This document shows positions 1-64,000 of a stretch of 64,000 nt of DNA, one piece after another. This stretch comes from a bacterium. GTDB lineage: Bacteria > SAR324 > XYD2-FULL-50-16. A program made the position numbers and the translations under genes. A model generated the notes under the pieces. The model searched no databases. It was not told the DNA's origin and worked only from the letters and a program-made list of their open reading frames with translations. The DNA lies in assembly GCA_024275165.1 (NCBI GenBank), contig JAJRZQ010000037.1, forward strand, positions 1 through 64,000, read 5' to 3'. Position 1 is the stretch's first letter; every line of letters starts with the position of its first letter.

Positions 1-755
1 CGCAGCGGGCAGGCGCAAGCTTGTATGGAGATGGGGCTTATTCGCATGACCCGGGTGGAATCCTTAAAAGGGGTTGCCGAGGTGATTGAGATTCTCACCC
101 AAGCAGGCGGAAAAGAAACCAAAAAAAAAAACCTTCTCCACTAAACCCGAAGCCGAACCCGCTTGCTGTAGAGCCCCTGGCAGAACCGGCATTATCCACG
201 GCAAACCAAGCAACCCCAGCAGAACCGCCTGAGGGAAAGGAGGCCGAGGCGAACCTTGAAAAAGGCGAGAGTCAGCCCAACCTCACCCCCCCTGCTTGGC
301 TCAGTGAGCCCCCGCAAGCGGAGAGCTTTCCCGCAAAAGCTGTTACGGAAGGGGACGCTCAATCGCTTTCCAAACTAGACTGGCCTGGGTTTACCGCCTA
401 TTGTGGGGAGGCGAGCGGTTTTGCGCTTCACTCTTTACTCAAGAACTCGGTCCCGCTAGAATATAAAAGCGGTCACTTGCGTATTGGTTGTCGCAACTTA
501 GATATCTTCACCCCTCAACGGCGTGCAGAGTTAGAAAAGCTCGGAAGCGAGTTTTTGGGTCCTAAGTTGCGTATCAGCGTAGAAATAAGCGACTTGGCTC
601 AAGAAGAGTCGATCAACGCAAAAGAAAAAGTGGAGCGGGAAGAAGCCGACCAAGCCCGCCGTGACCGGGCTCGAAACAGCAAAGAGGTTCAAGGCTTGCA
701 AGAACAATTCACCAACAGCATAATTGAAGGGATCATCTTTAAGGAGGAAAAATAA
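1..755 (+). CDS. dnaX: DNA polymerase III subunit gamma/tau, C-terminal part (5' truncated by window; tau requires a -1 frameshift near 121-131)
   Basis: Frame 1 reads RSGQACMEMGLIRMTRVESLKGVAEVIEILTQAGGKETKKKNLLH* (stop 142-144). Frame 3 (-1) is open from the A-run to 755: ...LDWPGFTAYCGEASGFALHSLLKNSVPLEYKSGHLRIGCRNLDIF..., tau-like. Located directly upstream of ybaB-recR, the classic dnaX neighbourhood. Confidence 0.8.
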
Positions 756-1099
756 TGTTTCAAGGCATGGATTTAAACCAGATGATGGAAAAGGCCAAGG
801 AACTGCAAAAAAACATGCAGGCCCAAAAAGAAAAGGCAGCCCAGGAAACCGTTGAAGCCCAGGTGGGCGGCGGGATGATCAAGATAGCCATGAACGGCAA
901 TTTAGAATTGCTCAAGGTGGAGATCGACCCGGAAGTCATTGAAAAAGAGGAAAAAGAAACCTTAGAAGACTTGGTGCGCGCCGCGGTGAACGAAGGGATT
1001 AAAAAAGCCCAAGCCATCAGCGGGGGCAACGGGTTGAACGATCTTTTCGCGGGGATGAACCTGCCCGATTTAGCTAATTTTAAATTCCCCGGTCAATGA
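755..1099 (+). CDS. ybaB: YbaB/EbfC family nucleoid-associated protein
   Basis: MFQGMDLNQMMEKAKELQKNMQ...VEIDPEVI...; sits between dnaX and recR. Confidence 0.93.
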   Translation: MFQGMDLNQMMEKAKELQKNMQAQKEKAAQETVEAQVGGGMIKIAMNGNLELLKVEIDPEVIEKEEKETLEDLVRAAVNEGIKKAQAISGGNGLNDLFAGMNLPDLANFKFPGQ

Positions 1100-1701
1100 A
1101 GCTACCCGCTTCCCTCCATCGCTTGATTGAGGAATTAGCCAAATTGCCCACCATTGGGCGCAAATCGGCAAAGCGCTTGGCCTTTCATCTCGCCACGGCC
1201 CCCAAAGCCGACCCCAACGCCTTGGCCCAGGCCCTTTTGGCCGCGGCCATGGAGCTGAGACCCTGTACCCAATGCGGCGGCATTGCCTCAGGGGAACTCT
1301 GCCCCCTGTGCAACGACAAAAGTCGGCTGGAGGGAAGTATTTTAGTGGTGGAAGAGGCACGCAATGTATTTACCGTTGAAGAAAGCGGAATCTACAAGGG
1401 GCAATATCATGTCTTAGGAGGAGCGATCTCCCCCATGAAGGGAATTGGGCCCAGCCAGCTCAACCTTAAATCCTTAGAAGCGAGGATCGATCAAGGGGGA
1501 ATCGAAGAATTGATTCTCGCCACCAACCCCACCCTAGAAGGAGAGGCAACGGCCCATTACCTGACCGACCTGTTCCAATCCAAGGTGGCGCGCATCACCC
1601 GCATCGCGAGGGGAATGCCCACGGGCGGGGATTTAGAATACGCCGACCCAGGCACCCTCACCCGAGCCATTGAGGGGCGCACTCGGTTCAACTCCGCCTA
1701 A
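1096..1701 (+). CDS. recR: Recombination mediator RecR
   Basis: LIEELAKLPTIGRKSAKRLAFHL; zinc motif CTQCGG...CPLC; Toprim YHVLGGAISPMKGIGP. Confidence 0.97.
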   Translation: MKLPASLHRLIEELAKLPTIGRKSAKRLAFHLATAPKADPNALAQALLAAAMELRPCTQCGGIASGELCPLCNDKSRLEGSILVVEEARNVFTVEESGIYKGQYHVLGGAISPMKGIGPSQLNLKSLEARIDQGGIEELILATNPTLEGEATAHYLTDLFQSKVARITRIARGMPTGGDLEYADPGTLTRAIEGRTRFNSA

Positions 1702-1760
1702 TTGGCATGGCATTTGAATCCCCAATAGAAACCACCTATGACCTCTATTTTGAAGGAAGC

Positions 1761-2045
1761 ATGAAAGTCCTATTACCCCTCTTGATGTTTGGGCTCAGCC
1801 TACTTGTGGCCGGCCCCGCGTTCGCCGCCAATGATCGAGTACAGGGATATAAACGCCCTAGCGTTTGCTTAAAAACCAATATTCGTTGCGTTTTAAAACA
1901 ACTCAACGGCAAAAAGTATTGGTGCCTTAAAACAAGCATCCAAAGAAACCTAGATAGCCGCCATACCTCCCAGCCCTTGGCCCGTACCCGCAGAACCAAC
2001 ATGGGCAATTGCGCGAAAATCCTCGATGTAGATGCCCCCAACTAG
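1761..2045 (+). CDS. Small secreted protein of unknown function
   Basis: Start at internal Met gives signal peptide MKVLLPLLMFGLSLLVAGPAFA; cysteine-containing mature part. Confidence 0.55.
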   Translation: MKVLLPLLMFGLSLLVAGPAFAANDRVQGYKRPSVCLKTNIRCVLKQLNGKKYWCLKTSIQRNLDSRHTSQPLARTRRTNMGNCAKILDVDAPN

Positions 2046-3146
2046 ATGCCCTACCGCCCTCAGCTTATCGTACTCGATCAAGAGGTAGAAGATTTTGCCT
2101 TTACCCGCGTGATCTTAGACCGGCTGCCGGGAGTGGCGGTAAAGGTCGATAGCGCCCAGGCAAACCTCAAGAAACTACAGCAAGAGAGGGCCGGCCTGAG
2201 CGAGGGGAAAAAAACCCTGCACCTCAAACGCTATTTAGGGGCCCCGATGAAGCTCTGCCCCGGCTACACGGAGGCGCCGATTCTCTGTTGCGACTATCAA
2301 GTCATCGATTTGGTGGAAAACTGCCCCTTAGAATGCAGCTATTGCATTTTGCAAGCCTTTTTAAACAAATCGGTGATCAGCTTACATGTCAATATCGAAG
2401 AGATCATGGCAGGGGTGACCCAGGCCTTGGCGGCCCAGCCCCAGCGCCAATTTCGAGTCGGCACGGGGGAGCATTCCGATTCCCTGGCCTTAGAACACCT
2501 TTTCCCTGCCAGCCCTTACCTGATCGAGGCCTTTGCCAAAATCCCCAACGCGGTTTTGGAATTAAAAACCAAAACCACGATGATCGAAGGGCTTTTACCC
2601 TTGGCTCACCAAGGGCATACGGTCGTGGCTTTTTCACTGAACCCAGCAGAGATCATCCGCCGAGAGGAACTAAAAACCGCCAAGCTGCCCGAGCGCCTGG
2701 AGGCCGCCCGCAAACTCGCGGATGTAGGTTATAAGGTCGCCTTTCATTTTGACCCCTTGATTCATTACCCGGAATGGGAAAAGGGATACGAGGAGGTGAT
2801 TCAACAGATATTCCAACTCCTTGCCCCGCGAGAAATCGCCTGGATCAGCCTGGGCACCCTGCGCTATCTCCCTAGTTTAAAAGGGATCGCGGAAGAGCGC
2901 TTTCCCGGGTGCAATCTCTTTAGCGGGGAATTTGTCCCTGGCGAAGGAGGAAAACGGCAATACTTCAAGCCCCTGCGCAAAAAAATGCTCCACCAGGTCG
3001 GGGCTTGGCTGCAACGAGAGAGCCAGGGCAAAACCCCGCTTTATATCTGCATGGAAAAAGCAAGCTTGTGGGAAAAATCCATGCCCCTCGTCCCTAAAAA
3101 GGCAGAGGAGGTCGAACGATATTTAACGCGAAACTGCCCCCTCTAA
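2046..3146 (+). CDS. Spore photoproduct lyase (SPL) family radical SAM protein
   Basis: Radical SAM cluster CPLECSYCILQAFLNKS (CxxxCxxC) with SPL-like flanks (GCPGYTEAPI-like LCPGYTEAPILCCDYQVIDLVENCPLECSYC). Confidence 0.85.
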   Translation: MPYRPQLIVLDQEVEDFAFTRVILDRLPGVAVKVDSAQANLKKLQQERAGLSEGKKTLHLKRYLGAPMKLCPGYTEAPILCCDYQVIDLVENCPLECSYCILQAFLNKSVISLHVNIEEIMAGVTQALAAQPQRQFRVGTGEHSDSLALEHLFPASPYLIEAFAKIPNAVLELKTKTTMIEGLLPLAHQGHTVVAFSLNPAEIIRREELKTAKLPERLEAARKLADVGYKVAFHFDPLIHYPEWEKGYEEVIQQIFQLLAPREIAWISLGTLRYLPSLKGIAEERFPGCNLFSGEFVPGEGGKRQYFKPLRKKMLHQVGAWLQRESQGKTPLYICMEKASLWEKSMPLVPKKAEEVERYLTRNCPL

Positions 3147-3256
3147 GGGGTGCGGTGATGAACTTTCAAGGCCTTGGAGCGGCTTAAGGCCGGGGCGCCC
3201 CTTGCCAAGAGGGGCCTGAAATGCTATTGAATGCTATTAATCCAACCCCCCTTGCC

Positions 3257-4495
3257 ATGCAACTCAAAATCGTGAAAGGCATGCGCGACCTCTATGGTGA
3301 AGAGGTCCGCGTCTTCAGCTACTTAGAAGAAAAAGCGCGGGAGATTTTCTCTCTCTACGGCTTTTCTGAAATCCGCACCCCCCTCCTAGAGCATACCGAG
3401 CTTTTCGCCAAGGGCGTGGGCGAAGAAACCGATATTGTGGGCAAGGAGATGTACCTACTGGAAGACCGCAACGGCAAGAGCTTGGCCCTGCGGCCCGAGG
3501 GCACCGCCAGCGTGGTTCGCGGCTTGGTCACCAACAACCTCTTAAAGCAAAGCCGCCAACTCCGCTTTTTCTATTTTGGCCCCATGTTCCGCTACGAGCG
3601 GCCCCAAAAAGGCCGCTATCGCCAGTTCTACCAAATCGGGGTGGAATGCTTCGGGGTCGAAGGCCCGGAAGCCGACCTAGAGATGTTTTTAATGCTCCGC
3701 CAATATTTTGCCGCCATCCAGCTCCAAGGGGTAGCTTTTCAGATCAATTCCATCGGCTGCCAAGAGGCCGCCTGCCGCCCGGCCTTTAAAACCAAGCTGA
3801 TCCATTTTTTAGAGCAACAAAAAGAAGAACTCTGCGCAGACTGCCAACGCCGCTTGAGCAATAACCCCTTGCGGGTTTTAGACTGCAAGCAACCAGGCTG
3901 CATCGCCTTAACGGCCCAGGCCCCCCAAAGCCACCAACATCTATGCGGTCGCTGCAAAGATCACTTCGCGACCTTGCAAAACTTACTGGATCAAGAAGGG
4001 GTGCAGTACGAACTCAACCCCAAGCTGGTGCGAGGCTTGGACTACTATTCCAAAACGGTGTTTGAGGTCTACTCGGCCAACCTAGGCGCCCAAAGCGCCG
4101 CTGGTGGCGGAGGCCGCTTTGACGGGCTTTTGGAACTGTACGGCAGCGCGGCGGCCCCGGCAGTGGGTTTTGCCCTTGGCCTAGACCGTTTAGCCCTCTT
4201 GAGCGAGCCCCTCGCCCCGGTCAACGGGGGGGCCTTTGTCATTGGTTTTGAGTCTCAGGCAGTGGTATCCCTCGTGGCCAAGGTGCGCCAAGCAGGGATT
4301 TTATGTGAATACGACCCCTTTTTTTCCAGCATGAAAAGCCAGTTCAAGCAGGCGGGTAAAAGCGGGGCCCGTTGGGCCCTGGTTTTGGGGGAAGAAGAAA
4401 TTCAAACCGGACAGGTCGCCTTAAAGGATTTAGACCAGGGCACCCAGACCAGCGTCACCCCCGAAATCGCCTTAGAAAAGCTCCAAGAAAATTGA
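3257..4495 (+). CDS. hisS: Histidine--tRNA ligase
   Basis: KGMRDLYGEE..., RPEGTASVVRG, FYQIGVECFG, LVRGLDYYSKTVFEV; start likely 3257 (MQLKIVKGMRD) rather than 3221. Confidence 0.96.
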   Translation: MQLKIVKGMRDLYGEEVRVFSYLEEKAREIFSLYGFSEIRTPLLEHTELFAKGVGEETDIVGKEMYLLEDRNGKSLALRPEGTASVVRGLVTNNLLKQSRQLRFFYFGPMFRYERPQKGRYRQFYQIGVECFGVEGPEADLEMFLMLRQYFAAIQLQGVAFQINSIGCQEAACRPAFKTKLIHFLEQQKEELCADCQRRLSNNPLRVLDCKQPGCIALTAQAPQSHQHLCGRCKDHFATLQNLLDQEGVQYELNPKLVRGLDYYSKTVFEVYSANLGAQSAAGGGGRFDGLLELYGSAAAPAVGFALGLDRLALLSEPLAPVNGGAFVIGFESQAVVSLVAKVRQAGILCEYDPFFSSMKSQFKQAGKSGARWALVLGEEEIQTGQVALKDLDQGTQTSVTPEIALEKLQEN

Positions 4496-4546
4496 CGAAA
4501 TTGCCCGATGCTTGTTATTCTTTCAGGGAATTTTGCATAGGTTCAT

Positions 4547-5851
4547 ATGGAATTAGGCCTCATTACCTCCAACTATAAAAACTGCGTTGTGGAACTGCGA
4601 GAAAAAGTTGCCGTTCCTGAAGAAGAGATCGCGCCCTTAATTCAGTTTTTAAAGGCAAAGTGCAACCTGCAAGGGGTCATGATCCTCTCCACCTGCAATC
4701 GGGTCGAGATCTACTTTGAGGCCGAACAGGCTCAAAAAGCGGTCCCTGCGGTTAAAAAGGCCTTTTTATCCTACTTCAACTACGATCCCGACCTGGATGA
4801 TCCCTTTACCTCTATCGTAGGGCGCGCGGCGATCCAGCATATCTTTCGCGTTACCTCTAGCCTGGAATCCATGGTCTTGGGTGAACCCCAAATCACCGGG
4901 CAGGTGAAAAACTTCTTTCATTTGAGTGTCAAGGGAAAGGGCCCGGGTTTTTTGCTCAATCAACTCTTTAACAAAGCCTTTGCCACGGCAAAACGAGTGC
5001 GCAATGAAACCGCGATTGCCAAGTTTGCCGTGTCCATCTCCTTTGCGGCCACCGAATTGGCTAAAAAAATCTTCGATGATCTCGGCGACAAGAGCATCTT
5101 GATCATCGGGGCCGGAGAAATGGCCGAACTCGCGGTAGCCCACTTGATGAAGGCAGGCTGTAGCCATCTCTTGGTAACCAATCGAACCTTTGCCCGCGCC
5201 GTGAACCTGGCAGAAAAATTCAACGGCAGCGCCGTTCGTTTTGAAGCGATGGACAAACACCTGGAAGCGGCGGATATCATCATCAGCAGCACCGGGGCTC
5301 AGGGCTTTATCCTAAACCAGCCGCTGGTCAATAAAGCCATGAAGCGGCGCAAGCACCGCGCCATGTTTTTGATCGACATCGCGGTGCCTCGCGATATCGA
5401 CCCGGAAGTCAACGAGATTGCCAACGCTTATGTTTATGATATCGACGACCTGCAAAGCGTGGTGGATGCCAACTTAGAAGAACGCAAAAAAGAAGCGGCC
5501 TTGGCCCAACACCTCATTGAAGAAGAATTAGACAAGGTGGATCAATGGCTCGCCACCTTAGAAGTGGTGCCCACCTTGACCCATTTTCGTGAAGAGGTGC
5601 TTAATTTGGCAAACTCGGAACTGGAGCGGGGTTTAAGCCAACTCAAAGAACTGAGCCCCAAGCAAGAGCGCGCCGTGCGCGCGATGATGAACGGCTTTGC
5701 CTATAAGCTCTTGCACCAGCCCACCGTGGTTTTAAAGCAAAAAGCCAAAGAAGGGGGCGAGGGGTTGGACTTTGTCCAAGCCTTGATCGAACTCTTTAAT
5801 CTCCAACGACCCCTTGAAACCAAGCCCAAAAAAGTTATCCAGCTTAAATGA
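4547..5851 (+). CDS. hemA: Glutamyl-tRNA reductase
   Basis: ILSTCNRVEIY, GEPQITGQVK, GAGEMAELA, RAMFLIDIAVPRDIDPEV. Confidence 0.97.
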   Translation: MELGLITSNYKNCVVELREKVAVPEEEIAPLIQFLKAKCNLQGVMILSTCNRVEIYFEAEQAQKAVPAVKKAFLSYFNYDPDLDDPFTSIVGRAAIQHIFRVTSSLESMVLGEPQITGQVKNFFHLSVKGKGPGFLLNQLFNKAFATAKRVRNETAIAKFAVSISFAATELAKKIFDDLGDKSILIIGAGEMAELAVAHLMKAGCSHLLVTNRTFARAVNLAEKFNGSAVRFEAMDKHLEAADIIISSTGAQGFILNQPLVNKAMKRRKHRAMFLIDIAVPRDIDPEVNEIANAYVYDIDDLQSVVDANLEERKKEAALAQHLIEEELDKVDQWLATLEVVPTLTHFREEVLNLANSELERGLSQLKELSPKQERAVRAMMNGFAYKLLHQPTVVLKQKAKEGGEGLDFVQALIELFNLQRPLETKPKKVIQLK

Positions 5852-6780
5852 GAAAACATATCCGCATTGCTACCCGTTCCAGCCAACTCGCCTTGTGGCA
5901 AGCCGAATGGATCAAGGGGCAAATCTTGTCCCGCTTTCCCCAGGTCACCGTTGAATTAAGACTTTTTAAAACGCAAGGGGATAAAATTCTAGATACCCCC
6001 TTAGCCAAGATCGGGGGCAAGGGGCTTTTTGTCAAAGAGCTGGAAGTAGCCCTATTGGCAGGCGAAGCCGATTTGGCCGTGCATTCCACCAAGGATGTCC
6101 CCATTGAGCTTCCCGAGGGCTTGGAAATTTCCATCTACACCCAGCGGGAAACCCCCTTGGACGCGCTAGTTTCCAACCAGCACCCTTCTTTTGCCAAGCT
6201 GCCCCCAGGGGCTAAAATCGGCACTTGCAGCCTCCGACGGATCGCCCAATTGCGGCACCAACGCCCTGATTTAGTGTTCGACTCCTTGCGGGGCAATGTC
6301 AACAGCCGCTTGAACAAGCTGGACGAAGGCCGCTATGACGCGATTGTTTTAGCCGCGGCAGGCTTGAAACGCTTGGGCTTTGAGCAGCGAATCCAAGAAG
6401 AAATCCCAGCTGAAATCAGCCTGCCCGCCATTGGGCAGGGAGTGGTTTCTATTGAAACCAGAACCGGAGACGACGAAACCTTAGCCGCTTTGGGGTTTCT
6501 CGACCATCCGGAAACCAGGCTTGCCCTCATTGCAGAGCGCGCCTTTTTAACCCGCCTCAACGGCGGCTGCCAAGTCCCCTTGGGCGGCTACGCTGTTTTA
6601 GAAGGCGCCCAAATCTGGCTCCGTGGGGTGGTGGCTCATCCTGATGGGAGCGCCTATCTTTTGCGAGAAATCCGGGGGCCCCAAGAAGAAGGCGCTCGCT
6701 TGGGGCTGGAACTAGCCGAAGAGATGCTCGCTGCCGGGGCGAGAGAAATCCTCACCTCGGTGGGCATCCGTACCCCATGA
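5848..6780 (+). CDS. hemC: Hydroxymethylbilane synthase (porphobilinogen deaminase)
   Basis: IRIATRSSQLALWQAEW, VHSTKDVP, GTCSLRR, LNGGCQVPLG. Confidence 0.97.
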   Translation: MRKHIRIATRSSQLALWQAEWIKGQILSRFPQVTVELRLFKTQGDKILDTPLAKIGGKGLFVKELEVALLAGEADLAVHSTKDVPIELPEGLEISIYTQRETPLDALVSNQHPSFAKLPPGAKIGTCSLRRIAQLRHQRPDLVFDSLRGNVNSRLNKLDEGRYDAIVLAAAGLKRLGFEQRIQEEIPAEISLPAIGQGVVSIETRTGDDETLAALGFLDHPETRLALIAERAFLTRLNGGCQVPLGGYAVLEGAQIWLRGVVAHPDGSAYLLREIRGPQEEGARLGLELAEEMLAAGAREILTSVGIRTP

Positions 6781-7535
6781 GCAAGCCCTTGGAGGGGCGG
6801 CGCATTCTCCTCACCCGCGACCCCGGCGGCCCCTTGCAAAAGCTGTTGGAGGGGTACGGGGCCGAGGTGGTCGTGATTCCCGTGATCGAGCTTGTTGACC
6901 CGCCGAGTTGGCAGCCCTTTGACACAGCGGCTCAAGATCAATCCTCTTTTCAATACGCCCTGTTCACCTCCAAAGAAGGGGTTGCCCGTAGCCTTGCCCG
7001 CCTCCAGCGCCTGCGAGAGACCCTTTCCCCTCATCTCACCTTAGCCGCCGTCGGCAGTCAAACCGCAAAGCTGCTCAAACAAGCAGGCTACCCGGTGCGA
7101 TTGGTTCCCACCGATTTTCAGGCAGAAGGGCTCATGCGACTTTTTGAGCCTCTCGACCTGCAAAGCCGAGGGGTTTGGTTTCCCCGCGCCTTAGAGGCCA
7201 GAGAAGACCTAACCCAATTTTTGAGCGCCCGCGGCGCTAGGCTTGTTCTGACCCCGGTGTACCAAAATATCATCCCCTATCGTTTCGCGCCCCAAATAAA
7301 AAAAACGCTCCAAGCAAGCGCTGTGGACTGGATTGCTTTCACCAGCAGTTCAACGGTAAAAAATCTCCTGGAACTCTTAGGAAAAAAGCCGCATAATCAA
7401 ATCAAATTGGCCAGTATTGGAAAGATTACCAGTTCCGAGCTGGCCCAACAAGATTTAACCGCAACCGTCACCGCCCAACCTCAAACTTTAGCAGGCTTGG
7501 CCAAGGCGATTTTGGAATTTGAACACCATGCCTGA
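6777..7535 (+). CDS. hemD: Uroporphyrinogen-III synthase
   Basis: GRRILLTRD..., IAFTSSSTVKNLLELL; directly after hemC with 4-nt overlap. Confidence 0.9.
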   Translation: MSKPLEGRRILLTRDPGGPLQKLLEGYGAEVVVIPVIELVDPPSWQPFDTAAQDQSSFQYALFTSKEGVARSLARLQRLRETLSPHLTLAAVGSQTAKLLKQAGYPVRLVPTDFQAEGLMRLFEPLDLQSRGVWFPRALEAREDLTQFLSARGARLVLTPVYQNIIPYRFAPQIKKTLQASAVDWIAFTSSSTVKNLLELLGKKPHNQIKLASIGKITSSELAQQDLTATVTAQPQTLAGLAKAILEFEHHA

Positions 7536-8562
7536 AGAAGCCGACTTTATACTCGCTCTGCCTAAAATCGAGTTGCATGTACACCTAGAAGGCTTTGTCG
7601 ACCCTGTGTTTTGGCATGAGATGTTGACTCGCCAGGGGGGGCCTTCCCCGCCCCTCTCTCAATTGGAAGCATCTTATGACTTTAAGGATTTCCCCGGTTT
7701 TTTACAGGCTTTTGCCGCTGTGGTGCGGAGTTTTCACAGCCCCGAAGACTTCTATCATCTGACCAAAAAAGCTTTAAATTTTCAGGCCGATCAGGGAATC
7801 CGCTACAGCGAAACCTATTTTACCCCCATTTTTTACACCCCCAAGGGGTTGGACTTTCATGAAATCATGAGTGAAATCCATCGGGCCGCTAGGGAAGCAA
7901 AAGAAGAAAGAGGGATTACCCTCCGCCTGATTTTGGACGGAGTGCGCAATTTTGGCTTTGCCTCTGTGCAAAAAGTCTTTGAAATGGCCGCCTCGGATCG
8001 AACCGGTTTGGTGGTCGGCGTGGGTTTAGGGGGCGACGAGACCCACCACCCCGCCCACCTGTTTATTGACAACTTCGCCTGGGCAAGGGCTCAAGGCTTG
8101 ACCGCGGTCTGTCATGCCGGAGAGACCATGGGCGAGGCTTCCATGCTGGATGCCATTGAGCTGTTGGGCGCTCGTCGCATTGGCCACGCTTTACGCATCC
8201 AAGAGGGGAGCCGTATCGAAGAAATGCTGGAGCGCTACGCAGTCTGTTTGGAACTCTGCCCCACCAGCAACCTCAAAACAGGCCAAATCGCCAGCTTGGA
8301 AGAACACCCTTTCAAAACCTACCGCCAAAGAGGCTATCAAATCTCTTTAAATTCAGATGATCCTGGATTTTTTAAAACCAGCCTGCTCACAGAATACAAA
8401 AAAATGGGCGCGCTCTACGACTTCGGCCCCGCCGAATACTGCCAACTCGCTTTACGGGCTCTGGACTCCGCTTTTTTACCCCGCGCCCAACGAGACCAAA
8501 TCGCCTCAGAGATCATGACCCACTTTGAGAAATGGACTCAAGCCCTGGGCCAAGAGGGATAA
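7528..8562 (+). CDS. add: Adenosine deaminase family protein
   Basis: LPKIELHVHLEG, VCHAGE, IGHALRI, LCPTSNLKT, SLNSDDPGFF. Confidence 0.92.
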   Translation: MPEEADFILALPKIELHVHLEGFVDPVFWHEMLTRQGGPSPPLSQLEASYDFKDFPGFLQAFAAVVRSFHSPEDFYHLTKKALNFQADQGIRYSETYFTPIFYTPKGLDFHEIMSEIHRAAREAKEERGITLRLILDGVRNFGFASVQKVFEMAASDRTGLVVGVGLGGDETHHPAHLFIDNFAWARAQGLTAVCHAGETMGEASMLDAIELLGARRIGHALRIQEGSRIEEMLERYAVCLELCPTSNLKTGQIASLEEHPFKTYRQRGYQISLNSDDPGFFKTSLLTEYKKMGALYDFGPAEYCQLALRALDSAFLPRAQRDQIASEIMTHFEKWTQALGQEG

Positions 8563-9632
8563 AAAACCTCTTCTTCTTGCCAATTCTTTAAGCGATACCC
8601 CTTTGGCCCTTTTTCCAGCAAGGTTTGGGGGTGGAGGTTCACCTTCCCCCCTTTAGGGTCGGCTACCAGTTGGGGCAAGGCCATCCCCCCCAAAGATTTG
8701 CGCATGGCCGTTACAATCTCCAATCCGGTTTCTAAGTCACTGCGAAAATGCCCGGCCCCGGCCATGGCGTCACAATAATACAAGGCATAGGGGCGCACTC
8801 CAGAGGCCAAAAGCTTTTGATGCAGCGCAAGCTGCGTTGAGCTTTGATCATTCACCCCCTTTAACAGCACGCATTGGCTGCCTAAAATCACCCCCCCTTC
8901 CCGCAATTTCTTCAGCCCCGCAACAACCTCATCGGTTAACTCATGGGGATGTACCACATGCAAATTAAGGTAGAGCGGGGCAGCCTGGCTTAAAACCTCC
9001 ACCAGCCGGTCTGTAATCCGCTGGGGCAAGGCCAGGGGCACCTTGGAAGAAATACGGAGTACCTGGATCTGGGGCAAGGCGCGCAGGGCAATCAACCAGT
9101 CTGCTAAAACTTGATCTTCCAAAAAAAGCGGGTCCCCGCCGCTTAAAATAATTTCGTTAATCTCAGGCTCCCCTTGCAGCCAACTCAAGGCCTGCTGGAT
9201 CCTCAAATTCGGCCCAGGGCGCCCCACCACCCGGCCCCGAGTGCAGTAACGGCAATAGATCGGGCAAAAGGGGGTGAGATACAACAAGGCGCGGTTCGGG
9301 TATTTGCGAATCACCCCCGGCAGGGGGCTATGGGCCTCTTCATCCATGGGGTCGAGGCTTTCTTCTTGTTGGGGAGACAACTCCAACAGGCTCGGGGCAA
9401 TAAGGCTTTGCAAGGGGCTGTTTTGAGCAATCGAAAGATAATAAGGGGTTGCCCCCAAGGGCATGCGCGCGCTCAAGGCCTGGATTTGCTCGGTGGTGAA
9501 ATCGGGTAGCCCCAAAACCTCGGCGAGCTTCGGGTAACTCCGCACCCGGTTGCGCAATTGCCATTTCCAATTCATCCAGTCCGCCGGCCTAGCTTGGGGG
9601 AAATAACGGGCATAAAACTCTGCGGAGGTCAT
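8538..9632 (-). CDS. KamA family radical SAM protein (lysine 2,3-aminomutase / EpmB-like)
   Basis: LTPFCPIYCRYCTRGRVVG radical SAM cluster, ILSGGDPLFLED, HVVHPHELT; 3' end overlaps add convergently. Confidence 0.9.
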   Translation of the reverse strand: MTSAEFYARYFPQARPADWMNWKWQLRNRVRSYPKLAEVLGLPDFTTEQIQALSARMPLGATPYYLSIAQNSPLQSLIAPSLLELSPQQEESLDPMDEEAHSPLPGVIRKYPNRALLYLTPFCPIYCRYCTRGRVVGRPGPNLRIQQALSWLQGEPEINEIILSGGDPLFLEDQVLADWLIALRALPQIQVLRISSKVPLALPQRITDRLVEVLSQAAPLYLNLHVVHPHELTDEVVAGLKKLREGGVILGSQCVLLKGVNDQSSTQLALHQKLLASGVRPYALYYCDAMAGAGHFRSDLETGLEIVTAMRKSLGGMALPQLVADPKGGKVNLHPQTLLEKGPKGYRLKNWQEEEVFYPSWPRA

Positions 9633-10657
9633 TCGTCCTGAAAGCGAATGCGAGGGTCTACCCAGGCGAGGGAAAGGTCGGAGAGAATATTCCCCAACAA
9701 AAAAAGCGTACTCGATAAAAAGAGGGTCCCCAAAACGACCGGATAATCTCGTTCGGTCACGGCCTGATACCCCAAAAGACCCAGCCCATCAATATTAAAA
9801 ACCGTTTCGATCAGGTAACTCCCCGTAAAAACCAAACTAATATTATTGCCGAAGCTCGCTGCCAAGGGGATTAGGCTGTTGCGCAAAGCATGGCCGTAGA
9901 TCACTCGTTTCGGGCTTAAACCCTTGGCAAAGGCGGTACGCACATAATCAGCGCTTAGGTTTTCCAGTAGGCTGTTTTTCATCAGCACCGTCATGGCGGC
10001 AAAGCTGCCGACCAGGTAGCAAGTCAAGGGAAGAACGCTGTGATAAATCACATCCCACACCTGCCCCAAAGGGCTCATTTCGGCAAAGTCGTCCGAGGTA
10101 AAGCCCCGCAGGGGAAACCATTCCAGCCGCCCGCCAAAATAAACCGCCAAGAGCAAACCCAACACAAAGGCCGGCACCGCGTAACCTGTAAAGATTAAAA
10201 TAGAGGTCGAAGAATCCACCCAGGTTTTATCCTTCACCGCCTTTAAAACCCCTAAGGGAATCGAGATCAAATAGGTCAACAAGGTGGTGACCAAGCCGTA
10301 ATATAAAGAAACGGGAAGGCGGTCTAAAATGAGGTCGGCAACCGGCTCATTATAGCGGTACGAATCTCCTAAGTCGAAAACCAAAATACGCCCCAACCAA
10401 TCGAAATAAGCTAAAACCAGGGGTCGATCAAAGCCATAGAGATGGTTCAAATAAGCGATATCCTCTTCGGTCAGCCCTTCGCGCGCGCCGCCCCGATCAC
10501 TCACCACCCCTTGTTGCGTCCCCGCAAATTGGCGTTCCATCAGCGCTTGCTCCACCGGGCCACCGGGCACGACGCGGGTGATGGCAAAGGTCAAGAGAGT
10601 GATCCCGATCAAGGTCGGGAAAATCAGCAAAAAACGGCGAAGAACATAGCTTTTCAT
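9629..10657 (-). CDS. ABC transporter permease, oligopeptide/DppB-YejB type
   Basis: VLRRFLLIFPTLIGITLLTFAITRVVPGGP; multiple TM segments; SLIPLAASFGNNISLVFTGSYLIETVFNIDGLGLLGYQAVTERDYPVVLG. Confidence 0.9.
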   Translation of the reverse strand: MKSYVLRRFLLIFPTLIGITLLTFAITRVVPGGPVEQALMERQFAGTQQGVVSDRGGAREGLTEEDIAYLNHLYGFDRPLVLAYFDWLGRILVFDLGDSYRYNEPVADLILDRLPVSLYYGLVTTLLTYLISIPLGVLKAVKDKTWVDSSTSILIFTGYAVPAFVLGLLLAVYFGGRLEWFPLRGFTSDDFAEMSPLGQVWDVIYHSVLPLTCYLVGSFAAMTVLMKNSLLENLSADYVRTAFAKGLSPKRVIYGHALRNSLIPLAASFGNNISLVFTGSYLIETVFNIDGLGLLGYQAVTERDYPVVLGTLFLSSTLFLLGNILSDLSLAWVDPRIRFQDE

Positions 10658-10733
10658 GACCTAAAGCATAAGCCATGACCGCAGATTAGGCAAAGGCTTT
10701 TGCCAAACCCAGCCGAGGGGATTATAAAGGGGC

Positions 10734-11879
10734 ATGGAACGAATTTTAATCAGCATTAATGTAAGATGGTGGAACGCCGAAGCGGCCTATGCCCTCAATT
10801 TAGCTCAAGGCTTAAGCCAAGCGGGGCATCAAGTTTGGGTGCTGGCCAACCCTGATAGTCCACCAGCCCAAAAGGCGAAAGCTCTAGGCCTGCCCCTGAT
10901 CACGCATATCTTGTTGGATCGCTACTCGCTTAAAGCCCAATGGAACAACTATCAGGCTCTTTTAACCCTCATTCAAGACCTCGACCTAACCGTGCTCCAC
11001 TCCTTTAAATCCAACGGGAGCCACCTCTTCGGCTTTGCCCGCAGGCGCTACCCCGGGCTGATCCATGTCCGCACCCGGGGGGAGGCGAGGCCGCCTCAAG
11101 CTCATTTTCTCAATCGTTGGTTGTACGGTTCGGCTTTAACCGATGGTATCTTCGCCGCAGGAAAAAAGGTCGAGGGTTGGCTGGAAAAGCTGCGTTTAAA
11201 AAACCAGCTTATCACCTTGGCCTATTACGCCATGCCCCCCTTGCCGCCAAAGCAGAGCCCAACCCCCAACCCCCTGGGCTTGCCCGAAGGCAGCAACCTG
11301 ATCGCCCTTTTAGGCCGCGCGCAACCGGTCAAGGGGCATGCCGTTCTACTCGAGGCTTTTGCCCGGCTCCATCGCCCCGAGGCGCACCTGCTTTTTTTAG
11401 TCAAAGACCCTCACGAGTTCCCCCAGGTCATGGCGGAATTGGAGCGCAAGATTGAGGCCTTGAATATCAAAGAACAAGTACATTGGGCGGGCTTTCAAAC
11501 AGACCTCAACCCCTGGTTGGATGCCACCGATTTGGCGGTAATCCCCAGTTTGGACAGCGAAATCAATTGCCGTGCCGCCTGCGAGTGGATGAATAAAGGA
11601 GTTCCTTTGGTAGTTTTTCCTACGGGAAGTTTGCCGGAAATTATCGTACACAGGCATTCCGGCTACATCTGCGCCGGGCAGGAAGCGGCAGACCTTACAG
11701 CGGGCCTAAATTGGTTCCTGACCCAGCCCGAGCGTCTGCGTTCTTGTGGTCAAAAGGGGCAGGAGGCGTTCTTCGCGCATTATCAAATCCAAAAGCTCGC
11801 GCAACTTTGCCTTCATTTTTATCAAGAGGCGCGAAAAAAAGGGGCAAAGATTTTGCATAACTATATCACAATGACTTGA
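10734..11879 (+). CDS. Glycosyltransferase (GT4-like)
   Basis: LAQGLSQAGHQVWVLA..., LIALLGRAQPVKGHAVLLEAFARL, C-terminal GT1/GT4-type domain. Confidence 0.8.
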   Translation: MERILISINVRWWNAEAAYALNLAQGLSQAGHQVWVLANPDSPPAQKAKALGLPLITHILLDRYSLKAQWNNYQALLTLIQDLDLTVLHSFKSNGSHLFGFARRRYPGLIHVRTRGEARPPQAHFLNRWLYGSALTDGIFAAGKKVEGWLEKLRLKNQLITLAYYAMPPLPPKQSPTPNPLGLPEGSNLIALLGRAQPVKGHAVLLEAFARLHRPEAHLLFLVKDPHEFPQVMAELERKIEALNIKEQVHWAGFQTDLNPWLDATDLAVIPSLDSEINCRAACEWMNKGVPLVVFPTGSLPEIIVHRHSGYICAGQEAADLTAGLNWFLTQPERLRSCGQKGQEAFFAHYQIQKLAQLCLHFYQEARKKGAKILHNYITMT

Positions 11880-11918
11880 AGCAGCGGCGAAACTCATGAA
11901 CCCAACAGAAATCACCCT

Positions 11919-12356
11919 ATGAACGGTACAAAGACCCTTCTTCTTTTATTGGCGGTTCTGATCTTTTTTCAGGCCACCCCCCAAAAGGCCTTTGCCCAGG
12001 ATGAAGGCAGCCCGGCCCTACAAACCGTTGCTTTTTTCAGTATCGGTGGCGGGGCCGCAGGCGCCGGGTTTGGAATCGCTCTTTGGCTCTTAGACCCCCT
12101 AAACCCCTCGGCCGACTTAACCAACCTCGCTCTGCAAGGCTTTGCCGCCGGCAGCCTGATCGGAATCGTACTCGGAATTATGCAGTTGCAACGGCAAATG
12201 CTGCTCCCCCCCATACAAGACCAATATCAGGGACCCAGTGAGTTCGAGGGCAATGTGCTGCGTTATCGAGAAGAACAGGTTTTTTCCGACTTCATGACCG
12301 CCGGCAAGCCCTCCTCCCCCAGTCTACCCTTAGCCAGCTTCCAAATCCGCTTCTAG
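11919..12356 (+). CDS. Hypothetical protein with signal peptide and TM helices
   Basis: LLLLLAVLIFFQATPQKAFAQ signal-like N-terminus; two hydrophobic Gly/Ala-rich helices. Confidence 0.55.
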   Translation: MNGTKTLLLLLAVLIFFQATPQKAFAQDEGSPALQTVAFFSIGGGAAGAGFGIALWLLDPLNPSADLTNLALQGFAAGSLIGIVLGIMQLQRQMLLPPIQDQYQGPSEFEGNVLRYREEQVFSDFMTAGKPSSPSLPLASFQIRF

Positions 12357-12639
12357 CCCCCATAGGAGCCTGATTGCGCTAAAACTCAGAAGCAGTAAGG
12401 AGCCCATTCCCCTCCCTCGCAAATCAATCTGCGATACCTCTAATTTAGCGGGTCATCTCTGCCCCAACGGCAAACCTCTACATTTTCAGCGCTTCTTCAA
12501 TTGTAAAAATCTGTAAGATTGGATGAACAAAAGCGCGTCCGTATGATACGATACAGTCTCGTCTATCAATTCGGCTTAATCTAGAATATCTCTTTTAGAA
12601 AACGCTTTATTGAAAGAGGAGCATTCCCTTTTGAGAAAT

Positions 12640-12674
12640 TTAACCCCTTTGAGGCAAGTTGTTGAGAGGGGTTA
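12640..12674. repeat. Inverted repeat TTAACCCCT / AGGGGTTAA
   Basis: 9-bp perfect arms 12640-12648 and 12666-12674. Confidence 0.7.
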
Positions 12675-12677
12675 ACC

Positions 12678-12723
12678 GCTGGGGTTGAAAGCAGTTTTCC
12701 CCCCTTCTGCTTTTCAACCCCAG
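12678..12723. repeat. Inverted repeat, GGGGTTGAAAGCAG-type hairpin
   Basis: CTGGGGTTGAAAGCAG...CTGCTTTTCAACCCCCAG, stem of about 13 bp or more with a bulge. Confidence 0.7.
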
Positions 12724-12758
12724 TCGCGAGAGAGACACACTTTTATTAAAGGAAACCG

Positions 12759-12869
12759 ATGAAACTCCAAGCCAAAACAGCCCAACAACAAACCCCACTC
12801 CGCACAACCTGGCGCCTTGTTTTTACTCTCGGGGTCATCATCGGCACAGTTTGGATTTTTGTAAGATGA
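12759..12869 (+). CDS. Candidate 36-aa membrane microprotein
   Basis: MKLQAKTAQQQTPLRTTWRLVFTLGVIIGTVWIFVR*, AAAGGA Shine-Dalgarno-like motif just upstream; not in supplied ORF track (too short). Confidence 0.4.
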   Translation: MKLQAKTAQQQTPLRTTWRLVFTLGVIIGTVWIFVR

Positions 12870-12951
12870 ACTTAAGGGCAAAGGGCTCTGGCAGGGATGC
12901 CACCGAAAAAAAGGATTTTCCGAGCCCTTGCCCTGCCTCTAAAATCAGGTT

Positions 12952-15108
12952 TTAGGCGATCTTCCCCTCAGCTAGGGAAAGCGTGGTTACGGGGCTCCCC
13001 CCTAAGGTGAGCCCCTTCCCCTCCAGTTGAACCTGAAACTCCTCAACCCGCAGGGGGCAAGCAAAAAACTCTTCAATGGTAATCTCTGCGGCAGGCGCGA
13101 CTTCTTGGCCTGGAAGCTCTAACCGAGTCCCTACAGGCGCCTGGGAAAACAAGACCTCCAACTTTTTCTTTTTTTCGCAAGCCAAGACCATGCCCTGACT
13201 CTCGACTCCCCGCAAGGGGGCCGATTTCAGGTTACTGACCACTAAGACTTTTTTACCCAAGAGGTCTTCTGCTTGATAATGCTTCACCAAGCCAGAGACA
13301 ATGGTACGGATGTCCCCGCCGCCAAGATCGATCTTTTCTACAAAAAGCCGCTCCGCTTTCGGGTGCGGCTTGATTTCTAAAACCTCGCCGACCTTGATGT
13401 CAAGCTTCGCAAAAGCCACCAAGGGGTTGACGCTTGGCTCTTGTTTGCCCATAAACTTAGCCTTGAAGCCTTCGATTTCTTTTTTTTCCAACTTTTTAAA
13501 GAGGATTTCCGGCTTACTCGCCACCGCTTGGCTCAGTTTAGACCAATCGCAAAGGTTTTGCATCGTTGCCGTCGGCTCGCCCAAGAGGGTTAAAATCCGT
13601 TTTGAGGTCGTCGGCATATAGGGAAAAAGTAAAATTCCTACCTCTCGCAGCAAACAAACAAGGGCCACCAAAAGGGCGCGGGCGCGCTCGGGTTGTGTTT
13701 TAATCTCTTTCCAGGGCTCCGCGTCGTGAAAGAATTTATTGCCCCTCCGACCAAGAGCTAAAATCGTTTTCAAGCCTTCTTTCAGTTGTACTTTTTCAAG
13801 TTGTTGGCGAGCTTTTTGCGCCTCCTGTTGAACCTCTTTTAAAAAATCCTGCTCTCGCGGCGACAACTCAGCGGCAAAGGGTTGCGCTGGAAAATGCTTC
13901 TGGTAAAAAACCAAGACCCGATTTAAGAGGTTGCCGATATTATCAATAAAGTTGGAATTGATATCTTCTAAAAAACCGTCCCAACTAAAATTGCTGTCGG
14001 AGCGCTCTGGTCGATTAAACAGCAGATAAAACCGCCACAAATCAATGGGTAGGCCTAAGTCAATGACATCGGTACCAAAAACGCCAATTCCCCTGGATTT
14101 GGAAAACTTATCGTTCTCGTAATTTAAATATTCCGTGCTGTTGATATGGTGCAGCATGGTCCAATCTCGGCCGCTCCCCAACTGACTGGCGGGAAAAACC
14201 ACCGTGTGAAAAGGGATGTTGTCCTTGGCCATGAACTGGTAAAGTTCCGTGTTTTGCGGATCCATCCACCAATCTTGCCAAGTCTCAGGAAAGCCCCGTT
14301 TGGTAGCGGAAATATAACCAATCGGCGCGTCGAACCAAACATAAAACACCTTATCCTCATAGCCCTTTTTCGGTACGGGCACGCCCCATTTGAGGTCGCG
14401 GGTAATAGGGCGCGGGAGCAAACCCCGCTCGATCCAACTCTTGGCAACGCTATAGGCATTTGGCGCCCAATGCCCTTGATCATTGGAGCTCTCGCGGAAA
14501 CGGGTCAGACTTTCTGCCAACTGAGGGAGGTCGAGATAAAGATGGGTGGTCGCTTTTGTGATCGGCGCGTTGCCGCAAATTTGGCATTTTGGCTCTTTTA
14601 GTTCCGTTGGCTGCAAGAGTTTGCCGCATTGGTCGCACTGGTCGCCCCGTGCCGAGTCGTAGCCGCAATGAGGGCAAACCCCTTCCACATAACGATCCGC
14701 CAAAAAAAGTTGATCGTGCGCGCAGTAGGTTTGCTCGGTGGTTTGTTCTAAAATGTATCCGTTTTTTTCTAAATCCCGGTAAATGGACTGGGTGATTTCG
14801 ATATGTTCGGGATGGCTGGTGCGGCCAAAAAAATCAAACTGGATATCAAAGGCTTGGTACACTTTTTGGTGCAGTTCATGGTACTTGTCACAGACCTCTT
14901 GCGGGGTCATGTTTTCGTCCCTCGCTTTTTTTTCTGTTGCCGTGCCGTATTCATCGGTGGCACAGATATACAAGGTTTCATACCCCTGGCTGCGGCAGAA
15001 ACGCGCATAAACATCGGCGCTCAAGACACAGCCGATGATATTGCCTAGGTGAGGCACATTGTTGACATAAGGAAGAGCGGAGGTAATAAGCTTTTTGGCC
15101 ATGGTCAT
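12952..15108 (-). CDS. metG: Methionine--tRNA ligase with C-terminal tRNA-binding domain
   Basis: ITSALPYVNNVPHLGNIIGC, KFSKSRG, C-terminal DIKVGEVLEIKPHPKAERLFVEKIDLG. Confidence 0.97.
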   Translation of the reverse strand: MTMAKKLITSALPYVNNVPHLGNIIGCVLSADVYARFCRSQGYETLYICATDEYGTATEKKARDENMTPQEVCDKYHELHQKVYQAFDIQFDFFGRTSHPEHIEITQSIYRDLEKNGYILEQTTEQTYCAHDQLFLADRYVEGVCPHCGYDSARGDQCDQCGKLLQPTELKEPKCQICGNAPITKATTHLYLDLPQLAESLTRFRESSNDQGHWAPNAYSVAKSWIERGLLPRPITRDLKWGVPVPKKGYEDKVFYVWFDAPIGYISATKRGFPETWQDWWMDPQNTELYQFMAKDNIPFHTVVFPASQLGSGRDWTMLHHINSTEYLNYENDKFSKSRGIGVFGTDVIDLGLPIDLWRFYLLFNRPERSDSNFSWDGFLEDINSNFIDNIGNLLNRVLVFYQKHFPAQPFAAELSPREQDFLKEVQQEAQKARQQLEKVQLKEGLKTILALGRRGNKFFHDAEPWKEIKTQPERARALLVALVCLLREVGILLFPYMPTTSKRILTLLGEPTATMQNLCDWSKLSQAVASKPEILFKKLEKKEIEGFKAKFMGKQEPSVNPLVAFAKLDIKVGEVLEIKPHPKAERLFVEKIDLGGGDIRTIVSGLVKHYQAEDLLGKKVLVVSNLKSAPLRGVESQGMVLACEKKKKLEVLFSQAPVGTRLELPGQEVAPAAEITIEEFFACPLRVEEFQVQLEGKGLTLGGSPVTTLSLAEGKIA

Positions 15109-15143
15109 GCTGCGAGATTCAAGATTGAACCCCGATTATCGGC

Positions 15144-17642
15144 CTAATGGGTGGAAAGGTCAATCAACTCGGCAGGGTCTAAAATCAGAATGATATCGCC
15201 GCTACCTAAAATCGTGGAGCCCGAGATCCCCGGGATGCGCAACAAATAATCTTGTAGAGGCTTCACGACGATTTCTTGCTGGTTGACAAGATCATCGACC
15301 ACCAACCCCATGATCCGAGACCCGACTTGAATGAAAACAACGCTGACCACCGCGTCTTCTTTTTGCTCCTTTTCTAAATCCAAGAGTTGAGCAAGTCGGC
15401 TGACCCCAATGATATCGCCGCGCAAATTAATCGCCTCTTTATTTTTTAAGCGATGCAAGTCCGAAAGCTTAATCTCGATCGACTCCTTCACCGCTTCTAG
15501 GGGAATCGCAAAATACTGCCCCTTGTCCACAACCAATAAGGCATCAATTATGCTCAAGGTTAAGGGTAAAATCAGGCGGATTTGAGTTCCGTTCCCCAAT
15601 TCGGAGTCAACCTCAATCGCGCCGTGAACCTTTTGAATATTGGTCATCACGACATCCATGCCCACCCCTCGACCCGAGATATCCGAAACCTGATCCGCCG
15701 TGGAAAACCCAGGAGCGAAAATAAAGGCATTGATCGTTTTCACATCAAGCTGGGGGGCTTGATCGGGGCGTACCAAGCCTTTTTCAATCGCTTTTTGCAG
15801 CACTTTTTCAGTATTGACCCCCGCGCCGTCATCAATAATCTCTAAGATGACGCTGTTGCCCTGATGGCTGGCCTTTAAAATGATGTTCCCCATTTCAGGC
15901 TTGCCCGCCTCTTTGCGCTTTTCCACCGATTCAATCCCGTGATCACAGGAATTGCGGATAATATGCACTAAAGGGTCACTCAAAACCTCGGCCACCGATT
16001 TATCAATCTGGGTGTTTTCCCCAATCATTTGCAAATTGATGTTTTTCCCTGTTTTGCGGGCAATATCGCGAATGATCCGAGGAATTTTTTGAAACACCGA
16101 CTTGACCGGAACCAGCCGCATCTCCATCAAGGTATCTTGCAGGTTTTCAGAGATGCGGTTAAAGGCTCCCTCGACCTGACGCAAGGTGGATAAAACCTCA
16201 GGGGGCAGGCTTGTAGGGGGAATTTCGCCTAAGATGTGATTCAAGCTGTTTCGGGCGATGATCAATTCCCCGATGAGGTTCATGAACGAATCGAGTCGAT
16301 TAGAATCAATCCGCATGGTTTTATTTTCCTCATCCTTCTTAGGGACTTTCGGCGGCTCCGAAGTTGTCGCCTGCGCTTTTTTTGCTGGGGGTTGTTCCGC
16401 TGGGGGGCTTGTTGCCGACTTTTCCGCGTCAAAAGCCTGAGCAAAGCCCTCGGCCCCTAAGTCTTGCATGAGTTCAACCACCTGCATCAATTGCCCGATA
16501 CTCTCTTGAAAACGACTCGCCGCCTCCTCTTGAGAGATTTCTTCAGCCAAGAGACTGACAATCAAGCGGTTCATTTTGCCTGTTTGCTCCAATACAGGAT
16601 GAATTCCCTGTTTCTTCGCCCCATTATCGAGGGTTTTAACCGAGCGATGCAAGACCATAAGATCATCTGCGATCATCTTCCCCGCGATCAAGTCCGCCCC
16701 AATCGCTTGAATGCTGATCACCTGCTGGCTCGCCAGATTTAAAAAGGCCTTAAATTGAGCGTCGTCATTGCTTTGTACCTCTGCCTTAGGGGCTGGGGGT
16801 GGGACTTGCTCCTCCCCCTGGGCAAAGGGGTCGAGTTGGACGCATACTTCATTGATATCAAATATGTTATAGTCTTCTTTCATCTTGATCATGCCGATCA
16901 TGCTCTTCAATAGATCGACCCCCTTTAAAACCACATCCGCCATTTCATTGCTATACCGTTGCCTTCCTTTACGCACTCGGTCAAAGCAGGTTTCTAGTTT
17001 GTGCGCAAGGTTGGTGATCTTCGTTAAATTGACATAAGAAGAGGTTCCCTTGATGGAATGGGTAGCGCGAAAAACCTCGTTGATGGATTCGGCGTCGTCC
17101 GGCTCTTTTTCTAAATTGAGTAAATGCTGCTCAATCGCCTCTAAATGCTCTTCTGCTTCTAATACAAAATCTTGCAGCAAGGCGGGGGAGGCCTCTTCTA
17201 CGGGAGCGCTTTGAGCCGGCGCGGCTTGAGCGACCTCCGTGCGCGTCGGCGCCCCCTCCCGCTGTAGAATCGAGTCGAGCAGTTCCATTGTGGAAGAAAG
17301 CTCATAAGAGGATTTTTCCGCTGCCAGCAACTCTAAAACCATCAACTTCAACAGATCAATCGCCGGCAGCATTTGATCCATTAACTCAGGGGTCATGGCC
17401 ATCTCTTCTTTGCGAATCTGATCGAAAATGGATTCCAGGCTATGGCTGAGATGACTGATATCATCGAGTCCCATAAAACCGGCAGTGCCCTTGATCGTAT
17501 GCAGCACGCGAAAAATCCCGTTGATGATCGAAAGATCCTCCGGGTTTTCTTCGATGCGCAACAAATCGGTTTCGATGGATTCGAACGCTTCGCGAGATTC
17601 TTCTACAAAGCCCTGAATTAAGTCATCTAGTTCGTCTGACAT
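15144..17642 (-). CDS. cheA: Chemotaxis histidine kinase CheA with two N-terminal Hpt domains
   Basis: RVLHTIKGTAGFMGL and RATHSIKGTSSYV Hpt motifs; HIIRNSCDHGIE, DISGRGVGMDVV; C-terminal CheW-like domain. Confidence 0.96.
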   Translation of the reverse strand: MSDELDDLIQGFVEESREAFESIETDLLRIEENPEDLSIINGIFRVLHTIKGTAGFMGLDDISHLSHSLESIFDQIRKEEMAMTPELMDQMLPAIDLLKLMVLELLAAEKSSYELSSTMELLDSILQREGAPTRTEVAQAAPAQSAPVEEASPALLQDFVLEAEEHLEAIEQHLLNLEKEPDDAESINEVFRATHSIKGTSSYVNLTKITNLAHKLETCFDRVRKGRQRYSNEMADVVLKGVDLLKSMIGMIKMKEDYNIFDINEVCVQLDPFAQGEEQVPPPAPKAEVQSNDDAQFKAFLNLASQQVISIQAIGADLIAGKMIADDLMVLHRSVKTLDNGAKKQGIHPVLEQTGKMNRLIVSLLAEEISQEEAASRFQESIGQLMQVVELMQDLGAEGFAQAFDAEKSATSPPAEQPPAKKAQATTSEPPKVPKKDEENKTMRIDSNRLDSFMNLIGELIIARNSLNHILGEIPPTSLPPEVLSTLRQVEGAFNRISENLQDTLMEMRLVPVKSVFQKIPRIIRDIARKTGKNINLQMIGENTQIDKSVAEVLSDPLVHIIRNSCDHGIESVEKRKEAGKPEMGNIILKASHQGNSVILEIIDDGAGVNTEKVLQKAIEKGLVRPDQAPQLDVKTINAFIFAPGFSTADQVSDISGRGVGMDVVMTNIQKVHGAIEVDSELGNGTQIRLILPLTLSIIDALLVVDKGQYFAIPLEAVKESIEIKLSDLHRLKNKEAINLRGDIIGVSRLAQLLDLEKEQKEDAVVSVVFIQVGSRIMGLVVDDLVNQQEIVVKPLQDYLLRIPGISGSTILGSGDIILILDPAELIDLSTH

Positions 17643-17643
17643 G

Positions 17644-18009
17644 CTATTGCTGCAAGAGCATTTTTGTGTTTTCGATCAATTCTTCCTGCTTGACGGGTTT
17701 TACCAAATAAAGATTTGCCCCGGCCTTAAACCCCTGCATTTTATCATCCGCTTCCGCTTCGGTACTGACAATAATAATCGGCGTATTTTGATGCGCCTCG
17801 GTGGCGCGAATCTCTTTGCAAAAGGTGAACCCATCCATTTTAGGCATGTTGATATCCACCACCATCAAGTCAAACTGGTCCTTATGAGATTTTTCCAAAG
17901 CATCATAACCGTTTTCCGCCTCCGTAACCTCAAAGCCTGCGGATTTGAGCATTACCGAATGCAAATTCCGGACGATGGGCGAATCGTCCACAACAAGTAT
18001 TTTAGTCAT
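17644..18009 (-). CDS. CheY-like response regulator
   Basis: KILVVDDSPIVRNL..., LMVVDINMPKMDG, LVKPV. Confidence 0.93.
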   Translation of the reverse strand: MTKILVVDDSPIVRNLHSVMLKSAGFEVTEAENGYDALEKSHKDQFDLMVVDINMPKMDGFTFCKEIRATEAHQNTPIIIVSTEAEADDKMQGFKAGANLYLVKPVKQEELIENTKMLLQQ

Positions 18010-18017
18010 ATTTTTAC

Positions 18018-19907
18018 CTAATCAAGTTCTTCCAAAGCACTATAAACGGCCTCAACTAAAGCAGAATTTTCATCGTCTACAAGGTTCTTTAAGGGTTCTA
18101 ACGCCTTTGGATCTCCTAATTTTTTTAAGGCTTCCACCGCTTCGATCCGAACCCAGGTCGATTGATCTTTCAATAAAAGCAAGGCTAAATCCACTGCCAC
18201 GGGGAAGCCATGCAAACCCGATAAAATTTGCGCTATTTCAACCTTGACTCTTTCAGGGGGGGAAAGTTTCTGCTTTAGCATGTTTTCTAAAAATTGTATA
18301 ATCCCTTGTGGATTATCCAAAGCTTGCAAGCAGCGGACAGCCTCCACCTGAACTTGTTCAACCGGGTCTCGCAGCCCTTCTTGAATTTGCTCAATGGTGA
18401 TTTGCTTTAAGCTGGCAAAGACCTTTAAACTGATCACACGAATCTCTGGGTTTTCATCGCTTAAGCCCTTGGCAAATTTATCCATTTGCTCTTTTGGGTC
18501 GCTAAAACCAAAGAAGCTTAAGGCCCTCTTTCGTTCATCGAGACTCAAAGAGGAAAGAAAAAGCCCCAATGCCGAATTGGTGGTGGCATTGCCGATTTCA
18601 ATCAAAGCGTTGTCAATGGCCTGGCGAACCTCATCATCCTCTTCACTGTTTAATTGCGCCACTAAACTCGGGGCAAATTCATCCTTGGCAAAACGAGCGG
18701 CAGCGCCAGTTGCGGCAATACGAATCAGCGGGTTTTGATGCGACAACAGATGCTTGATCTCAGAAAAAGGAATGGGGAGGATCGGGGGACCCAATACATT
18801 GAGGGTCGCTAAAATTTGTTCCTCGTCCTCGCTGGCCAGAAATTGTTTCCACATCTTGTCCATCCCCTCGCTGGAGCAGGTGGAAAGCGCTTTCAAGGCG
18901 AGGGACTTTTCCATTAAGCCGCTTTGAGGGCTCTCTAAGAGAGCCAATAGGGGATCAATATTAGAGGGATTCAGGGCACAAATGGTTTCGATCAACAGGT
19001 CTTGCAATTCTCCTTCAACATAGCTGAAAGCGGGGCCGAGGTAAGACAAGGCCTCTTCCCCCATGTGCGCCGCCGTGGTTAAGGCTTGCATTCTTAATTC
19101 GCCTTTTCCCTTGCCCAATACGATTTGCAGGCATTCCAAATGTTTCTTGTCGATCAAGCTGCCATACTGATAAGTAGGGTGGGCCTTCACCACTCTTGCC
19201 AAGGCCCAAAAGGCCTCTTGGGTAAAGAGATCCAGCCCCTGATTGCAGCAGTGATTTAAAAGAGGCAAAAACCCGCGGGGATCGCCAATATGCCCTAAAG
19301 CTTTTAGAGCCGAGACCTTCACTAAGATATCGTTTGACTCAAGTTTGGGCAGCACCCTCTCAAAGGCAACAGGCCCCCCGATTTGCCCCAAGGCCCGCAA
19401 AACAGCGCATTGCATCCAGCTATCTCCCTCGAGATGTTTCGATAAAACCTCGATATGCTCCGCATGCCCCACATCACCCAAGCCATCCGCGGCAGTAGCG
19501 GCGACATTGAGGTCGGTGTCGTTTAAGGCGATCACCATGCCCGCTAAGGCCTCCGGGCTTTGGATCATCATCAAGCTGTCGACCGCGAATTTTCGTACAT
19601 CTCGGTCCGGGCTTTGGAGTTGCTCAATCAAAACTCCCACCGCAGGTTGACCTAAGGTCCCTAAAATCTCACTGGTTAGGTTGCGCAAGCGAACATTTTC
19701 ACTACCGAGATGCGGCACAATCTGCTGGGCGATCTCTTCTCCCCCCAATTTTACCAAGGCGGTGGCGCAGGCGTCCCCCACGGCGACAACCGGGTCTTTT
19801 AAGCCTTCAATCAACTCGGGAACACATTCAAAATAGCCGCCATCTTCGATATCTTCAGCAGCATACCGGCGATCGGCCTCACTCCCTTGGCTCAAGTCGG
19901 CTTTCAA
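18018..19907 (-). CDS. HEAT-repeat protein within che cluster
   Basis: Serial HEAT repeats, e.g. LVKVSALKALGHIGDPRGFLPLL, WVRIEAVEALKKLGDPKALEPLKNL. Confidence 0.88.
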   Translation of the reverse strand: MKADLSQGSEADRRYAAEDIEDGGYFECVPELIEGLKDPVVAVGDACATALVKLGGEEIAQQIVPHLGSENVRLRNLTSEILGTLGQPAVGVLIEQLQSPDRDVRKFAVDSLMMIQSPEALAGMVIALNDTDLNVAATAADGLGDVGHAEHIEVLSKHLEGDSWMQCAVLRALGQIGGPVAFERVLPKLESNDILVKVSALKALGHIGDPRGFLPLLNHCCNQGLDLFTQEAFWALARVVKAHPTYQYGSLIDKKHLECLQIVLGKGKGELRMQALTTAAHMGEEALSYLGPAFSYVEGELQDLLIETICALNPSNIDPLLALLESPQSGLMEKSLALKALSTCSSEGMDKMWKQFLASEDEEQILATLNVLGPPILPIPFSEIKHLLSHQNPLIRIAATGAAARFAKDEFAPSLVAQLNSEEDDEVRQAIDNALIEIGNATTNSALGLFLSSLSLDERKRALSFFGFSDPKEQMDKFAKGLSDENPEIRVISLKVFASLKQITIEQIQEGLRDPVEQVQVEAVRCLQALDNPQGIIQFLENMLKQKLSPPERVKVEIAQILSGLHGFPVAVDLALLLLKDQSTWVRIEAVEALKKLGDPKALEPLKNLVDDENSALVEAVYSALEELD

Positions 19908-19958
19908 GCGGGTGATGATTGCTTCTCTTTAAGCGGTCATAGGGCCTCAAGGTTTTCC

Positions 19959-20798
19959 CTATTTTTGATAGGATAAAGATTTTGAAAATTTCACCAACTT
20001 AAATACGGCGCTGATCTTCCCCACCGACTCAGAGTGACCGAGAAAAATAAACCCTCCCGGGGTCATCGCATCGTACAGGGAATTAACGACCTTTTTGCGC
20101 GCGTCGTCATTAAAATAAATCAACACATTGCGACAGAATATGAAATCAAAATCCCTTTGCTGCCGCATGACCATGCGATCTAAAAGGTTGATTTGCCGAA
20201 AGGAGACTAATTTTTTTACCTCCGCCACAATCTGATAGCGATTCGATACGGGATGAAAGTATTTTTTCAACATCGCCGGCGGAACATCCTTCACCGCCCT
20301 TGTGTCATAAACCCCTAGATCCGCCCTGTCTAAAATTTCCGTATCAATGTCCGTTGCTAGAATTTGAATATCCCATTTTGCATAGTTTTTCAAATGTTCT
20401 TGCAATAAGATGGCTAAGGTATAGGGTTCATCGCCAGAGGAGCAGGCAGCGCTCCAAATGCGCAAACGGTAATCCTTCTTTTTTTCTTTTTCTTCCAGCA
20501 CCAGAGGCAGAATCTCTTCTGCAAAGGATTCCAATTGGGGCTGATTGCGAAAAAAATAGGTTTCATTGGTGGTGAGCGCATTGATAAATTCAGTCATTTC
20601 ATCGGGGTTATCGCTTAAGCTTAAGAGGCGATAGTACTCCTTGGCATTTTTGCTGTTCGTTGCCTGGATGCGCCGTTGAACTCTTTTTTCAAGAAAATAG
20701 AATTTTTTCTCCTCGAAAAAGACTCCCACCTTGTAGGCAATGAAATCTCGAATAGGGATGAGATCTTCATCGGATATTTTAGCCTCTGCTTCCCACAT
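19959..20798 (-). CDS. cheR: Chemotaxis protein methyltransferase CheR
   Basis: LTTNETYFFRNQPQ, IWSAACSSGDEPYTLAI, DFIFCRNVLIYF, GGFIFLGHSES. Confidence 0.96.
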   Translation of the reverse strand: MWEAEAKISDEDLIPIRDFIAYKVGVFFEEKKFYFLEKRVQRRIQATNSKNAKEYYRLLSLSDNPDEMTEFINALTTNETYFFRNQPQLESFAEEILPLVLEEKEKKKDYRLRIWSAACSSGDEPYTLAILLQEHLKNYAKWDIQILATDIDTEILDRADLGVYDTRAVKDVPPAMLKKYFHPVSNRYQIVAEVKKLVSFRQINLLDRMVMRQQRDFDFIFCRNVLIYFNDDARKKVVNSLYDAMTPGGFIFLGHSESVGKISAVFKLVKFSKSLSYQK

Positions 20799-20800
20799 CT

Positions 20801-21865
20801 TTACATCCCTGTTAACTCTAAAACTTTACCCGCGATCTCCAAGTCAGGCAAAACGAATTCAGCCCCCCCTAGATCAACTACCCGCCCGGGCATGCCAAAG
20901 ACCACGCAACTCTCCTCTGATTGAGCGATGGTATGCCCCCCCGCTTTTTTTAAATGGGTTAATTGTTCCGCGCCATCTGCGCCCATTCCGGTCAAGATAA
21001 CCCCGATCCAGTTTTTACTAAAAGCCTCGTTCAGGCTTTCAAACAAAACATCCACACTGGGTTTATAAACCCTGCCGGGGACTTCATCCAGCAAATGAAC
21101 CTGAAACACCTTCCCCCCTCGATGCTCAATTTGCATGTGCCCCCCACCGGGAGCCAAATAAATATGCCCCTGCTCTAAAACATCCCCTTCTTGCGCCTCT
21201 GTCACCGTCAAGGGGCAAAGCCCATCGAGACGGGTGGCGAAGCTGGCGGTAAAGGCCTTGGGCATATGTTGGGCAATAACGATGCAACCGGGAAAGTCCG
21301 CCGGGATTTGAGGCAGAATCTGCATGAGGGTTTTTGGCCCCCCCGTAGAGACCCCCACCCCCACGACCTGCCCCTGCACGCTCGCGCGAAAGCGACTGGA
21401 AACCGCTTTGGGGAGGGCTCGGGTTGGAGGGGCTTTTTTGTTTAAAAGATTTCTAAATTGGCCGCTCGCCTTGGATCTTGCCGCCGCGATGATCTTTTCG
21501 CGAATGCGCAAACCCTGTTCCGCTAAAGCGCGGGAATCCCCCCCGGGTTTTTGCACATAATCAAAAGCTCCTTCGTTGAGAGCCTCTAGGGTTTCTTCCG
21601 CCCCTTCTACAGTGAGGGTCGAGATCATGATTACGGGCAAGGGGCGCTCGGCCATCACCCGCTTTAAGGTCGCCAGTCCATCCATGACCGGCATATTGAT
21701 ATCTAGGGTCAAGACATCGGGTTGAAAAAGCGGCAGCTTTTCTAAGGCATCCATACCGTTTGCCGCCGTGCCAATGACCTTTAACCTCGGGTCTTGCTCA
21801 ATCAAACGCCCCAACTCGCTCCGCATGAGAGTCGAGTCATCCACCACCATGACCTTTATATTCAT
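20801..21865 (-). CDS. cheB: Chemotaxis protein-glutamate methylesterase CheB
   Basis: Receiver domain VMVVDDSTLMR plus methylesterase GVGVSTGGPKTL, IAQHMPKAFTASFA, GVILTGMGADGAEQL. Confidence 0.96.
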   Translation of the reverse strand: MNIKVMVVDDSTLMRSELGRLIEQDPRLKVIGTAANGMDALEKLPLFQPDVLTLDINMPVMDGLATLKRVMAERPLPVIMISTLTVEGAEETLEALNEGAFDYVQKPGGDSRALAEQGLRIREKIIAAARSKASGQFRNLLNKKAPPTRALPKAVSSRFRASVQGQVVGVGVSTGGPKTLMQILPQIPADFPGCIVIAQHMPKAFTASFATRLDGLCPLTVTEAQEGDVLEQGHIYLAPGGGHMQIEHRGGKVFQVHLLDEVPGRVYKPSVDVLFESLNEAFSKNWIGVILTGMGADGAEQLTHLKKAGGHTIAQSEESCVVFGMPGRVVDLGGAEFVLPDLEIAGKVLELTGM

Positions 21866-23460
21866 TTGTTCTTTATCGTAAGCAAGGCTTCTTCTTGATC
21901 CAACTGTTCTAATTCCTGAGCGAGGCTTAAGAGGTCACCTTGAGCAAACTCATCGGGCGCGTTATCTTGAGATTGCTCTAAAGTCTTGGTGACATCCAAG
22001 AGAATCACGATGTCATCGGTTTTTTCATCTTGCGCCATTCCGCGAATGGTTACATTTCCACGGCGGGTCAAGAGGTCGCTCGGGGGTTTAAAGCTGGAAA
22101 GTTTGACCTTGCGAATCCCCACCACCTTTTCCACCACCAAGGCGGCGAGATTGTGACCGGGATTGACGATCAATAAACGGGTATGGATGCTGAACTCATA
22201 TTTCGGCCTGCCCACCAGTAGCGGCAAATTCACTACCGAAATCACCTCCCCTCGCAAATTCAACACCCCTAAAATATAACGAGGGGCCTTGGGCACGGGA
22301 ACGATATCCCGCTCTAAAATAATCTCGTTGGCGTCGAAAACGGGAATGGCGTATTTTTCATCATTGAGCAAGAATTCTAAAATCGGGGTTTCTTCTTCCA
22401 AATCCTCCTCGACTTCTCCTAGGTCTTGCTGCTGCTCAATCTCACGCAGTCGCTGCTGTTCTTCATCGGAAAAGAGTTTTTCTAAAGCCAGCAACATCAC
22501 GATTTGCTGCTTCCCTTCCCGCTCTTGCTTGATCACCCCCTTTAACTGCTCTAATTGAGCCGGGTTGAGCGTAATCGGGGGGTCGCAAATCTCTTTTTCC
22601 TTAATGAGATAGACCTCGGTGATTTGATCTACGATCAAGCCCACCTTGACATCAAAAACCTTGACGATAATCACCGGACGGGTAGTGTCTTCCCCCGTGC
22701 TTTGCACCTCTAGTTTGTCAGAAAGGCGCAGCACGGGAATCGCGGAATCCCGCAGATGAAAAATTCCCTCCACAAAATCTTCCATCTCCGGTAGAGGAAT
22801 CACCTCGGGCATCAAGATGATTTCTTCGACATTCAAACTCTCTAAGGCAAATTGCTCTAAGCCGATGGAAAAACCGACCAAAAAAATCTCGCTGCCTCGT
22901 TCTTCCTCCTCGGTCTGCTCGGCGGTTTGCACCTCGCCGCCCGTACCCCGGGCGAGGTCTGCCCCGATTAAAAAATCTTCGGTATTGATCAGTTTTTCTT
23001 GGTTTAAAAGCAATAAAATTTGTTTTTCGTCTAGCTTGTAAGTCCCCGCCAGATATTGCTGGGTCTTTGAAGAAAGCATATGGGTCGAGCGCTGGATGTC
23101 TTGATCCTCCACCGTAGTGATGCTTTCAATCGCGTCGACCAGCATGCCCAGTTTCATCGCCCCCAGCGAGATGACCACGATACGGTTCTGCTTTTCACTG
23201 CCTTGCGGCTCAACCTGAAAGCGTTTGCGCAGGTCGATGATGGAAATAACCTCCCCCCTCAGGTTGATTATCCCCAAAAAATACTTTGGAGTCCGAGGGA
23301 TCGCCGTATACTTTCGCAGGGTAATAATCTCTTCAACGCAAAGGATATTCACGCCAAAAAGCTCTTCCCCCACCCGAAAGCTAATGTACTGGCCTCCCCT
23401 CACGGATTGGCCCACTAAGTTGATGGTTGCAGGTAAATCGCTCATATGCCAAATAGACAA
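21862..23460 (-). CDS. Triple CheW-domain protein
   Basis: Three CheW-like modules: YISFRVGEELFGVNILCVEEI..., FLVGFSIGLEQFALESLNVEEI..., LEFLLNDEKYAIPVFDANEI...; start may be MSDLPATINL. Confidence 0.9.
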   Translation of the reverse strand: MSIWHMSDLPATINLVGQSVRGGQYISFRVGEELFGVNILCVEEIITLRKYTAIPRTPKYFLGIINLRGEVISIIDLRKRFQVEPQGSEKQNRIVVISLGAMKLGMLVDAIESITTVEDQDIQRSTHMLSSKTQQYLAGTYKLDEKQILLLLNQEKLINTEDFLIGADLARGTGGEVQTAEQTEEEERGSEIFLVGFSIGLEQFALESLNVEEIILMPEVIPLPEMEDFVEGIFHLRDSAIPVLRLSDKLEVQSTGEDTTRPVIIVKVFDVKVGLIVDQITEVYLIKEKEICDPPITLNPAQLEQLKGVIKQEREGKQQIVMLLALEKLFSDEEQQRLREIEQQQDLGEVEEDLEEETPILEFLLNDEKYAIPVFDANEIILERDIVPVPKAPRYILGVLNLRGEVISVVNLPLLVGRPKYEFSIHTRLLIVNPGHNLAALVVEKVVGIRKVKLSSFKPPSDLLTRRGNVTIRGMAQDEKTDDIVILLDVTKTLEQSQDNAPDEFAQGDLLSLAQELEQLDQEEALLTIKNK

Positions 23461-23512
23461 AATACAATAGTTCTTATAGCTTTTTGTAACATGCCGACAC
23501 GGGTTTCACAAC

Positions 23513-24223
23513 ATGGAAACGCCCTTCACCACTGCAATTTTTCCCATGCCCCACCCTTTCACCTCCATTTTACCGGCAGAACTAGAACCTGCCTTGAGCC
23601 TCGTCCCCATTGGCCAAGCTTATCCCCTGCTGGGGGTTGAGTTGACGATTGCCCAACAGCTCCGTAATCCGGCGCGAAGGCTGGGTTTTGCGGCGGGAAG
23701 GTTTGCTGCGCGAACTTCACTCTCCCATTGGGGGCTGCCGCCGCTTCCCCTGCCTCGGCTGGCAAACGGAGCCCCTGGCTGGCCAAGAGGGCTGCTGGGC
23801 AGCATCTCCCACAGTTCAAACTACGCCGTTGCCCTCACCTTGCCCCTTTCATTGGGGTTTCAAGGCCTCGGGATTGACTTAGAAGAGGCCCAACGGCCCA
23901 TCAACGAGGGGATTTTAGGAAAAATAGCCCTGCCCGAAGAGATCCAACAATGGAAGTTGCAACAGGGGGCGGGCGAGAATGCTTTTGGGCTTGACACCAA
24001 GAAACTTTTTTCCATGAAGGAAGCGATTTACAAAGCCCTTTCCTCTTGCTGTGGGTACTTTGGCTTTGACAAGGCGCGATTGGTGGACTTAAAGGGCCCT
24101 AAAGCGCTTTTTGCCCTGAATCCCGCGTTGATTGCTCTGGGGGCTCCCAAAAAAATCCAGGTTTACTCCTTGAATCAAGCAGGTCTTATCTGCTCTCTCG
24201 CTTGCTGGAAAAAATCTGAATAA
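23513..24223 (+). CDS. 4'-phosphopantetheinyl transferase superfamily protein (EntD-like)
   Basis: GSISHSSNYAVAL, GIDLEEAQRPI, FSMKEAIYKAL. Confidence 0.85.
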   Translation: METPFTTAIFPMPHPFTSILPAELEPALSLVPIGQAYPLLGVELTIAQQLRNPARRLGFAAGRFAARTSLSHWGLPPLPLPRLANGAPGWPRGLLGSISHSSNYAVALTLPLSLGFQGLGIDLEEAQRPINEGILGKIALPEEIQQWKLQQGAGENAFGLDTKKLFSMKEAIYKALSSCCGYFGFDKARLVDLKGPKALFALNPALIALGAPKKIQVYSLNQAGLICSLACWKKSE

Positions 24224-24240
24224 TTCAAAATGGAGGGCAA

Positions 24241-24266
24241 AAAAAAGTCGCCGAAGCGACTTTTTT
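24241..24266. terminator. Bidirectional rho-independent terminator
   Basis: AAAAAAGTCGC-CGAA-GCGACTTTTTT between convergent genes. Confidence 0.9.
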
Positions 24267-24280
24267 GACCTTGCCCGCGC

Positions 24281-24583
24281 TTATTGCGAAGCGAGGAAGT
24301 CTGCAATCGCTGCGATTTCTTCATCCGAGGCCGCGGCGACAATAGGGCGCATCATGGCAGACATGCCCGAGTTACGCTTGCCATCGCGAATGGCTTTGGC
24401 CTGATTGGCGATATAAGAGGCATGTTGTCCGGCCAGTTTAGGAAAAGTCGGGGTAATGGACGCACCCGCTTCTCCATGACAACCACCACACCCCTTTGCG
24501 TTGTAAAGGGCTTGCCCGTCCAAGGCGAGCACGGGAGTTGCCAAAATAGCGCTGAAAGCCAAGGTTGCAAGGAGCTTCTTCAT
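24281..24583 (-). CDS. Class I monohaem cytochrome c
   Basis: Signal peptide; CGGCHGEAG (CxxCH). Confidence 0.9.
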   Translation of the reverse strand: MKKLLATLAFSAILATPVLALDGQALYNAKGCGGCHGEAGASITPTFPKLAGQHASYIANQAKAIRDGKRNSGMSAMMRPIVAAASDEEIAAIADFLASQ

Positions 24584-24657
24584 AATTCATTCCTGTTGGT
24601 TTGGGGTTTCAGCCCCGCTCATGTCGGTTGAACGGGGCACAGTAAGCGTAAGGCGTT

Positions 24658-24981
24658 CTACTTCAAATGCGAAAGATAATCGGCAATGTTTGCGATATCC
24701 TCTTTGGTCACGGACTGAACACCAGGATTGGCCTTCATTACAGAACTCATCCCCTTGGTACGAATTCCCGCTTGGATATTCAAAAAGTTTTCTTGAATAA
24801 AGGCGGCATCCCGACCGGCAATTTTAGGGAAAGGCCCACTGCCCTTGCCACCGGCTTGGTGGCAAGTAACACACTGTTTAGCGATAAACAATTTAGCACC
24901 TACTTCTTGATCCGCAAAGGCGGACTGCGCGGTTAAGCCAGCTACCAGGGTAGTGGCTAAGATCATTGCTAACTTCTTCAT
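24658..24981 (-). CDS. Class I monohaem cytochrome c
   Basis: Signal peptide; CVTCHQAGG (CxxCH); similar architecture to downstream neighbour. Confidence 0.9.
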   Translation of the reverse strand: MKKLAMILATTLVAGLTAQSAFADQEVGAKLFIAKQCVTCHQAGGKGSGPFPKIAGRDAAFIQENFLNIQAGIRTKGMSSVMKANPGVQSVTKEDIANIADYLSHLK

Positions 24982-25151
24982 GTTCTTCCTTTCTGTACAG
25001 AGGGTTATACCTAATATTCCTCATTGCGAGGCATGCTGAATCACCTTAAAATTAAGGTTCCGTGATTCTTACAACATGTGTTCGATTACGAAAATCAACC
25101 GCTTTTGTAAAGTCAAATCTGCATTTCATTTTTTTTCTTACCTCAGTTTTT

Positions 25152-26894
25152 TTAGTTTTCTGCCCCTGACAAAGAGGGGTGAAGGGCCGGAAACTGAAGA
25201 AAAAAAAGACTCCCCGGCCCCTGACGACCCTGAACCCCGACTTTTCCACCATGCAGAGACATGATGTTTTTCACGATGCTCAGGCCTAAGCCCGTGCCTC
25301 CAGTCATGCGACTCCTTGATTTGTCGATGCGGTAAAATCGGGCAAAGATCTTTTCCCTCTCCGCGAAAGGAACCCCTTCACCCTGGTCCTCTACTTCAAT
25401 AAAAACCCCTGAGGGGTCTAGGCGCACCCGGAGACAGACCAAAGTGTTTTCTGGGCTGTATTTGACCGCGTTATCCAAGAGGTTGACCAGACATTGCCCC
25501 ACGAGCTGAGCGTTGATCTCTAAACTAAAACCTGTTGGGCAATCCAGCTCAAAACGGCACCCTTTTTTTTCCGCTTGCAGCTTAACCAACTCAATCGAGC
25601 CTTCAAGCAAGGGAAGGAGCAGGGTGTTTTGCTTGGCCAAAGAACCCGCCATGATGGTTTCCTCAACCCGAGTCAGGGCCAAGAGGTCTTCAATAATCGC
25701 AGAAAGGCGCTTGGAGTGGTTAAAGATGATCTCCACAAAGCGACGACGATGCGCTTTATCCTCAATGGCGCCGCCCAACAAGGTTTCGGCAAATCCCTGA
25801 ATCGAGGTGATCGGGGTTTTTAACTCATGGCTCACATTGGCGACAAATTCCTTTCGCAGCTGTTCGAGACGATGCAGCTTGGTGCGATCATGGACCACCA
25901 ATAAAATTCCGCTTTCCTCTAAAAACTCCAGCTTTATTGCCTCGACCTCCAGCCGTTGCTCCGGCTGCCTGAGGGAGATTTCCATGCTTTGGTTTTCCCC
26001 CCTTTCTTCTAAACGGTGGCAAAGCTCACTCAATTGGGGGAGGCGAACCAGTTCCAGCAATTCCTTGCCCACGGGCTCAACGCTGTGAATCGAGAGCGTT
26101 TTTTTTGCCGCTTGATTCAAACGGATCAGCCGCCCCTTTGGGTCAAAGAGCAAAAACCCCTCTTCGACCCCTTCAAACAAAGCCTCTAAGGCGGATCTTT
26201 CCCGCTCCGCTTGATTGAGTCTCGCTTGCGCCTCATGGGCCAAGCCGTTTAAGGCAAAGGCCAGGGTTTCTGCCTCTTTCCAATTGCCGGGAAGCAGACG
26301 GTATTCCAACTCCCCCGCGGCCATTCGTTGCGCCCCCTGGCCTAAAATCCTCAAAGGTTCCAACTCCTGCCAAAGCCAAAGGGCAAAAAGCGCAAACAAC
26401 AATAACACCGCCAAGATTGCCCCCACGACCCAGTCGCCCCCTTCTGCTACCTTGGGCAAGGGGGCGAGGCCGACTAAACGATGCCCCGCCGCGTAACTTA
26501 AGGGCAGCCAGGCAACCAGCTTGGCCGCCCGACCAGGCGGCTGCCAAAGCACCCAGCGCGAGCCCTGCCGAACCTGTTCGACCCAGCGCCCCGGTCGCCC
26601 TCCATCCTCTGCGGAATCCCCAATCAGCAAGCCGCTAGGATCAAGCAGTACAAGCTGGGCGGAAAGCTCCCTGGAGAGTTCCTTAAGTTCGGCCTGGAGT
26701 TGTTCTGGGTTTTCTAAACTCCAAGTCAAGCGAGGGGCCACCAAATTGAGCCCTTGCCAGAGCCGTTGCCCCTCCCGCTCTACCTGTCGGGCCCGTTGGG
26801 CACTCTGCTCCAAGGAAACGACCACCCAAGTCGCCAGCAAGAGCAGGCAGGCCACCCCCAAAAGCAAGCGCCCCAAAAGGCCCGCCTTTTTCAA
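25152..26894 (-). CDS. phoR: Sensor histidine kinase, PhoR-like
   Basis: TM + HAMP-like + PAS + FVANVSHELKTPITSIQGFAETLL; FARFYRIDKSRSRMTGGTGLGLSIVKNI. Confidence 0.88.
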   Translation of the reverse strand: MKKAGLLGRLLLGVACLLLLATWVVVSLEQSAQRARQVEREGQRLWQGLNLVAPRLTWSLENPEQLQAELKELSRELSAQLVLLDPSGLLIGDSAEDGGRPGRWVEQVRQGSRWVLWQPPGRAAKLVAWLPLSYAAGHRLVGLAPLPKVAEGGDWVVGAILAVLLLFALFALWLWQELEPLRILGQGAQRMAAGELEYRLLPGNWKEAETLAFALNGLAHEAQARLNQAERERSALEALFEGVEEGFLLFDPKGRLIRLNQAAKKTLSIHSVEPVGKELLELVRLPQLSELCHRLEERGENQSMEISLRQPEQRLEVEAIKLEFLEESGILLVVHDRTKLHRLEQLRKEFVANVSHELKTPITSIQGFAETLLGGAIEDKAHRRRFVEIIFNHSKRLSAIIEDLLALTRVEETIMAGSLAKQNTLLLPLLEGSIELVKLQAEKKGCRFELDCPTGFSLEINAQLVGQCLVNLLDNAVKYSPENTLVCLRVRLDPSGVFIEVEDQGEGVPFAEREKIFARFYRIDKSRSRMTGGTGLGLSIVKNIMSLHGGKVGVQGRQGPGSLFFLQFPALHPSLSGAEN

Positions 26895-27562
26895 GCCTCT
26901 CCTTTGAAACGGTAACCCAGCCCCCGGACGGTTTCAATATAATGCTCCCGCGCTCCCAATTTTTTGCGCAAACCGACGATAGTCACATCAATGGCGCGAT
27001 CAGCGACCATGTGATCCGCCCCGTGAGCGGCGTTCATGATCTGGTCGCGGCTGTAAACCCGGCCCGGTTGACGAGCCAAAAAATACAAAACCTTAAACTC
27101 GGTCAAGGTGAGATTCATGGGGTTGCCGGCCAGCAAAACCTGATTGCGCAGGGGGAAGAATTCCAAATCAAGAATCTGCATGTTTTCTTCTGGGTCCAGG
27201 CGCCGGAGCAAACTCTTGATCCGTGCGATGAGTACCTTAGGGGAAAAGGGTTTGGGCAGGTAGTCGTCGGCCCCTTGGCTCAACCCCTCGACCAAATCAT
27301 CCTCTTCGGCCTTGGCGGTGAGCATCAAAACGGGGATTTCGCGCAGACGAGGGTGCCGCCGCAAGCGGGCGAGCAAATCCAACCCGCTCATGCCGGGAAG
27401 CATCCAATCGAGAACCAATAAGTCTGGTTTAGAGGCCTCCAACCGCTTCCATCCCGATTCTCCACTGGAGGCGGATTCCACCTGAAAACCTTCTTTTTGC
27501 AGGTTATAGGCCACCAGTTCTTGTAAATCCGCCTCGTCTTCGATGATCAAGATTTTATGCAC
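26891..27562 (-). CDS. phoB: PhoB-like response regulator (receiver + winged helix)
   Basis: KILIIEDEADLQELVAYNL, LLVLDWMLPGMSG, C-terminal LTEFKVLYFLARQPGRVYSRDQI; GTG start at 27562 better than ORF-track start. Confidence 0.88.
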   Translation of the reverse strand: MHKILIIEDEADLQELVAYNLQKEGFQVESASSGESGWKRLEASKPDLLVLDWMLPGMSGLDLLARLRRHPRLREIPVLMLTAKAEEDDLVEGLSQGADDYLPKPFSPKVLIARIKSLLRRLDPEENMQILDLEFFPLRNQVLLAGNPMNLTLTEFKVLYFLARQPGRVYSRDQIMNAAHGADHMVADRAIDVTIVGLRKKLGAREHYIETVRGLGYRFKGEA

Positions 27563-27575
27563 GCAAGACCTTGTT

Positions 27576-28637
<1,062 letters not shown>

Positions 28638-28679
28638 GGTACTCCATAGGCTTAAAGAATGGGCTTAGTATCTAGCAGA

Positions 28680-28709
28680 TTGACACCATAATCAAGGTAA
28701 TGTTACAAT
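28680..28709 (+). promoter_or_regulatory. Sigma70-type promoter of hrcA operon
   Basis: TTGACA (28680-28685) - 18 nt - TACAAT (28704-28709). Confidence 0.8.
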
Positions 28710-28736
28710 TTAGCACTCACTTAAAAGGAGTGCTAA
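28710..28736 (+). promoter_or_regulatory. CIRCE operator (HrcA-binding)
   Basis: TTAGCACTC-N9-GAGTGCTAA, exact match to CIRCE consensus. Confidence 0.97.
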
Positions 28737-28744
28737 TTATTGCT

Positions 28745-29794
28745 ATGTTAGACCCCAGAGCAGAACAAATTTTAGAAGCCATCGTCAGGCTGTTTATCGA
28801 ACAGATGGAGCCCGTTGGCAGTCGTGCCTTAGCCAAACTAAAGAGCATGAATTACAGCGCCGCGACCATCCGCAATGTAATGTCAGACCTCACCGACCTC
28901 GGTTTGATTTCTCAGCCCCATACCTCCGCGGGCCGCGTCCCCACCGATCAAGGGTATCGTTACTATGTAGATAAGCTCACTTCAAGCTGTTCCCTGACCG
29001 CGCACTTTACCCCCTGCAAGAATGAGCCCGCAATCAAAGCCTCTCGCTTAGAAGACCTCTTGATCGAAATGGCCGAGGAATTGACCGCTGCCACCAATTG
29101 CACCGGTGTTGTTCTTTCCCCACAATCCCATGTCAGTAAATTTAAACAAATCGACTTCATCAGCCTCAGCGCCTCGCAAGTGCTGGTGGTTTTAGTCACC
29201 CAGACCGGATTGGTAAAACACCGCATCCTAAAGCTACGCGAATGCCCCCCCCAGGAAAGCTTAAGCAAAATGGCCCTGATTTTAATGGACCTCTTTGCCC
29301 AAAAAACCTTAGCCGAGATTCGCCAAAGCCTGCTCAATACCCTTTCTGAAAACGATCAAGGCCTCTCGGCGCAGGCGATCCGATTGGGCAAAAAGGCCTT
29401 TAACCTAGAAAAGGAAAACAACAGCCTGTTTATTACCGGGGAATCGCGCATTTGCGGCTACCCCGACTTTACCACTCACAGCGAATTGAGTAGGATTTAC
29501 CAAATGCTGGAGGAAAAACAATCCTTGAGCAACCTCATGCACCAGATGGCGCAAAAAGAGGGGGTGCAGGTCGCGATCGGGCAAGAAAACCACTTGGCCG
29601 GATTGGAAAACTGCTCCATCGTAGCTCAAGCTTACGGTCGCCACGGCTACCGTTTAGGAAGTGTCGGGATTATCGGCCCCACCCGCTTAGATTACCCTAA
29701 GGTCATGGCCGCCCTCGACTACACCAGTCAAAAGCTCACCCATGTGGTCAGCCATTTCATTGAAGAAAAAATAAAACCCCTTTCAAGGTATTAA
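28745..29794 (+). CDS. hrcA: Heat-inducible transcription repressor HrcA
   Basis: AEQILEAIVRLFIEQMEPVGSRALAK, SAATIRNVMSDLTDLGLISQPHTSAGRVPTDQGYRYYVD; start 28745 since 28700 would lie in CIRCE/promoter. Confidence 0.96.
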   Translation: MLDPRAEQILEAIVRLFIEQMEPVGSRALAKLKSMNYSAATIRNVMSDLTDLGLISQPHTSAGRVPTDQGYRYYVDKLTSSCSLTAHFTPCKNEPAIKASRLEDLLIEMAEELTAATNCTGVVLSPQSHVSKFKQIDFISLSASQVLVVLVTQTGLVKHRILKLRECPPQESLSKMALILMDLFAQKTLAEIRQSLLNTLSENDQGLSAQAIRLGKKAFNLEKENNSLFITGESRICGYPDFTTHSELSRIYQMLEEKQSLSNLMHQMAQKEGVQVAIGQENHLAGLENCSIVAQAYGRHGYRLGSVGIIGPTRLDYPKVMAALDYTSQKLTHVVSHFIEEKIKPLSRY

Positions 29795-29806
29795 TCCAAA
29801 CCTATC

Positions 29807-30469
29807 ATGAGTTCGCAAGAAGAAAAAACGGAAAACACGACGGAAGAAACCCCGGTGAACGAAGGGCCAGACCCTGCTGAAAAAACGGAAACCGCGGAAG
29901 AAACCCCAGAAGAGGCCTCGACCCAAAACGAGGAAACCACCAAAAAAGTGGACCCGCTAGCGGAAAAAGAATTGGAAATCGCCCGCCTAAAAAACGAACT
30001 TGGCCAAGCAAAAGACCAATATATGCGGGTTTTGGCGGAAATGGAAAACTTCAAACGGCGCAAGAACGAAGAAACGAAAGAACGCTTAAAATACGCGACC
30101 AGCGCTCTGGCCAAAGAGGTCATTACCGGCTTGGACAACTTAGAGCGAGCCTTAACCCACGCCAGCCCCGGCGAAGACGAAGGCTTTAAGAACTTTGTCC
30201 AGGGGATTGACATGGTGCAACAGCAAATCGCTGAAGCTCTACAGCGCCATGATATAAAACGCATTTTCCCTATAGGGGAAAAGTTCGACCCCAACAGTCA
30301 CGAAGCGGTTGGCGCCATCGACAGCCCCAAGGTGGAAAACGACTGTATCGTGGAAGTACTGCAAGCAGGATACCTCATGCATGACCGGGTGATTCGACCC
30401 GCAATCGTGCAGGTCTGCAAAAAAAACAAAAACAAGGCGCAAGCCGAAAATGAACCTGAACCAGCATAA
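29807..30469 (+). CDS. grpE: Nucleotide exchange factor GrpE
   Basis: AEMENFKRRKNEETKERLKYA, FDPNSHEAVGAID, VIRPAIVQVCKK. Confidence 0.96.
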   Translation: MSSQEEKTENTTEETPVNEGPDPAEKTETAEETPEEASTQNEETTKKVDPLAEKELEIARLKNELGQAKDQYMRVLAEMENFKRRKNEETKERLKYATSALAKEVITGLDNLERALTHASPGEDEGFKNFVQGIDMVQQQIAEALQRHDIKRIFPIGEKFDPNSHEAVGAIDSPKVENDCIVEVLQAGYLMHDRVIRPAIVQVCKKNKNKAQAENEPEPA

Positions 30470-30478
30470 GGAGCAACC

Positions 30479-32389
30479 ATGGGAAAAATTATAGGCATTG
30501 ATTTAGGGACCACCAACTCTTGCGTCTCGGTGATGGAAGGCGGCGACCCCGTTGTGATCACCAATTCCGAAGGCGCCCGCACCACCCCCAGCGTGGTTGC
30601 CTTTACCGACTCCGGTGAACGGCTCATCGGCCAAGTAGCGAAACGCCAAGCGATTACCAACCCGGACCGCACCATTTACGCGGCCAAACGCTTAATTGGC
30701 CGAATGTTCGACTCCGATGCGGTACAGCATGACAAGGCCAATTTAAGCTACAGCATCAGCAAAGCGAGTCATGGCTTGGCCCAGATTAATGTAGAAGATA
30801 AGCATTATAGCCCCTCTGAAATCAGTGCCTTTATCTTGCAAAAGATGAAGCAAACCGCCGAAGACTATCTCGGCGAAGAGGTCACCGAAGCGGTGATTAC
30901 CGTGCCCGCTTACTTCAACGACGCCCAGCGCCAAGCGACCAAAGACGCGGGGAAAATCGCCGGATTAGAGGTCAAACGCATCATCAATGAGCCCACCGCC
31001 GCGGCGCTGGCTTACGGACTGGACCGCAAACACGAAGAAATGATCGCCGTATTCGACTTAGGGGGCGGCACCTTTGATGTCTCTATTTTAGAAATCGGGG
31101 ATGGGGTTTTAGAGGTCAAAGCCACGAATGGAGATACCAAACTCGGTGGAGAAGACTTCGATTTGCGGATCATCGACTGGCTTGCCGCGGAATTCAAAAA
31201 AGAAAACGGAATCGACTTGCGGGGAGACAAAATGGCCCTGCAACGCTTGAAAGAAGGAGCGGAAAAGGCAAAGCACGAGCTTTCCAGCTCCACCGAAACC
31301 GAGATCAACCTTCCTTTTATCACGGCGGATCAAAACGGCCCCAAGCACCTCAATGTAAAACTCTCCCGCTCTAAGCTGGAGCAATTGACCGAAGATTTGA
31401 TTGCCCGCTGCCTGCCTCCCATGAAGGCGGCCTTGAAAGACGCAGGGATAACCGTTAGCGATATCAACGATGTGATCTTGGTCGGAGGGATGACCCGCAT
31501 GCCCAAGGTGCAGCAGGTGGTCGAAGAATTCTTTAAAAAGCCGCCGCATCGCGGGGTGAACCCCGATGAGGTCGTTGCCATTGGGGCGGCCATCCAAGGC
31601 GGGGTTTTGGCAGGTGAAGTCAAAGATGTACTCTTGTTGGATGTAACCCCTCTTTCTTTAGGGATCGAAACCTTAGGGGCCGTGACCACCCGCTTGATCG
31701 AGCGAAACACCACCATTCCCACCAAAAAAAGTCAGGTCTTTTCCACCGCGGCGGACAATCAACCCGCGGTGAGCATCCATGTGGTGCAGGGAGAACGAGA
31801 AATGGCGGCGGACAACAAGACCTTAGGCCGCTTTGAGTTGGTCGGCATCCCTCCTGCGCCGCGCGGCGTACCCCAGGTTGAGGTGACCTTTGACATCGAT
31901 GCCAATGGGATTGTCCATGTTTCCGCCAAGGATTTAGGCACGGGCAAGGAGCAAAAAATTCAGATTACGGCTTCTTCGGGCTTGAGCGATGAAGAGATCG
32001 AAAACATGGTGAAGGAAGCCGAGTCGCACGCCAGCCAAGACAAGGCGAAGCGAGAGCTTATTGATGTTAAAAATCAAGCAGATAGCCTAGTTTATCAATG
32101 CGAGAAGGTCGTCACCGAATCCGGAGACAAGCTCGGCGATGAACGAGGCCCTATTGAAGAAGACATTGCCGCTTTAAAAGCGCTTTTAGATAGCGAAGAT
32201 ACCAACGCCATCAAAGAAGGGATCGAGAAACTCACCCAAAGCTTTCACAAAGCTTCTGAGACCCTGTACAAAAATCAGGGGCCGAGCGACGAACCCCCTC
32301 ACGCGGGGCCGGAAGCAGAAACAGAAGAACCCAAAAAGGATAAAGGTGACGATGTTGTCGATGCCGACTTCGAAGAAATCAAAGATTAA
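30479..32389 (+). CDS. dnaK: Molecular chaperone DnaK
   Basis: [47 protein letters not shown]. Confidence 0.99.
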
Positions 32390-32403
32390 GCTTTAGGAAC
32401 CAG

Positions 32404-33519
32404 GTGGCCAAACGCGATTATTATGAAATTTTGGGCGTATCCAAAAGCGCCAGCCCCGATGAACTCAAAAAGGCGTACCGAAAGCTTGCCCAAAAATATC
32501 ACCCCGACCGCAACCCGGGGGATCAACAAGCCGAAAATACCTTTAAAGAGATCAACGAAGCTTATGAAACCCTAAACGACCCCAGCCGTCGGGCCCGTTA
32601 TGACCAGTTTGGTCACGCCAGCGCGCAGATGGGCGGCGCGGGCGGAGGCAACCCCTTTGAAGGGGGCGGCTTTGGGGATATCTTTGGGGATGTCTTTTCT
32701 GAATTTTTCGGGGGCTCCAACGCCCGTTCAGGGCGCAGCCGAGGCGGGCAGCGAGGCGCGGATCTATCTTACAGTATGGATCTCACCTTTGAGCAGGCCG
32801 CTTTCGGTTATTCAACCGAACTATCCATCCCTCGCTTGGATGAATGCGATCAGTGCGGCGGCACGGGAGCGCGCTCCGGTAAGGATATCGAGGTTTGCCC
32901 GGTCTGCCAAGGCACGGGCCAGCAGCGCATCCAACAGGGCTTTTTCAGCGTCGCTACCACCTGCAGTCAATGCCGGGGTTCCGGCAAGATTATCCGCAAC
33001 CCCTGCTCGACCTGTAGTGGAAGGGGCCGCGTCCAGATTAAGAAAAAGCTTAAGGTCAACATCCCCGCGGGGATTGATACGGGCCACCGGGTCAAACTTA
33101 CCGGAGAAGGCGAGGCCGGCGCGGGAGGCGGGCCGCGAGGCGACCTCTACCTGATCATCAATGTCTTAGCCCATCCGATCTTTGAACGGGACGGCTACGA
33201 TGTCTATTGTCGGGTTCCCATCTCTTTTACCCAGGCGGCCTTAGGCGCCGATATCGAAGTGCCGACCTTAGAAGGGCGCGCCAAGCTCAGCGTCCAAGCG
33301 GGCACCCAAAACGACCGCATCTTTCGCCTCAAGTCCAAGGGCATTGCCAAACTGCGTGGCTCTGGCAAAGGCGACCTCTATGTACGCATTCAAGTCGAGG
33401 TGCCTTCCAACCTCAACCAAAAGCAGAAAGAGCTGTTGGAGCAATTTGCCACCATCAGCGGGGAAGAGGTCAACCCCATCCGCAAGGGCTTTGTGGATAA
33501 ACTCAAAGAGTTTTTTTAG
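32404..33519 (+). CDS. dnaJ: Molecular chaperone DnaJ
   Basis: J-domain RDYYEILGVSKSASPDELKKAYRKLAQKYHPDRN; four CxxCxGxG-type motifs; GTG start. Confidence 0.98.
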   Translation: MAKRDYYEILGVSKSASPDELKKAYRKLAQKYHPDRNPGDQQAENTFKEINEAYETLNDPSRRARYDQFGHASAQMGGAGGGNPFEGGGFGDIFGDVFSEFFGGSNARSGRSRGGQRGADLSYSMDLTFEQAAFGYSTELSIPRLDECDQCGGTGARSGKDIEVCPVCQGTGQQRIQQGFFSVATTCSQCRGSGKIIRNPCSTCSGRGRVQIKKKLKVNIPAGIDTGHRVKLTGEGEAGAGGGPRGDLYLIINVLAHPIFERDGYDVYCRVPISFTQAALGADIEVPTLEGRAKLSVQAGTQNDRIFRLKSKGIAKLRGSGKGDLYVRIQVEVPSNLNQKQKELLEQFATISGEEVNPIRKGFVDKLKEFF

Positions 33520-33520
33520 C

Positions 33521-33973
33521 TTATTTCAGCAAATCGCCCTGGCCCATGGCTTGGGCGATTTGCTGAAAGTCCTTTTGGGAAATTTCAAAAAGGCCGTAGC
33601 GAAAGATCATCCCCCAGTTTTTCCGCCCTTGGGTGAAGCTGAGCTGCTCTAAAAGGGGGCGGATCAAAAGGGGTTTCACCGAGGCAAACTCCACCCTGCG
33701 GCGATAGGGGTGAAACCCCGGGGCCATTTCCACTTGATATACCTGCTCGTCTCGCACCCTGCCTAGGGCCGTAAAGGCCTGAAGGCCTTCTTTTTGCCCA
33801 AAAACCTTCCGGGGAGCATAATAAAGGAGCCAGTCCCCCTGGCGTAGTCTGGCGCAAGGGGCTCGTTTCCCGTGACAAAATTGGGCGATCCCCCATTCTA
33901 CTCCCTGTTGTACATGATCTTGCGAGGCAACCCCAATCCAAAATCGATTTGTTTTCTGTGCTTGTTGTGGCAT
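33521..33973 (-). CDS. EVE-domain protein
   Basis: RFWIGVASQDHVQQGVEWGIAQFCHGKRAPCARLRQGDWLLYYAPR...FTALGRV; EVE/PUA-like fold signature. Confidence 0.8.
   Translation of the reverse strand: MPQQAQKTNRFWIGVASQDHVQQGVEWGIAQFCHGKRAPCARLRQGDWLLYYAPRKVFGQKEGLQAFTALGRVRDEQVYQVEMAPGFHPYRRRVEFASVKPLLIRPLLEQLSFTQGRKNWGMIFRYGLFEISQKDFQQIAQAMGQGDLLK
33524..33568. repeat. 16-bp perfect inverted repeat at dnaJ/EVE convergent boundary
   Basis: TTTCAGCAAATCGCCC-N13-GGGCGATTTGCTGAAA. Confidence 0.9.
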
Positions 33974-33989
33974 TTTATTTCCTCTTGAC

Positions 33990-34033
33990 TTTCATATAAG
34001 CATGCTGATAATTATCAGCATGCTTATATGAAA
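33990..34033. promoter_or_regulatory. 44-nt perfect palindrome, candidate operator
   Basis: TTTCATATAAGCATGCTGATAATTATCAGCATGCTTATATGAAA in divergent intergenic region upstream of VOC-MarR and EVE genes. Confidence 0.75.
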
Positions 34034-34060
34034 ATGGTCAACCCAATTTAAGGAACCCCC

Positions 34061-34438
34061 ATGAAACAAGCGACCTCTCTTTTATTTATCTCCCTGCAAG
34101 TACAAGACTTTGCTCCAGCCAAAGCCTTTTATCATGATTTGCTTGGTTTTGAGTTGGCCGAAAGCCCCAACCCGGAAGCCATGCTCTTTCGCCAAGCGAA
34201 CGGGGCAACCTTTGCTGTTCGTAAACCCTTAGCTCATCTGCCAAAAACCGAAAAACTAGGCCTGGGAGTAGACCTCTGGTTTCAACACGCGCAATTAGAA
34301 GAACTGCAACAACAAGCCCTCAAGACCAATGTCCCCCTTTTAAGCCCCCTGCAACCCAGCCCCTTTGGCCCTAAGCTGGTACTGCAAGACCCCGATGGCT
34401 ATGCAATCACCCTCCACGAAGGGGGCCCCAGATCATGA
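34061..34438 (+). CDS. VOC family (glyoxalase/bleomycin resistance-like) protein
   Basis: LFISLQVQDFAPAKAFYHDLLGFEL...LVLQDPDGYAITLHE. Confidence 0.88.
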   Translation: MKQATSLLFISLQVQDFAPAKAFYHDLLGFELAESPNPEAMLFRQANGATFAVRKPLAHLPKTEKLGLGVDLWFQHAQLEELQQQALKTNVPLLSPLQPSPFGPKLVLQDPDGYAITLHEGGPRS

Positions 34439-34871
34439 AAAAGGGCCCCCTCCTGTTGCCCAAAGGCTGGGCTATCTGCTCAAGCAAACCAGTCAAGCCT
34501 TTCGCCATCGCATGGACCAGGCACTTGCCCCCTTGGGGCTCACAACCGCGCAATACGCCTTGCTGAGCCACTTGCGAGAATTCCCTCGCATGACCAACGC
34601 GCAACTGGCCCGGAGAGCTTTTATCACCCCGCAAACCAGTATCCGCGTCTTGGTGGGATTGCAAAAACGGGGGCTGGTCTTGCGCGATCAAGCAGAGGTG
34701 GTAAATCGGGCCAGCCCCGCTTGGCTCAGCCAAGAGGGCATCAAGCTCTTGGAAGAAGCGAACCTCCAAGTCATGGAAATCGAAACCAGGCTGAGCAAAG
34801 ACTTCAGCTTAGAAGAACAAACCGCCTTAGCCCATCAACTTCAGCGCGCTTTAGCCAATCTCGCCCCCTAA
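34401..34871 (+). CDS. MarR family transcriptional regulator
   Basis: AQRLGYLLKQTSQAFRHRMDQALAPLGLTTAQYALLSHLREFPRMTNAQLARRAFITPQTSIRVLVGLQKRG; exact start uncertain. Confidence 0.88.
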   Translation: MQSPSTKGAPDHEKGPPPVAQRLGYLLKQTSQAFRHRMDQALAPLGLTTAQYALLSHLREFPRMTNAQLARRAFITPQTSIRVLVGLQKRGLVLRDQAEVVNRASPAWLSQEGIKLLEEANLQVMEIETRLSKDFSLEEQTALAHQLQRALANLAP

Positions 34872-34876
34872 ACAAA

Positions 34877-34910
34877 GCCGACCAACCACGCCCTTGCCAA
34901 GTTGGTCGGC
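34877..34910. terminator. Hairpin downstream of MarR gene, possible terminator
   Basis: GCCGACCAAC-N14-GTTGGTCGGC perfect arms, no clear U-tract. Confidence 0.45.
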
Positions 34911-35002
34911 GCAAGTTAGATTAAACATTCATTTACAGATACAACAACGACAACAACCCCCTCTGTACCGAACAGCGAGCTCTGCTTCGGCCACCTGCAA
35001 AG

Positions 35003-35896
35003 ATGTCCAGTTTTCGCCAGATCTATTGCGTGATCAAGCTCTCTGAACTGGACTACCATCAAGTCAATTCAGGGGGCAGGGAACGCCTAGCCCGCTTGAG
35101 TCATCTCAAACGCACCGAGTTGGAACAAAGCCATGCCAACCAACAAGAATTTATCGCCCGCCTCCAAAGCGAGGCCAAGCGCATCGGGCTCGCCATCGAA
35201 TTTTTAACCCAAGCCGACGCGGCTCACTTAACGCCCAAGGCAAACGACCTCGTCCTCTCCGCCGGGGGGGACGGAACCTTTTTATCCTGCGCGCAGCAAT
35301 TCAGCCATTGCCATTTGCTGGGGATGAACTCCGATTATAAACCCAAAGCGGGAGCCGGCAGTTACGGCGCCTTGACCAGCGTCAACAAAACCAACTTAAA
35401 ACAAAGGTTGGGGCAGTTGAACAAGGGCGCCTATCACATCGCCTCTTGGAGCCGTCTCCAGGTCATTGTCAACGGCAAGCTGATCGAGCGCTACGCCGTC
35501 AACGATATCTACTACGGGCAACGACTGGCCTACCGCACCTGCGATATTTTGCTCGAACAAGGTGGGCAGGAACAAGAATTCAACTGCTCTGGGCTCTTAT
35601 GCTGCACGGGCATGGGCAGCCACGCCTGGCATTACAACGCCGGGGGCAGCCCCTTTTCCAACGAGTTGGAGGCCTTCGGCTTTCGGGTTTTGTTCCCCAA
35701 CCTAAAGCGCAACCTCAAATACGCCTCCGGCATCTTAAAAAAAGGGCAGGATATCTTAGTTACCCCGGAACGGGATGGATATATTTTAAGTTTCGACTCC
35801 AGTCCAGATATCATTGAAACGGAAATGGGCGATGAGATTCGCCTCTCCTTAGCGCCAGAAAAAGCCATCAAGGTAATCAGCTTTGCCAACCCCTAA
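35003..35896 (+). CDS. NAD kinase family protein (diverged)
   Basis: LVLSAGGDGTFLSCAQQF (GGDGT), LLGMNSDYKPKAGAGSYGALT, GLLCCTGMGSHAWHYNAGG. Confidence 0.75.
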   Translation: MSSFRQIYCVIKLSELDYHQVNSGGRERLARLSHLKRTELEQSHANQQEFIARLQSEAKRIGLAIEFLTQADAAHLTPKANDLVLSAGGDGTFLSCAQQFSHCHLLGMNSDYKPKAGAGSYGALTSVNKTNLKQRLGQLNKGAYHIASWSRLQVIVNGKLIERYAVNDIYYGQRLAYRTCDILLEQGGQEQEFNCSGLLCCTGMGSHAWHYNAGGSPFSNELEAFGFRVLFPNLKRNLKYASGILKKGQDILVTPERDGYILSFDSSPDIIETEMGDEIRLSLAPEKAIKVISFANP

Positions 35897-35909
35897 CCCC
35901 CAAGAAACC

Positions 35910-36860
35910 ATGAGAGGTCCCTTAAAAATCATTTCCGGTCGCAGTCACCAAAGCTTTGCCGAAGAAATCTGCGCCCATTTGGCGGTACAACTTGCCGAGG
36001 TGGAGTTGATTACTTTTTCCAATGAAAACCAGATGGTTAAAATCAAAGACAATGTTCGCGAGTCCGATGTCTTTGTGGTGCAGACCTCTTGCCCCCCCGT
36101 AAGCGATATCCTAATCGAGACCTTTTTGCTCCTCGATGCCTTAAAACACGCTTCCGCCCAGCGGGTTACCGCGGTTTTGCCTTACTTCCCCTATGTACGC
36201 AGCGATAAAAAAGATCAACCTCGCATCTCCATTGCCGCTAAACTGGTAGCGGATCTGTTTCAAACCGCCGGAGCGGGCAAGTTTTTAACCATGGAATTTC
36301 ATAGCCCACAGATTCAAGGTTTTTTTAATGTCCCCGTGGATCAGCTTTTAGCGACCGAAGTCTTTGTAAAGCACTTCCAGCAGAACTATGACCTGTCCAA
36401 CTATGTTTTGGTGGCCGCCGATGTGGGCGAGGCCAAGCAAATGGGCAAGTACGCCACCCGCATGGACTTGCCGATGGCCATTATCGACAAGCGACGCATC
36501 GGCAACAGCGAAAAGGTGCTGCCCGCGCACATCATCGGGGATGTGGAAGGCAAGGATTGCCTGATCATTGATGATGAAGTCGCCTCGGGGGGGACTCTCT
36601 GCGCCGCCGCGGACTTTCTAAAAAGCAAAGGGGCCAAAACCATTCGTGCCGCCATTACCCACGCGGTGCTTTCGGGAAGCGCGATGGATAAAGTCAACCA
36701 ATCCCAACTCGACGAATTGGTGGTGACCAACAGCATTCCTTTAGGAGACAAGGCCCAGCAGACCGACAAAATCAAGGTTCTGACCGTAGCTCCCCTTTTT
36801 GCCCAGGCCATCAACAACATCCACAACGGCAACTCGATCAGCGTTTTGTTTAAGGATTAA
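35910..36860 (+). CDS. prs: Ribose-phosphate pyrophosphokinase
   Basis: VFVVQTSCPPVSDILIETFLLLDALKHASAQRVTAVLPYFPYVRSDKKDQPRISIAAKLVADLF; CLIIDDEVASGGTLCAAA. Confidence 0.93.
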   Translation: MRGPLKIISGRSHQSFAEEICAHLAVQLAEVELITFSNENQMVKIKDNVRESDVFVVQTSCPPVSDILIETFLLLDALKHASAQRVTAVLPYFPYVRSDKKDQPRISIAAKLVADLFQTAGAGKFLTMEFHSPQIQGFFNVPVDQLLATEVFVKHFQQNYDLSNYVLVAADVGEAKQMGKYATRMDLPMAIIDKRRIGNSEKVLPAHIIGDVEGKDCLIIDDEVASGGTLCAAADFLKSKGAKTIRAAITHAVLSGSAMDKVNQSQLDELVVTNSIPLGDKAQQTDKIKVLTVAPLFAQAINNIHNGNSISVLFKD

Positions 36861-36952
36861 AGGCCGCAAGAGAAAAACCACAAAACTTGTCTATCTACCC
36901 CGTTAGTGGTATGTAATCTTATAGACTACAAATCACCAACTCGGTTTTTCTT

Positions 36953-38875
36953 TTGCGTATATTTTTGCTGCTTTGTTTTTTCTTTTGCCTCCTCCCCCAA
37001 TCTATATTTGCGGGCAATCTACAAAGTTTTGAGGTCTTGGTGGATGAAGCAAACCGCTTCACCCCTCAAGAGGTCTTTGCCGCTCGGGATCATTTCCAAA
37101 AATGGACCGGCAATTAATTCAACAAGGGATACAGCCAGGCCACCTACTGGATTCGTATCCACTTAAGCCAAACCTCAAAGCGACCTCAATTCTTACTGCA
37201 AAGGCATTGGTATATTACCGAGATGGAACTCTACGCGGAAGGGGCCGAAGGCTTAACCCTGTTGCACCGCGTGGGCAGCGTTACCCCCATCAGCCAGCGC
37301 CCCTATCCCGCGGGGGAGATCATCTTTCCCCTTCCCCAAACCGAGGCGGGCACGCAGACCTATATCCTCAAGGCAAAAAGCCAGCAATTAATGGAGGTGA
37401 GCCTAGCCCACCTCGACCTTGCCGAATTGGGGGAGTACAGGGCGCAAGAAAAACTTTACCTCGGCTTAGCGACCGGTGTTTTTGGGGTCATGTTCTTTTA
37501 CAACCTGTTCATTTACCTCATCTTAAAAAAACGGGCCTATTTTTACTACCTCGCTTACCTGCTGTTGGTGTATCTCTTTTATTTCGTTCATTTTGGTTAT
37601 GCCCGCTACTACCTCTGGCCGGAAGTGACCGAATGGGTGCTATGGTCCATCAACATTCCTTTATTGTTTGCCCTCATGGCGGCAACGCAATATACGCGCT
37701 ACTGCCTATTGACGGCGCAGTACCTCCCCCAATGGGACCGAAGATTAAAAACCTTAAGCCGCGTGGCCCCCTTCTTTTTACTGACCATTGCCACCGGGGT
37801 TCCCGCGCTCTTTGAAATCTCGACCGAGCTTTTGGTTTTGGCGAGTTTGATCCTCTTCTTTTTTATTGGCCTGCAAAGTTGGAAGCAAGGGTATCAACCG
37901 GCGCTTTATTATGTTTTAGGTTGGTCCGTACTAGGTTTATTCGGCTCTTTGCGTATCCTCAGCGCTTTGGGCTGGTACCCCCTCACCCCTTTTATCGAGC
38001 GCGCCTTTGTTTATGGCAGTTTTTTCGAGATGGTCTTTTTCTCCCTCGCCTTGGCAAGCCAGATCCAGCAGCACCGCAAAATCGCCTTGGAGGGAGAACA
38101 AAAAATCGCCCAGATGCACCAAGAGCAAGCCACTAAGTTAGAGCAACGAGTCAAGGAGGCAACCCAAGAACTCATGGCGGCAAATCACGAAAAAACCCGC
38201 TTCTTATCTTTAATCTCCCACGATCTCAAAGACCCGGTCGGCACCCTAGCCGTGCTGTTGCGCACCCTGCAAACCTCCCCGGAGGAGGCCAAACCCAAAC
38301 TGCTCAAGCAAGCGGCGCAAATGGCCGAACGGGTTCACCAACTGCTTTTAAATCTTTTAACCTGGGCAAAAAGTCAATCGGGCAGCTTAAAACCTCAACC
38401 GGAACAACACCCTTTAATCCCTCTCTTAGCTGAAGTACTCACCTTAATGGGGCAAGAAGCCAAGCAAAAGCAGGTTCGGCTCAAACCGAATATTCCCCTA
38501 GAGGCAAGTGTCTACGCCGATGCCCCCATGCTGATCACCCTGGTTCGAAATCTCTTGGCCAACGCCTTAAAGTACTCTTCTGCCGGACAGGTGATTTTCT
38601 TTAACGCGCTGCACAAGGGCAATCAAATCCGCTTAGAAGTCAAAGATCAAGGCATCGGAATGGACGAGCGCACCTTGGCAAACCTGTTTCGGCTCGGGGA
38701 GCAACATCGCAGCCCAACAAGCCCCGAGGGGGAGATGGGTAGCGGCTTGGGCCTGCTTTTAGTCAAGGAATTCGCGGAAAAAAACCAGGGCCGCGTTGGG
38801 GTAACCAGCAAGCTGGGTCAGGGCTCTTGTTTTTGGGTTGAATTGCCCGCGACCCCGCCCCAAAGGGAAACCTAA
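36953..38875 (+). pseudogene. 7TM-DISM-type sensor histidine kinase interrupted by in-frame TAA (37115-37117)
   Basis: Frame 2: LRIFLLLCFFFCLLPQSIFAGNLQSFEVLVDEANRFTPQEVFAARDHFQKWTGN*FNKGYSQATYWIRIHLSQ...; then 7TM and HisKA/HATPase (FLSLISHDLKDPVGTLAVLL, GSGLGLLLVKEFAE). Confidence 0.75.
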
Positions 38876-38900
38876 ACCAAGCTTTCTCCCCCTCCGCTCA

Positions 38901-39059
38901 TTAAGGAACCTCTGAAAAACTCCCTCCTGGGAGTTTTTCAGTCTTTTCGGTTGTGAATGAAACCCACAACCTCAACGCGAATCAATAAGTCGCGTTTTTT
39001 GATTTGGCAAGGCATCCCTGCCTTGCTGAGAAACGCCGCGTTTTTCAGAGTTTCCTTAA
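38901..39059 (-). repeat. MITE-like repeat, copy 1
   Basis: Ends TTAAGGAACCTCTGAAAAACTC...GCGTTTTTCAGAGTTTCCTTAA; reverse complement roughly 90% identical by eye to 60714-60841 over about 128 bp. Confidence 0.85.
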
Positions 39060-39141
39060 AAAAAAATTTTTTAATTGCCTAGAAATTCGCCTAGATGTTA
39101 TATTAAGGGCAAGTTTCAAATATCCCATGAAGGGAGGGCAA

Positions 39142-39660
39142 ATGCATCATTCCACCATGACCAGTATTAGCGAATGCAACCGCGAAGAGCGACAATGGCT
39201 CTTCATGGCGGTTTGGCGGGTTTTTGTCCAGCAATGCAAATCCACCCCTGAAGAGCAAAAATTCTTAATTCGCCAACTCACTTGGGTCCGCCAAGCTGAC
39301 ATGGGTAAATTAATGGATCTCGCTAGTTTTTTGGGTAAAGACTTCCCTCTGCGCCCCCCTGAAAGCGTGGATTTAAACAAAGCCAAGATCATGTGGGTGG
39401 AATTAATGCGGCGAACCGTGCAAGACGGCATGCTTTCCGCCAGCAAAATGCGCTTGATCATACTGATCGGAAAAATTTTGGGCTTTGAGCGAGAAGCCAT
39501 GGAACCGGCGATGGAACTCGCCAAAAAAATGGCGGAACTCGAACAAATCGCCACCAAGCTAACAGGAGAAATGGCCTCCAACTACAAACGCAGAAAAACA
39601 GACCAAGTGACCCAGCCCAGCCTAAAGCTTGCCGCCTCAGCGGTTTCCGCAGAAACTTAA
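39142..39660 (+). CDS. Conserved-looking hypothetical protein, helical
   Basis: MHHSTMTSISECNREERQWLFMAVWRVFVQQ...; GGGAGGG ribosome-binding-like sequence upstream; ORF-track start (39004) lies in the repeat. Confidence 0.6.
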   Translation: MHHSTMTSISECNREERQWLFMAVWRVFVQQCKSTPEEQKFLIRQLTWVRQADMGKLMDLASFLGKDFPLRPPESVDLNKAKIMWVELMRRTVQDGMLSASKMRLIILIGKILGFEREAMEPAMELAKKMAELEQIATKLTGEMASNYKRRKTDQVTQPSLKLAASAVSAET

Positions 39661-39688
39661 ACCCACTCCGCAAACCCCGCTCCACAAA

Positions 39689-39724
39689 AAAAACCGCTAC
39701 CCCCCTGGAGAGATAGCGGTTTTT
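39689..39724. terminator. Bidirectional terminator
   Basis: AAAAACCGCTA-N14-TAGCGGTTTTT between convergent genes. Confidence 0.85.
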
Positions 39725-39760
39725 ATCCAGTATCTGGTAAAGCGGCGTGCCGCTCTCAAC

Positions 39761-41221
39761 TTAACGCTTCATCTGAATCATGTCGGCTAAGATCTCATCA
39801 GAGGTGGTGACGATCTTCGCATTGGCTTGAAAGGCTCTCTGCCCTTCAATCATCCGCACAAACTCATTGGATAATTCCACATTGGAGCGTTCCAGGGCTT
39901 TGGATTGAATGCGCCCGGCTCCATTCGCCCCGGCGTCGTTCTCGATTGCCTCCCCAGACTCAAAGGTGCGTTTAAAGAGGTTCTTGCCCAGTTGGGCTAG
40001 GTTTTCCCTTGATTTAAAATCCGTGAGAACCACCTTCCCCAACGCCTTGACATTGCCGGAGTCAAAAGCGCCGTCAATCGTCCCGTTTTCTTTGATAAAG
40101 ATATTCTCCAACTTGCCGGATTTGATCCCATCGGCTCGAATCTCGATTAGTTTAAACTCATTGGCAAATTGAGTAATCCCATCCACCCCGGTGCGGGTAT
40201 CTAAGGGGTCATTCGGGTTGGAGCCCTTGCCAAAAATGATCCCAATCTGCTGCGCTCCACCACTGCCTAAGAAATTAAACCCAATTTGAGCCGGCGCGTT
40301 GGGCAGCTTAGCGCCTTTAATCATGGTCACGGGGCCCGGAGGGCCACCAGCCACCGCAGGGGGAGCCTGTTGGATCACCCCGGGAGTGTCGTTGACTAAA
40401 CGACCATCAAAACTAAATTCCATGAAACCCCCGCCAACAGCTTGCATGGTGCCGGGAATCCCTCCCTCTAAATCTTCACCTGGCGATAACGCCAACCACT
40501 GCCAAGAGTTTTTAATCTCCGTTCCCGCAATGGGCTGACCGGTCGCGGGGTCGATATCGGCCGGTTTGTCGGCCAGTTTGCGAAACACCACATTGACGGC
40601 GTGTTCTTGCCCCTTGGAGTCGTAAACCGTTACGGAGGTGGAATTATTATACATTTCCGGGGTTACATTCGCGTAATCCACCTCCATTTTAGGAGGCTTG
40701 GTGTTGGAATCTAAATTGGCGATCAGGTTGATCCCCGTGCCCTCTTTCACTCCATCACCCGTGGGCTGAGGCGGGTCAATCTGATCTAGAATATTGATTC
40801 GTTTTAAGCTACCCGTACTCGCGCCGGTCTCGGGATTGACATCCTTGATCATCAGGTACATCCCGTCTTGGGTCGTTAAAAAGCCCTCTTTGTCATAGGT
40901 GAATTGACCCGAACGGGTATAAAAGGTCTTGCCCGTTTTGTCTTGCACCGTAAAAAAGCCTTGCCCGTCAATGGCTAAGTCCGTATCCAACTCCGTGATT
41001 TCAAAAGAACCTTGCGTATGCAGTTGTTGAATATTCCCAATGTTGACCCCCTTGCCGAGCTTCGTATCCCCGGCAATGGAAGTGGCCATTAAATCTTCAA
41101 AATTAGTACGATTGGTTTTATAGCCGATGGTGTTCACATTGGCGATGTTCGAACCGGTCACCGTCATATCGTGACTATAGGTTTTAACCCCACTGGAACC
41201 GGCATAGAGCGAACCGATCAT
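39761..41221 (-). CDS. flgE: Flagellar hook protein FlgE
   Basis: MIGSLYAGSSGVKTYSHDMTVTGSNIANVNTIGYKTNRTNFEDLM...NVELSNEFVRMIEGQRAFQANAKIVTTSDEILADMIQMKR. Confidence 0.95.
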   Translation of the reverse strand: MIGSLYAGSSGVKTYSHDMTVTGSNIANVNTIGYKTNRTNFEDLMATSIAGDTKLGKGVNIGNIQQLHTQGSFEITELDTDLAIDGQGFFTVQDKTGKTFYTRSGQFTYDKEGFLTTQDGMYLMIKDVNPETGASTGSLKRINILDQIDPPQPTGDGVKEGTGINLIANLDSNTKPPKMEVDYANVTPEMYNNSTSVTVYDSKGQEHAVNVVFRKLADKPADIDPATGQPIAGTEIKNSWQWLALSPGEDLEGGIPGTMQAVGGGFMEFSFDGRLVNDTPGVIQQAPPAVAGGPPGPVTMIKGAKLPNAPAQIGFNFLGSGGAQQIGIIFGKGSNPNDPLDTRTGVDGITQFANEFKLIEIRADGIKSGKLENIFIKENGTIDGAFDSGNVKALGKVVLTDFKSRENLAQLGKNLFKRTFESGEAIENDAGANGAGRIQSKALERSNVELSNEFVRMIEGQRAFQANAKIVTTSDEILADMIQMKR

Positions 41222-41294
41222 GAAATACCTCCTTGTAAGGGCGCTACATCAGCGCCCTGAAATTGAAATTGCCTACCCTCCTTGGTGGGCCATC

Positions 41295-42068
41295 TTAAAG
41301 CTTGATCTTGGGCTCTTTGGTATAGGCCCCCTTGGGTGCCAATTCCGTAAGCTGAGGCAAGGGCTTGGCCTGATCGAAAAGGCGCGCGCTGGTGTTGTTT
41401 ACGCTACGCACCTGCGAAAGGGGAACCCTGCGCCCCTGCGCCTTTACAAAGGCTTGACCCTGTTCAAAGTCCACCCCGCTGACGCGAGCGTGGTTAAAGG
41501 CGCTGAGTTTTTCCGTACCGCCTCCTACAAAGTTGGCCGTAAAAGAAACCTTATACTTCCCGTCGTTTTGCAAAACGCCTCGGTCATCCTTCCCATCCCA
41601 AGCGAAACGGTGTTGCCCAAAGGGGGCATAACCCAGAGCTTGAGAGAAAATCGGTGTCCCTTCTTCATTTTCTATCGTCACCTGAAGGTGTTCGGCGTCT
41701 TTTGGCAGGCTGTAGTATACCGCTTGGCTTTGACCGCGAGCCAACTCCACATGATCCGCCTCCAAAAGCACATCTCGATCCAGATAATTGAGAGCTTGCA
41801 TCCCCACTAAACTGGCTTGGCTTTGATTGAGGCTTTCTACGCCTTTATTTAGGTTTTCGAGCTGCTCCATGCTGCCCATCTGCGCCAACTGGCTCATCAT
41901 GGCCCCTGAATCCATCGGATCTGTCGGGCTTTGATTGCTCATTTGGGTTAAGAAGAGATTCATGAAATCCTGCTTACCCATCTTTCCATCTTTGGACTGG
42001 GTCTGGGTTGCCTGATTGCGTAAGACTTGGCTTGCGTTATTGAGACGATCTGTGGTGTTTACCGGCAC
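41295..42068 (-). CDS. flgD: Flagellar hook assembly protein FlgD
   Basis: LGKQDFMNLFLTQMSNQSPTDPMD-type N-terminus; FlgD Ig/Tudor-like region. Confidence 0.9.
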   Translation of the reverse strand: MPVNTTDRLNNASQVLRNQATQTQSKDGKMGKQDFMNLFLTQMSNQSPTDPMDSGAMMSQLAQMGSMEQLENLNKGVESLNQSQASLVGMQALNYLDRDVLLEADHVELARGQSQAVYYSLPKDAEHLQVTIENEEGTPIFSQALGYAPFGQHRFAWDGKDDRGVLQNDGKYKVSFTANFVGGGTEKLSAFNHARVSGVDFEQGQAFVKAQGRRVPLSQVRSVNNTSARLFDQAKPLPQLTELAPKGAYTKEPKIKL

Positions 42069-42097
42069 TTTGGACTCCCTAAAGGGTTAAGTTTGGC

Positions 42098-43414
42098 TTA
42101 TGCGTAAATATGCATGCCCGGCCCGGCCCAGGTTGGGCTTGGGGACCTTGTTGCTTGCGTTTCTTCGGTTACCTGAGGGTGAAAACCAGCGTTTTCGCCG
42201 GAGGTAGCCTGCTGCTGCTGACCTTGCTGCCCATCCTGACTGTTCATAGCGAAACCAAATCCAGCCTCGTCAGCCAGCACAATGGAGAATTGATCCACCT
42301 TGACGCCCTGGTTGAGCAGGGTTTCTTTCAACTCGGGGAGCTGCCGATTCATCGCTTCTTGCGCCTCCGCATTAGAGACCTTCAGCTCTGCGCTCACCTT
42401 CTCGCCCTCTTTTTTCAATTTGATTTCCAAACGGCCTAAATGAGCGGGGTTGAGTTGCATGGTAATCTCGGATTGCCCTTCTTTGAGAAGAATCTTCACA
42501 TTCTGGGCCACTTCCTTCATGTTGGGCTGGGGAGTGGGTTTTTTCGCTTCTTTTGCCTCTCCCATTGCGGCGCTTAAGGACTTGGCGCTAACCTGCCCGC
42601 TTAAGCCAGAACCTTGGAGGCTTGGCCCCTCGGCTTTGAGCGTTTTTGCAACCCCTTTGAAATCGCTCGTTGACGCGGCTTGATTCCCTGCTTTTACGCT
42701 TTGGATGAGATCGGTTTGGGCGTCCACCTTGAGGGGAATGGTCTGTTTTTGCCCCTCTAGGTTTTTCAACTGGGCAAATTGTGCCATATCCACGGAGGAT
42801 TTTTTTGCGTTGAGCGAAGCAGAAGAGGTAGACTCTTCACTGCGACTCAAAAACGAGGGCTCGGGGCTCAAGGCTTTGGCCTCATCCCCCTTGGGCTTTT
42901 CCCCCAATTGCCGCAGGTTATGCTCGGTTGCTTCGCTCTCGGACTTAGCTTGCGCTAAGGCGGGGTTGTAGAGATACCCCTTTTTCTGCATGATTTTTTC
43001 CGCCATCACCTTTTCCGCGGCAGCCCCTTTTAACCCCTCCATGGAACGATTAAAGCGGGTGGCGCTGGTCTGGTTTCCCGACTCTTTCAAATGGGTCATG
43101 TTGAGGGCGGTGGACTCGGCAAGATTTGCCTGGTTTTGCCCTGCCGTAATTTTTTGCCGAGTGATCATGGACAGAGCCAGTTCGGCGTTGACCTGCCGCC
43201 GCTCGAAGGCTTTTTCCTTCTGCTCTTTTTCTAAATCCTCAAGCTGTCTTTTCTCTTCAGTAATCAGGGTCTGGGGGTTGATCCAATCCATATTGGACTG
43301 AACCGCGCTCAATTGCCCTTCAAACCGGCCTTGCAAAGCCGTACTCGGCTCTTTTTGCCCTGTCGGCTTGGGCAAGGCACCTGGATGCCCCAGGTTGGTC
43401 TGCTGTATATTCAT
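42098..43414 (-). CDS. fliK: Flagellar hook-length control protein FliK
   Basis: C-terminal EITMQLNPAHLGRLEIKLKKEGEKVSAELKVSNAEAQEAMNRQLPELKETLLNQGVKVDQFSI. Confidence 0.88.
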   Translation of the reverse strand: MNIQQTNLGHPGALPKPTGQKEPSTALQGRFEGQLSAVQSNMDWINPQTLITEEKRQLEDLEKEQKEKAFERRQVNAELALSMITRQKITAGQNQANLAESTALNMTHLKESGNQTSATRFNRSMEGLKGAAAEKVMAEKIMQKKGYLYNPALAQAKSESEATEHNLRQLGEKPKGDEAKALSPEPSFLSRSEESTSSASLNAKKSSVDMAQFAQLKNLEGQKQTIPLKVDAQTDLIQSVKAGNQAASTSDFKGVAKTLKAEGPSLQGSGLSGQVSAKSLSAAMGEAKEAKKPTPQPNMKEVAQNVKILLKEGQSEITMQLNPAHLGRLEIKLKKEGEKVSAELKVSNAEAQEAMNRQLPELKETLLNQGVKVDQFSIVLADEAGFGFAMNSQDGQQGQQQQATSGENAGFHPQVTEETQATRSPSPTWAGPGMHIYA

Positions 43415-43582
43415 ATGTCTCCTGCCTTGGAATAATTGAGTTCTCTTCCTTGAGAACCCGTAACTTGAACGAATGCGAAACCTGTTTTCAGTTTCAACTT
43501 AGAGCCATTTTAGGCCCTAGGTTATAAGCTTATCAAGTTTCGTTCCAAATTTCGGCATCCTGCCGGGGATTGAAAAACCCTC

Positions 43583-44203
43583 TTAACGATTTGGGCTTAA
43601 ACGACTCTGATTTTCTTTAAACCTCGTTACCCTTTCGGTAATCTCCACGGCGACCTTGGGATTGAGCAACTGCATCACCGCGCTGGCTTTTCTGGGGTTC
43701 ATGCGCATCAAGAGTTGGGTCGCCGTATCTCGATCCATGCGATTAAAAAAAGTCGCTGTATTTTCTGAGGCCATGGTCTCGTAATATTTCACCATGCGAG
43801 AAATATCCTTTTCATCCATCGACTTTCTTAAGGTGCGCTCTTCTTCGATTTGAGATTGCAACACCCTCATCTGGTCAAGTTTCTGCTCAATCTGCTGGCT
43901 TAACTGCTTCAACTCTTGGGTTTTTTTCACATACTCCGCTTCTTTACGGTTCAGTTCGTCCTCGCGCGCCTTCAACGCCGTCAAAACCTTCATCTCAGAT
44001 TCGGAAAACTTGCGTTCTTGCTGTTTTAAGGCATCGGCGCTCGCGTCGGCCGCGGAATCGGCAAAGGTGCCGGGCCGCAACTTATTGACCCATTGCTTTG
44101 CCGAAGACATGGCATAAACCGGGCTAGAGAGCCAGCACAAGGCCAGTAGCAGGGCAAGAAGCCGATACGGCTTAAAACGGGTTGGAACAGATTGGCTAAG
44201 CAT
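43583..44203 (-). CDS. MotE/FliX-like flagellar-associated protein (MgtE N-like)
   Basis: Signal/TM + coiled coil + MVKYYETMASENTATFFNRMDRDTATQLLMRMNPRKASAVMQLLNPKVAVEITER. Confidence 0.75.
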   Translation of the reverse strand: MLSQSVPTRFKPYRLLALLLALCWLSSPVYAMSSAKQWVNKLRPGTFADSAADASADALKQQERKFSESEMKVLTALKAREDELNRKEAEYVKKTQELKQLSQQIEQKLDQMRVLQSQIEEERTLRKSMDEKDISRMVKYYETMASENTATFFNRMDRDTATQLLMRMNPRKASAVMQLLNPKVAVEITERVTRFKENQSRLSPNR

Positions 44204-44654
44204 GCATCCCCTTGGCTTTATTGAGTAGAAAATAATTCCCCGCAGCCTCATCAGCTTGCAGCAACTCGAAGTGAGTCATCTTTTTTTGGTAACGCCGTTC
44301 TTCTTTTTCTCGTAGAATCTCTAAGGTTTTACGCTGGCGACTGGCCTCCACCAACTCCAGCCTTTTTTCTTCCACTGCTTGAGCCGCATGGCTCAGTTTG
44401 TTGTTTAAACCGCTGAGGTCCACTTGCATTTTATCTTTAAATTGTTGCAGCATGCGCCATTCGATGAGGTCGATTCGACCTTGCTTTTTATGCGCGTTCA
44501 GCAGGCCGTCTTGTCCCGCTGTTTTTGTCCGAATCTCTTTGATGGCGGTTTCGAGTTCTTGCTGAATCGCCAACTTTTCGGCGAGACCCTTCATTTTCAT
44601 CCGCTCGACCCTAGCGCGAACCTCTAAAGCCTTTTGCAAAGAAAAGCGAAACAT
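44196..44654 (-). CDS. fliJ: Flagellar export protein FliJ
   Basis: FRFSLQKALEVRARVERMKMKGLAEKLAIQQELE... coiled coil, in flagellar cluster. Confidence 0.8.
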   Translation of the reverse strand: MFRFSLQKALEVRARVERMKMKGLAEKLAIQQELETAIKEIRTKTAGQDGLLNAHKKQGRIDLIEWRMLQQFKDKMQVDLSGLNNKLSHAAQAVEEKRLELVEASRQRKTLEILREKEERRYQKKMTHFELLQADEAAGNYFLLNKAKGMHA

Positions 44655-44788
44655 AGTTAATGGTTTGATATGATAAATTTAAAATTCAAGCCCATGGCCA
44701 AAGGCCTTTTTTTCCGTTAGAAAGGGAATACAAAGAACATGCCGAGAACCTCCCACAAAAGGGGAAACTGACCTTTCCTCCCTCAATC

Positions 44789-45262
44789 ATGAAAAATACG
44801 CTTCATTTTTTCTACCAACTTTGTCTCGCCCTTTGGGTGGGAGGGATGGTTAATTTAGCCTTTATTGTGGCCCCCCTTTTATTCCAACATTTTGACCGAG
44901 ACCGCGCCAGCGAGGTTACCGCCTTGCTTTTTCCTCCCTTTTTCAGCTATAACCTGCTTTTAAGCGCTTTGGCCCTGGTTTGCTTTTTCCTGCTCGCGCG
45001 GCAGGGCCTACCCCGCTTTCGCCTCACCTTAGCCTTGCTTCTGGTCGCGTTGGGCTTGAATATAGGGCAAAAATTCATCCTCCTGCCCCAAGCAGAAGCC
45101 CTGCGCGCGGCGGTCGGCAGTTTTGAAAACACGCCAAAAGAAGACCCCAACCGCAAGGCCTTTGGTCGCCTGCATGGGCTTTCCAACGGGGTGAGCCTGC
45201 TCTTGCTGCTCGATGGGGTTTTGCTTTTGGCCTTGAGTGGCCGATATAGAACAAAATCATGA
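44789..45262 (+). CDS. DUF4149-like membrane protein
   Basis: LALWVGGMVNLAFIVAPLLFQHFDRDRASEVTALLFPPFF, LHGLSNGVSLLLLL. Confidence 0.7.
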   Translation: MKNTLHFFYQLCLALWVGGMVNLAFIVAPLLFQHFDRDRASEVTALLFPPFFSYNLLLSALALVCFFLLARQGLPRFRLTLALLLVALGLNIGQKFILLPQAEALRAAVGSFENTPKEDPNRKAFGRLHGLSNGVSLLLLLDGVLLLALSGRYRTKS

Positions 45263-46395
45263 AGTTTTTTGCCCTAGAGGCAAAAGCCTTCTTCCTCTCC
45301 CGCCCCAACCGCTTTCAAATCTGGGTCGAACTAAAGGGAAAACGAGAATTGGTTTATCTGGCCAACCCAGGCCGCCTTTTAGAACTCCTGCACCCCGGCA
45401 AGACCCTCTGGCTGGAAAGGGCAAAAAACCCCAAGGCCAAAATGCCCTGGTAGGCCGTGGCCATTGAAGAAGAATGGGGATTGATCAGCTTAAATACCCA
45501 CAAGGCCAACGACATGGCCGAGTTTCTCATCCAAGAAAAAGCCCTGCCCGGATTGGAAAGCTGGAGCCTCCAGCGTAGAGAGATTAAGGTGGGCCATAGC
45601 CGCTTTGATTTTTTATTAAAGCGGGGGGAAGAACAACTGTTTTTAGAGGTAAAATCCTGCACCCTCTATAGTCGCCTGGCCACCCAATTCCCGGACGCGA
45701 TCACCGCTCGGGGCCGCAGACACTTAGAAGAATTGACGCAAATGGCCAAGGCAGGGCAAAAAACCGGGGCGCTGTTTTTAGGTCAAAACCCCCATACCCG
45801 CTACTTTTTGCCCGACTGGCACACCGACTTAGACTTTGCCCAGAGCTTGCTGCAGGCCAGGGGCTCGGTGGAATTCTACCCCGTCGCCATCCAACTCCAC
45901 CGAAAAACCGGCGAATTGAGCGGCGCGGCCCAAGCTTTGGAAATCCCCTGGGAGATCCTCCAAAAAGAAGCCAACGACGAGGGATGTTATCTCTACTTAC
46001 TGCGCCTAGAAGAACAAAAACGCATTGCGGTGGGTCGTTTAGGGCTCATCGACTTTGCTCCTGGTTTTTATGTCTATTGCGGCTCCGCGAAAAAAAACCT
46101 CACTGCCCGTTTGGCGCGCCACCAACGAAAAAAGAAAAAGACGCATTGGCATATTGATTTCCTTCGGGCCGAGGCAGAGCACCACCACGCCTTGGCGATT
46201 CGCCGCCAAGCCGATTTAGAATGCGCCCTGGCCCAAGGAATCGCAACGCTCGCTGAGGGCGCCATAACGAACTTTGGCAGCAGTGATTGCCCTTGCCACA
46301 GTCATCTTTTTTATTTCACCCAAAACCCCCTGCACCAACCGAGCTTTCATCGCCTTTTGGGGGATTTGCGCATGGATCAACTACTCGAAGAATAG
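45259..46395 (+). pseudogene. SfsA-DUF123 (GIY-YIG-like) fusion interrupted by in-frame TAG (45451-45453)
   Basis: Same frame: MKFFALEAKAFFLSRPNRFQIWVELKGKRELVYLANPGRLLELLHPGKTLWLERAKNPKAKMPW*AVAIEEEWGLISLNTHKAND...; C-terminal GCYLYLLRL...GFYVYCGSAKKNLTARLARH...HWHIDFL. Confidence 0.75.
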
Positions 46396-46407
46396 ACCCC
46401 TTCCCTC

Positions 46408-46436
46408 TTGACGAGGTTATTTCAAATCCGTAATAT
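46408..46436 (+). promoter_or_regulatory. Sigma70-type promoter upstream of bolA-grx4
   Basis: TTGACG-N17-TAATAT. Confidence 0.55.
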
Positions 46437-46471
46437 TTTATATAGCACAATCTATATATTTCAGGAGCCCT

Positions 46472-46720
46472 ATGCCCACCCCGCAAGAACTTGAAGAACG
46501 CATTGCCCAAGGCATCCCTGGGGCAAAAGTCGTCGCGGAAGACCTCAACGGCAATGGCGATCACTTCCAAGTGGCGGTGCAGGCAACCGCCTTTGCCGAC
46601 AAAAGCCGAGTCGAACAACACCAAATGATCTACGCCGCCTTAGGCGACGCCATGCGCGAAGAAATCCACGCCTTGGCCATTCAAACCTCTACCCAAGCCG
46701 AACATGAACGCAGTCAATGA
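46472..46720 (+). CDS. bolA: BolA family protein
   Basis: LEERIAQGIPGAKVVAEDLNGNGDHFQVAVQATAFADKSRVEQHQMIYAALGDAM. Confidence 0.93.
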   Translation: MPTPQELEERIAQGIPGAKVVAEDLNGNGDHFQVAVQATAFADKSRVEQHQMIYAALGDAMREEIHALAIQTSTQAEHERSQ

Positions 46721-47054
46721 AATTCGCTTAGACGACCTCACCCCTGAAGGGGTTACCCCTGCCTTGGAAAAAATAATCCAAGAAAACACCTTGCTCCTCT
46801 TTATGAAAGGGAACCGTATGTTTCCCCAATGCGGTTTCTCCGCGCAGGTCGTAGAGATATTCAAGCGCTTAGGGGCAAGCTTTACCACCTTTAATGTCTT
46901 GGAAAACGATCTGGTGCGCGAAGGGGTCAAGTCCTACTCCAACTGGCCTACCCTGCCGCAGGTCTATTACAAGGGGAAATTTCTCGGAGGTTGCGACATC
47001 GTAACCGAGATGTACCAAAACGGAGAGTTGGAAGAATTGCTCGCCGCCGCTTAA
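46704..47054 (+). CDS. grxD: Grx4 family monothiol glutaredoxin
   Basis: LFMKGNRMFPQCGFSAQVVEI, SNWPTLPQVYYKGKFLGGCDIVTEM. Confidence 0.95.
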   Translation: MNAVNEIRLDDLTPEGVTPALEKIIQENTLLLFMKGNRMFPQCGFSAQVVEIFKRLGASFTTFNVLENDLVREGVKSYSNWPTLPQVYYKGKFLGGCDIVTEMYQNGELEELLAAA

Positions 47055-48463
47055 ACAGCCAGGCAGGCGCGATCCCGACCCTTTTCCTTGGCTTGGTATA
47101 GAGCTTGATCCGCCTTCGCCAGCAAACTTTGCCAGGCGATGACTTCACCGGGCCGCATTCCCGCAACGCCTAGGCTAACCGTGACCACCTTGGCCGCGCG
47201 GGCCTTTTCATGGGGAAGATTCAATTGGCGAATCTTGTGCCCCAACTCCTCTGCGAGGCGAAAGGCCTCTTCCTTGGGGGTGTTCGGAGCAATGACCACA
47301 AACTCCTCCCCCCCATAACGGGCGGCGAGGTCCTTTTTCCTCCGAAACACGGCCGCCACTTGGGCCGCCACCGCCTTTAAGGCCTCGTCTCCCTGCATGT
47401 GACCATAATGATCATTGTAGGCTTTAAAATCATCAATATCCAACATGATCAGGCTTAAGGGGGTGTTTTCCCTGCCTGCTTTTTCCCATTCCGCGACTAA
47501 GTATTCATCAAAGCTTCGTCGATTCGCCAAGTTGGTCAAGGCATCGGTTTGACTCAAAACCTGAAGCTGGCGATTGAGGCGAAAGAGTTCTTCTTCCCAT
47601 TTTTTTCGCTCGCTTAAATCCATGATCAAGGCGATAACCTGCTGCGCCTCCCCCGTTTGGGGGTTAAACAGCAGCGGTATCGCTTCTAAGGCAACGGGGA
47701 TCAGCTTGCCGTTTTTATGACTCAAATTGATTTCGTAACTGCCCCGCTTGCCGCTGCGGCGGGCTTGCAACTCCTGAAAAAAAATACGGGCGGCTTCCTC
47801 GCCCACGAGCCGCGAATCTAAGACGCTTTTTCCCCGCAATTCCTCGCGGCTGTAACCTAAAAGATTTTCCAAGGCGAGGTTGATGCGTTGGATCGAAACG
47901 CAAAACCCTAATTTTCGATGTTGCAGGCCCGTAAAATCATCTCTTTCTTGCTCCGACTCATCCAAGGCCAACAGATCAAAGACCCAGGCCCCCAAGGGCA
48001 TCCGCTCAAAAAGGTTGTCGAAATATTCTAAGTTGATTTGCAACTGGCGGTAGAATTCTTCTTTTTGTTGTTCCGCGAGCTTGTAACGAGTGATGTTGCG
48101 AAAGGTAAGGGCCAGCAACTGCCCCGATTTGCCGGTTAAGGGGTTAAATTGAACATGCACTTGGGTGCGGCCCCCTTGGCGGGTTTGCAGCTGGCTTTCG
48201 GTCTCGGCTTTTAAGGGGCCTTGGGTCTCCCAATCTTCTAAAATAGCGGTAAAGTCTTCCCAGTTTTCCGGGGCGATGATCTCTTGTAAACTGAGATTCA
48301 AGGGCAAGTTTGGGTCTCGCCCCGTCATGGCCCGTAAACAGGCGTTTTCATAACAAAGAGCTTGCCCCTGCAATACAGCCACCCCTAAAGAAATCTGCTC
48401 CACCAGCTCTTTAAATAAGTCGGGGGCGTGCAAAGACAGGTCTAGAGGTAAACTTGGATTCAT
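47051..48463 (-). CDS. PAS domain-containing diguanylate cyclase (GGDEF)
   Basis: PAS modules; TDALTNLANRRSFDEYL, RKKDLAARYGGEEFVVIAP. Confidence 0.93.
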   Translation of the reverse strand: MNPSLPLDLSLHAPDLFKELVEQISLGVAVLQGQALCYENACLRAMTGRDPNLPLNLSLQEIIAPENWEDFTAILEDWETQGPLKAETESQLQTRQGGRTQVHVQFNPLTGKSGQLLALTFRNITRYKLAEQQKEEFYRQLQINLEYFDNLFERMPLGAWVFDLLALDESEQERDDFTGLQHRKLGFCVSIQRINLALENLLGYSREELRGKSVLDSRLVGEEAARIFFQELQARRSGKRGSYEINLSHKNGKLIPVALEAIPLLFNPQTGEAQQVIALIMDLSERKKWEEELFRLNRQLQVLSQTDALTNLANRRSFDEYLVAEWEKAGRENTPLSLIMLDIDDFKAYNDHYGHMQGDEALKAVAAQVAAVFRRKKDLAARYGGEEFVVIAPNTPKEEAFRLAEELGHKIRQLNLPHEKARAAKVVTVSLGVAGMRPGEVIAWQSLLAKADQALYQAKEKGRDRACLAV

Positions 48464-48578
48464 CGTTTATTTATACCATTCTCTTTTGGGTTCGCCTAGT
48501 CCCCAGAAAAAGGAGTTCGAGCCCAGCTATTGACGAATCCCCGGCCCCCTGACAGATTAGTCTTATCTCAAACTAGTT

Positions 48579-48833
48579 ATGAACCAAGACCCAAAATATC
48601 TATCCTACCTTAAATTCAGCTCCTTAGGATTGGAGATGGGATTGGCTATTTTTGCCGGGGTGTGGATCGGTCAACTCTTTGATCAACATTTTCATACCGC
48701 CCCTTGGGGGCAAATGTTTTGGGCACTCGCTGGCATTGGAGCCGCTTTTAAGGCAATCTGGCGCAGCTTGAAAAATCTGCAAAAGATGAATCAGGAAAAT
48801 CAAAAAAATGACCCTTCTCAAAGACCCGATTGA
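48579..48833 (+). CDS. atpZ: AtpZ/AtpI family protein
   Basis: GLEMGLAIFAGVWIGQLFDQHFHTAPWGQMFWALAGIGAAFKAIWR; upstream of atpB/atpE. Confidence 0.8.
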   Translation: MNQDPKYLSYLKFSSLGLEMGLAIFAGVWIGQLFDQHFHTAPWGQMFWALAGIGAAFKAIWRSLKNLQKMNQENQKNDPSQRPD

Positions 48834-49218
48834 ACAGGCTCGGCTGAGCCGTTTATACCGCACCTTTTACCTGGTTCTTCCCCTGTTGATCGGGGTCGCC
48901 TACGGGGTTTGGGGGCTTGACTTTGCCAAGGGAGCCCTGATAGGCTGTCTCGTTGTAGGGATGAATTTATATATTTCCCACCGCTTTGCGGCCAAGGTGA
49001 TCTTTGAAAAAAGCGGGGTCCCCTTTGCTCTATTTGTTTATGTATTTAAGCTTGGGCTTTCGATTTTGCTTTTATACATCGCCATCAACCGCTTTCATGT
49101 AGATCTACTGGGCATTTTGCTCGGTCTTTCCAGCATGGTATTGGCAATTTTTATCTCTTCTTTGGGGGGAAGCCCTCCAAACCAAGGTTCAGAAGAAAAG
49201 GAACTGCATGGCAAGTGA
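48808..49218 (+). CDS. ATP synthase subunit I-like protein
   Basis: 4-TM protein between atpZ and atpB: GALIGCLVVGMNLYISHRFAAKVI. Confidence 0.7.
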   Translation: MTLLKDPIEQARLSRLYRTFYLVLPLLIGVAYGVWGLDFAKGALIGCLVVGMNLYISHRFAAKVIFEKSGVPFALFVYVFKLGLSILLLYIAINRFHVDLLGILLGLSSMVLAIFISSLGGSPPNQGSEEKELHGK

Positions 49219-49924
49219 ACACGCCTTTACTTGGGGGTCACTCCTCACCCCGGTCAAACACCAATTAGAACACTACCACATCGACCCGCATGTAGGGATT
49301 GATGTGCTGTTTACCAGCATCTTATTGATTCTTTTTGCTTACCTCGGGGGGCGAAAATTCCGCGCTCAACAAATCCACATGCCCACGGGAAAGCTCAACT
49401 TTACCACCTTGGTGGAAATTTCCATTGGGGGCTTGTATAACTTTACGAAAAATAGTTTGCAGGACTGGGCCAAACCGCTCTTCTTCCTCACCGGAAGCCT
49501 GGCCCTGTTTATTTTAATCAATAATTTAATTGGTCTCGTGCCGGGTTTCAACCCCCCGACCGATCAATTTAATGTGACTATCGTCTTGGCGCTGATCGTC
49601 TTTTTCGTTACCCATGTCATCGGCATATCGGTGCATGGGTTCGCTTACATTAAACATTTCATTGGGCCCGTTTGGTGGCTGGCTTGGCTGCTGCTCCCCA
49701 TTGAATTGATCAGCCATATGGTAAGGCCCTTGTCGTTGGCCTTGCGTCTTTTTGGAAACATGACGGGGGACCACATAGTAACCGGAGTCTTTTTCCTCCT
49801 CTTCCCCCTATTGCTGCCTTTACCCTTTATGGGCTTGGGCCTGTTTGTTTCCTTTGTACAAGCCTTTGTGTTTTTAATTTTAACCTTGGTCTATTTCCAA
49901 ATGGCGACCAGCCATGACCATTAA
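49208..49924 (+). CDS. atpB: F0F1 ATP synthase subunit a
   Basis: NNLIGLVPGFNPPTDQFNVTIVLAL, PIELISHMVRPLSLALRLFGNMTGDH. Confidence 0.97.
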   Translation: MASEHAFTWGSLLTPVKHQLEHYHIDPHVGIDVLFTSILLILFAYLGGRKFRAQQIHMPTGKLNFTTLVEISIGGLYNFTKNSLQDWAKPLFFLTGSLALFILINNLIGLVPGFNPPTDQFNVTIVLALIVFFVTHVIGISVHGFAYIKHFIGPVWWLAWLLLPIELISHMVRPLSLALRLFGNMTGDHIVTGVFFLLFPLLLPLPFMGLGLFVSFVQAFVFLILTLVYFQMATSHDH

Positions 49925-49949
49925 AAAATAGACAATCTGGAGAATTCTC

Positions 49950-50294
49950 ATGTTGAAAATGATCAAACGCCTTTCGTTGCTTTTCCTTGGTTTTTTAGCC
50001 CCTGCCGCTGTTTTTGCCCAAGAAGCGGCGCAAATGGCTGAGAGCGCGGGCTCTGCCAACCACTTACAAAATTTTGGCGCCGCTTTAGGGGCTGGTTTGG
50101 CTATCGGCGTTGCCGCCGCGGGCTGCGGAATGGGGCAGGGAAAAGCGGTTTCCGCCGCCTTAGAAGGAATCGCCCGTAACCCCGGCTCTTCGGACAAAAT
50201 TTTTACCCCCATGATCATCGGCGTGGCTCTGATCGAGTCCTTAGCCATCTATGGCTTGTTGATCGCTTTCCTGCTTTTGGATAAAATCGCCTAA
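49950..50294 (+). CDS. atpE: F0F1 ATP synthase subunit c
   Basis: GAALGAGLAIGVAAAGCGMGQGKAVSAALEGIARNPGSSDKIFTPMIIGVALIESLAIYGLLIAFLLL; N-terminal signal-like extension. Confidence 0.96.
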   Translation: MLKMIKRLSLLFLGFLAPAAVFAQEAAQMAESAGSANHLQNFGAALGAGLAIGVAAAGCGMGQGKAVSAALEGIARNPGSSDKIFTPMIIGVALIESLAIYGLLIAFLLLDKIA

Positions 50295-50318
50295 GCTGAT
50301 TTTGTTGGTTTCTCCAAT

Positions 50319-50344
50319 AAAACCCCGCTTAGGCGGGGTTTTTT
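50319..50344 (+). terminator. Rho-independent terminator of atp cluster
   Basis: AAAACCCCGC-TTAG-GCGGGGTTTTTT. Confidence 0.93.
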
Positions 50345-50361
50345 CTCTTCTTTTCCCTCCC

Positions 50362-52275
50362 TTGTTTTCACGCAAACCACCTTATTTTGTCAGCCTTTGC
50401 CTGCTTGCTCTCTTGCTGCTCTCGGCTTGCCAGCCCCTCGTTTTTCGGGCAAAAAAAAAAGGCCCTCTCTACCCCTATATCAGCCGCTTTGAACGACCTA
50501 AAGAGCAAAAAAAACTCGAGGCTCTGTTCCAACAAAGCCGTTCGCTGATCCAGCGCCTTCCCATGAAAAATCGGCAAGAGATCACCTTTAGGGAACTTAA
50601 AAGCCTGTTAAAAAAAACAGCCTACCGCGAGCGGAAATATATAAAAGCCCTGCGACCGGCCTTGGCCTGGGTCACTTATCTCGAGCATAGGGCAAACCGC
50701 TTAAAAAACCTCTACCAACTGCCCTATCATTGGCAGGCTGCGCCGCGACCGACAAAGACCTCTTACCTCGCCTACGACCATGCCCTAGCCACGCCGTTTC
50801 AAGTCAGCGCCTTTCGCCACTGCAAAGTCTTTTTTCATCAAGCCACGGGAAAAGATTTGGAACTCAATTCCGGGTTTCGCAGCCCCGCTTATCAAATCTA
50901 TCTCACCGCGTTTATGCGCGGCAGCCTCAAGCGGGTTTTCACCCATGCCGCCCCCCCTTTTTACTCTCGCCACCAAAAGCCGGAACCAGACTTAAGTATC
51001 AGTTTAAAAGGAGCGGTTAGAAATAAAAGGGCAGAAAAAAAACTACTGAAAAGCCTCCCCCATCATTGCCGAGAATTCGGCTTCAAATCCCGCTTCCCCA
51101 AAAACCCGGCCCTGCGCTTTGAATTTCACCTCAGCACCGAAGAGCGCTATTACCGCCCTTTGGCAAAAAGCGCAAAAATCCCCTCTAAACTCTGGAAGTT
51201 ATTTGCCCAAGGGATGGAGCGATCTCAATTTTATCCAAGCCAACAAGGAGCCAAGGTTATTTTGGCCATGGCGGCCAAGGAATCGAGTTGGAAGTGGAAC
51301 CCCGCTTTACCAAGGGGCAAAAAGCGGGTTTTAAAAACCCGTTTCAAAGAAGCCTTATCCCTTACTGAACAAGGTATTACAGGGAAACTCACCCGTCTTT
51401 TTCTTACCCCGGAACAAGCAAAAAAGAAGGCCGAACTCAAAGCCCGCTTTGCGCGCATCAGCAATGAGAAAAATATTCATATCCACGAATGGGATTTCTA
51501 CCAATGGACGCAAGCGGTCCACCGCTTTTTGCAAGAGCTTGCCAAAGACCACCAAAATTTTACCCAACTCGGCGAGGTTGCCTTTGATGTACAAGCAAAA
51601 ATCGACCGTTTTTACAAAGAGCCCCAGACCTTTGGCCTCTGGCAGATCAATGTCAACCACCTCGCTGAAAAACTAAAGGGCAAGTACGGGCAAAAGCGCT
51701 ACCCTGAATTGTTCCGGCACCAACGGTTGAACCGCCATGAATTGGTCAAGGCCTTAAGCGGCCTCCCCGAAGCGGCTTTGAACCGAGAAAAAACCATGGG
51801 CTTGCTTTTAAAAGAGGTAATCGGCCCCCACTACTGGGATCACCAACAAGGTAAGAAGCAAGACCTCGCTTTTTTCGCTTCCGAAAACTTAAGCGGCCCC
51901 TTATCCACCTATCGAGCCGCCTTGCAAGCGGAAATCGCCCTCAAAAGCGGCAAAACCCTAACCCTAGATGGAGATTTAGCCTATTTTTTCCCCTACTCCA
52001 CCAAAACCGACTTCTCCCGTTTGAGTCAAACCCAACGAACTTTTATTCTTTATCTCCGCAAGCAACGAAAAATCTATTCCCAAACTCAAAAAAAAGCGTT
52101 TAAAAAGCTGGCGCAAGCAACCCATGCCCCAGAACTGCTCCACTCCCCTCTTTACCAAAAATTGATGGGAAAAAAGGCGGGAAAACGAATTTTTGCCCAA
52201 ATTAAAAGTGGCCTGTACCAACAAAGTCCAAAAAGCTATGCGCGCAAGGTCTTAGCCTTGGCGAATTCCTATTGA
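50362..52275 (+). CDS. Lipoprotein with VanY/M15-like and DUF1615/lytic-transglycosylase-like regions
   Basis: Lipobox LLLLSACQP from TTG start at 50362; LELNSGFRSPAYQ; ILAMAAKESSWKWNP...TFGLWQINVNHLAEKL. Confidence 0.6.
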   Translation: MFSRKPPYFVSLCLLALLLLSACQPLVFRAKKKGPLYPYISRFERPKEQKKLEALFQQSRSLIQRLPMKNRQEITFRELKSLLKKTAYRERKYIKALRPALAWVTYLEHRANRLKNLYQLPYHWQAAPRPTKTSYLAYDHALATPFQVSAFRHCKVFFHQATGKDLELNSGFRSPAYQIYLTAFMRGSLKRVFTHAAPPFYSRHQKPEPDLSISLKGAVRNKRAEKKLLKSLPHHCREFGFKSRFPKNPALRFEFHLSTEERYYRPLAKSAKIPSKLWKLFAQGMERSQFYPSQQGAKVILAMAAKESSWKWNPALPRGKKRVLKTRFKEALSLTEQGITGKLTRLFLTPEQAKKKAELKARFARISNEKNIHIHEWDFYQWTQAVHRFLQELAKDHQNFTQLGEVAFDVQAKIDRFYKEPQTFGLWQINVNHLAEKLKGKYGQKRYPELFRHQRLNRHELVKALSGLPEAALNREKTMGLLLKEVIGPHYWDHQQGKKQDLAFFASENLSGPLSTYRAALQAEIALKSGKTLTLDGDLAYFFPYSTKTDFSRLSQTQRTFILYLRKQRKIYSQTQKKAFKKLAQATHAPELLHSPLYQKLMGKKAGKRIFAQIKSGLYQQSPKSYARKVLALANSY

Positions 52276-52360
52276 CCCCCCGCAGCGGTTAAAAAAAATA
52301 ATTTAAATCAACAGGTCAAACAAACAACCAAGCCCAAAAATGGGCTTGGATCAAGGCCTC

Positions 52361-52642
52361 TCAACGCTTTTGCCTCAGCTCTCCGCAAGCCTTTTTCGCC
52401 GCTTGTATGGGAGAAGAGCTTGTCACCCTGCCCATAAAATAAGGCCCAATCACCCGATACTCCCCAAAGTGAACCCGAGTTACCTTGGCTCTGCCCACTA
52501 AACCGGGCCTTCCACAACGATAAAACTCAGCTCCGTTTGCTGTTTTGTATAAAAATTCAACCGCCCGCGCGGATAAAGCACTACTCCCGACCATGATGAG
52601 GGCCAATCCTAGCCCTATCCATAATTTTTTATATTTTTTCAT
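52361..52642 (-). CDS. Small secreted protein, paralogue of 53207-53503
   Basis: Signal peptide; VEFLYKTANGAEFYRCGRPGLVGRAKVTRVHFGEYRVIGPYFMG...ACGE. Confidence 0.65.
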   Translation of the reverse strand: MKKYKKLWIGLGLALIMVGSSALSARAVEFLYKTANGAEFYRCGRPGLVGRAKVTRVHFGEYRVIGPYFMGRVTSSSPIQAAKKACGELRQKR

Positions 52643-52743
52643 TCTTTCTTACTTAAGTTTCCCTCCATTGAACCGATAAGGAGCTGTAACGAGCGAATAC
52701 AGATTCTAACGAATGCCTTGGAAACCGACAACCAGAGAAAGAG

Positions 52744-53022
52744 ATGAAACAGGTCAATGAAATTCGAGAAATCTTCGGGCAAATGACCATGCTCAGCCTA
52801 ATCAGTGAACAGAGCTATGATTTGACCCTTTATGAGGTAGGCCGCTTCAAAATAAATCAACGGCCTCATCGCGATGGAGTCGATGTAGAATGGATTGATG
52901 AACGAGGAGAGAGCCGAAGGCTCACCCGTGAAAACATCGAATGGGTGCTTTATGAAATCGGCTTAACCGAGGTGGAGGATTACCTTCCAGAGCCTCAAAC
53001 CGAAGCGCGAGAGATCGCATGA
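52744..53022 (+). CDS. Hypothetical protein
   Basis: 92-aa ORF MKQVNEIREIFGQMTMLSLISEQSYDLTLYEVGRFKI...; overlaps next ORF by ATGA. Confidence 0.5.
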   Translation: MKQVNEIREIFGQMTMLSLISEQSYDLTLYEVGRFKINQRPHRDGVDVEWIDERGESRRLTRENIEWVLYEIGLTEVEDYLPEPQTEAREIA

Positions 53023-53189
53023 AAGAAAATAAGCGTTTACGAAAAAACAAACAGGCAACCCCGGCCAAGGTGGACCGTGCCACCTTGAACCAAGCGATGA
53101 AAGAGTATCTAGCGCAGGGAGGAACAATCAAAAATATCCAGCCCCTGTGGATTGAAGAAGGAAGCCTGTTCCCCTCAAACCAACAATAG
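53019..53189 (+). CDS. Hypothetical 56-aa protein
   Basis: MKENKRLRKNKQATPAKVDRATLNQAMKEYLAQGGTIKNIQPLWIEEGSLFPSNQQ*; ATGA overlap with upstream ORF; not in supplied track. Confidence 0.5.
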   Translation: MKENKRLRKNKQATPAKVDRATLNQAMKEYLAQGGTIKNIQPLWIEEGSLFPSNQQ

Positions 53190-53206
53190 ACCGCTATGAC
53201 CCAGTC

Positions 53207-53503
53207 TTAGTGGTCTTTATAACTCTCTAAGCCCGCCCAATCCTTAAACTCGTCTAAAAACTGCTCTCCACAGGCCATGCTCGCCGCTTCAAAGGCATCG
53301 GGAGCCGCGAGCACCCCTATCATATAAGGCCCCTTGACTCGATAATATCCATAGGCCTGATATTGCACCTCGACTCGGCCCAGACTGCCGCGACCATTGC
53401 AGGCAAACACTAAATTCTCGCCCTTTTGCTTGAACAGATATTCGGCTCCCCTTGCCGTGAGCGCGAAGCAAACAGGAAGAAACAAAAAAAGCAGAATTTT
53501 CAT
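53207..53503 (-). CDS. Small secreted protein, paralogue of 52361-52642
   Basis: Signal peptide; AEYLFKQKGENLVFACNGRGSLGRVEVQYQAYGYYRVKGPYMIG...ACGE. Confidence 0.65.
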   Translation of the reverse strand: MKILLFLFLPVCFALTARGAEYLFKQKGENLVFACNGRGSLGRVEVQYQAYGYYRVKGPYMIGVLAAPDAFEAASMACGEQFLDEFKDWAGLESYKDH

Positions 53504-53578
53504 CTTAATCCGGCCTGGAGATAGTTCCTGTTTTTTTTAACGCGAGACTCGGGTCAGCCCAGGCTGAATAAAAACCGC

Positions 53579-55306
53579 CTAGTCGATTTTAAAGGTAGCG
53601 ACCTGGCTACGCAGTTGATCGGCCATTTTGCTCAAGTCTTCTGTAGTGCGATCCACCTCTTGCATGGTCGAGCTCAATTCATTCATCGACACCGCATTGG
53701 TTTCACTACTCCTACTGAGTTCCTCGGCAATGCGGGCAATATCATTGGTGCGTCGCTCTTGGTCAATCATCTGGTCCGCCACCAGATTCACTTGGCTATA
53801 GATCTGATTGACCGATTTAATGATTCCATTGAGGGTCACCCCTGTGCGCTCAATGACCTGAGTCCCTTCATAGACATTCGCGTAGCTGACCTCAATGAGG
53901 CGTTGGATCTTTTCAGTCGCTACGGAGCTGCGTTCTGAAAGGTTGCGCACCTCATCGGCCACCACGGCAAAGCCCTTCCCATATTCGCCCGCTTTTGCCG
54001 CTTCAATCGCCGCGTTTAACGAAAGCAGATTGGTTTGTTTGGAAATATCGCTGATCACATCCATGATCCCTACGATTTTTTTCGAACTCCCCTCAATTTT
54101 TTTAATGCTTCCCGTGGTCGCCTCGACCGACTCGGTGCCCTCTTTCGCCTCTTTTTCCGCCTGCTTGGCGCTATCTTGCACTTGATTGATTGCCTTGTTG
54201 ATCTCTTGAATATTGGAAACCAGTTCCTGAATATTGCTTGTCGTTTCTTGAATACTTAGATTGGATTTTTCAATATTCTGGTTTACCTCCGCCGCCGCCT
54301 TTTCAATCTCGCTGGAGGTGGAAAAAAGTTCTTCGCTGCTGGTCGCCAAGGTGTTGGAAGTCACATCAAGGTCTCGAATCACCGATTGAATATTTTGCAC
54401 AAAATGGTTGAACTCCGTGCTGAGACTGCCGATCTCATCGCTGCGTTTGACGGGAATACGCTTGGTCAGGTCGCCTTCTCCTTCGGCCATATCCTTTAAA
54501 CGCTCTTTCAACTCCGCCAAGGGAGAAAAAATCATATTCTGCATGATGACAAACAAAACGCCGAGGGTCACGATATTGATTAAGACATAAACCCCCATGG
54601 CCTTAAACATCTTTACTTTTGCCGCGGCAAAGGTGTTTTCCATATTAAAGGCCACCGAGATGACCGCCATGGTCTCGGTGGGAGAAATCCCCATGTCATT
54701 GATGTGGCAACTGGCACAGGCGGGAATGTATTCGATCTTTCGGTTTCGAAACTTTACGGGGTGTTTTTCAATGATTTTGATGGGGAAGGCGGCGCGATAC
54801 ACCTCGGTTCCCTTCTTATAGACGCTTTCATCCCCATCCCAATAGACGATTCCATAAAAAGCCTCCCCCGTTTGCAGCACCTTTTGATCAATGCTGTCTT
54901 TCGGGAACTCTTCATAGGTAATATCCTGCCTTGAGGCCACATAGGCGGAGATTTTTTCCCCCCAGGTGAGCCAGGTGATGGTGTCGATCAACTGCTCGTT
55001 GAGCAGTTCCATGGTGGCGTCTAAACCATCTGAACCGATTTCGATCAAACTATGCTGCTTTTCAATGGGGAGTTGATTGAAATGTTCTCCCAAACGATCA
55101 CGCACCGCAGCGCGCGACCACATGAAATTTTGATTGAGCGCCGTGTTGATGGCAATGACATTTTTCATCTGCGCCCCAATGCGCATTGTCGTCTCTTGCA
55201 ATTCCACCCGATAATCATTGATCGCCTTGGCAAACATCGGCAAAACCAACAACGCGGATAGCGCGATAAAAATTTTAATTTTAATGGTCAAAGTGTTTGT
55301 GAACAT
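53579..55306 (-). CDS. Methyl-accepting chemotaxis protein with periplasmic c-haem motif (DUF3365/Tll0287-like)
   Basis: [12 protein letters not shown] (CxxCH) in periplasmic domain; [44 protein letters not shown]. Confidence 0.92.
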
Positions 55307-55409
55307 AACTCAAAAATCGAAATAGCGGCTTAAAGTAGAATCGGGTTCTAATGCTTTAGCATGAACTTATTGCAATATCCAGCAAAAGATGGAAGCACGG
55401 GTTTTCACC

Positions 55410-56657
55410 CTACTTGGGCAAGGGGTGGCACTTTTTTGCCCCTCTCTGGGGGAAAAGCCGCAAATTCAAGCTTTGCTGACTTAAAAAATGAAACTTCACC
55501 CAACCACAAGTCGGCCCCTGCAATTGCGCAGAAAAGGTGTTTTTATCCAAATATTGAACCCGCGCCCGCACCCCCTTTGAGTTTTCCAGGCGCATCTCGG
55601 TTAAAATCGGCTTGTCGGGGCTCGGCTCTAAATAAAAGTAATGCTTTTTCCCCGCCTCGACCCAAGCCTCACTCCGCTCTTCCAAATAATGCAGGGGCTG
55701 GGGCGCAGGGGTAACCGCAAACCGCCAAGCAAGGCTTTCTCGTTTTCCCGCGACCTCCCATACGGCCCGAGCGATGAACGCCTTTCCCCAGGCCAAGCGT
55801 TCAAAGGGGAAAAAAACAAACTCCCCTGGGCCGAGCCGGGCATTGGGGTCGTTGGATCGCTCCAGCACTTGGCCCGCTAAGGCCGCCGCCCCTTGGGCGG
55901 GCTTGAGGGTAAACTCAATCAGCTTTGCCCCGGCAGCCTGGAGGGGGTTGAGTTGGAGACTGATCGGGTAACCCGTGTAAACCCGCCCCGGCAAAGGCGG
56001 AGGAAGCTCGTCATAAAAAGCGGGGGGTATAAAACGACTCGCGTCAGGGGGCCAAACCAAAACTTTGGGGGCTTTTGCCCAAGCTCGTTTTTGAATGCCT
56101 TTGATTCCTTTTACCCCGATTTTTAAATTTTTCAAACAAAAATTGAAATAATATTGTGTTCCTCGCGCAGGGGGCCGCTCTGCGCAAAGTTGATCCATCT
56201 CCCGATTTCCCAAAAGGAACACCCAAATTGAATTCTCTCCTTGCCTAGTTACGCCCGCTCCCATCTCGTCTGCTTCAAAGCGCAAAAAAGCAAAACGATG
56301 ATAGACCGCCCCTAAGAGAGATTCCATCGCCAAATCCAAGCCTGGAGGGCCGATGCTGATATTTTCCCATACCATTCTCGAGTGATACCCCACGGCTAGA
56401 GCCCGGTCTGAGGGTTTCACCCCCAGAAACCCAGGCTGACCGACTTGTTGCAAATGACTGATTTTAAAAGTTTGACTTAGATAATTCGCGTGCCCTTGAG
56501 CTGCCTGGGCCAAAGAAGCTTGCCAGCCCAAAGGAGCCAACCCCGTCATGGCGCGGACTTGATTTACGGCCCTTAAGGCTTCCCGAGGAGTCGGCGCTTG
56601 CGCCCAGAGCGGGCGCGCCCCCCACAACAGGCCCACAACCAGCAGCAGAGCCTTCAT
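55410..56657 (-). CDS. CAP (SCP/PR1) domain protein, secreted
   Basis: Signal peptide; EALRAVNQVRAMTGLAPLGWQASLAQAAQGHANYLSQ...GYHSRMVWENIS. Confidence 0.8.
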   Translation of the reverse strand: MKALLLVVGLLWGARPLWAQAPTPREALRAVNQVRAMTGLAPLGWQASLAQAAQGHANYLSQTFKISHLQQVGQPGFLGVKPSDRALAVGYHSRMVWENISIGPPGLDLAMESLLGAVYHRFAFLRFEADEMGAGVTRQGENSIWVFLLGNREMDQLCAERPPARGTQYYFNFCLKNLKIGVKGIKGIQKRAWAKAPKVLVWPPDASRFIPPAFYDELPPPLPGRVYTGYPISLQLNPLQAAGAKLIEFTLKPAQGAAALAGQVLERSNDPNARLGPGEFVFFPFERLAWGKAFIARAVWEVAGKRESLAWRFAVTPAPQPLHYLEERSEAWVEAGKKHYFYLEPSPDKPILTEMRLENSKGVRARVQYLDKNTFSAQLQGPTCGWVKFHFLSQQSLNLRLFPQRGAKKCHPLPK

Positions 56658-58072
56658 AAGCTGGCAAAAAATTGCTCTAGACTGCGCCCATTGGGCTCAT
56701 CATGCCCGTTGGCCAAACAAAACCGATTAAACTCAAGCCAAAGGGCCGCTTCCGCTGGAGCGGGCCGGTTTTTTTTATAAAAAAAGGTAAACAGCGCTCG
56801 GAGCGCTTCATACTTAGGGGGGGGATAAAACAACTTTAACCCGAAGCGGTCGTCTAAAGCTCGTTCCTCGTTCACCCGTTGTCGATTTTGGGGGTAGCGC
56901 TCATCTAAAGGTTCTTGAAAAACCAAGCTCTTCCGGTTTGCCGTAGCGATTAAGATGAGGTTGTCGGGCCGGGGGCAAAGCCCCCCTTCCAAAAAAACCT
57001 TCAAGGCCTTAAACCCCTCTTGCTCCGCCTCAAAACCCAATTCATCGACATAAAGAATAAATTTTTCCTTCAAGGGCGCAAGGCGGGAAAAGAGTTCGGG
57101 GAGGTGGCTCAATCGCGCCGCGGGCAACTCTACCAGCCTTAAACCTTGGTCGGCATAGTGACGCAACAGAGCCAGCACACTGCTTGACTTTCCCGTTCCC
57201 CGCCCCCCCCAAAGCAGACAGTTTTGAGCTTTTCGCCCCCGCAATAAAACCTCGGTGTTTTCTTGCAAGGCTTGAATCTGTTCCTCAATGCCAAAAAGCT
57301 GCTCAAAGCGCGCGAGTTTGGGTTGGCTGATCGGCTTGAAATAAAACCCCGCTCCCCGCTCAATGCAAGCAAAGGCAAGGTACTGGCTCCAAGGGCCGCC
57401 GCTGGACTGGGCCCAAAACCTGTCCAACGCCCTGGCCGCTTGCTCTGCGCTGGGATTTGCCAACAAGGCCTGGGTCACCTCGGCTATAGCCCCTTTCAAT
57501 TGAGGGGTAAGGGGCTCTAAGGCTAAGGGGTCTGGCCTTCTTTTCGCGCCCAACTCGATCAGGTTTAAAAAACTCAGCGCCTGGTGGGAGAGGTCTTGCC
57601 CCATAAGTTTCAGCCATGCGGATAAAAGTTGCTCCCAAGCTTGGCTTTGGGCCGTTGCTCTACGCCAGGGCGAAACCAGTTCAGGGTCAATGAGCAACCC
57701 GAGGAGGTAGGATTGCCAGGGGTTTTCCGCCAACCATTGCTCTGAGTCGGCTTGCGCCTGGGCCAAGGCTTGGGTCCAACGAGCCCAAAGCCCCCATAGG
57801 CTATTTTCATTGCGCAAAGAAGCAAAGAGCCAACGGTTTTGATGGCTCTGCAAGGCTTCCATCCCTTGATCTTGATAAATTTTCCATTGCAGCAGGAGGT
57901 CTTCTTCCAGCTTTTTTTGTAATCCCAAGGCCTGCCTTAAGGGTTCTTGCCGTGGAAAAATTTCGGTAAACCCCAATTGATGACAAGCATCTAGGCTTTC
58001 ACCCAATTCTTCAATCAGTTTGGTGAAACTTTCTTCCAAAGCCGCAAAATCAAAACGAGTTTTTACCCCCAT
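56654..58072 (-). CDS. DUF815-family AAA ATPase
   Basis: LLWGGRGTGKSSSVLALLRHY (Walker A), KFILYVDELGFE (Walker B-like), LILIATANRKSLV, DRFGLKLFY. Confidence 0.85.
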   Translation of the reverse strand: MGVKTRFDFAALEESFTKLIEELGESLDACHQLGFTEIFPRQEPLRQALGLQKKLEEDLLLQWKIYQDQGMEALQSHQNRWLFASLRNENSLWGLWARWTQALAQAQADSEQWLAENPWQSYLLGLLIDPELVSPWRRATAQSQAWEQLLSAWLKLMGQDLSHQALSFLNLIELGAKRRPDPLALEPLTPQLKGAIAEVTQALLANPSAEQAARALDRFWAQSSGGPWSQYLAFACIERGAGFYFKPISQPKLARFEQLFGIEEQIQALQENTEVLLRGRKAQNCLLWGGRGTGKSSSVLALLRHYADQGLRLVELPAARLSHLPELFSRLAPLKEKFILYVDELGFEAEQEGFKALKVFLEGGLCPRPDNLILIATANRKSLVFQEPLDERYPQNRQRVNEERALDDRFGLKLFYPPPKYEALRALFTFFYKKNRPAPAEAALWLEFNRFCLANGHDEPNGRSLEQFFASL

Positions 58073-58147
58073 CCGCTATTTCCTTTGCCGTTGCCAGCGA
58101 CAACCTGAATAGCTAGACTAGCTTTCAATGATTTTAAGGAGTCTTTC

Positions 58148-59614
58148 ATGTCCATTGAGGTTCAGTTTTCCGACCAGCCCCCCGCAGGGGCAGTTGTCTT
58201 GTTTGATCAAAGCAAGGGGCGATATCCGCTCTCTTCCGAAAACAAAAAGATTTTTTCCCAAAGTTTAGCGAGCCAGCGAGCCCTTCGTAAAGCAGAGCTT
58301 TACGACTTGGAAAAATCAGAGGTTTTTGCCTTTACCGACCGTCGCCCGGGCCAGCTTTTCATCGTCCACCTGGGGGCCGGTCCGCTTGATTTTCGCTCTT
58401 TAGGGGCCAAGCTGGGTAAAAAACTGCTTCGTTTAGAGCGGGAAACCTGCGCCTTGGCCTTGCCCAGCAAGGAGAATCACCCTCTCTATAAAGGTTTTGA
58501 AGGGTTTCTGGAAGGGCTTTTATTAGGCCTCTACCGTTACCAGGAGTTCAAAAGCCCCAGCGAAAAACCCAAAAAAGAGCTTCGACAACTCACCTTGGTG
58601 GGGGCAAAAACCAAGGCCCTGCAAAGTGCCTTGCAGCGAGCGCGGATTTTAGCCGAATCCACCTGCCTAGCCCGTGACCTAGGCAATCGACCAGGCAATC
58701 ACTTTACCCCCAGTGATTTCAAAAAAGCCTGTGAGCAGGTGGCCCAAGAAACCGGGATGGGCTTTGAGGCCTTAGACGAAAAAGCGATGAAACAAGAGAA
58801 GATGGGTTGCCTCTTGGGGGTTTCTCAGGGGAGCGACGAGCCTGCATGGCTGAATATCCTCTCCTACCGATGCGGGGATAAAAAAGCCCCCACCCTACTC
58901 TGGGTCGGCAAGGGCCTCACCTTTGATTCGGGAGGGATCAGCTTAAAGCCCGCCGTCAAAATGGAAGAAATGAAATTCGATATGCTCGGCGGCGGCGCGG
59001 TGCTGGGGGCCATGCGCGCCGTTGCCTTGCTGAAGCCTGAGGTGAATATTATCGGGATCATTCCCGCCAGTGAAAACCTGCCCGGCCCTCGGGCCAACAA
59101 ACCGGGGGATGTGCTGACCGCTTGCAACGGAACCACGGTCGAGGTGATCAACACCGACGCCGAAGGCCGCTTGATCCTAGCTGATGCCTTGGCTTATGGA
59201 GTCAAGCGGTTTCAGCCCGAGGCGGTTATTGACTTAGCCACCCTAACCGGGGCCTGCGTGGTCGCCTTAGGGCATTACCACACGGGGCTGCTCAGCAATG
59301 ACCAGGCCTTGACCCGTAAGTTACAGGCTGCGGCAGACCAAAGCGGGGACTGGGTTTGGGAGCTGCCTACCCATGAAATTTACGAAAAACAAATCAAAGG
59401 AGAGGTGGCGGACTTAAAAAATATCGGCGGCCCCGATGGGGGGACGATCACCGCGGGGCTTTTTTTAAAGCACTTCATCGAAAAAACCCCCTGGGCGCAT
59501 TTGGATATCGCCGGCACCGGTTGGAACGCGGAACGCATTGACTATTATCCCCCGAAAGGGGCCACGGGCACGGGGGTAAGGCTTTTGGCCGAGTTGGCGA
59601 TGGCCTGGAAATAG
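58148..59614 (+). CDS. pepA: Leucyl aminopeptidase (M17)
   Basis: LLWVGKGLTFDSGGISLKP, NTDAEGRLILADAL, DLATLTGACVVALG. Confidence 0.96.
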   Translation: MSIEVQFSDQPPAGAVVLFDQSKGRYPLSSENKKIFSQSLASQRALRKAELYDLEKSEVFAFTDRRPGQLFIVHLGAGPLDFRSLGAKLGKKLLRLERETCALALPSKENHPLYKGFEGFLEGLLLGLYRYQEFKSPSEKPKKELRQLTLVGAKTKALQSALQRARILAESTCLARDLGNRPGNHFTPSDFKKACEQVAQETGMGFEALDEKAMKQEKMGCLLGVSQGSDEPAWLNILSYRCGDKKAPTLLWVGKGLTFDSGGISLKPAVKMEEMKFDMLGGGAVLGAMRAVALLKPEVNIIGIIPASENLPGPRANKPGDVLTACNGTTVEVINTDAEGRLILADALAYGVKRFQPEAVIDLATLTGACVVALGHYHTGLLSNDQALTRKLQAAADQSGDWVWELPTHEIYEKQIKGEVADLKNIGGPDGGTITAGLFLKHFIEKTPWAHLDIAGTGWNAERIDYYPPKGATGTGVRLLAELAMAWK

Positions 59615-59632
59615 CCCCAAGCGCGAGACGAG

Positions 59633-59652
59633 GCCAAGGAGTTGGCTTTTTT
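59633..59652 (+). terminator. Rho-independent terminator of pepA
   Basis: GCCAA-GGAG-TTGGC-TTTTTT. Confidence 0.65.
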
Positions 59653-60499
59653 AAGTCGGCAGCAACATGCCAAAAAGCTCGGTGAGTTTATCCCGTAGGT
59701 CTTTGCGCTCTAGAATCAAATCGAGTTGGCCGTGTTCTTTTAAGAATTCGGATCGTTGAAAGCCCTGAGGCAGGTTTTGCTTGATCGTCTGCTGAATCAC
59801 CCTGGCACCGGCAAAGCCAATCAAGGCGCCGGGCTCGGCCATGTTGATATCTCCCAACATGGCGAAACTGGCAGAAACCCCGCCGGTGGTGGGGTCGGTC
59901 ATTAAGGAAATATAAGGGATTCCCTCTTGAGCCAGGCGACTCAAGGCGGCACTGGTTTTGGCCATTTGCATCAGGCTAAAGGCCCCTTCTTGCATCCTCG
60001 CCCCGCCCGAGGCCGAGACGATGATTAAGGGAATTCTTCTTTTTAAGGCCAACTCAATGACTCGGGTAATCTTTTCCCCTGCCACGCTGCCCATGCTGCC
60101 GCCCATGTAGCGGAAGTTAAAGATGGCCGCGGCTACCTCTCGCTCCTTGATTTTACCCACCCCGCTGGTGATGGACTCGTTGAGTTTGGTTTTTGCCATT
60201 GTTTGTTTAATGCGGTCTTTGTACTTCTTCGAGTCGACGAACTTTAAGGGGTCGATGGGCAGCAGGCCCCGATCCATTTCCACAAAACTGTTTTCGTCAA
60301 AGAGCTGCTCAATCCGCTCTTCAGCGGTTAAGCGAAAGTGGTAATTACAGAGCAGGCAGACCTTGAGATTTTTATCGAGGTCTTTAGAGTAAAGGGTTTC
60401 GCCACATTCGGGGCATTTGATCCAAACCCCGGCGGGGATATTTTTCTTCGCATCCGTAGAGAGAAGCTTCGGGGCTAGTTTGGTCAACCAGGAGGTCAT
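59651..60499 (-). CDS. accD: Acetyl-CoA carboxylase carboxyltransferase subunit beta
   Basis: WIKCPECGETLYSKDLDKNLKVCLLCNYHFRL zinc ribbon; SASGGARMQEGAFSLMQMAKTSAAL. Confidence 0.97.
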   Translation of the reverse strand: MTSWLTKLAPKLLSTDAKKNIPAGVWIKCPECGETLYSKDLDKNLKVCLLCNYHFRLTAEERIEQLFDENSFVEMDRGLLPIDPLKFVDSKKYKDRIKQTMAKTKLNESITSGVGKIKEREVAAAIFNFRYMGGSMGSVAGEKITRVIELALKRRIPLIIVSASGGARMQEGAFSLMQMAKTSAALSRLAQEGIPYISLMTDPTTGGVSASFAMLGDINMAEPGALIGFAGARVIQQTIKQNLPQGFQRSEFLKEHGQLDLILERKDLRDKLTELFGMLLPT

Positions 60500-60713
60500 A
60501 AGCGATTCGGCAAAAGGGTCTAATGAAGTTTAGCCACAGAATACGCTCTTTTTTGAGCTTCGTCAAAAGAGGAGGATAAAGCAGGGAAAGACAAAAAACG
60601 AAAATCCGCGACCTTCATGAGTCTAAGGGCTACGACCCCGCACCGCAAAAACCACCTGCGGCGCAATCCCCCATGCCTCGGGCAGCGAGGGAGCTAGCCT
60701 TGAGCCTGTTGGC

Positions 60714-60933
60714 TTAGGGAAACTCTGAAAAACGCGGAGTTTCCCAGCAAGGCAGGAATGCCGTGCCAAATCAAAAAGCGCGACTTATTGATTCGCGTTG
60801 GGATTGTGGATTTCATTCCCCACCGAAAAGACCGAAAAACTTGACGCGCCCCAGGGGCTATAATCAGCCCGAAGGGCATGAGCCTACCGCTTGAACAAGC
60901 GGTAGGCAAGGAGGAGTTTTCAGAGGATCCTTA
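60714..60933 (+). repeat. MITE-like repeat, copy 2 (with extra internal hairpins)
   Basis: TTAGGGAAACTCTGAAAAACGCGG...GAGTTTTCAGAGGATCCTTA; matches reverse complement of 38901-39059. Confidence 0.85.
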
Positions 60934-60935
60934 GA

Positions 60936-63821
60936 TCAACTGCATCCCTGGCTGGCTCCACAGGTAATGCAGACATAACAGGTTCCGGTACGCAAGAAGT
61001 CGCTGCCGCCGCATTCCCCGCAAGGGTGATGATCACTCGTCCGCTCGGCCTTATCGGGCTCAAACTTGGGCGCGTTGACCGGCTGGGGCATGGTAAACTT
61101 CGGGGTATGGGGCCGTAAGGGCTCGGGCTTGTCACTGGGTTGCACCTGTAAAAAATCGGTACGGCCCAGGTAGTGGTGCCCTAAAACCCGAAAGATCGCG
61201 TCAATCAAACTGGTCGCGCTTTTTAAGAAAGGATGCCCACTCACCATGCCGTGCGGCTCAAACTTGGTAAAGGTAAAGCGGTCAACCAGTTTTTCTAGGG
61301 GAACCCCATGCTGGAGACTGAACGAAACGCTGATGGCAAACTGATTCATCAAGGCCCGAACCGTACCCCCTTCCTTATAACCCAAATCAACGAAGATTTC
61401 CCCCAAAGAGCCGTCTTCGTTTTCGCCGCTGCGCAAAAATATTTTGGTTCCCGCTACCTTGAACTCCCAAGTACGGCCAATGCGTACATCGGGCAGTTTG
61501 CGCGAAGAGCCCCAGGCACGAATTTCCACCGTGCCGGCACCCCGTTCCTCCAAGGCGCGTTCCAAGCGGGCGTTTTCTTTCCGCAAGGCCTCAATCGTAG
61601 CTCTTTCATCTAAGGTCGCCTCTTCATCTTGTTTCGCGTTTAAGGGTTGGCTCCCCTTAGAGCCATCGCGATAAATAGCCACCGCCTTCAGTCCGAGCTT
61701 CCAGGACTCCATATAGACCTTGTGGATATCGGGTACCGTCGCCTCCTGAGGCATGTTGATGGTTTTTGAAATCGCTCCTGACAAAAAGGGCTGGGTGACC
61801 GCCATCATCTTCACATGACCCATGGGGTCGATCAAGCGCTCCCCATGGCCGGAAGGAATAGCGCAATCAAAGATCGCCAGATGCTCAGCCTTCAAACCCG
61901 GAGCCCCTTCAATCGTCTGTTTCTCGGTGACGAACGCGCTGATCGCCTTCACCTCTTCAAGGCTGTAACCAAGCTTGTTCAAGACCGCGGGAACCGATTG
62001 ATTCACCATGGGAATCACCCCTCCCCCAGAGAGCTTTTTCCACATGACCAGGCTAAAGGCAGGTTCTACCCCGGTGGTGGAACAATCCATCAAAAGGCCA
62101 ATGGTGCCGGTCGGGGCCAAGACCGTGGTCTGGGCGTTGCGATAACCCTGTCGCTTTCCCTTCAGCAAGGCGGCATCCCAGATCTCGCGGGCCTTTTCTT
62201 TTAAAGGGGCCAAGGCGGGCGCCCGCTCTTCTAAGGCGAAGTCTTCTCGTTCGATTGCCTCGCGGTGTTTTTGCATGACCCGCAGCATGGGCTCTTTGTT
62301 TTTTTCGTATTGGACAAAAGGCCCTTTGGCCTCGGCCAGTTCCGCGCTCATTTCATAAGCCGAACCGGTCATGATGGCGGTCACCATTCCGGCAAGGGCT
62401 CGCCCCTCCTCGCTGTCATAGGGGTAGCCCATCATCATCAACAGGGTGCCCAAATTGGCGTAACCTAAACCCAAGGGGCGGAACTCGTGACTGTTGCGGG
62501 TGATTTTTTCCGTGGGATAACTGGCGAGATCCACCAAAATCTCTTGAGCGGTTAAAAAGAGTCGGCAAGCCTTGCGGTAATCCTCGATTTGAAATTCCCC
62601 CTTTTGATAAAACTTCACCAAATTCAAACTGGCTAAGTTGCAGGCCGTATCGTCTACAAACATGAACTCGCTGCAGGGGTTGGAAGCGCGAATGGGGGCC
62701 GAGGCCGAACAGGTGTGCCAGTCGTTGATGGTCGTATCATATTGTACCCCTGGGTCGGCGCAGGCCCAAGTGGCTTCGCAAATCTTTTGGAACAGGTCTC
62801 GGGCCTTGTAGGTCTTATAGGGCTCGTGGTTGACCCGGTTGAGGGTTTGCCAATCGCCGTCGGCTTCCACGGCCGCCAAAAACTCGTCGCTCAGGCGCAC
62901 GCTGTTGTTGCTGTTCTGCCCTGAAACCGTGGCGTAGGCCTCGCCGTTAAAGTCGGGGTCATAACCCTGGGCCACCAAGGCGCGCACCTTTTCTTCTTCT
63001 TTGACCTTCCACTCAATGAAGTCTTCCACTTCAGGGTGGTCGATATCCAAGCAGCGCATCACCGCGGCCCGGCGGGTGGTCCCCCCTGATTTAATCGCCC
63101 CTGCCGCCGCGTCCAACACCTTTAGAAAGCTCAACAGCCCACTCGATTGCCCCCCGCCGGAAAGCCGCTCATTCACCCCCCGCAAACGGCTCATGTTGGA
63201 GCCCGTGCCACTGCCGTATTTAAAGAGACGGGCCTCGTTTTTAACGAGGTCGAAAATCGAAGAGAGGGTATCGTCTACCGATTGGATAAAACAAGCCGAG
63301 CCCTGAGGCCGCGCGTACTGGTTTTGAATCGCTTCGTATTGATCTCCCTCTTTCCAGGCGAAGTTTTCCCCGCTGCCGCTGATCCCGTATTCGTGGTAGA
63401 GACCGACATTAAACCATACGGGACTATTAAAGGCGCCGTATTGGTGCAGGCAAAGCCATTTTAAGTCATTTTCAAAGGTAAGCGCGTCGTCATCGCTGTC
63501 GAAATATCCCTCCTCGCGGCCCCGGTCGGCAATGGTGCGGCAAACCCGATGAATCAACTGCCTTACACTGGTCTCCCTCCCCTCAACGCCCGGCACCCCG
63601 GCTTTTCTAAAGTACTTGCTCGCTACGATATCGGTGGCCAACTGGCTCCAAAAAGAGGGCACCTCGACCTGCTTCATCTCAAAAATCACTTCCCCGGTGC
63701 TGCTGGTGATCTTGGATTCTCTTTTTTCATACTGAACCGTATCCCAGACCTCTGGAGTTTCTGGGGTCGCCTTGAAAAACTGGGGCGCGAATTTCAGGTT
63801 TTTAGCGTTAGGCTTATTCAT
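60936..63821 (-). CDS. nrdJ: Vitamin B12-dependent ribonucleotide reductase (class II)
   Basis: SACFIQSVDDTLSSIFDL, SNPCSEFMFVDDTACNLASLNL, TVLAPTGTIGLLMDCSTTGVEP; C-terminal CGECGGSDFLRTGTCYVCITCG. Confidence 0.97.
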   Translation of the reverse strand: MNKPNAKNLKFAPQFFKATPETPEVWDTVQYEKRESKITSSTGEVIFEMKQVEVPSFWSQLATDIVASKYFRKAGVPGVEGRETSVRQLIHRVCRTIADRGREEGYFDSDDDALTFENDLKWLCLHQYGAFNSPVWFNVGLYHEYGISGSGENFAWKEGDQYEAIQNQYARPQGSACFIQSVDDTLSSIFDLVKNEARLFKYGSGTGSNMSRLRGVNERLSGGGQSSGLLSFLKVLDAAAGAIKSGGTTRRAAVMRCLDIDHPEVEDFIEWKVKEEEKVRALVAQGYDPDFNGEAYATVSGQNSNNSVRLSDEFLAAVEADGDWQTLNRVNHEPYKTYKARDLFQKICEATWACADPGVQYDTTINDWHTCSASAPIRASNPCSEFMFVDDTACNLASLNLVKFYQKGEFQIEDYRKACRLFLTAQEILVDLASYPTEKITRNSHEFRPLGLGYANLGTLLMMMGYPYDSEEGRALAGMVTAIMTGSAYEMSAELAEAKGPFVQYEKNKEPMLRVMQKHREAIEREDFALEERAPALAPLKEKAREIWDAALLKGKRQGYRNAQTTVLAPTGTIGLLMDCSTTGVEPAFSLVMWKKLSGGGVIPMVNQSVPAVLNKLGYSLEEVKAISAFVTEKQTIEGAPGLKAEHLAIFDCAIPSGHGERLIDPMGHVKMMAVTQPFLSGAISKTINMPQEATVPDIHKVYMESWKLGLKAVAIYRDGSKGSQPLNAKQDEEATLDERATIEALRKENARLERALEERGAGTVEIRAWGSSRKLPDVRIGRTWEFKVAGTKIFLRSGENEDGSLGEIFVDLGYKEGGTVRALMNQFAISVSFSLQHGVPLEKLVDRFTFTKFEPHGMVSGHPFLKSATSLIDAIFRVLGHHYLGRTDFLQVQPSDKPEPLRPHTPKFTMPQPVNAPKFEPDKAERTSDHHPCGECGGSDFLRTGTCYVCITCGASQGCS

Positions 63822-64000
63822 AGTCGGGTTCTCAGGCTGGGCAAGAAGGAATGCATAGAAAATTTTGGGTTTGGGATCAAATTATGATAGAAAAATTCAA
63901 GTTCGTACAAGTTGTTTTTTTTTCCACAGGCCTAGAATTTGAGCCGCAGCCCCTCCCTGATTGAACCTTGCCAACGGGAATTTTTTTCATTTAAAACAGG

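Follow-up and report, generated by a model that had tools for sequence, protein, structure and literature searches.

MITEs whose terminal inverted repeats (TIRs) are those of the IS5 family have been described in bacteria, namely BrickBuilt in Porphyromonas gingivalis and the ISNme1-related ATR elements in Neisseria (PMC4596501), and Correia, RUP, BOX, SPRITE and QMITE are further prokaryotic MITEs that reach high copy number (review PMC10969869). In the window, by which is meant the whole stretch of 64,000 nucleotides that was analysed, two copies were found of a family of about 100 members, which are genuine MITEs of this well-known type with a probable IS5-type source, now in ruins. At full length the element measures about 211 bp, it is non-coding with no ORF, and its A and B TIRs start with GGAA(A/C)CTCTGAAAAA. 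It shares with BrickBuilt and ATR the lack of coding sequence, TIRs matching the IS5 family, multiple intergenic copies and little internal similarity to an IS (PMC4596501). On the other hand, the TIRs of BrickBuilt and ATR are of the GAGACC type, and BrickBuilt carries a minisatellite and irregular duplications whereas the present family has a constant duplication of 4 bp and an interior made of serial hairpins (PMC4596501). Like the reviewed MITEs, it consists of dispersed intergenic miniature inverted repeats that are sometimes located within other repeats (PMC10969869); relation in sequence was checked by an Rfam scan of the window only, which gave no match. As to the IS5 family itself (NF033581 transpos_IS5_4 / PF05598), the N-terminus of a remnant transposase matches it, the element begins with GG and the duplications come near to YTAR. 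Unlike IS5, the MITE has no ORF and its target is looser, including also TATA, TAAA and TTTA.

The first copy in the window follows the gene for a 7TM-sensor histidine kinase (37223-38875) at a distance of 29 nt from the stop codon, and the next predicted gene lies 71 nt beyond the copy. Its features are the following:

38905..39055, + strand: MITE copy 1, short (151-bp) subfamily, B end first, from sequence comparison
38901..38904, no strand: left target site duplication TTAA of copy 1, from TSD statistics
39056..39059, no strand: right target site duplication TTAA of copy 1, from TSD statistics
38905..38923, + strand: B-end terminal inverted repeat of copy 1, GGAACCTCTGAAAAACTCC
39038..39055, - strand: A-end terminal inverted repeat of copy 1, GGAAACTCTGAAAAACGC
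38912..38941, + strand: B-end hairpin of copy 1, CTGAAAAACTCCC/GGGAGTTTTTCAG, terminator-like on the + strand
38949..38971, + strand: hairpin of copy 1, GGTTGTG/CACAACC
38974..38996, + strand: hairpin of copy 1, AACGCGA/TCGCGTT
39007..39026, + strand: hairpin of copy 1, GCAAGGCA/TGCCTTGC

An earlier note on this DNA had described a 159-bp element with TIRs and serial hairpins at 38901-39059. The hairpins that it named are present there and the interval is real, its ends (38901-38920 and 39040-39059) being 95% complementary, but only the 151-bp core belongs to the element proper, which reads GGAACC...TTTCC with a perfect TTAA on each side. TTAA, taken in that note for a possible target site within the ends, is thus located outside the element, where it forms the 4-bp duplication, and among the various T(T/A)(A/T)A-like targets it is the one met with most often. 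A 160-nt stretch holding copy 1 folds with -69.4 kcal/mol vs -35.0 in shuffles (z -8.1), and the folding far exceeds shuffles on both strands. Relative to the full form, copy 1 is devoid of about 60 bp of the B-end hairpin interior; three other short copies of the same genome are 91-92% identical to it.

The end of the second copy lies 5 nt from the stop codon of the gene for a class II ribonucleotide reductase (60936-63821, - strand). A SAR324 cluster genome and two Deltaproteobacteria MAGs are among the best named matches of this enzyme (66-68%). Copy 2 has the following features:

60718..60930, - strand: MITE copy 2, full-length form of 213 bp, A end at 60718 and B end at 60930
60714..60717, no strand: left target site duplication TTAG of copy 2
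60931..60934, no strand: right target site duplication TTAG of copy 2, adjoining the ribonucleotide reductase stop codon

This copy had been recognized previously at 60714-60841. It does exist, but its full length reaches 60930, and the earlier alignment stopped at the point where the short and full forms diverge.

The genome, that of an uncultured bacterium, comprises 2.69 Mb in 47 contigs (designated C below, C29 being that of the window). Copy 1 gives at least 40 strong matches in it, and the TIR pattern, one mismatch being allowed at most, was found 144 times genome-wide vs 0 for a reversed control. From the stretches fetched round the sites, at least 103 MITE places were recognized, 85 of them with both ends mapped and totalling about 13.5 kb. 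The earlier note had reckoned with the case of only two copies, which would have suggested a chance segmental duplication; the genome in fact has at least 100 sites, a figure that is a lower bound. Among the 85 mapped copies, about 54 measure 209-213 bp, nine 150-175 bp and a few 44-57 bp, and a further class is made of fourteen copies of exactly 27 bp each. Full-length copies (n=55) diverge by 3-12% from their consensus.

Exact 4-bp duplications flank 46 of these 85 copies, vs 10.1 expected and a maximum of 20 in 10,000 shuffles. The 39 others have no exact duplication, 20 of them being off by one base, and duplications of 5 bp or longer gave no signal in the flanks of the mapped copies. The commonest targets are TTAA, TAAA, TTTA, CTAA, TATA and TTAG, and half of the exact duplications (23/46) are TTAA, CTAA or TTAG. 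Members of the IS5 subgroup produce 4-bp YTAR target duplications, a habit with which those of the MITE agree.

The comparison with empty sites, also proposed beforehand, could be made within the genome owing to three MITEs that interrupt an unrelated dispersed repeat. Two of them, C3:13717-13743 with 27 bp and C41:10677-10887 with 211 bp, have one and the same TATA as their site, close to an end of this repeat, and its uninterrupted copies, which read CAGGAACGATATACACGCCGGATTAATAA, represent the empty site. The third, at C3:13271-13481, is inserted at a TATA at the repeat's other end, and on its far side the similarity of the flank to the repeat is weak. Membership among the MITEs is supported by direct observation of short, non-coding elements at high copy number with precise TIRs, a fixed 4-bp duplication and empty sites in the same genome, and by the IS remnants treated next. 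As for the second repeat (CCACTGGGGTCTGGGGCTTTTCAGCCCCAGCC...GGCGCCGGATTAAT), it gave 25 matches, including C29:167587-167817 and about 24 other places. It has inverted ends resembling ATTAATCCGGCG...TATA, is often found at contig ends and several times adjoins a MITE copy; it is probably another MITE or a longer repeat breaking the assembly. At C16:53937-54190, a MITE is fused to it within a shared GCCCTGGGGGCGC, with one half of each left.

The window had been correctly reported to contain no transposase. A candidate is located 103 kb beyond it on the same contig, in a truncated IS (C29:166982-167489) whose left end reads CTAA followed by GGAGGCTCTGAAAAGTTCC. Its ORF has an IS5-type N-terminus, with 67 bits for DUF772 (PF05598) and 96 bits for the IS5 family NF033581, the latter falling short of the curated threshold of 140, which the truncation of the protein would lead one to expect. 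A second copy of this IS (C29:104754-104958) is reduced to 205 bp by an internal deletion and has kept both ends (GGAGCCTCTGAAAAATACTCC...TTTTCAGAGATTCC). The two copies are 88% identical over 193 bp and their homology begins at the TIR, so that the end of the IS is defined independently of the MITE. The MITE TIR GGAACCTCTGAAAAA and the TIR of the deletion copy are the same but for one base in 15, and it is in the ends only that the IS remnants and the MITEs are alike, with 15/19 and 14/15 bases of the left TIR in common. No intact transposase with matching ends was found in the assembly, which is 98% complete, and the suggested search for a transposase with matching TIRs yielded only the two remnants. 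Another IS5-like element, with which contig C46 ends, was rejected as parent, its ends GAGACCTCTGCA being of a different type. This 891-bp IS5-family element (L097:1929-2819) has a broken frame and the contig stops exactly at the element end.

Taken together, these data argue for a family of MITEs cross-mobilised by an element of the IS5 type that no longer functions, a reading to which we give a probability of roughly 0.92. A cut-and-paste transposase of the IS5 type would have acted in trans on the MITE TIRs, and each insertion would have duplicated its 4-bp target, similar to T(T/A)(A/T)A. The copies, the TIRs, the duplications, the empty sites, the IS remnants with matching ends and the mosaic deletion junctions described below were all observed in this genome, and we infer that the transposase came from the IS found here rather than from a lost relative. 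Since all that persists of this source is a truncated remnant and a copy cut down to 205 bp by internal deletion, the MITEs can probably no longer move.

The classes of 151, 57, 44 and 27 bp may have arisen by internal deletions between short direct repeats in the element. Full copies contain CGGAGTTTCC in their interior, at 18-27 of the A end, and CAGAGGTTCC at the terminus of the far end. These are imperfect direct repeats of the form C(G/A)GAG(T/G)TTCC, and a deletion from the one to the other would leave exactly 27 bp. The 27-bp copies mix the variable bases of both repeats differently, giving at least three mosaics, and this speaks for deletions that recurred independently and against the spread of one 27-bp founder. 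Judging from the sequence, the 44-bp forms would fit a deletion between two GTTTTTCAG repeats and the 57-bp forms a deletion between short matches around GGCA. Alternatively, the 27-bp copies, which amount to about two overlapping 8-bp ends, could themselves be mobile and have spread as a class of their own enriched in divergent promoter regions. Half of them (7/14) are located between divergent genes vs 15/66 long copies, a difference (p 0.05) that is not robust, and enrichment of the deletion forms in promoter regions was rejected; such mobility seems unlikely.

Gene context was derived from a home-made codon-usage gene finder run on the stretches fetched round the sites. The copies are intergenic, save one doubtful overlap with a predicted gene, and are distributed in 44 tandem, 29 convergent and 24 divergent gaps. 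In the tandem gaps, 34 of the 44 copies are closer to the upstream stop than to the downstream start, and copy 1 carries two terminator-like hairpins on the + strand vs 0.4 expected, as could be anticipated if the element were kept at gene 3' ends as a transcription terminator or mRNA-stabilising hairpin in the manner of SPRITE. However, 24 copies lie between divergent genes, and strand-specific placement after genes was rejected, orientation downstream of genes being random (33:23, p 0.23). Of two copies scanned for a GC stem followed by a T run, the short copy 1 has such a site but copy 2, of full length like most of the family, has none. Compensatory changes, sought in 70 pairs across 55 copies, affected a single pair, below the level of shuffles, and covariation of the hairpins was likewise rejected; one loop shows linked variants (Fisher p 0.005), for which relatedness can account.

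In about 15 insertions, roughly 15-18%, a stop codon is located within the duplicated target or touches it, while stop codons account for about 14% of the tetramers in the window that are permitted as targets. Since this frequency is about that predicted from the target motifs, homing to stop codons was rejected, and stop-codon proximity can be ascribed to target preference together with selection against gene damage. This provides a simple reason for the siting: a T(T/A)(A/T)A target often holds a stop that the duplication restores, and a functional role at 3' ends need not be assumed. The tabulation of copies relative to gene 3' ends, suggested in the earlier note, thus confirms their nearness to the upstream stop but, given the random orientation and the target, does not sustain for the family the function as terminator or mRNA stabiliser put forward there, which we regard as quite improbable. 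A possible terminator role holds out only for the short subfamily of copy 1, with its terminator-like hairpin, and a regulatory role for single copies is possible. In four genes (C13:26260, C16:173355, C41:65151 and C42:9309), the predicted TGA stop falls 9-11 nt inside a MITE copy, and the protein end is altered by a few residues vs the joined empty site.

The high copy number, the intergenic palindromes and the size of the 27-bp and 44-bp forms would also suit palindromes of the REP kind disseminated by a RAYT (Y1 HuH) enzyme, but an exact 4-bp duplication is enriched here and the genome contains an IS5-type remnant of the DDE class whose TIRs match. REPs are, to our knowledge, devoid of target duplications, and this origin is highly improbable. 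That two intergenic regions are alike by segmental duplication or chance has practically no likelihood in view of at least 100 dispersed copies with precise common ends and duplications.

Returning to the cross-mobilised MITE family, copies were also sought elsewhere, as had been advised. The search of 57 genomes of relatives, none of the same genus, gave no MITE match and no multi-copy family, the TIR matches numbering 0-4 per genome with totals somewhat above the reversed control; the exact core is absent from GTDB genomes and viral contigs, and plasmids and phages gave no MITE match. These elements add a high-copy MITE family from a poorly studied lineage, probably SAR324-related to judge from the ribonucleotide reductase matches, in which one genome keeps several steps of MITE birth and decay, from the IS remnant and the internally deleted IS to the full MITE and its recurrent deletion to 44 and 27 bp. 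Finally, a second MITE subfamily with the same ends and another interior (TTGATCACC(C/A)AACAAATCAATTCACTTTG) was observed at C16:97115, C16:63818-63967 and C30:47620-47773.
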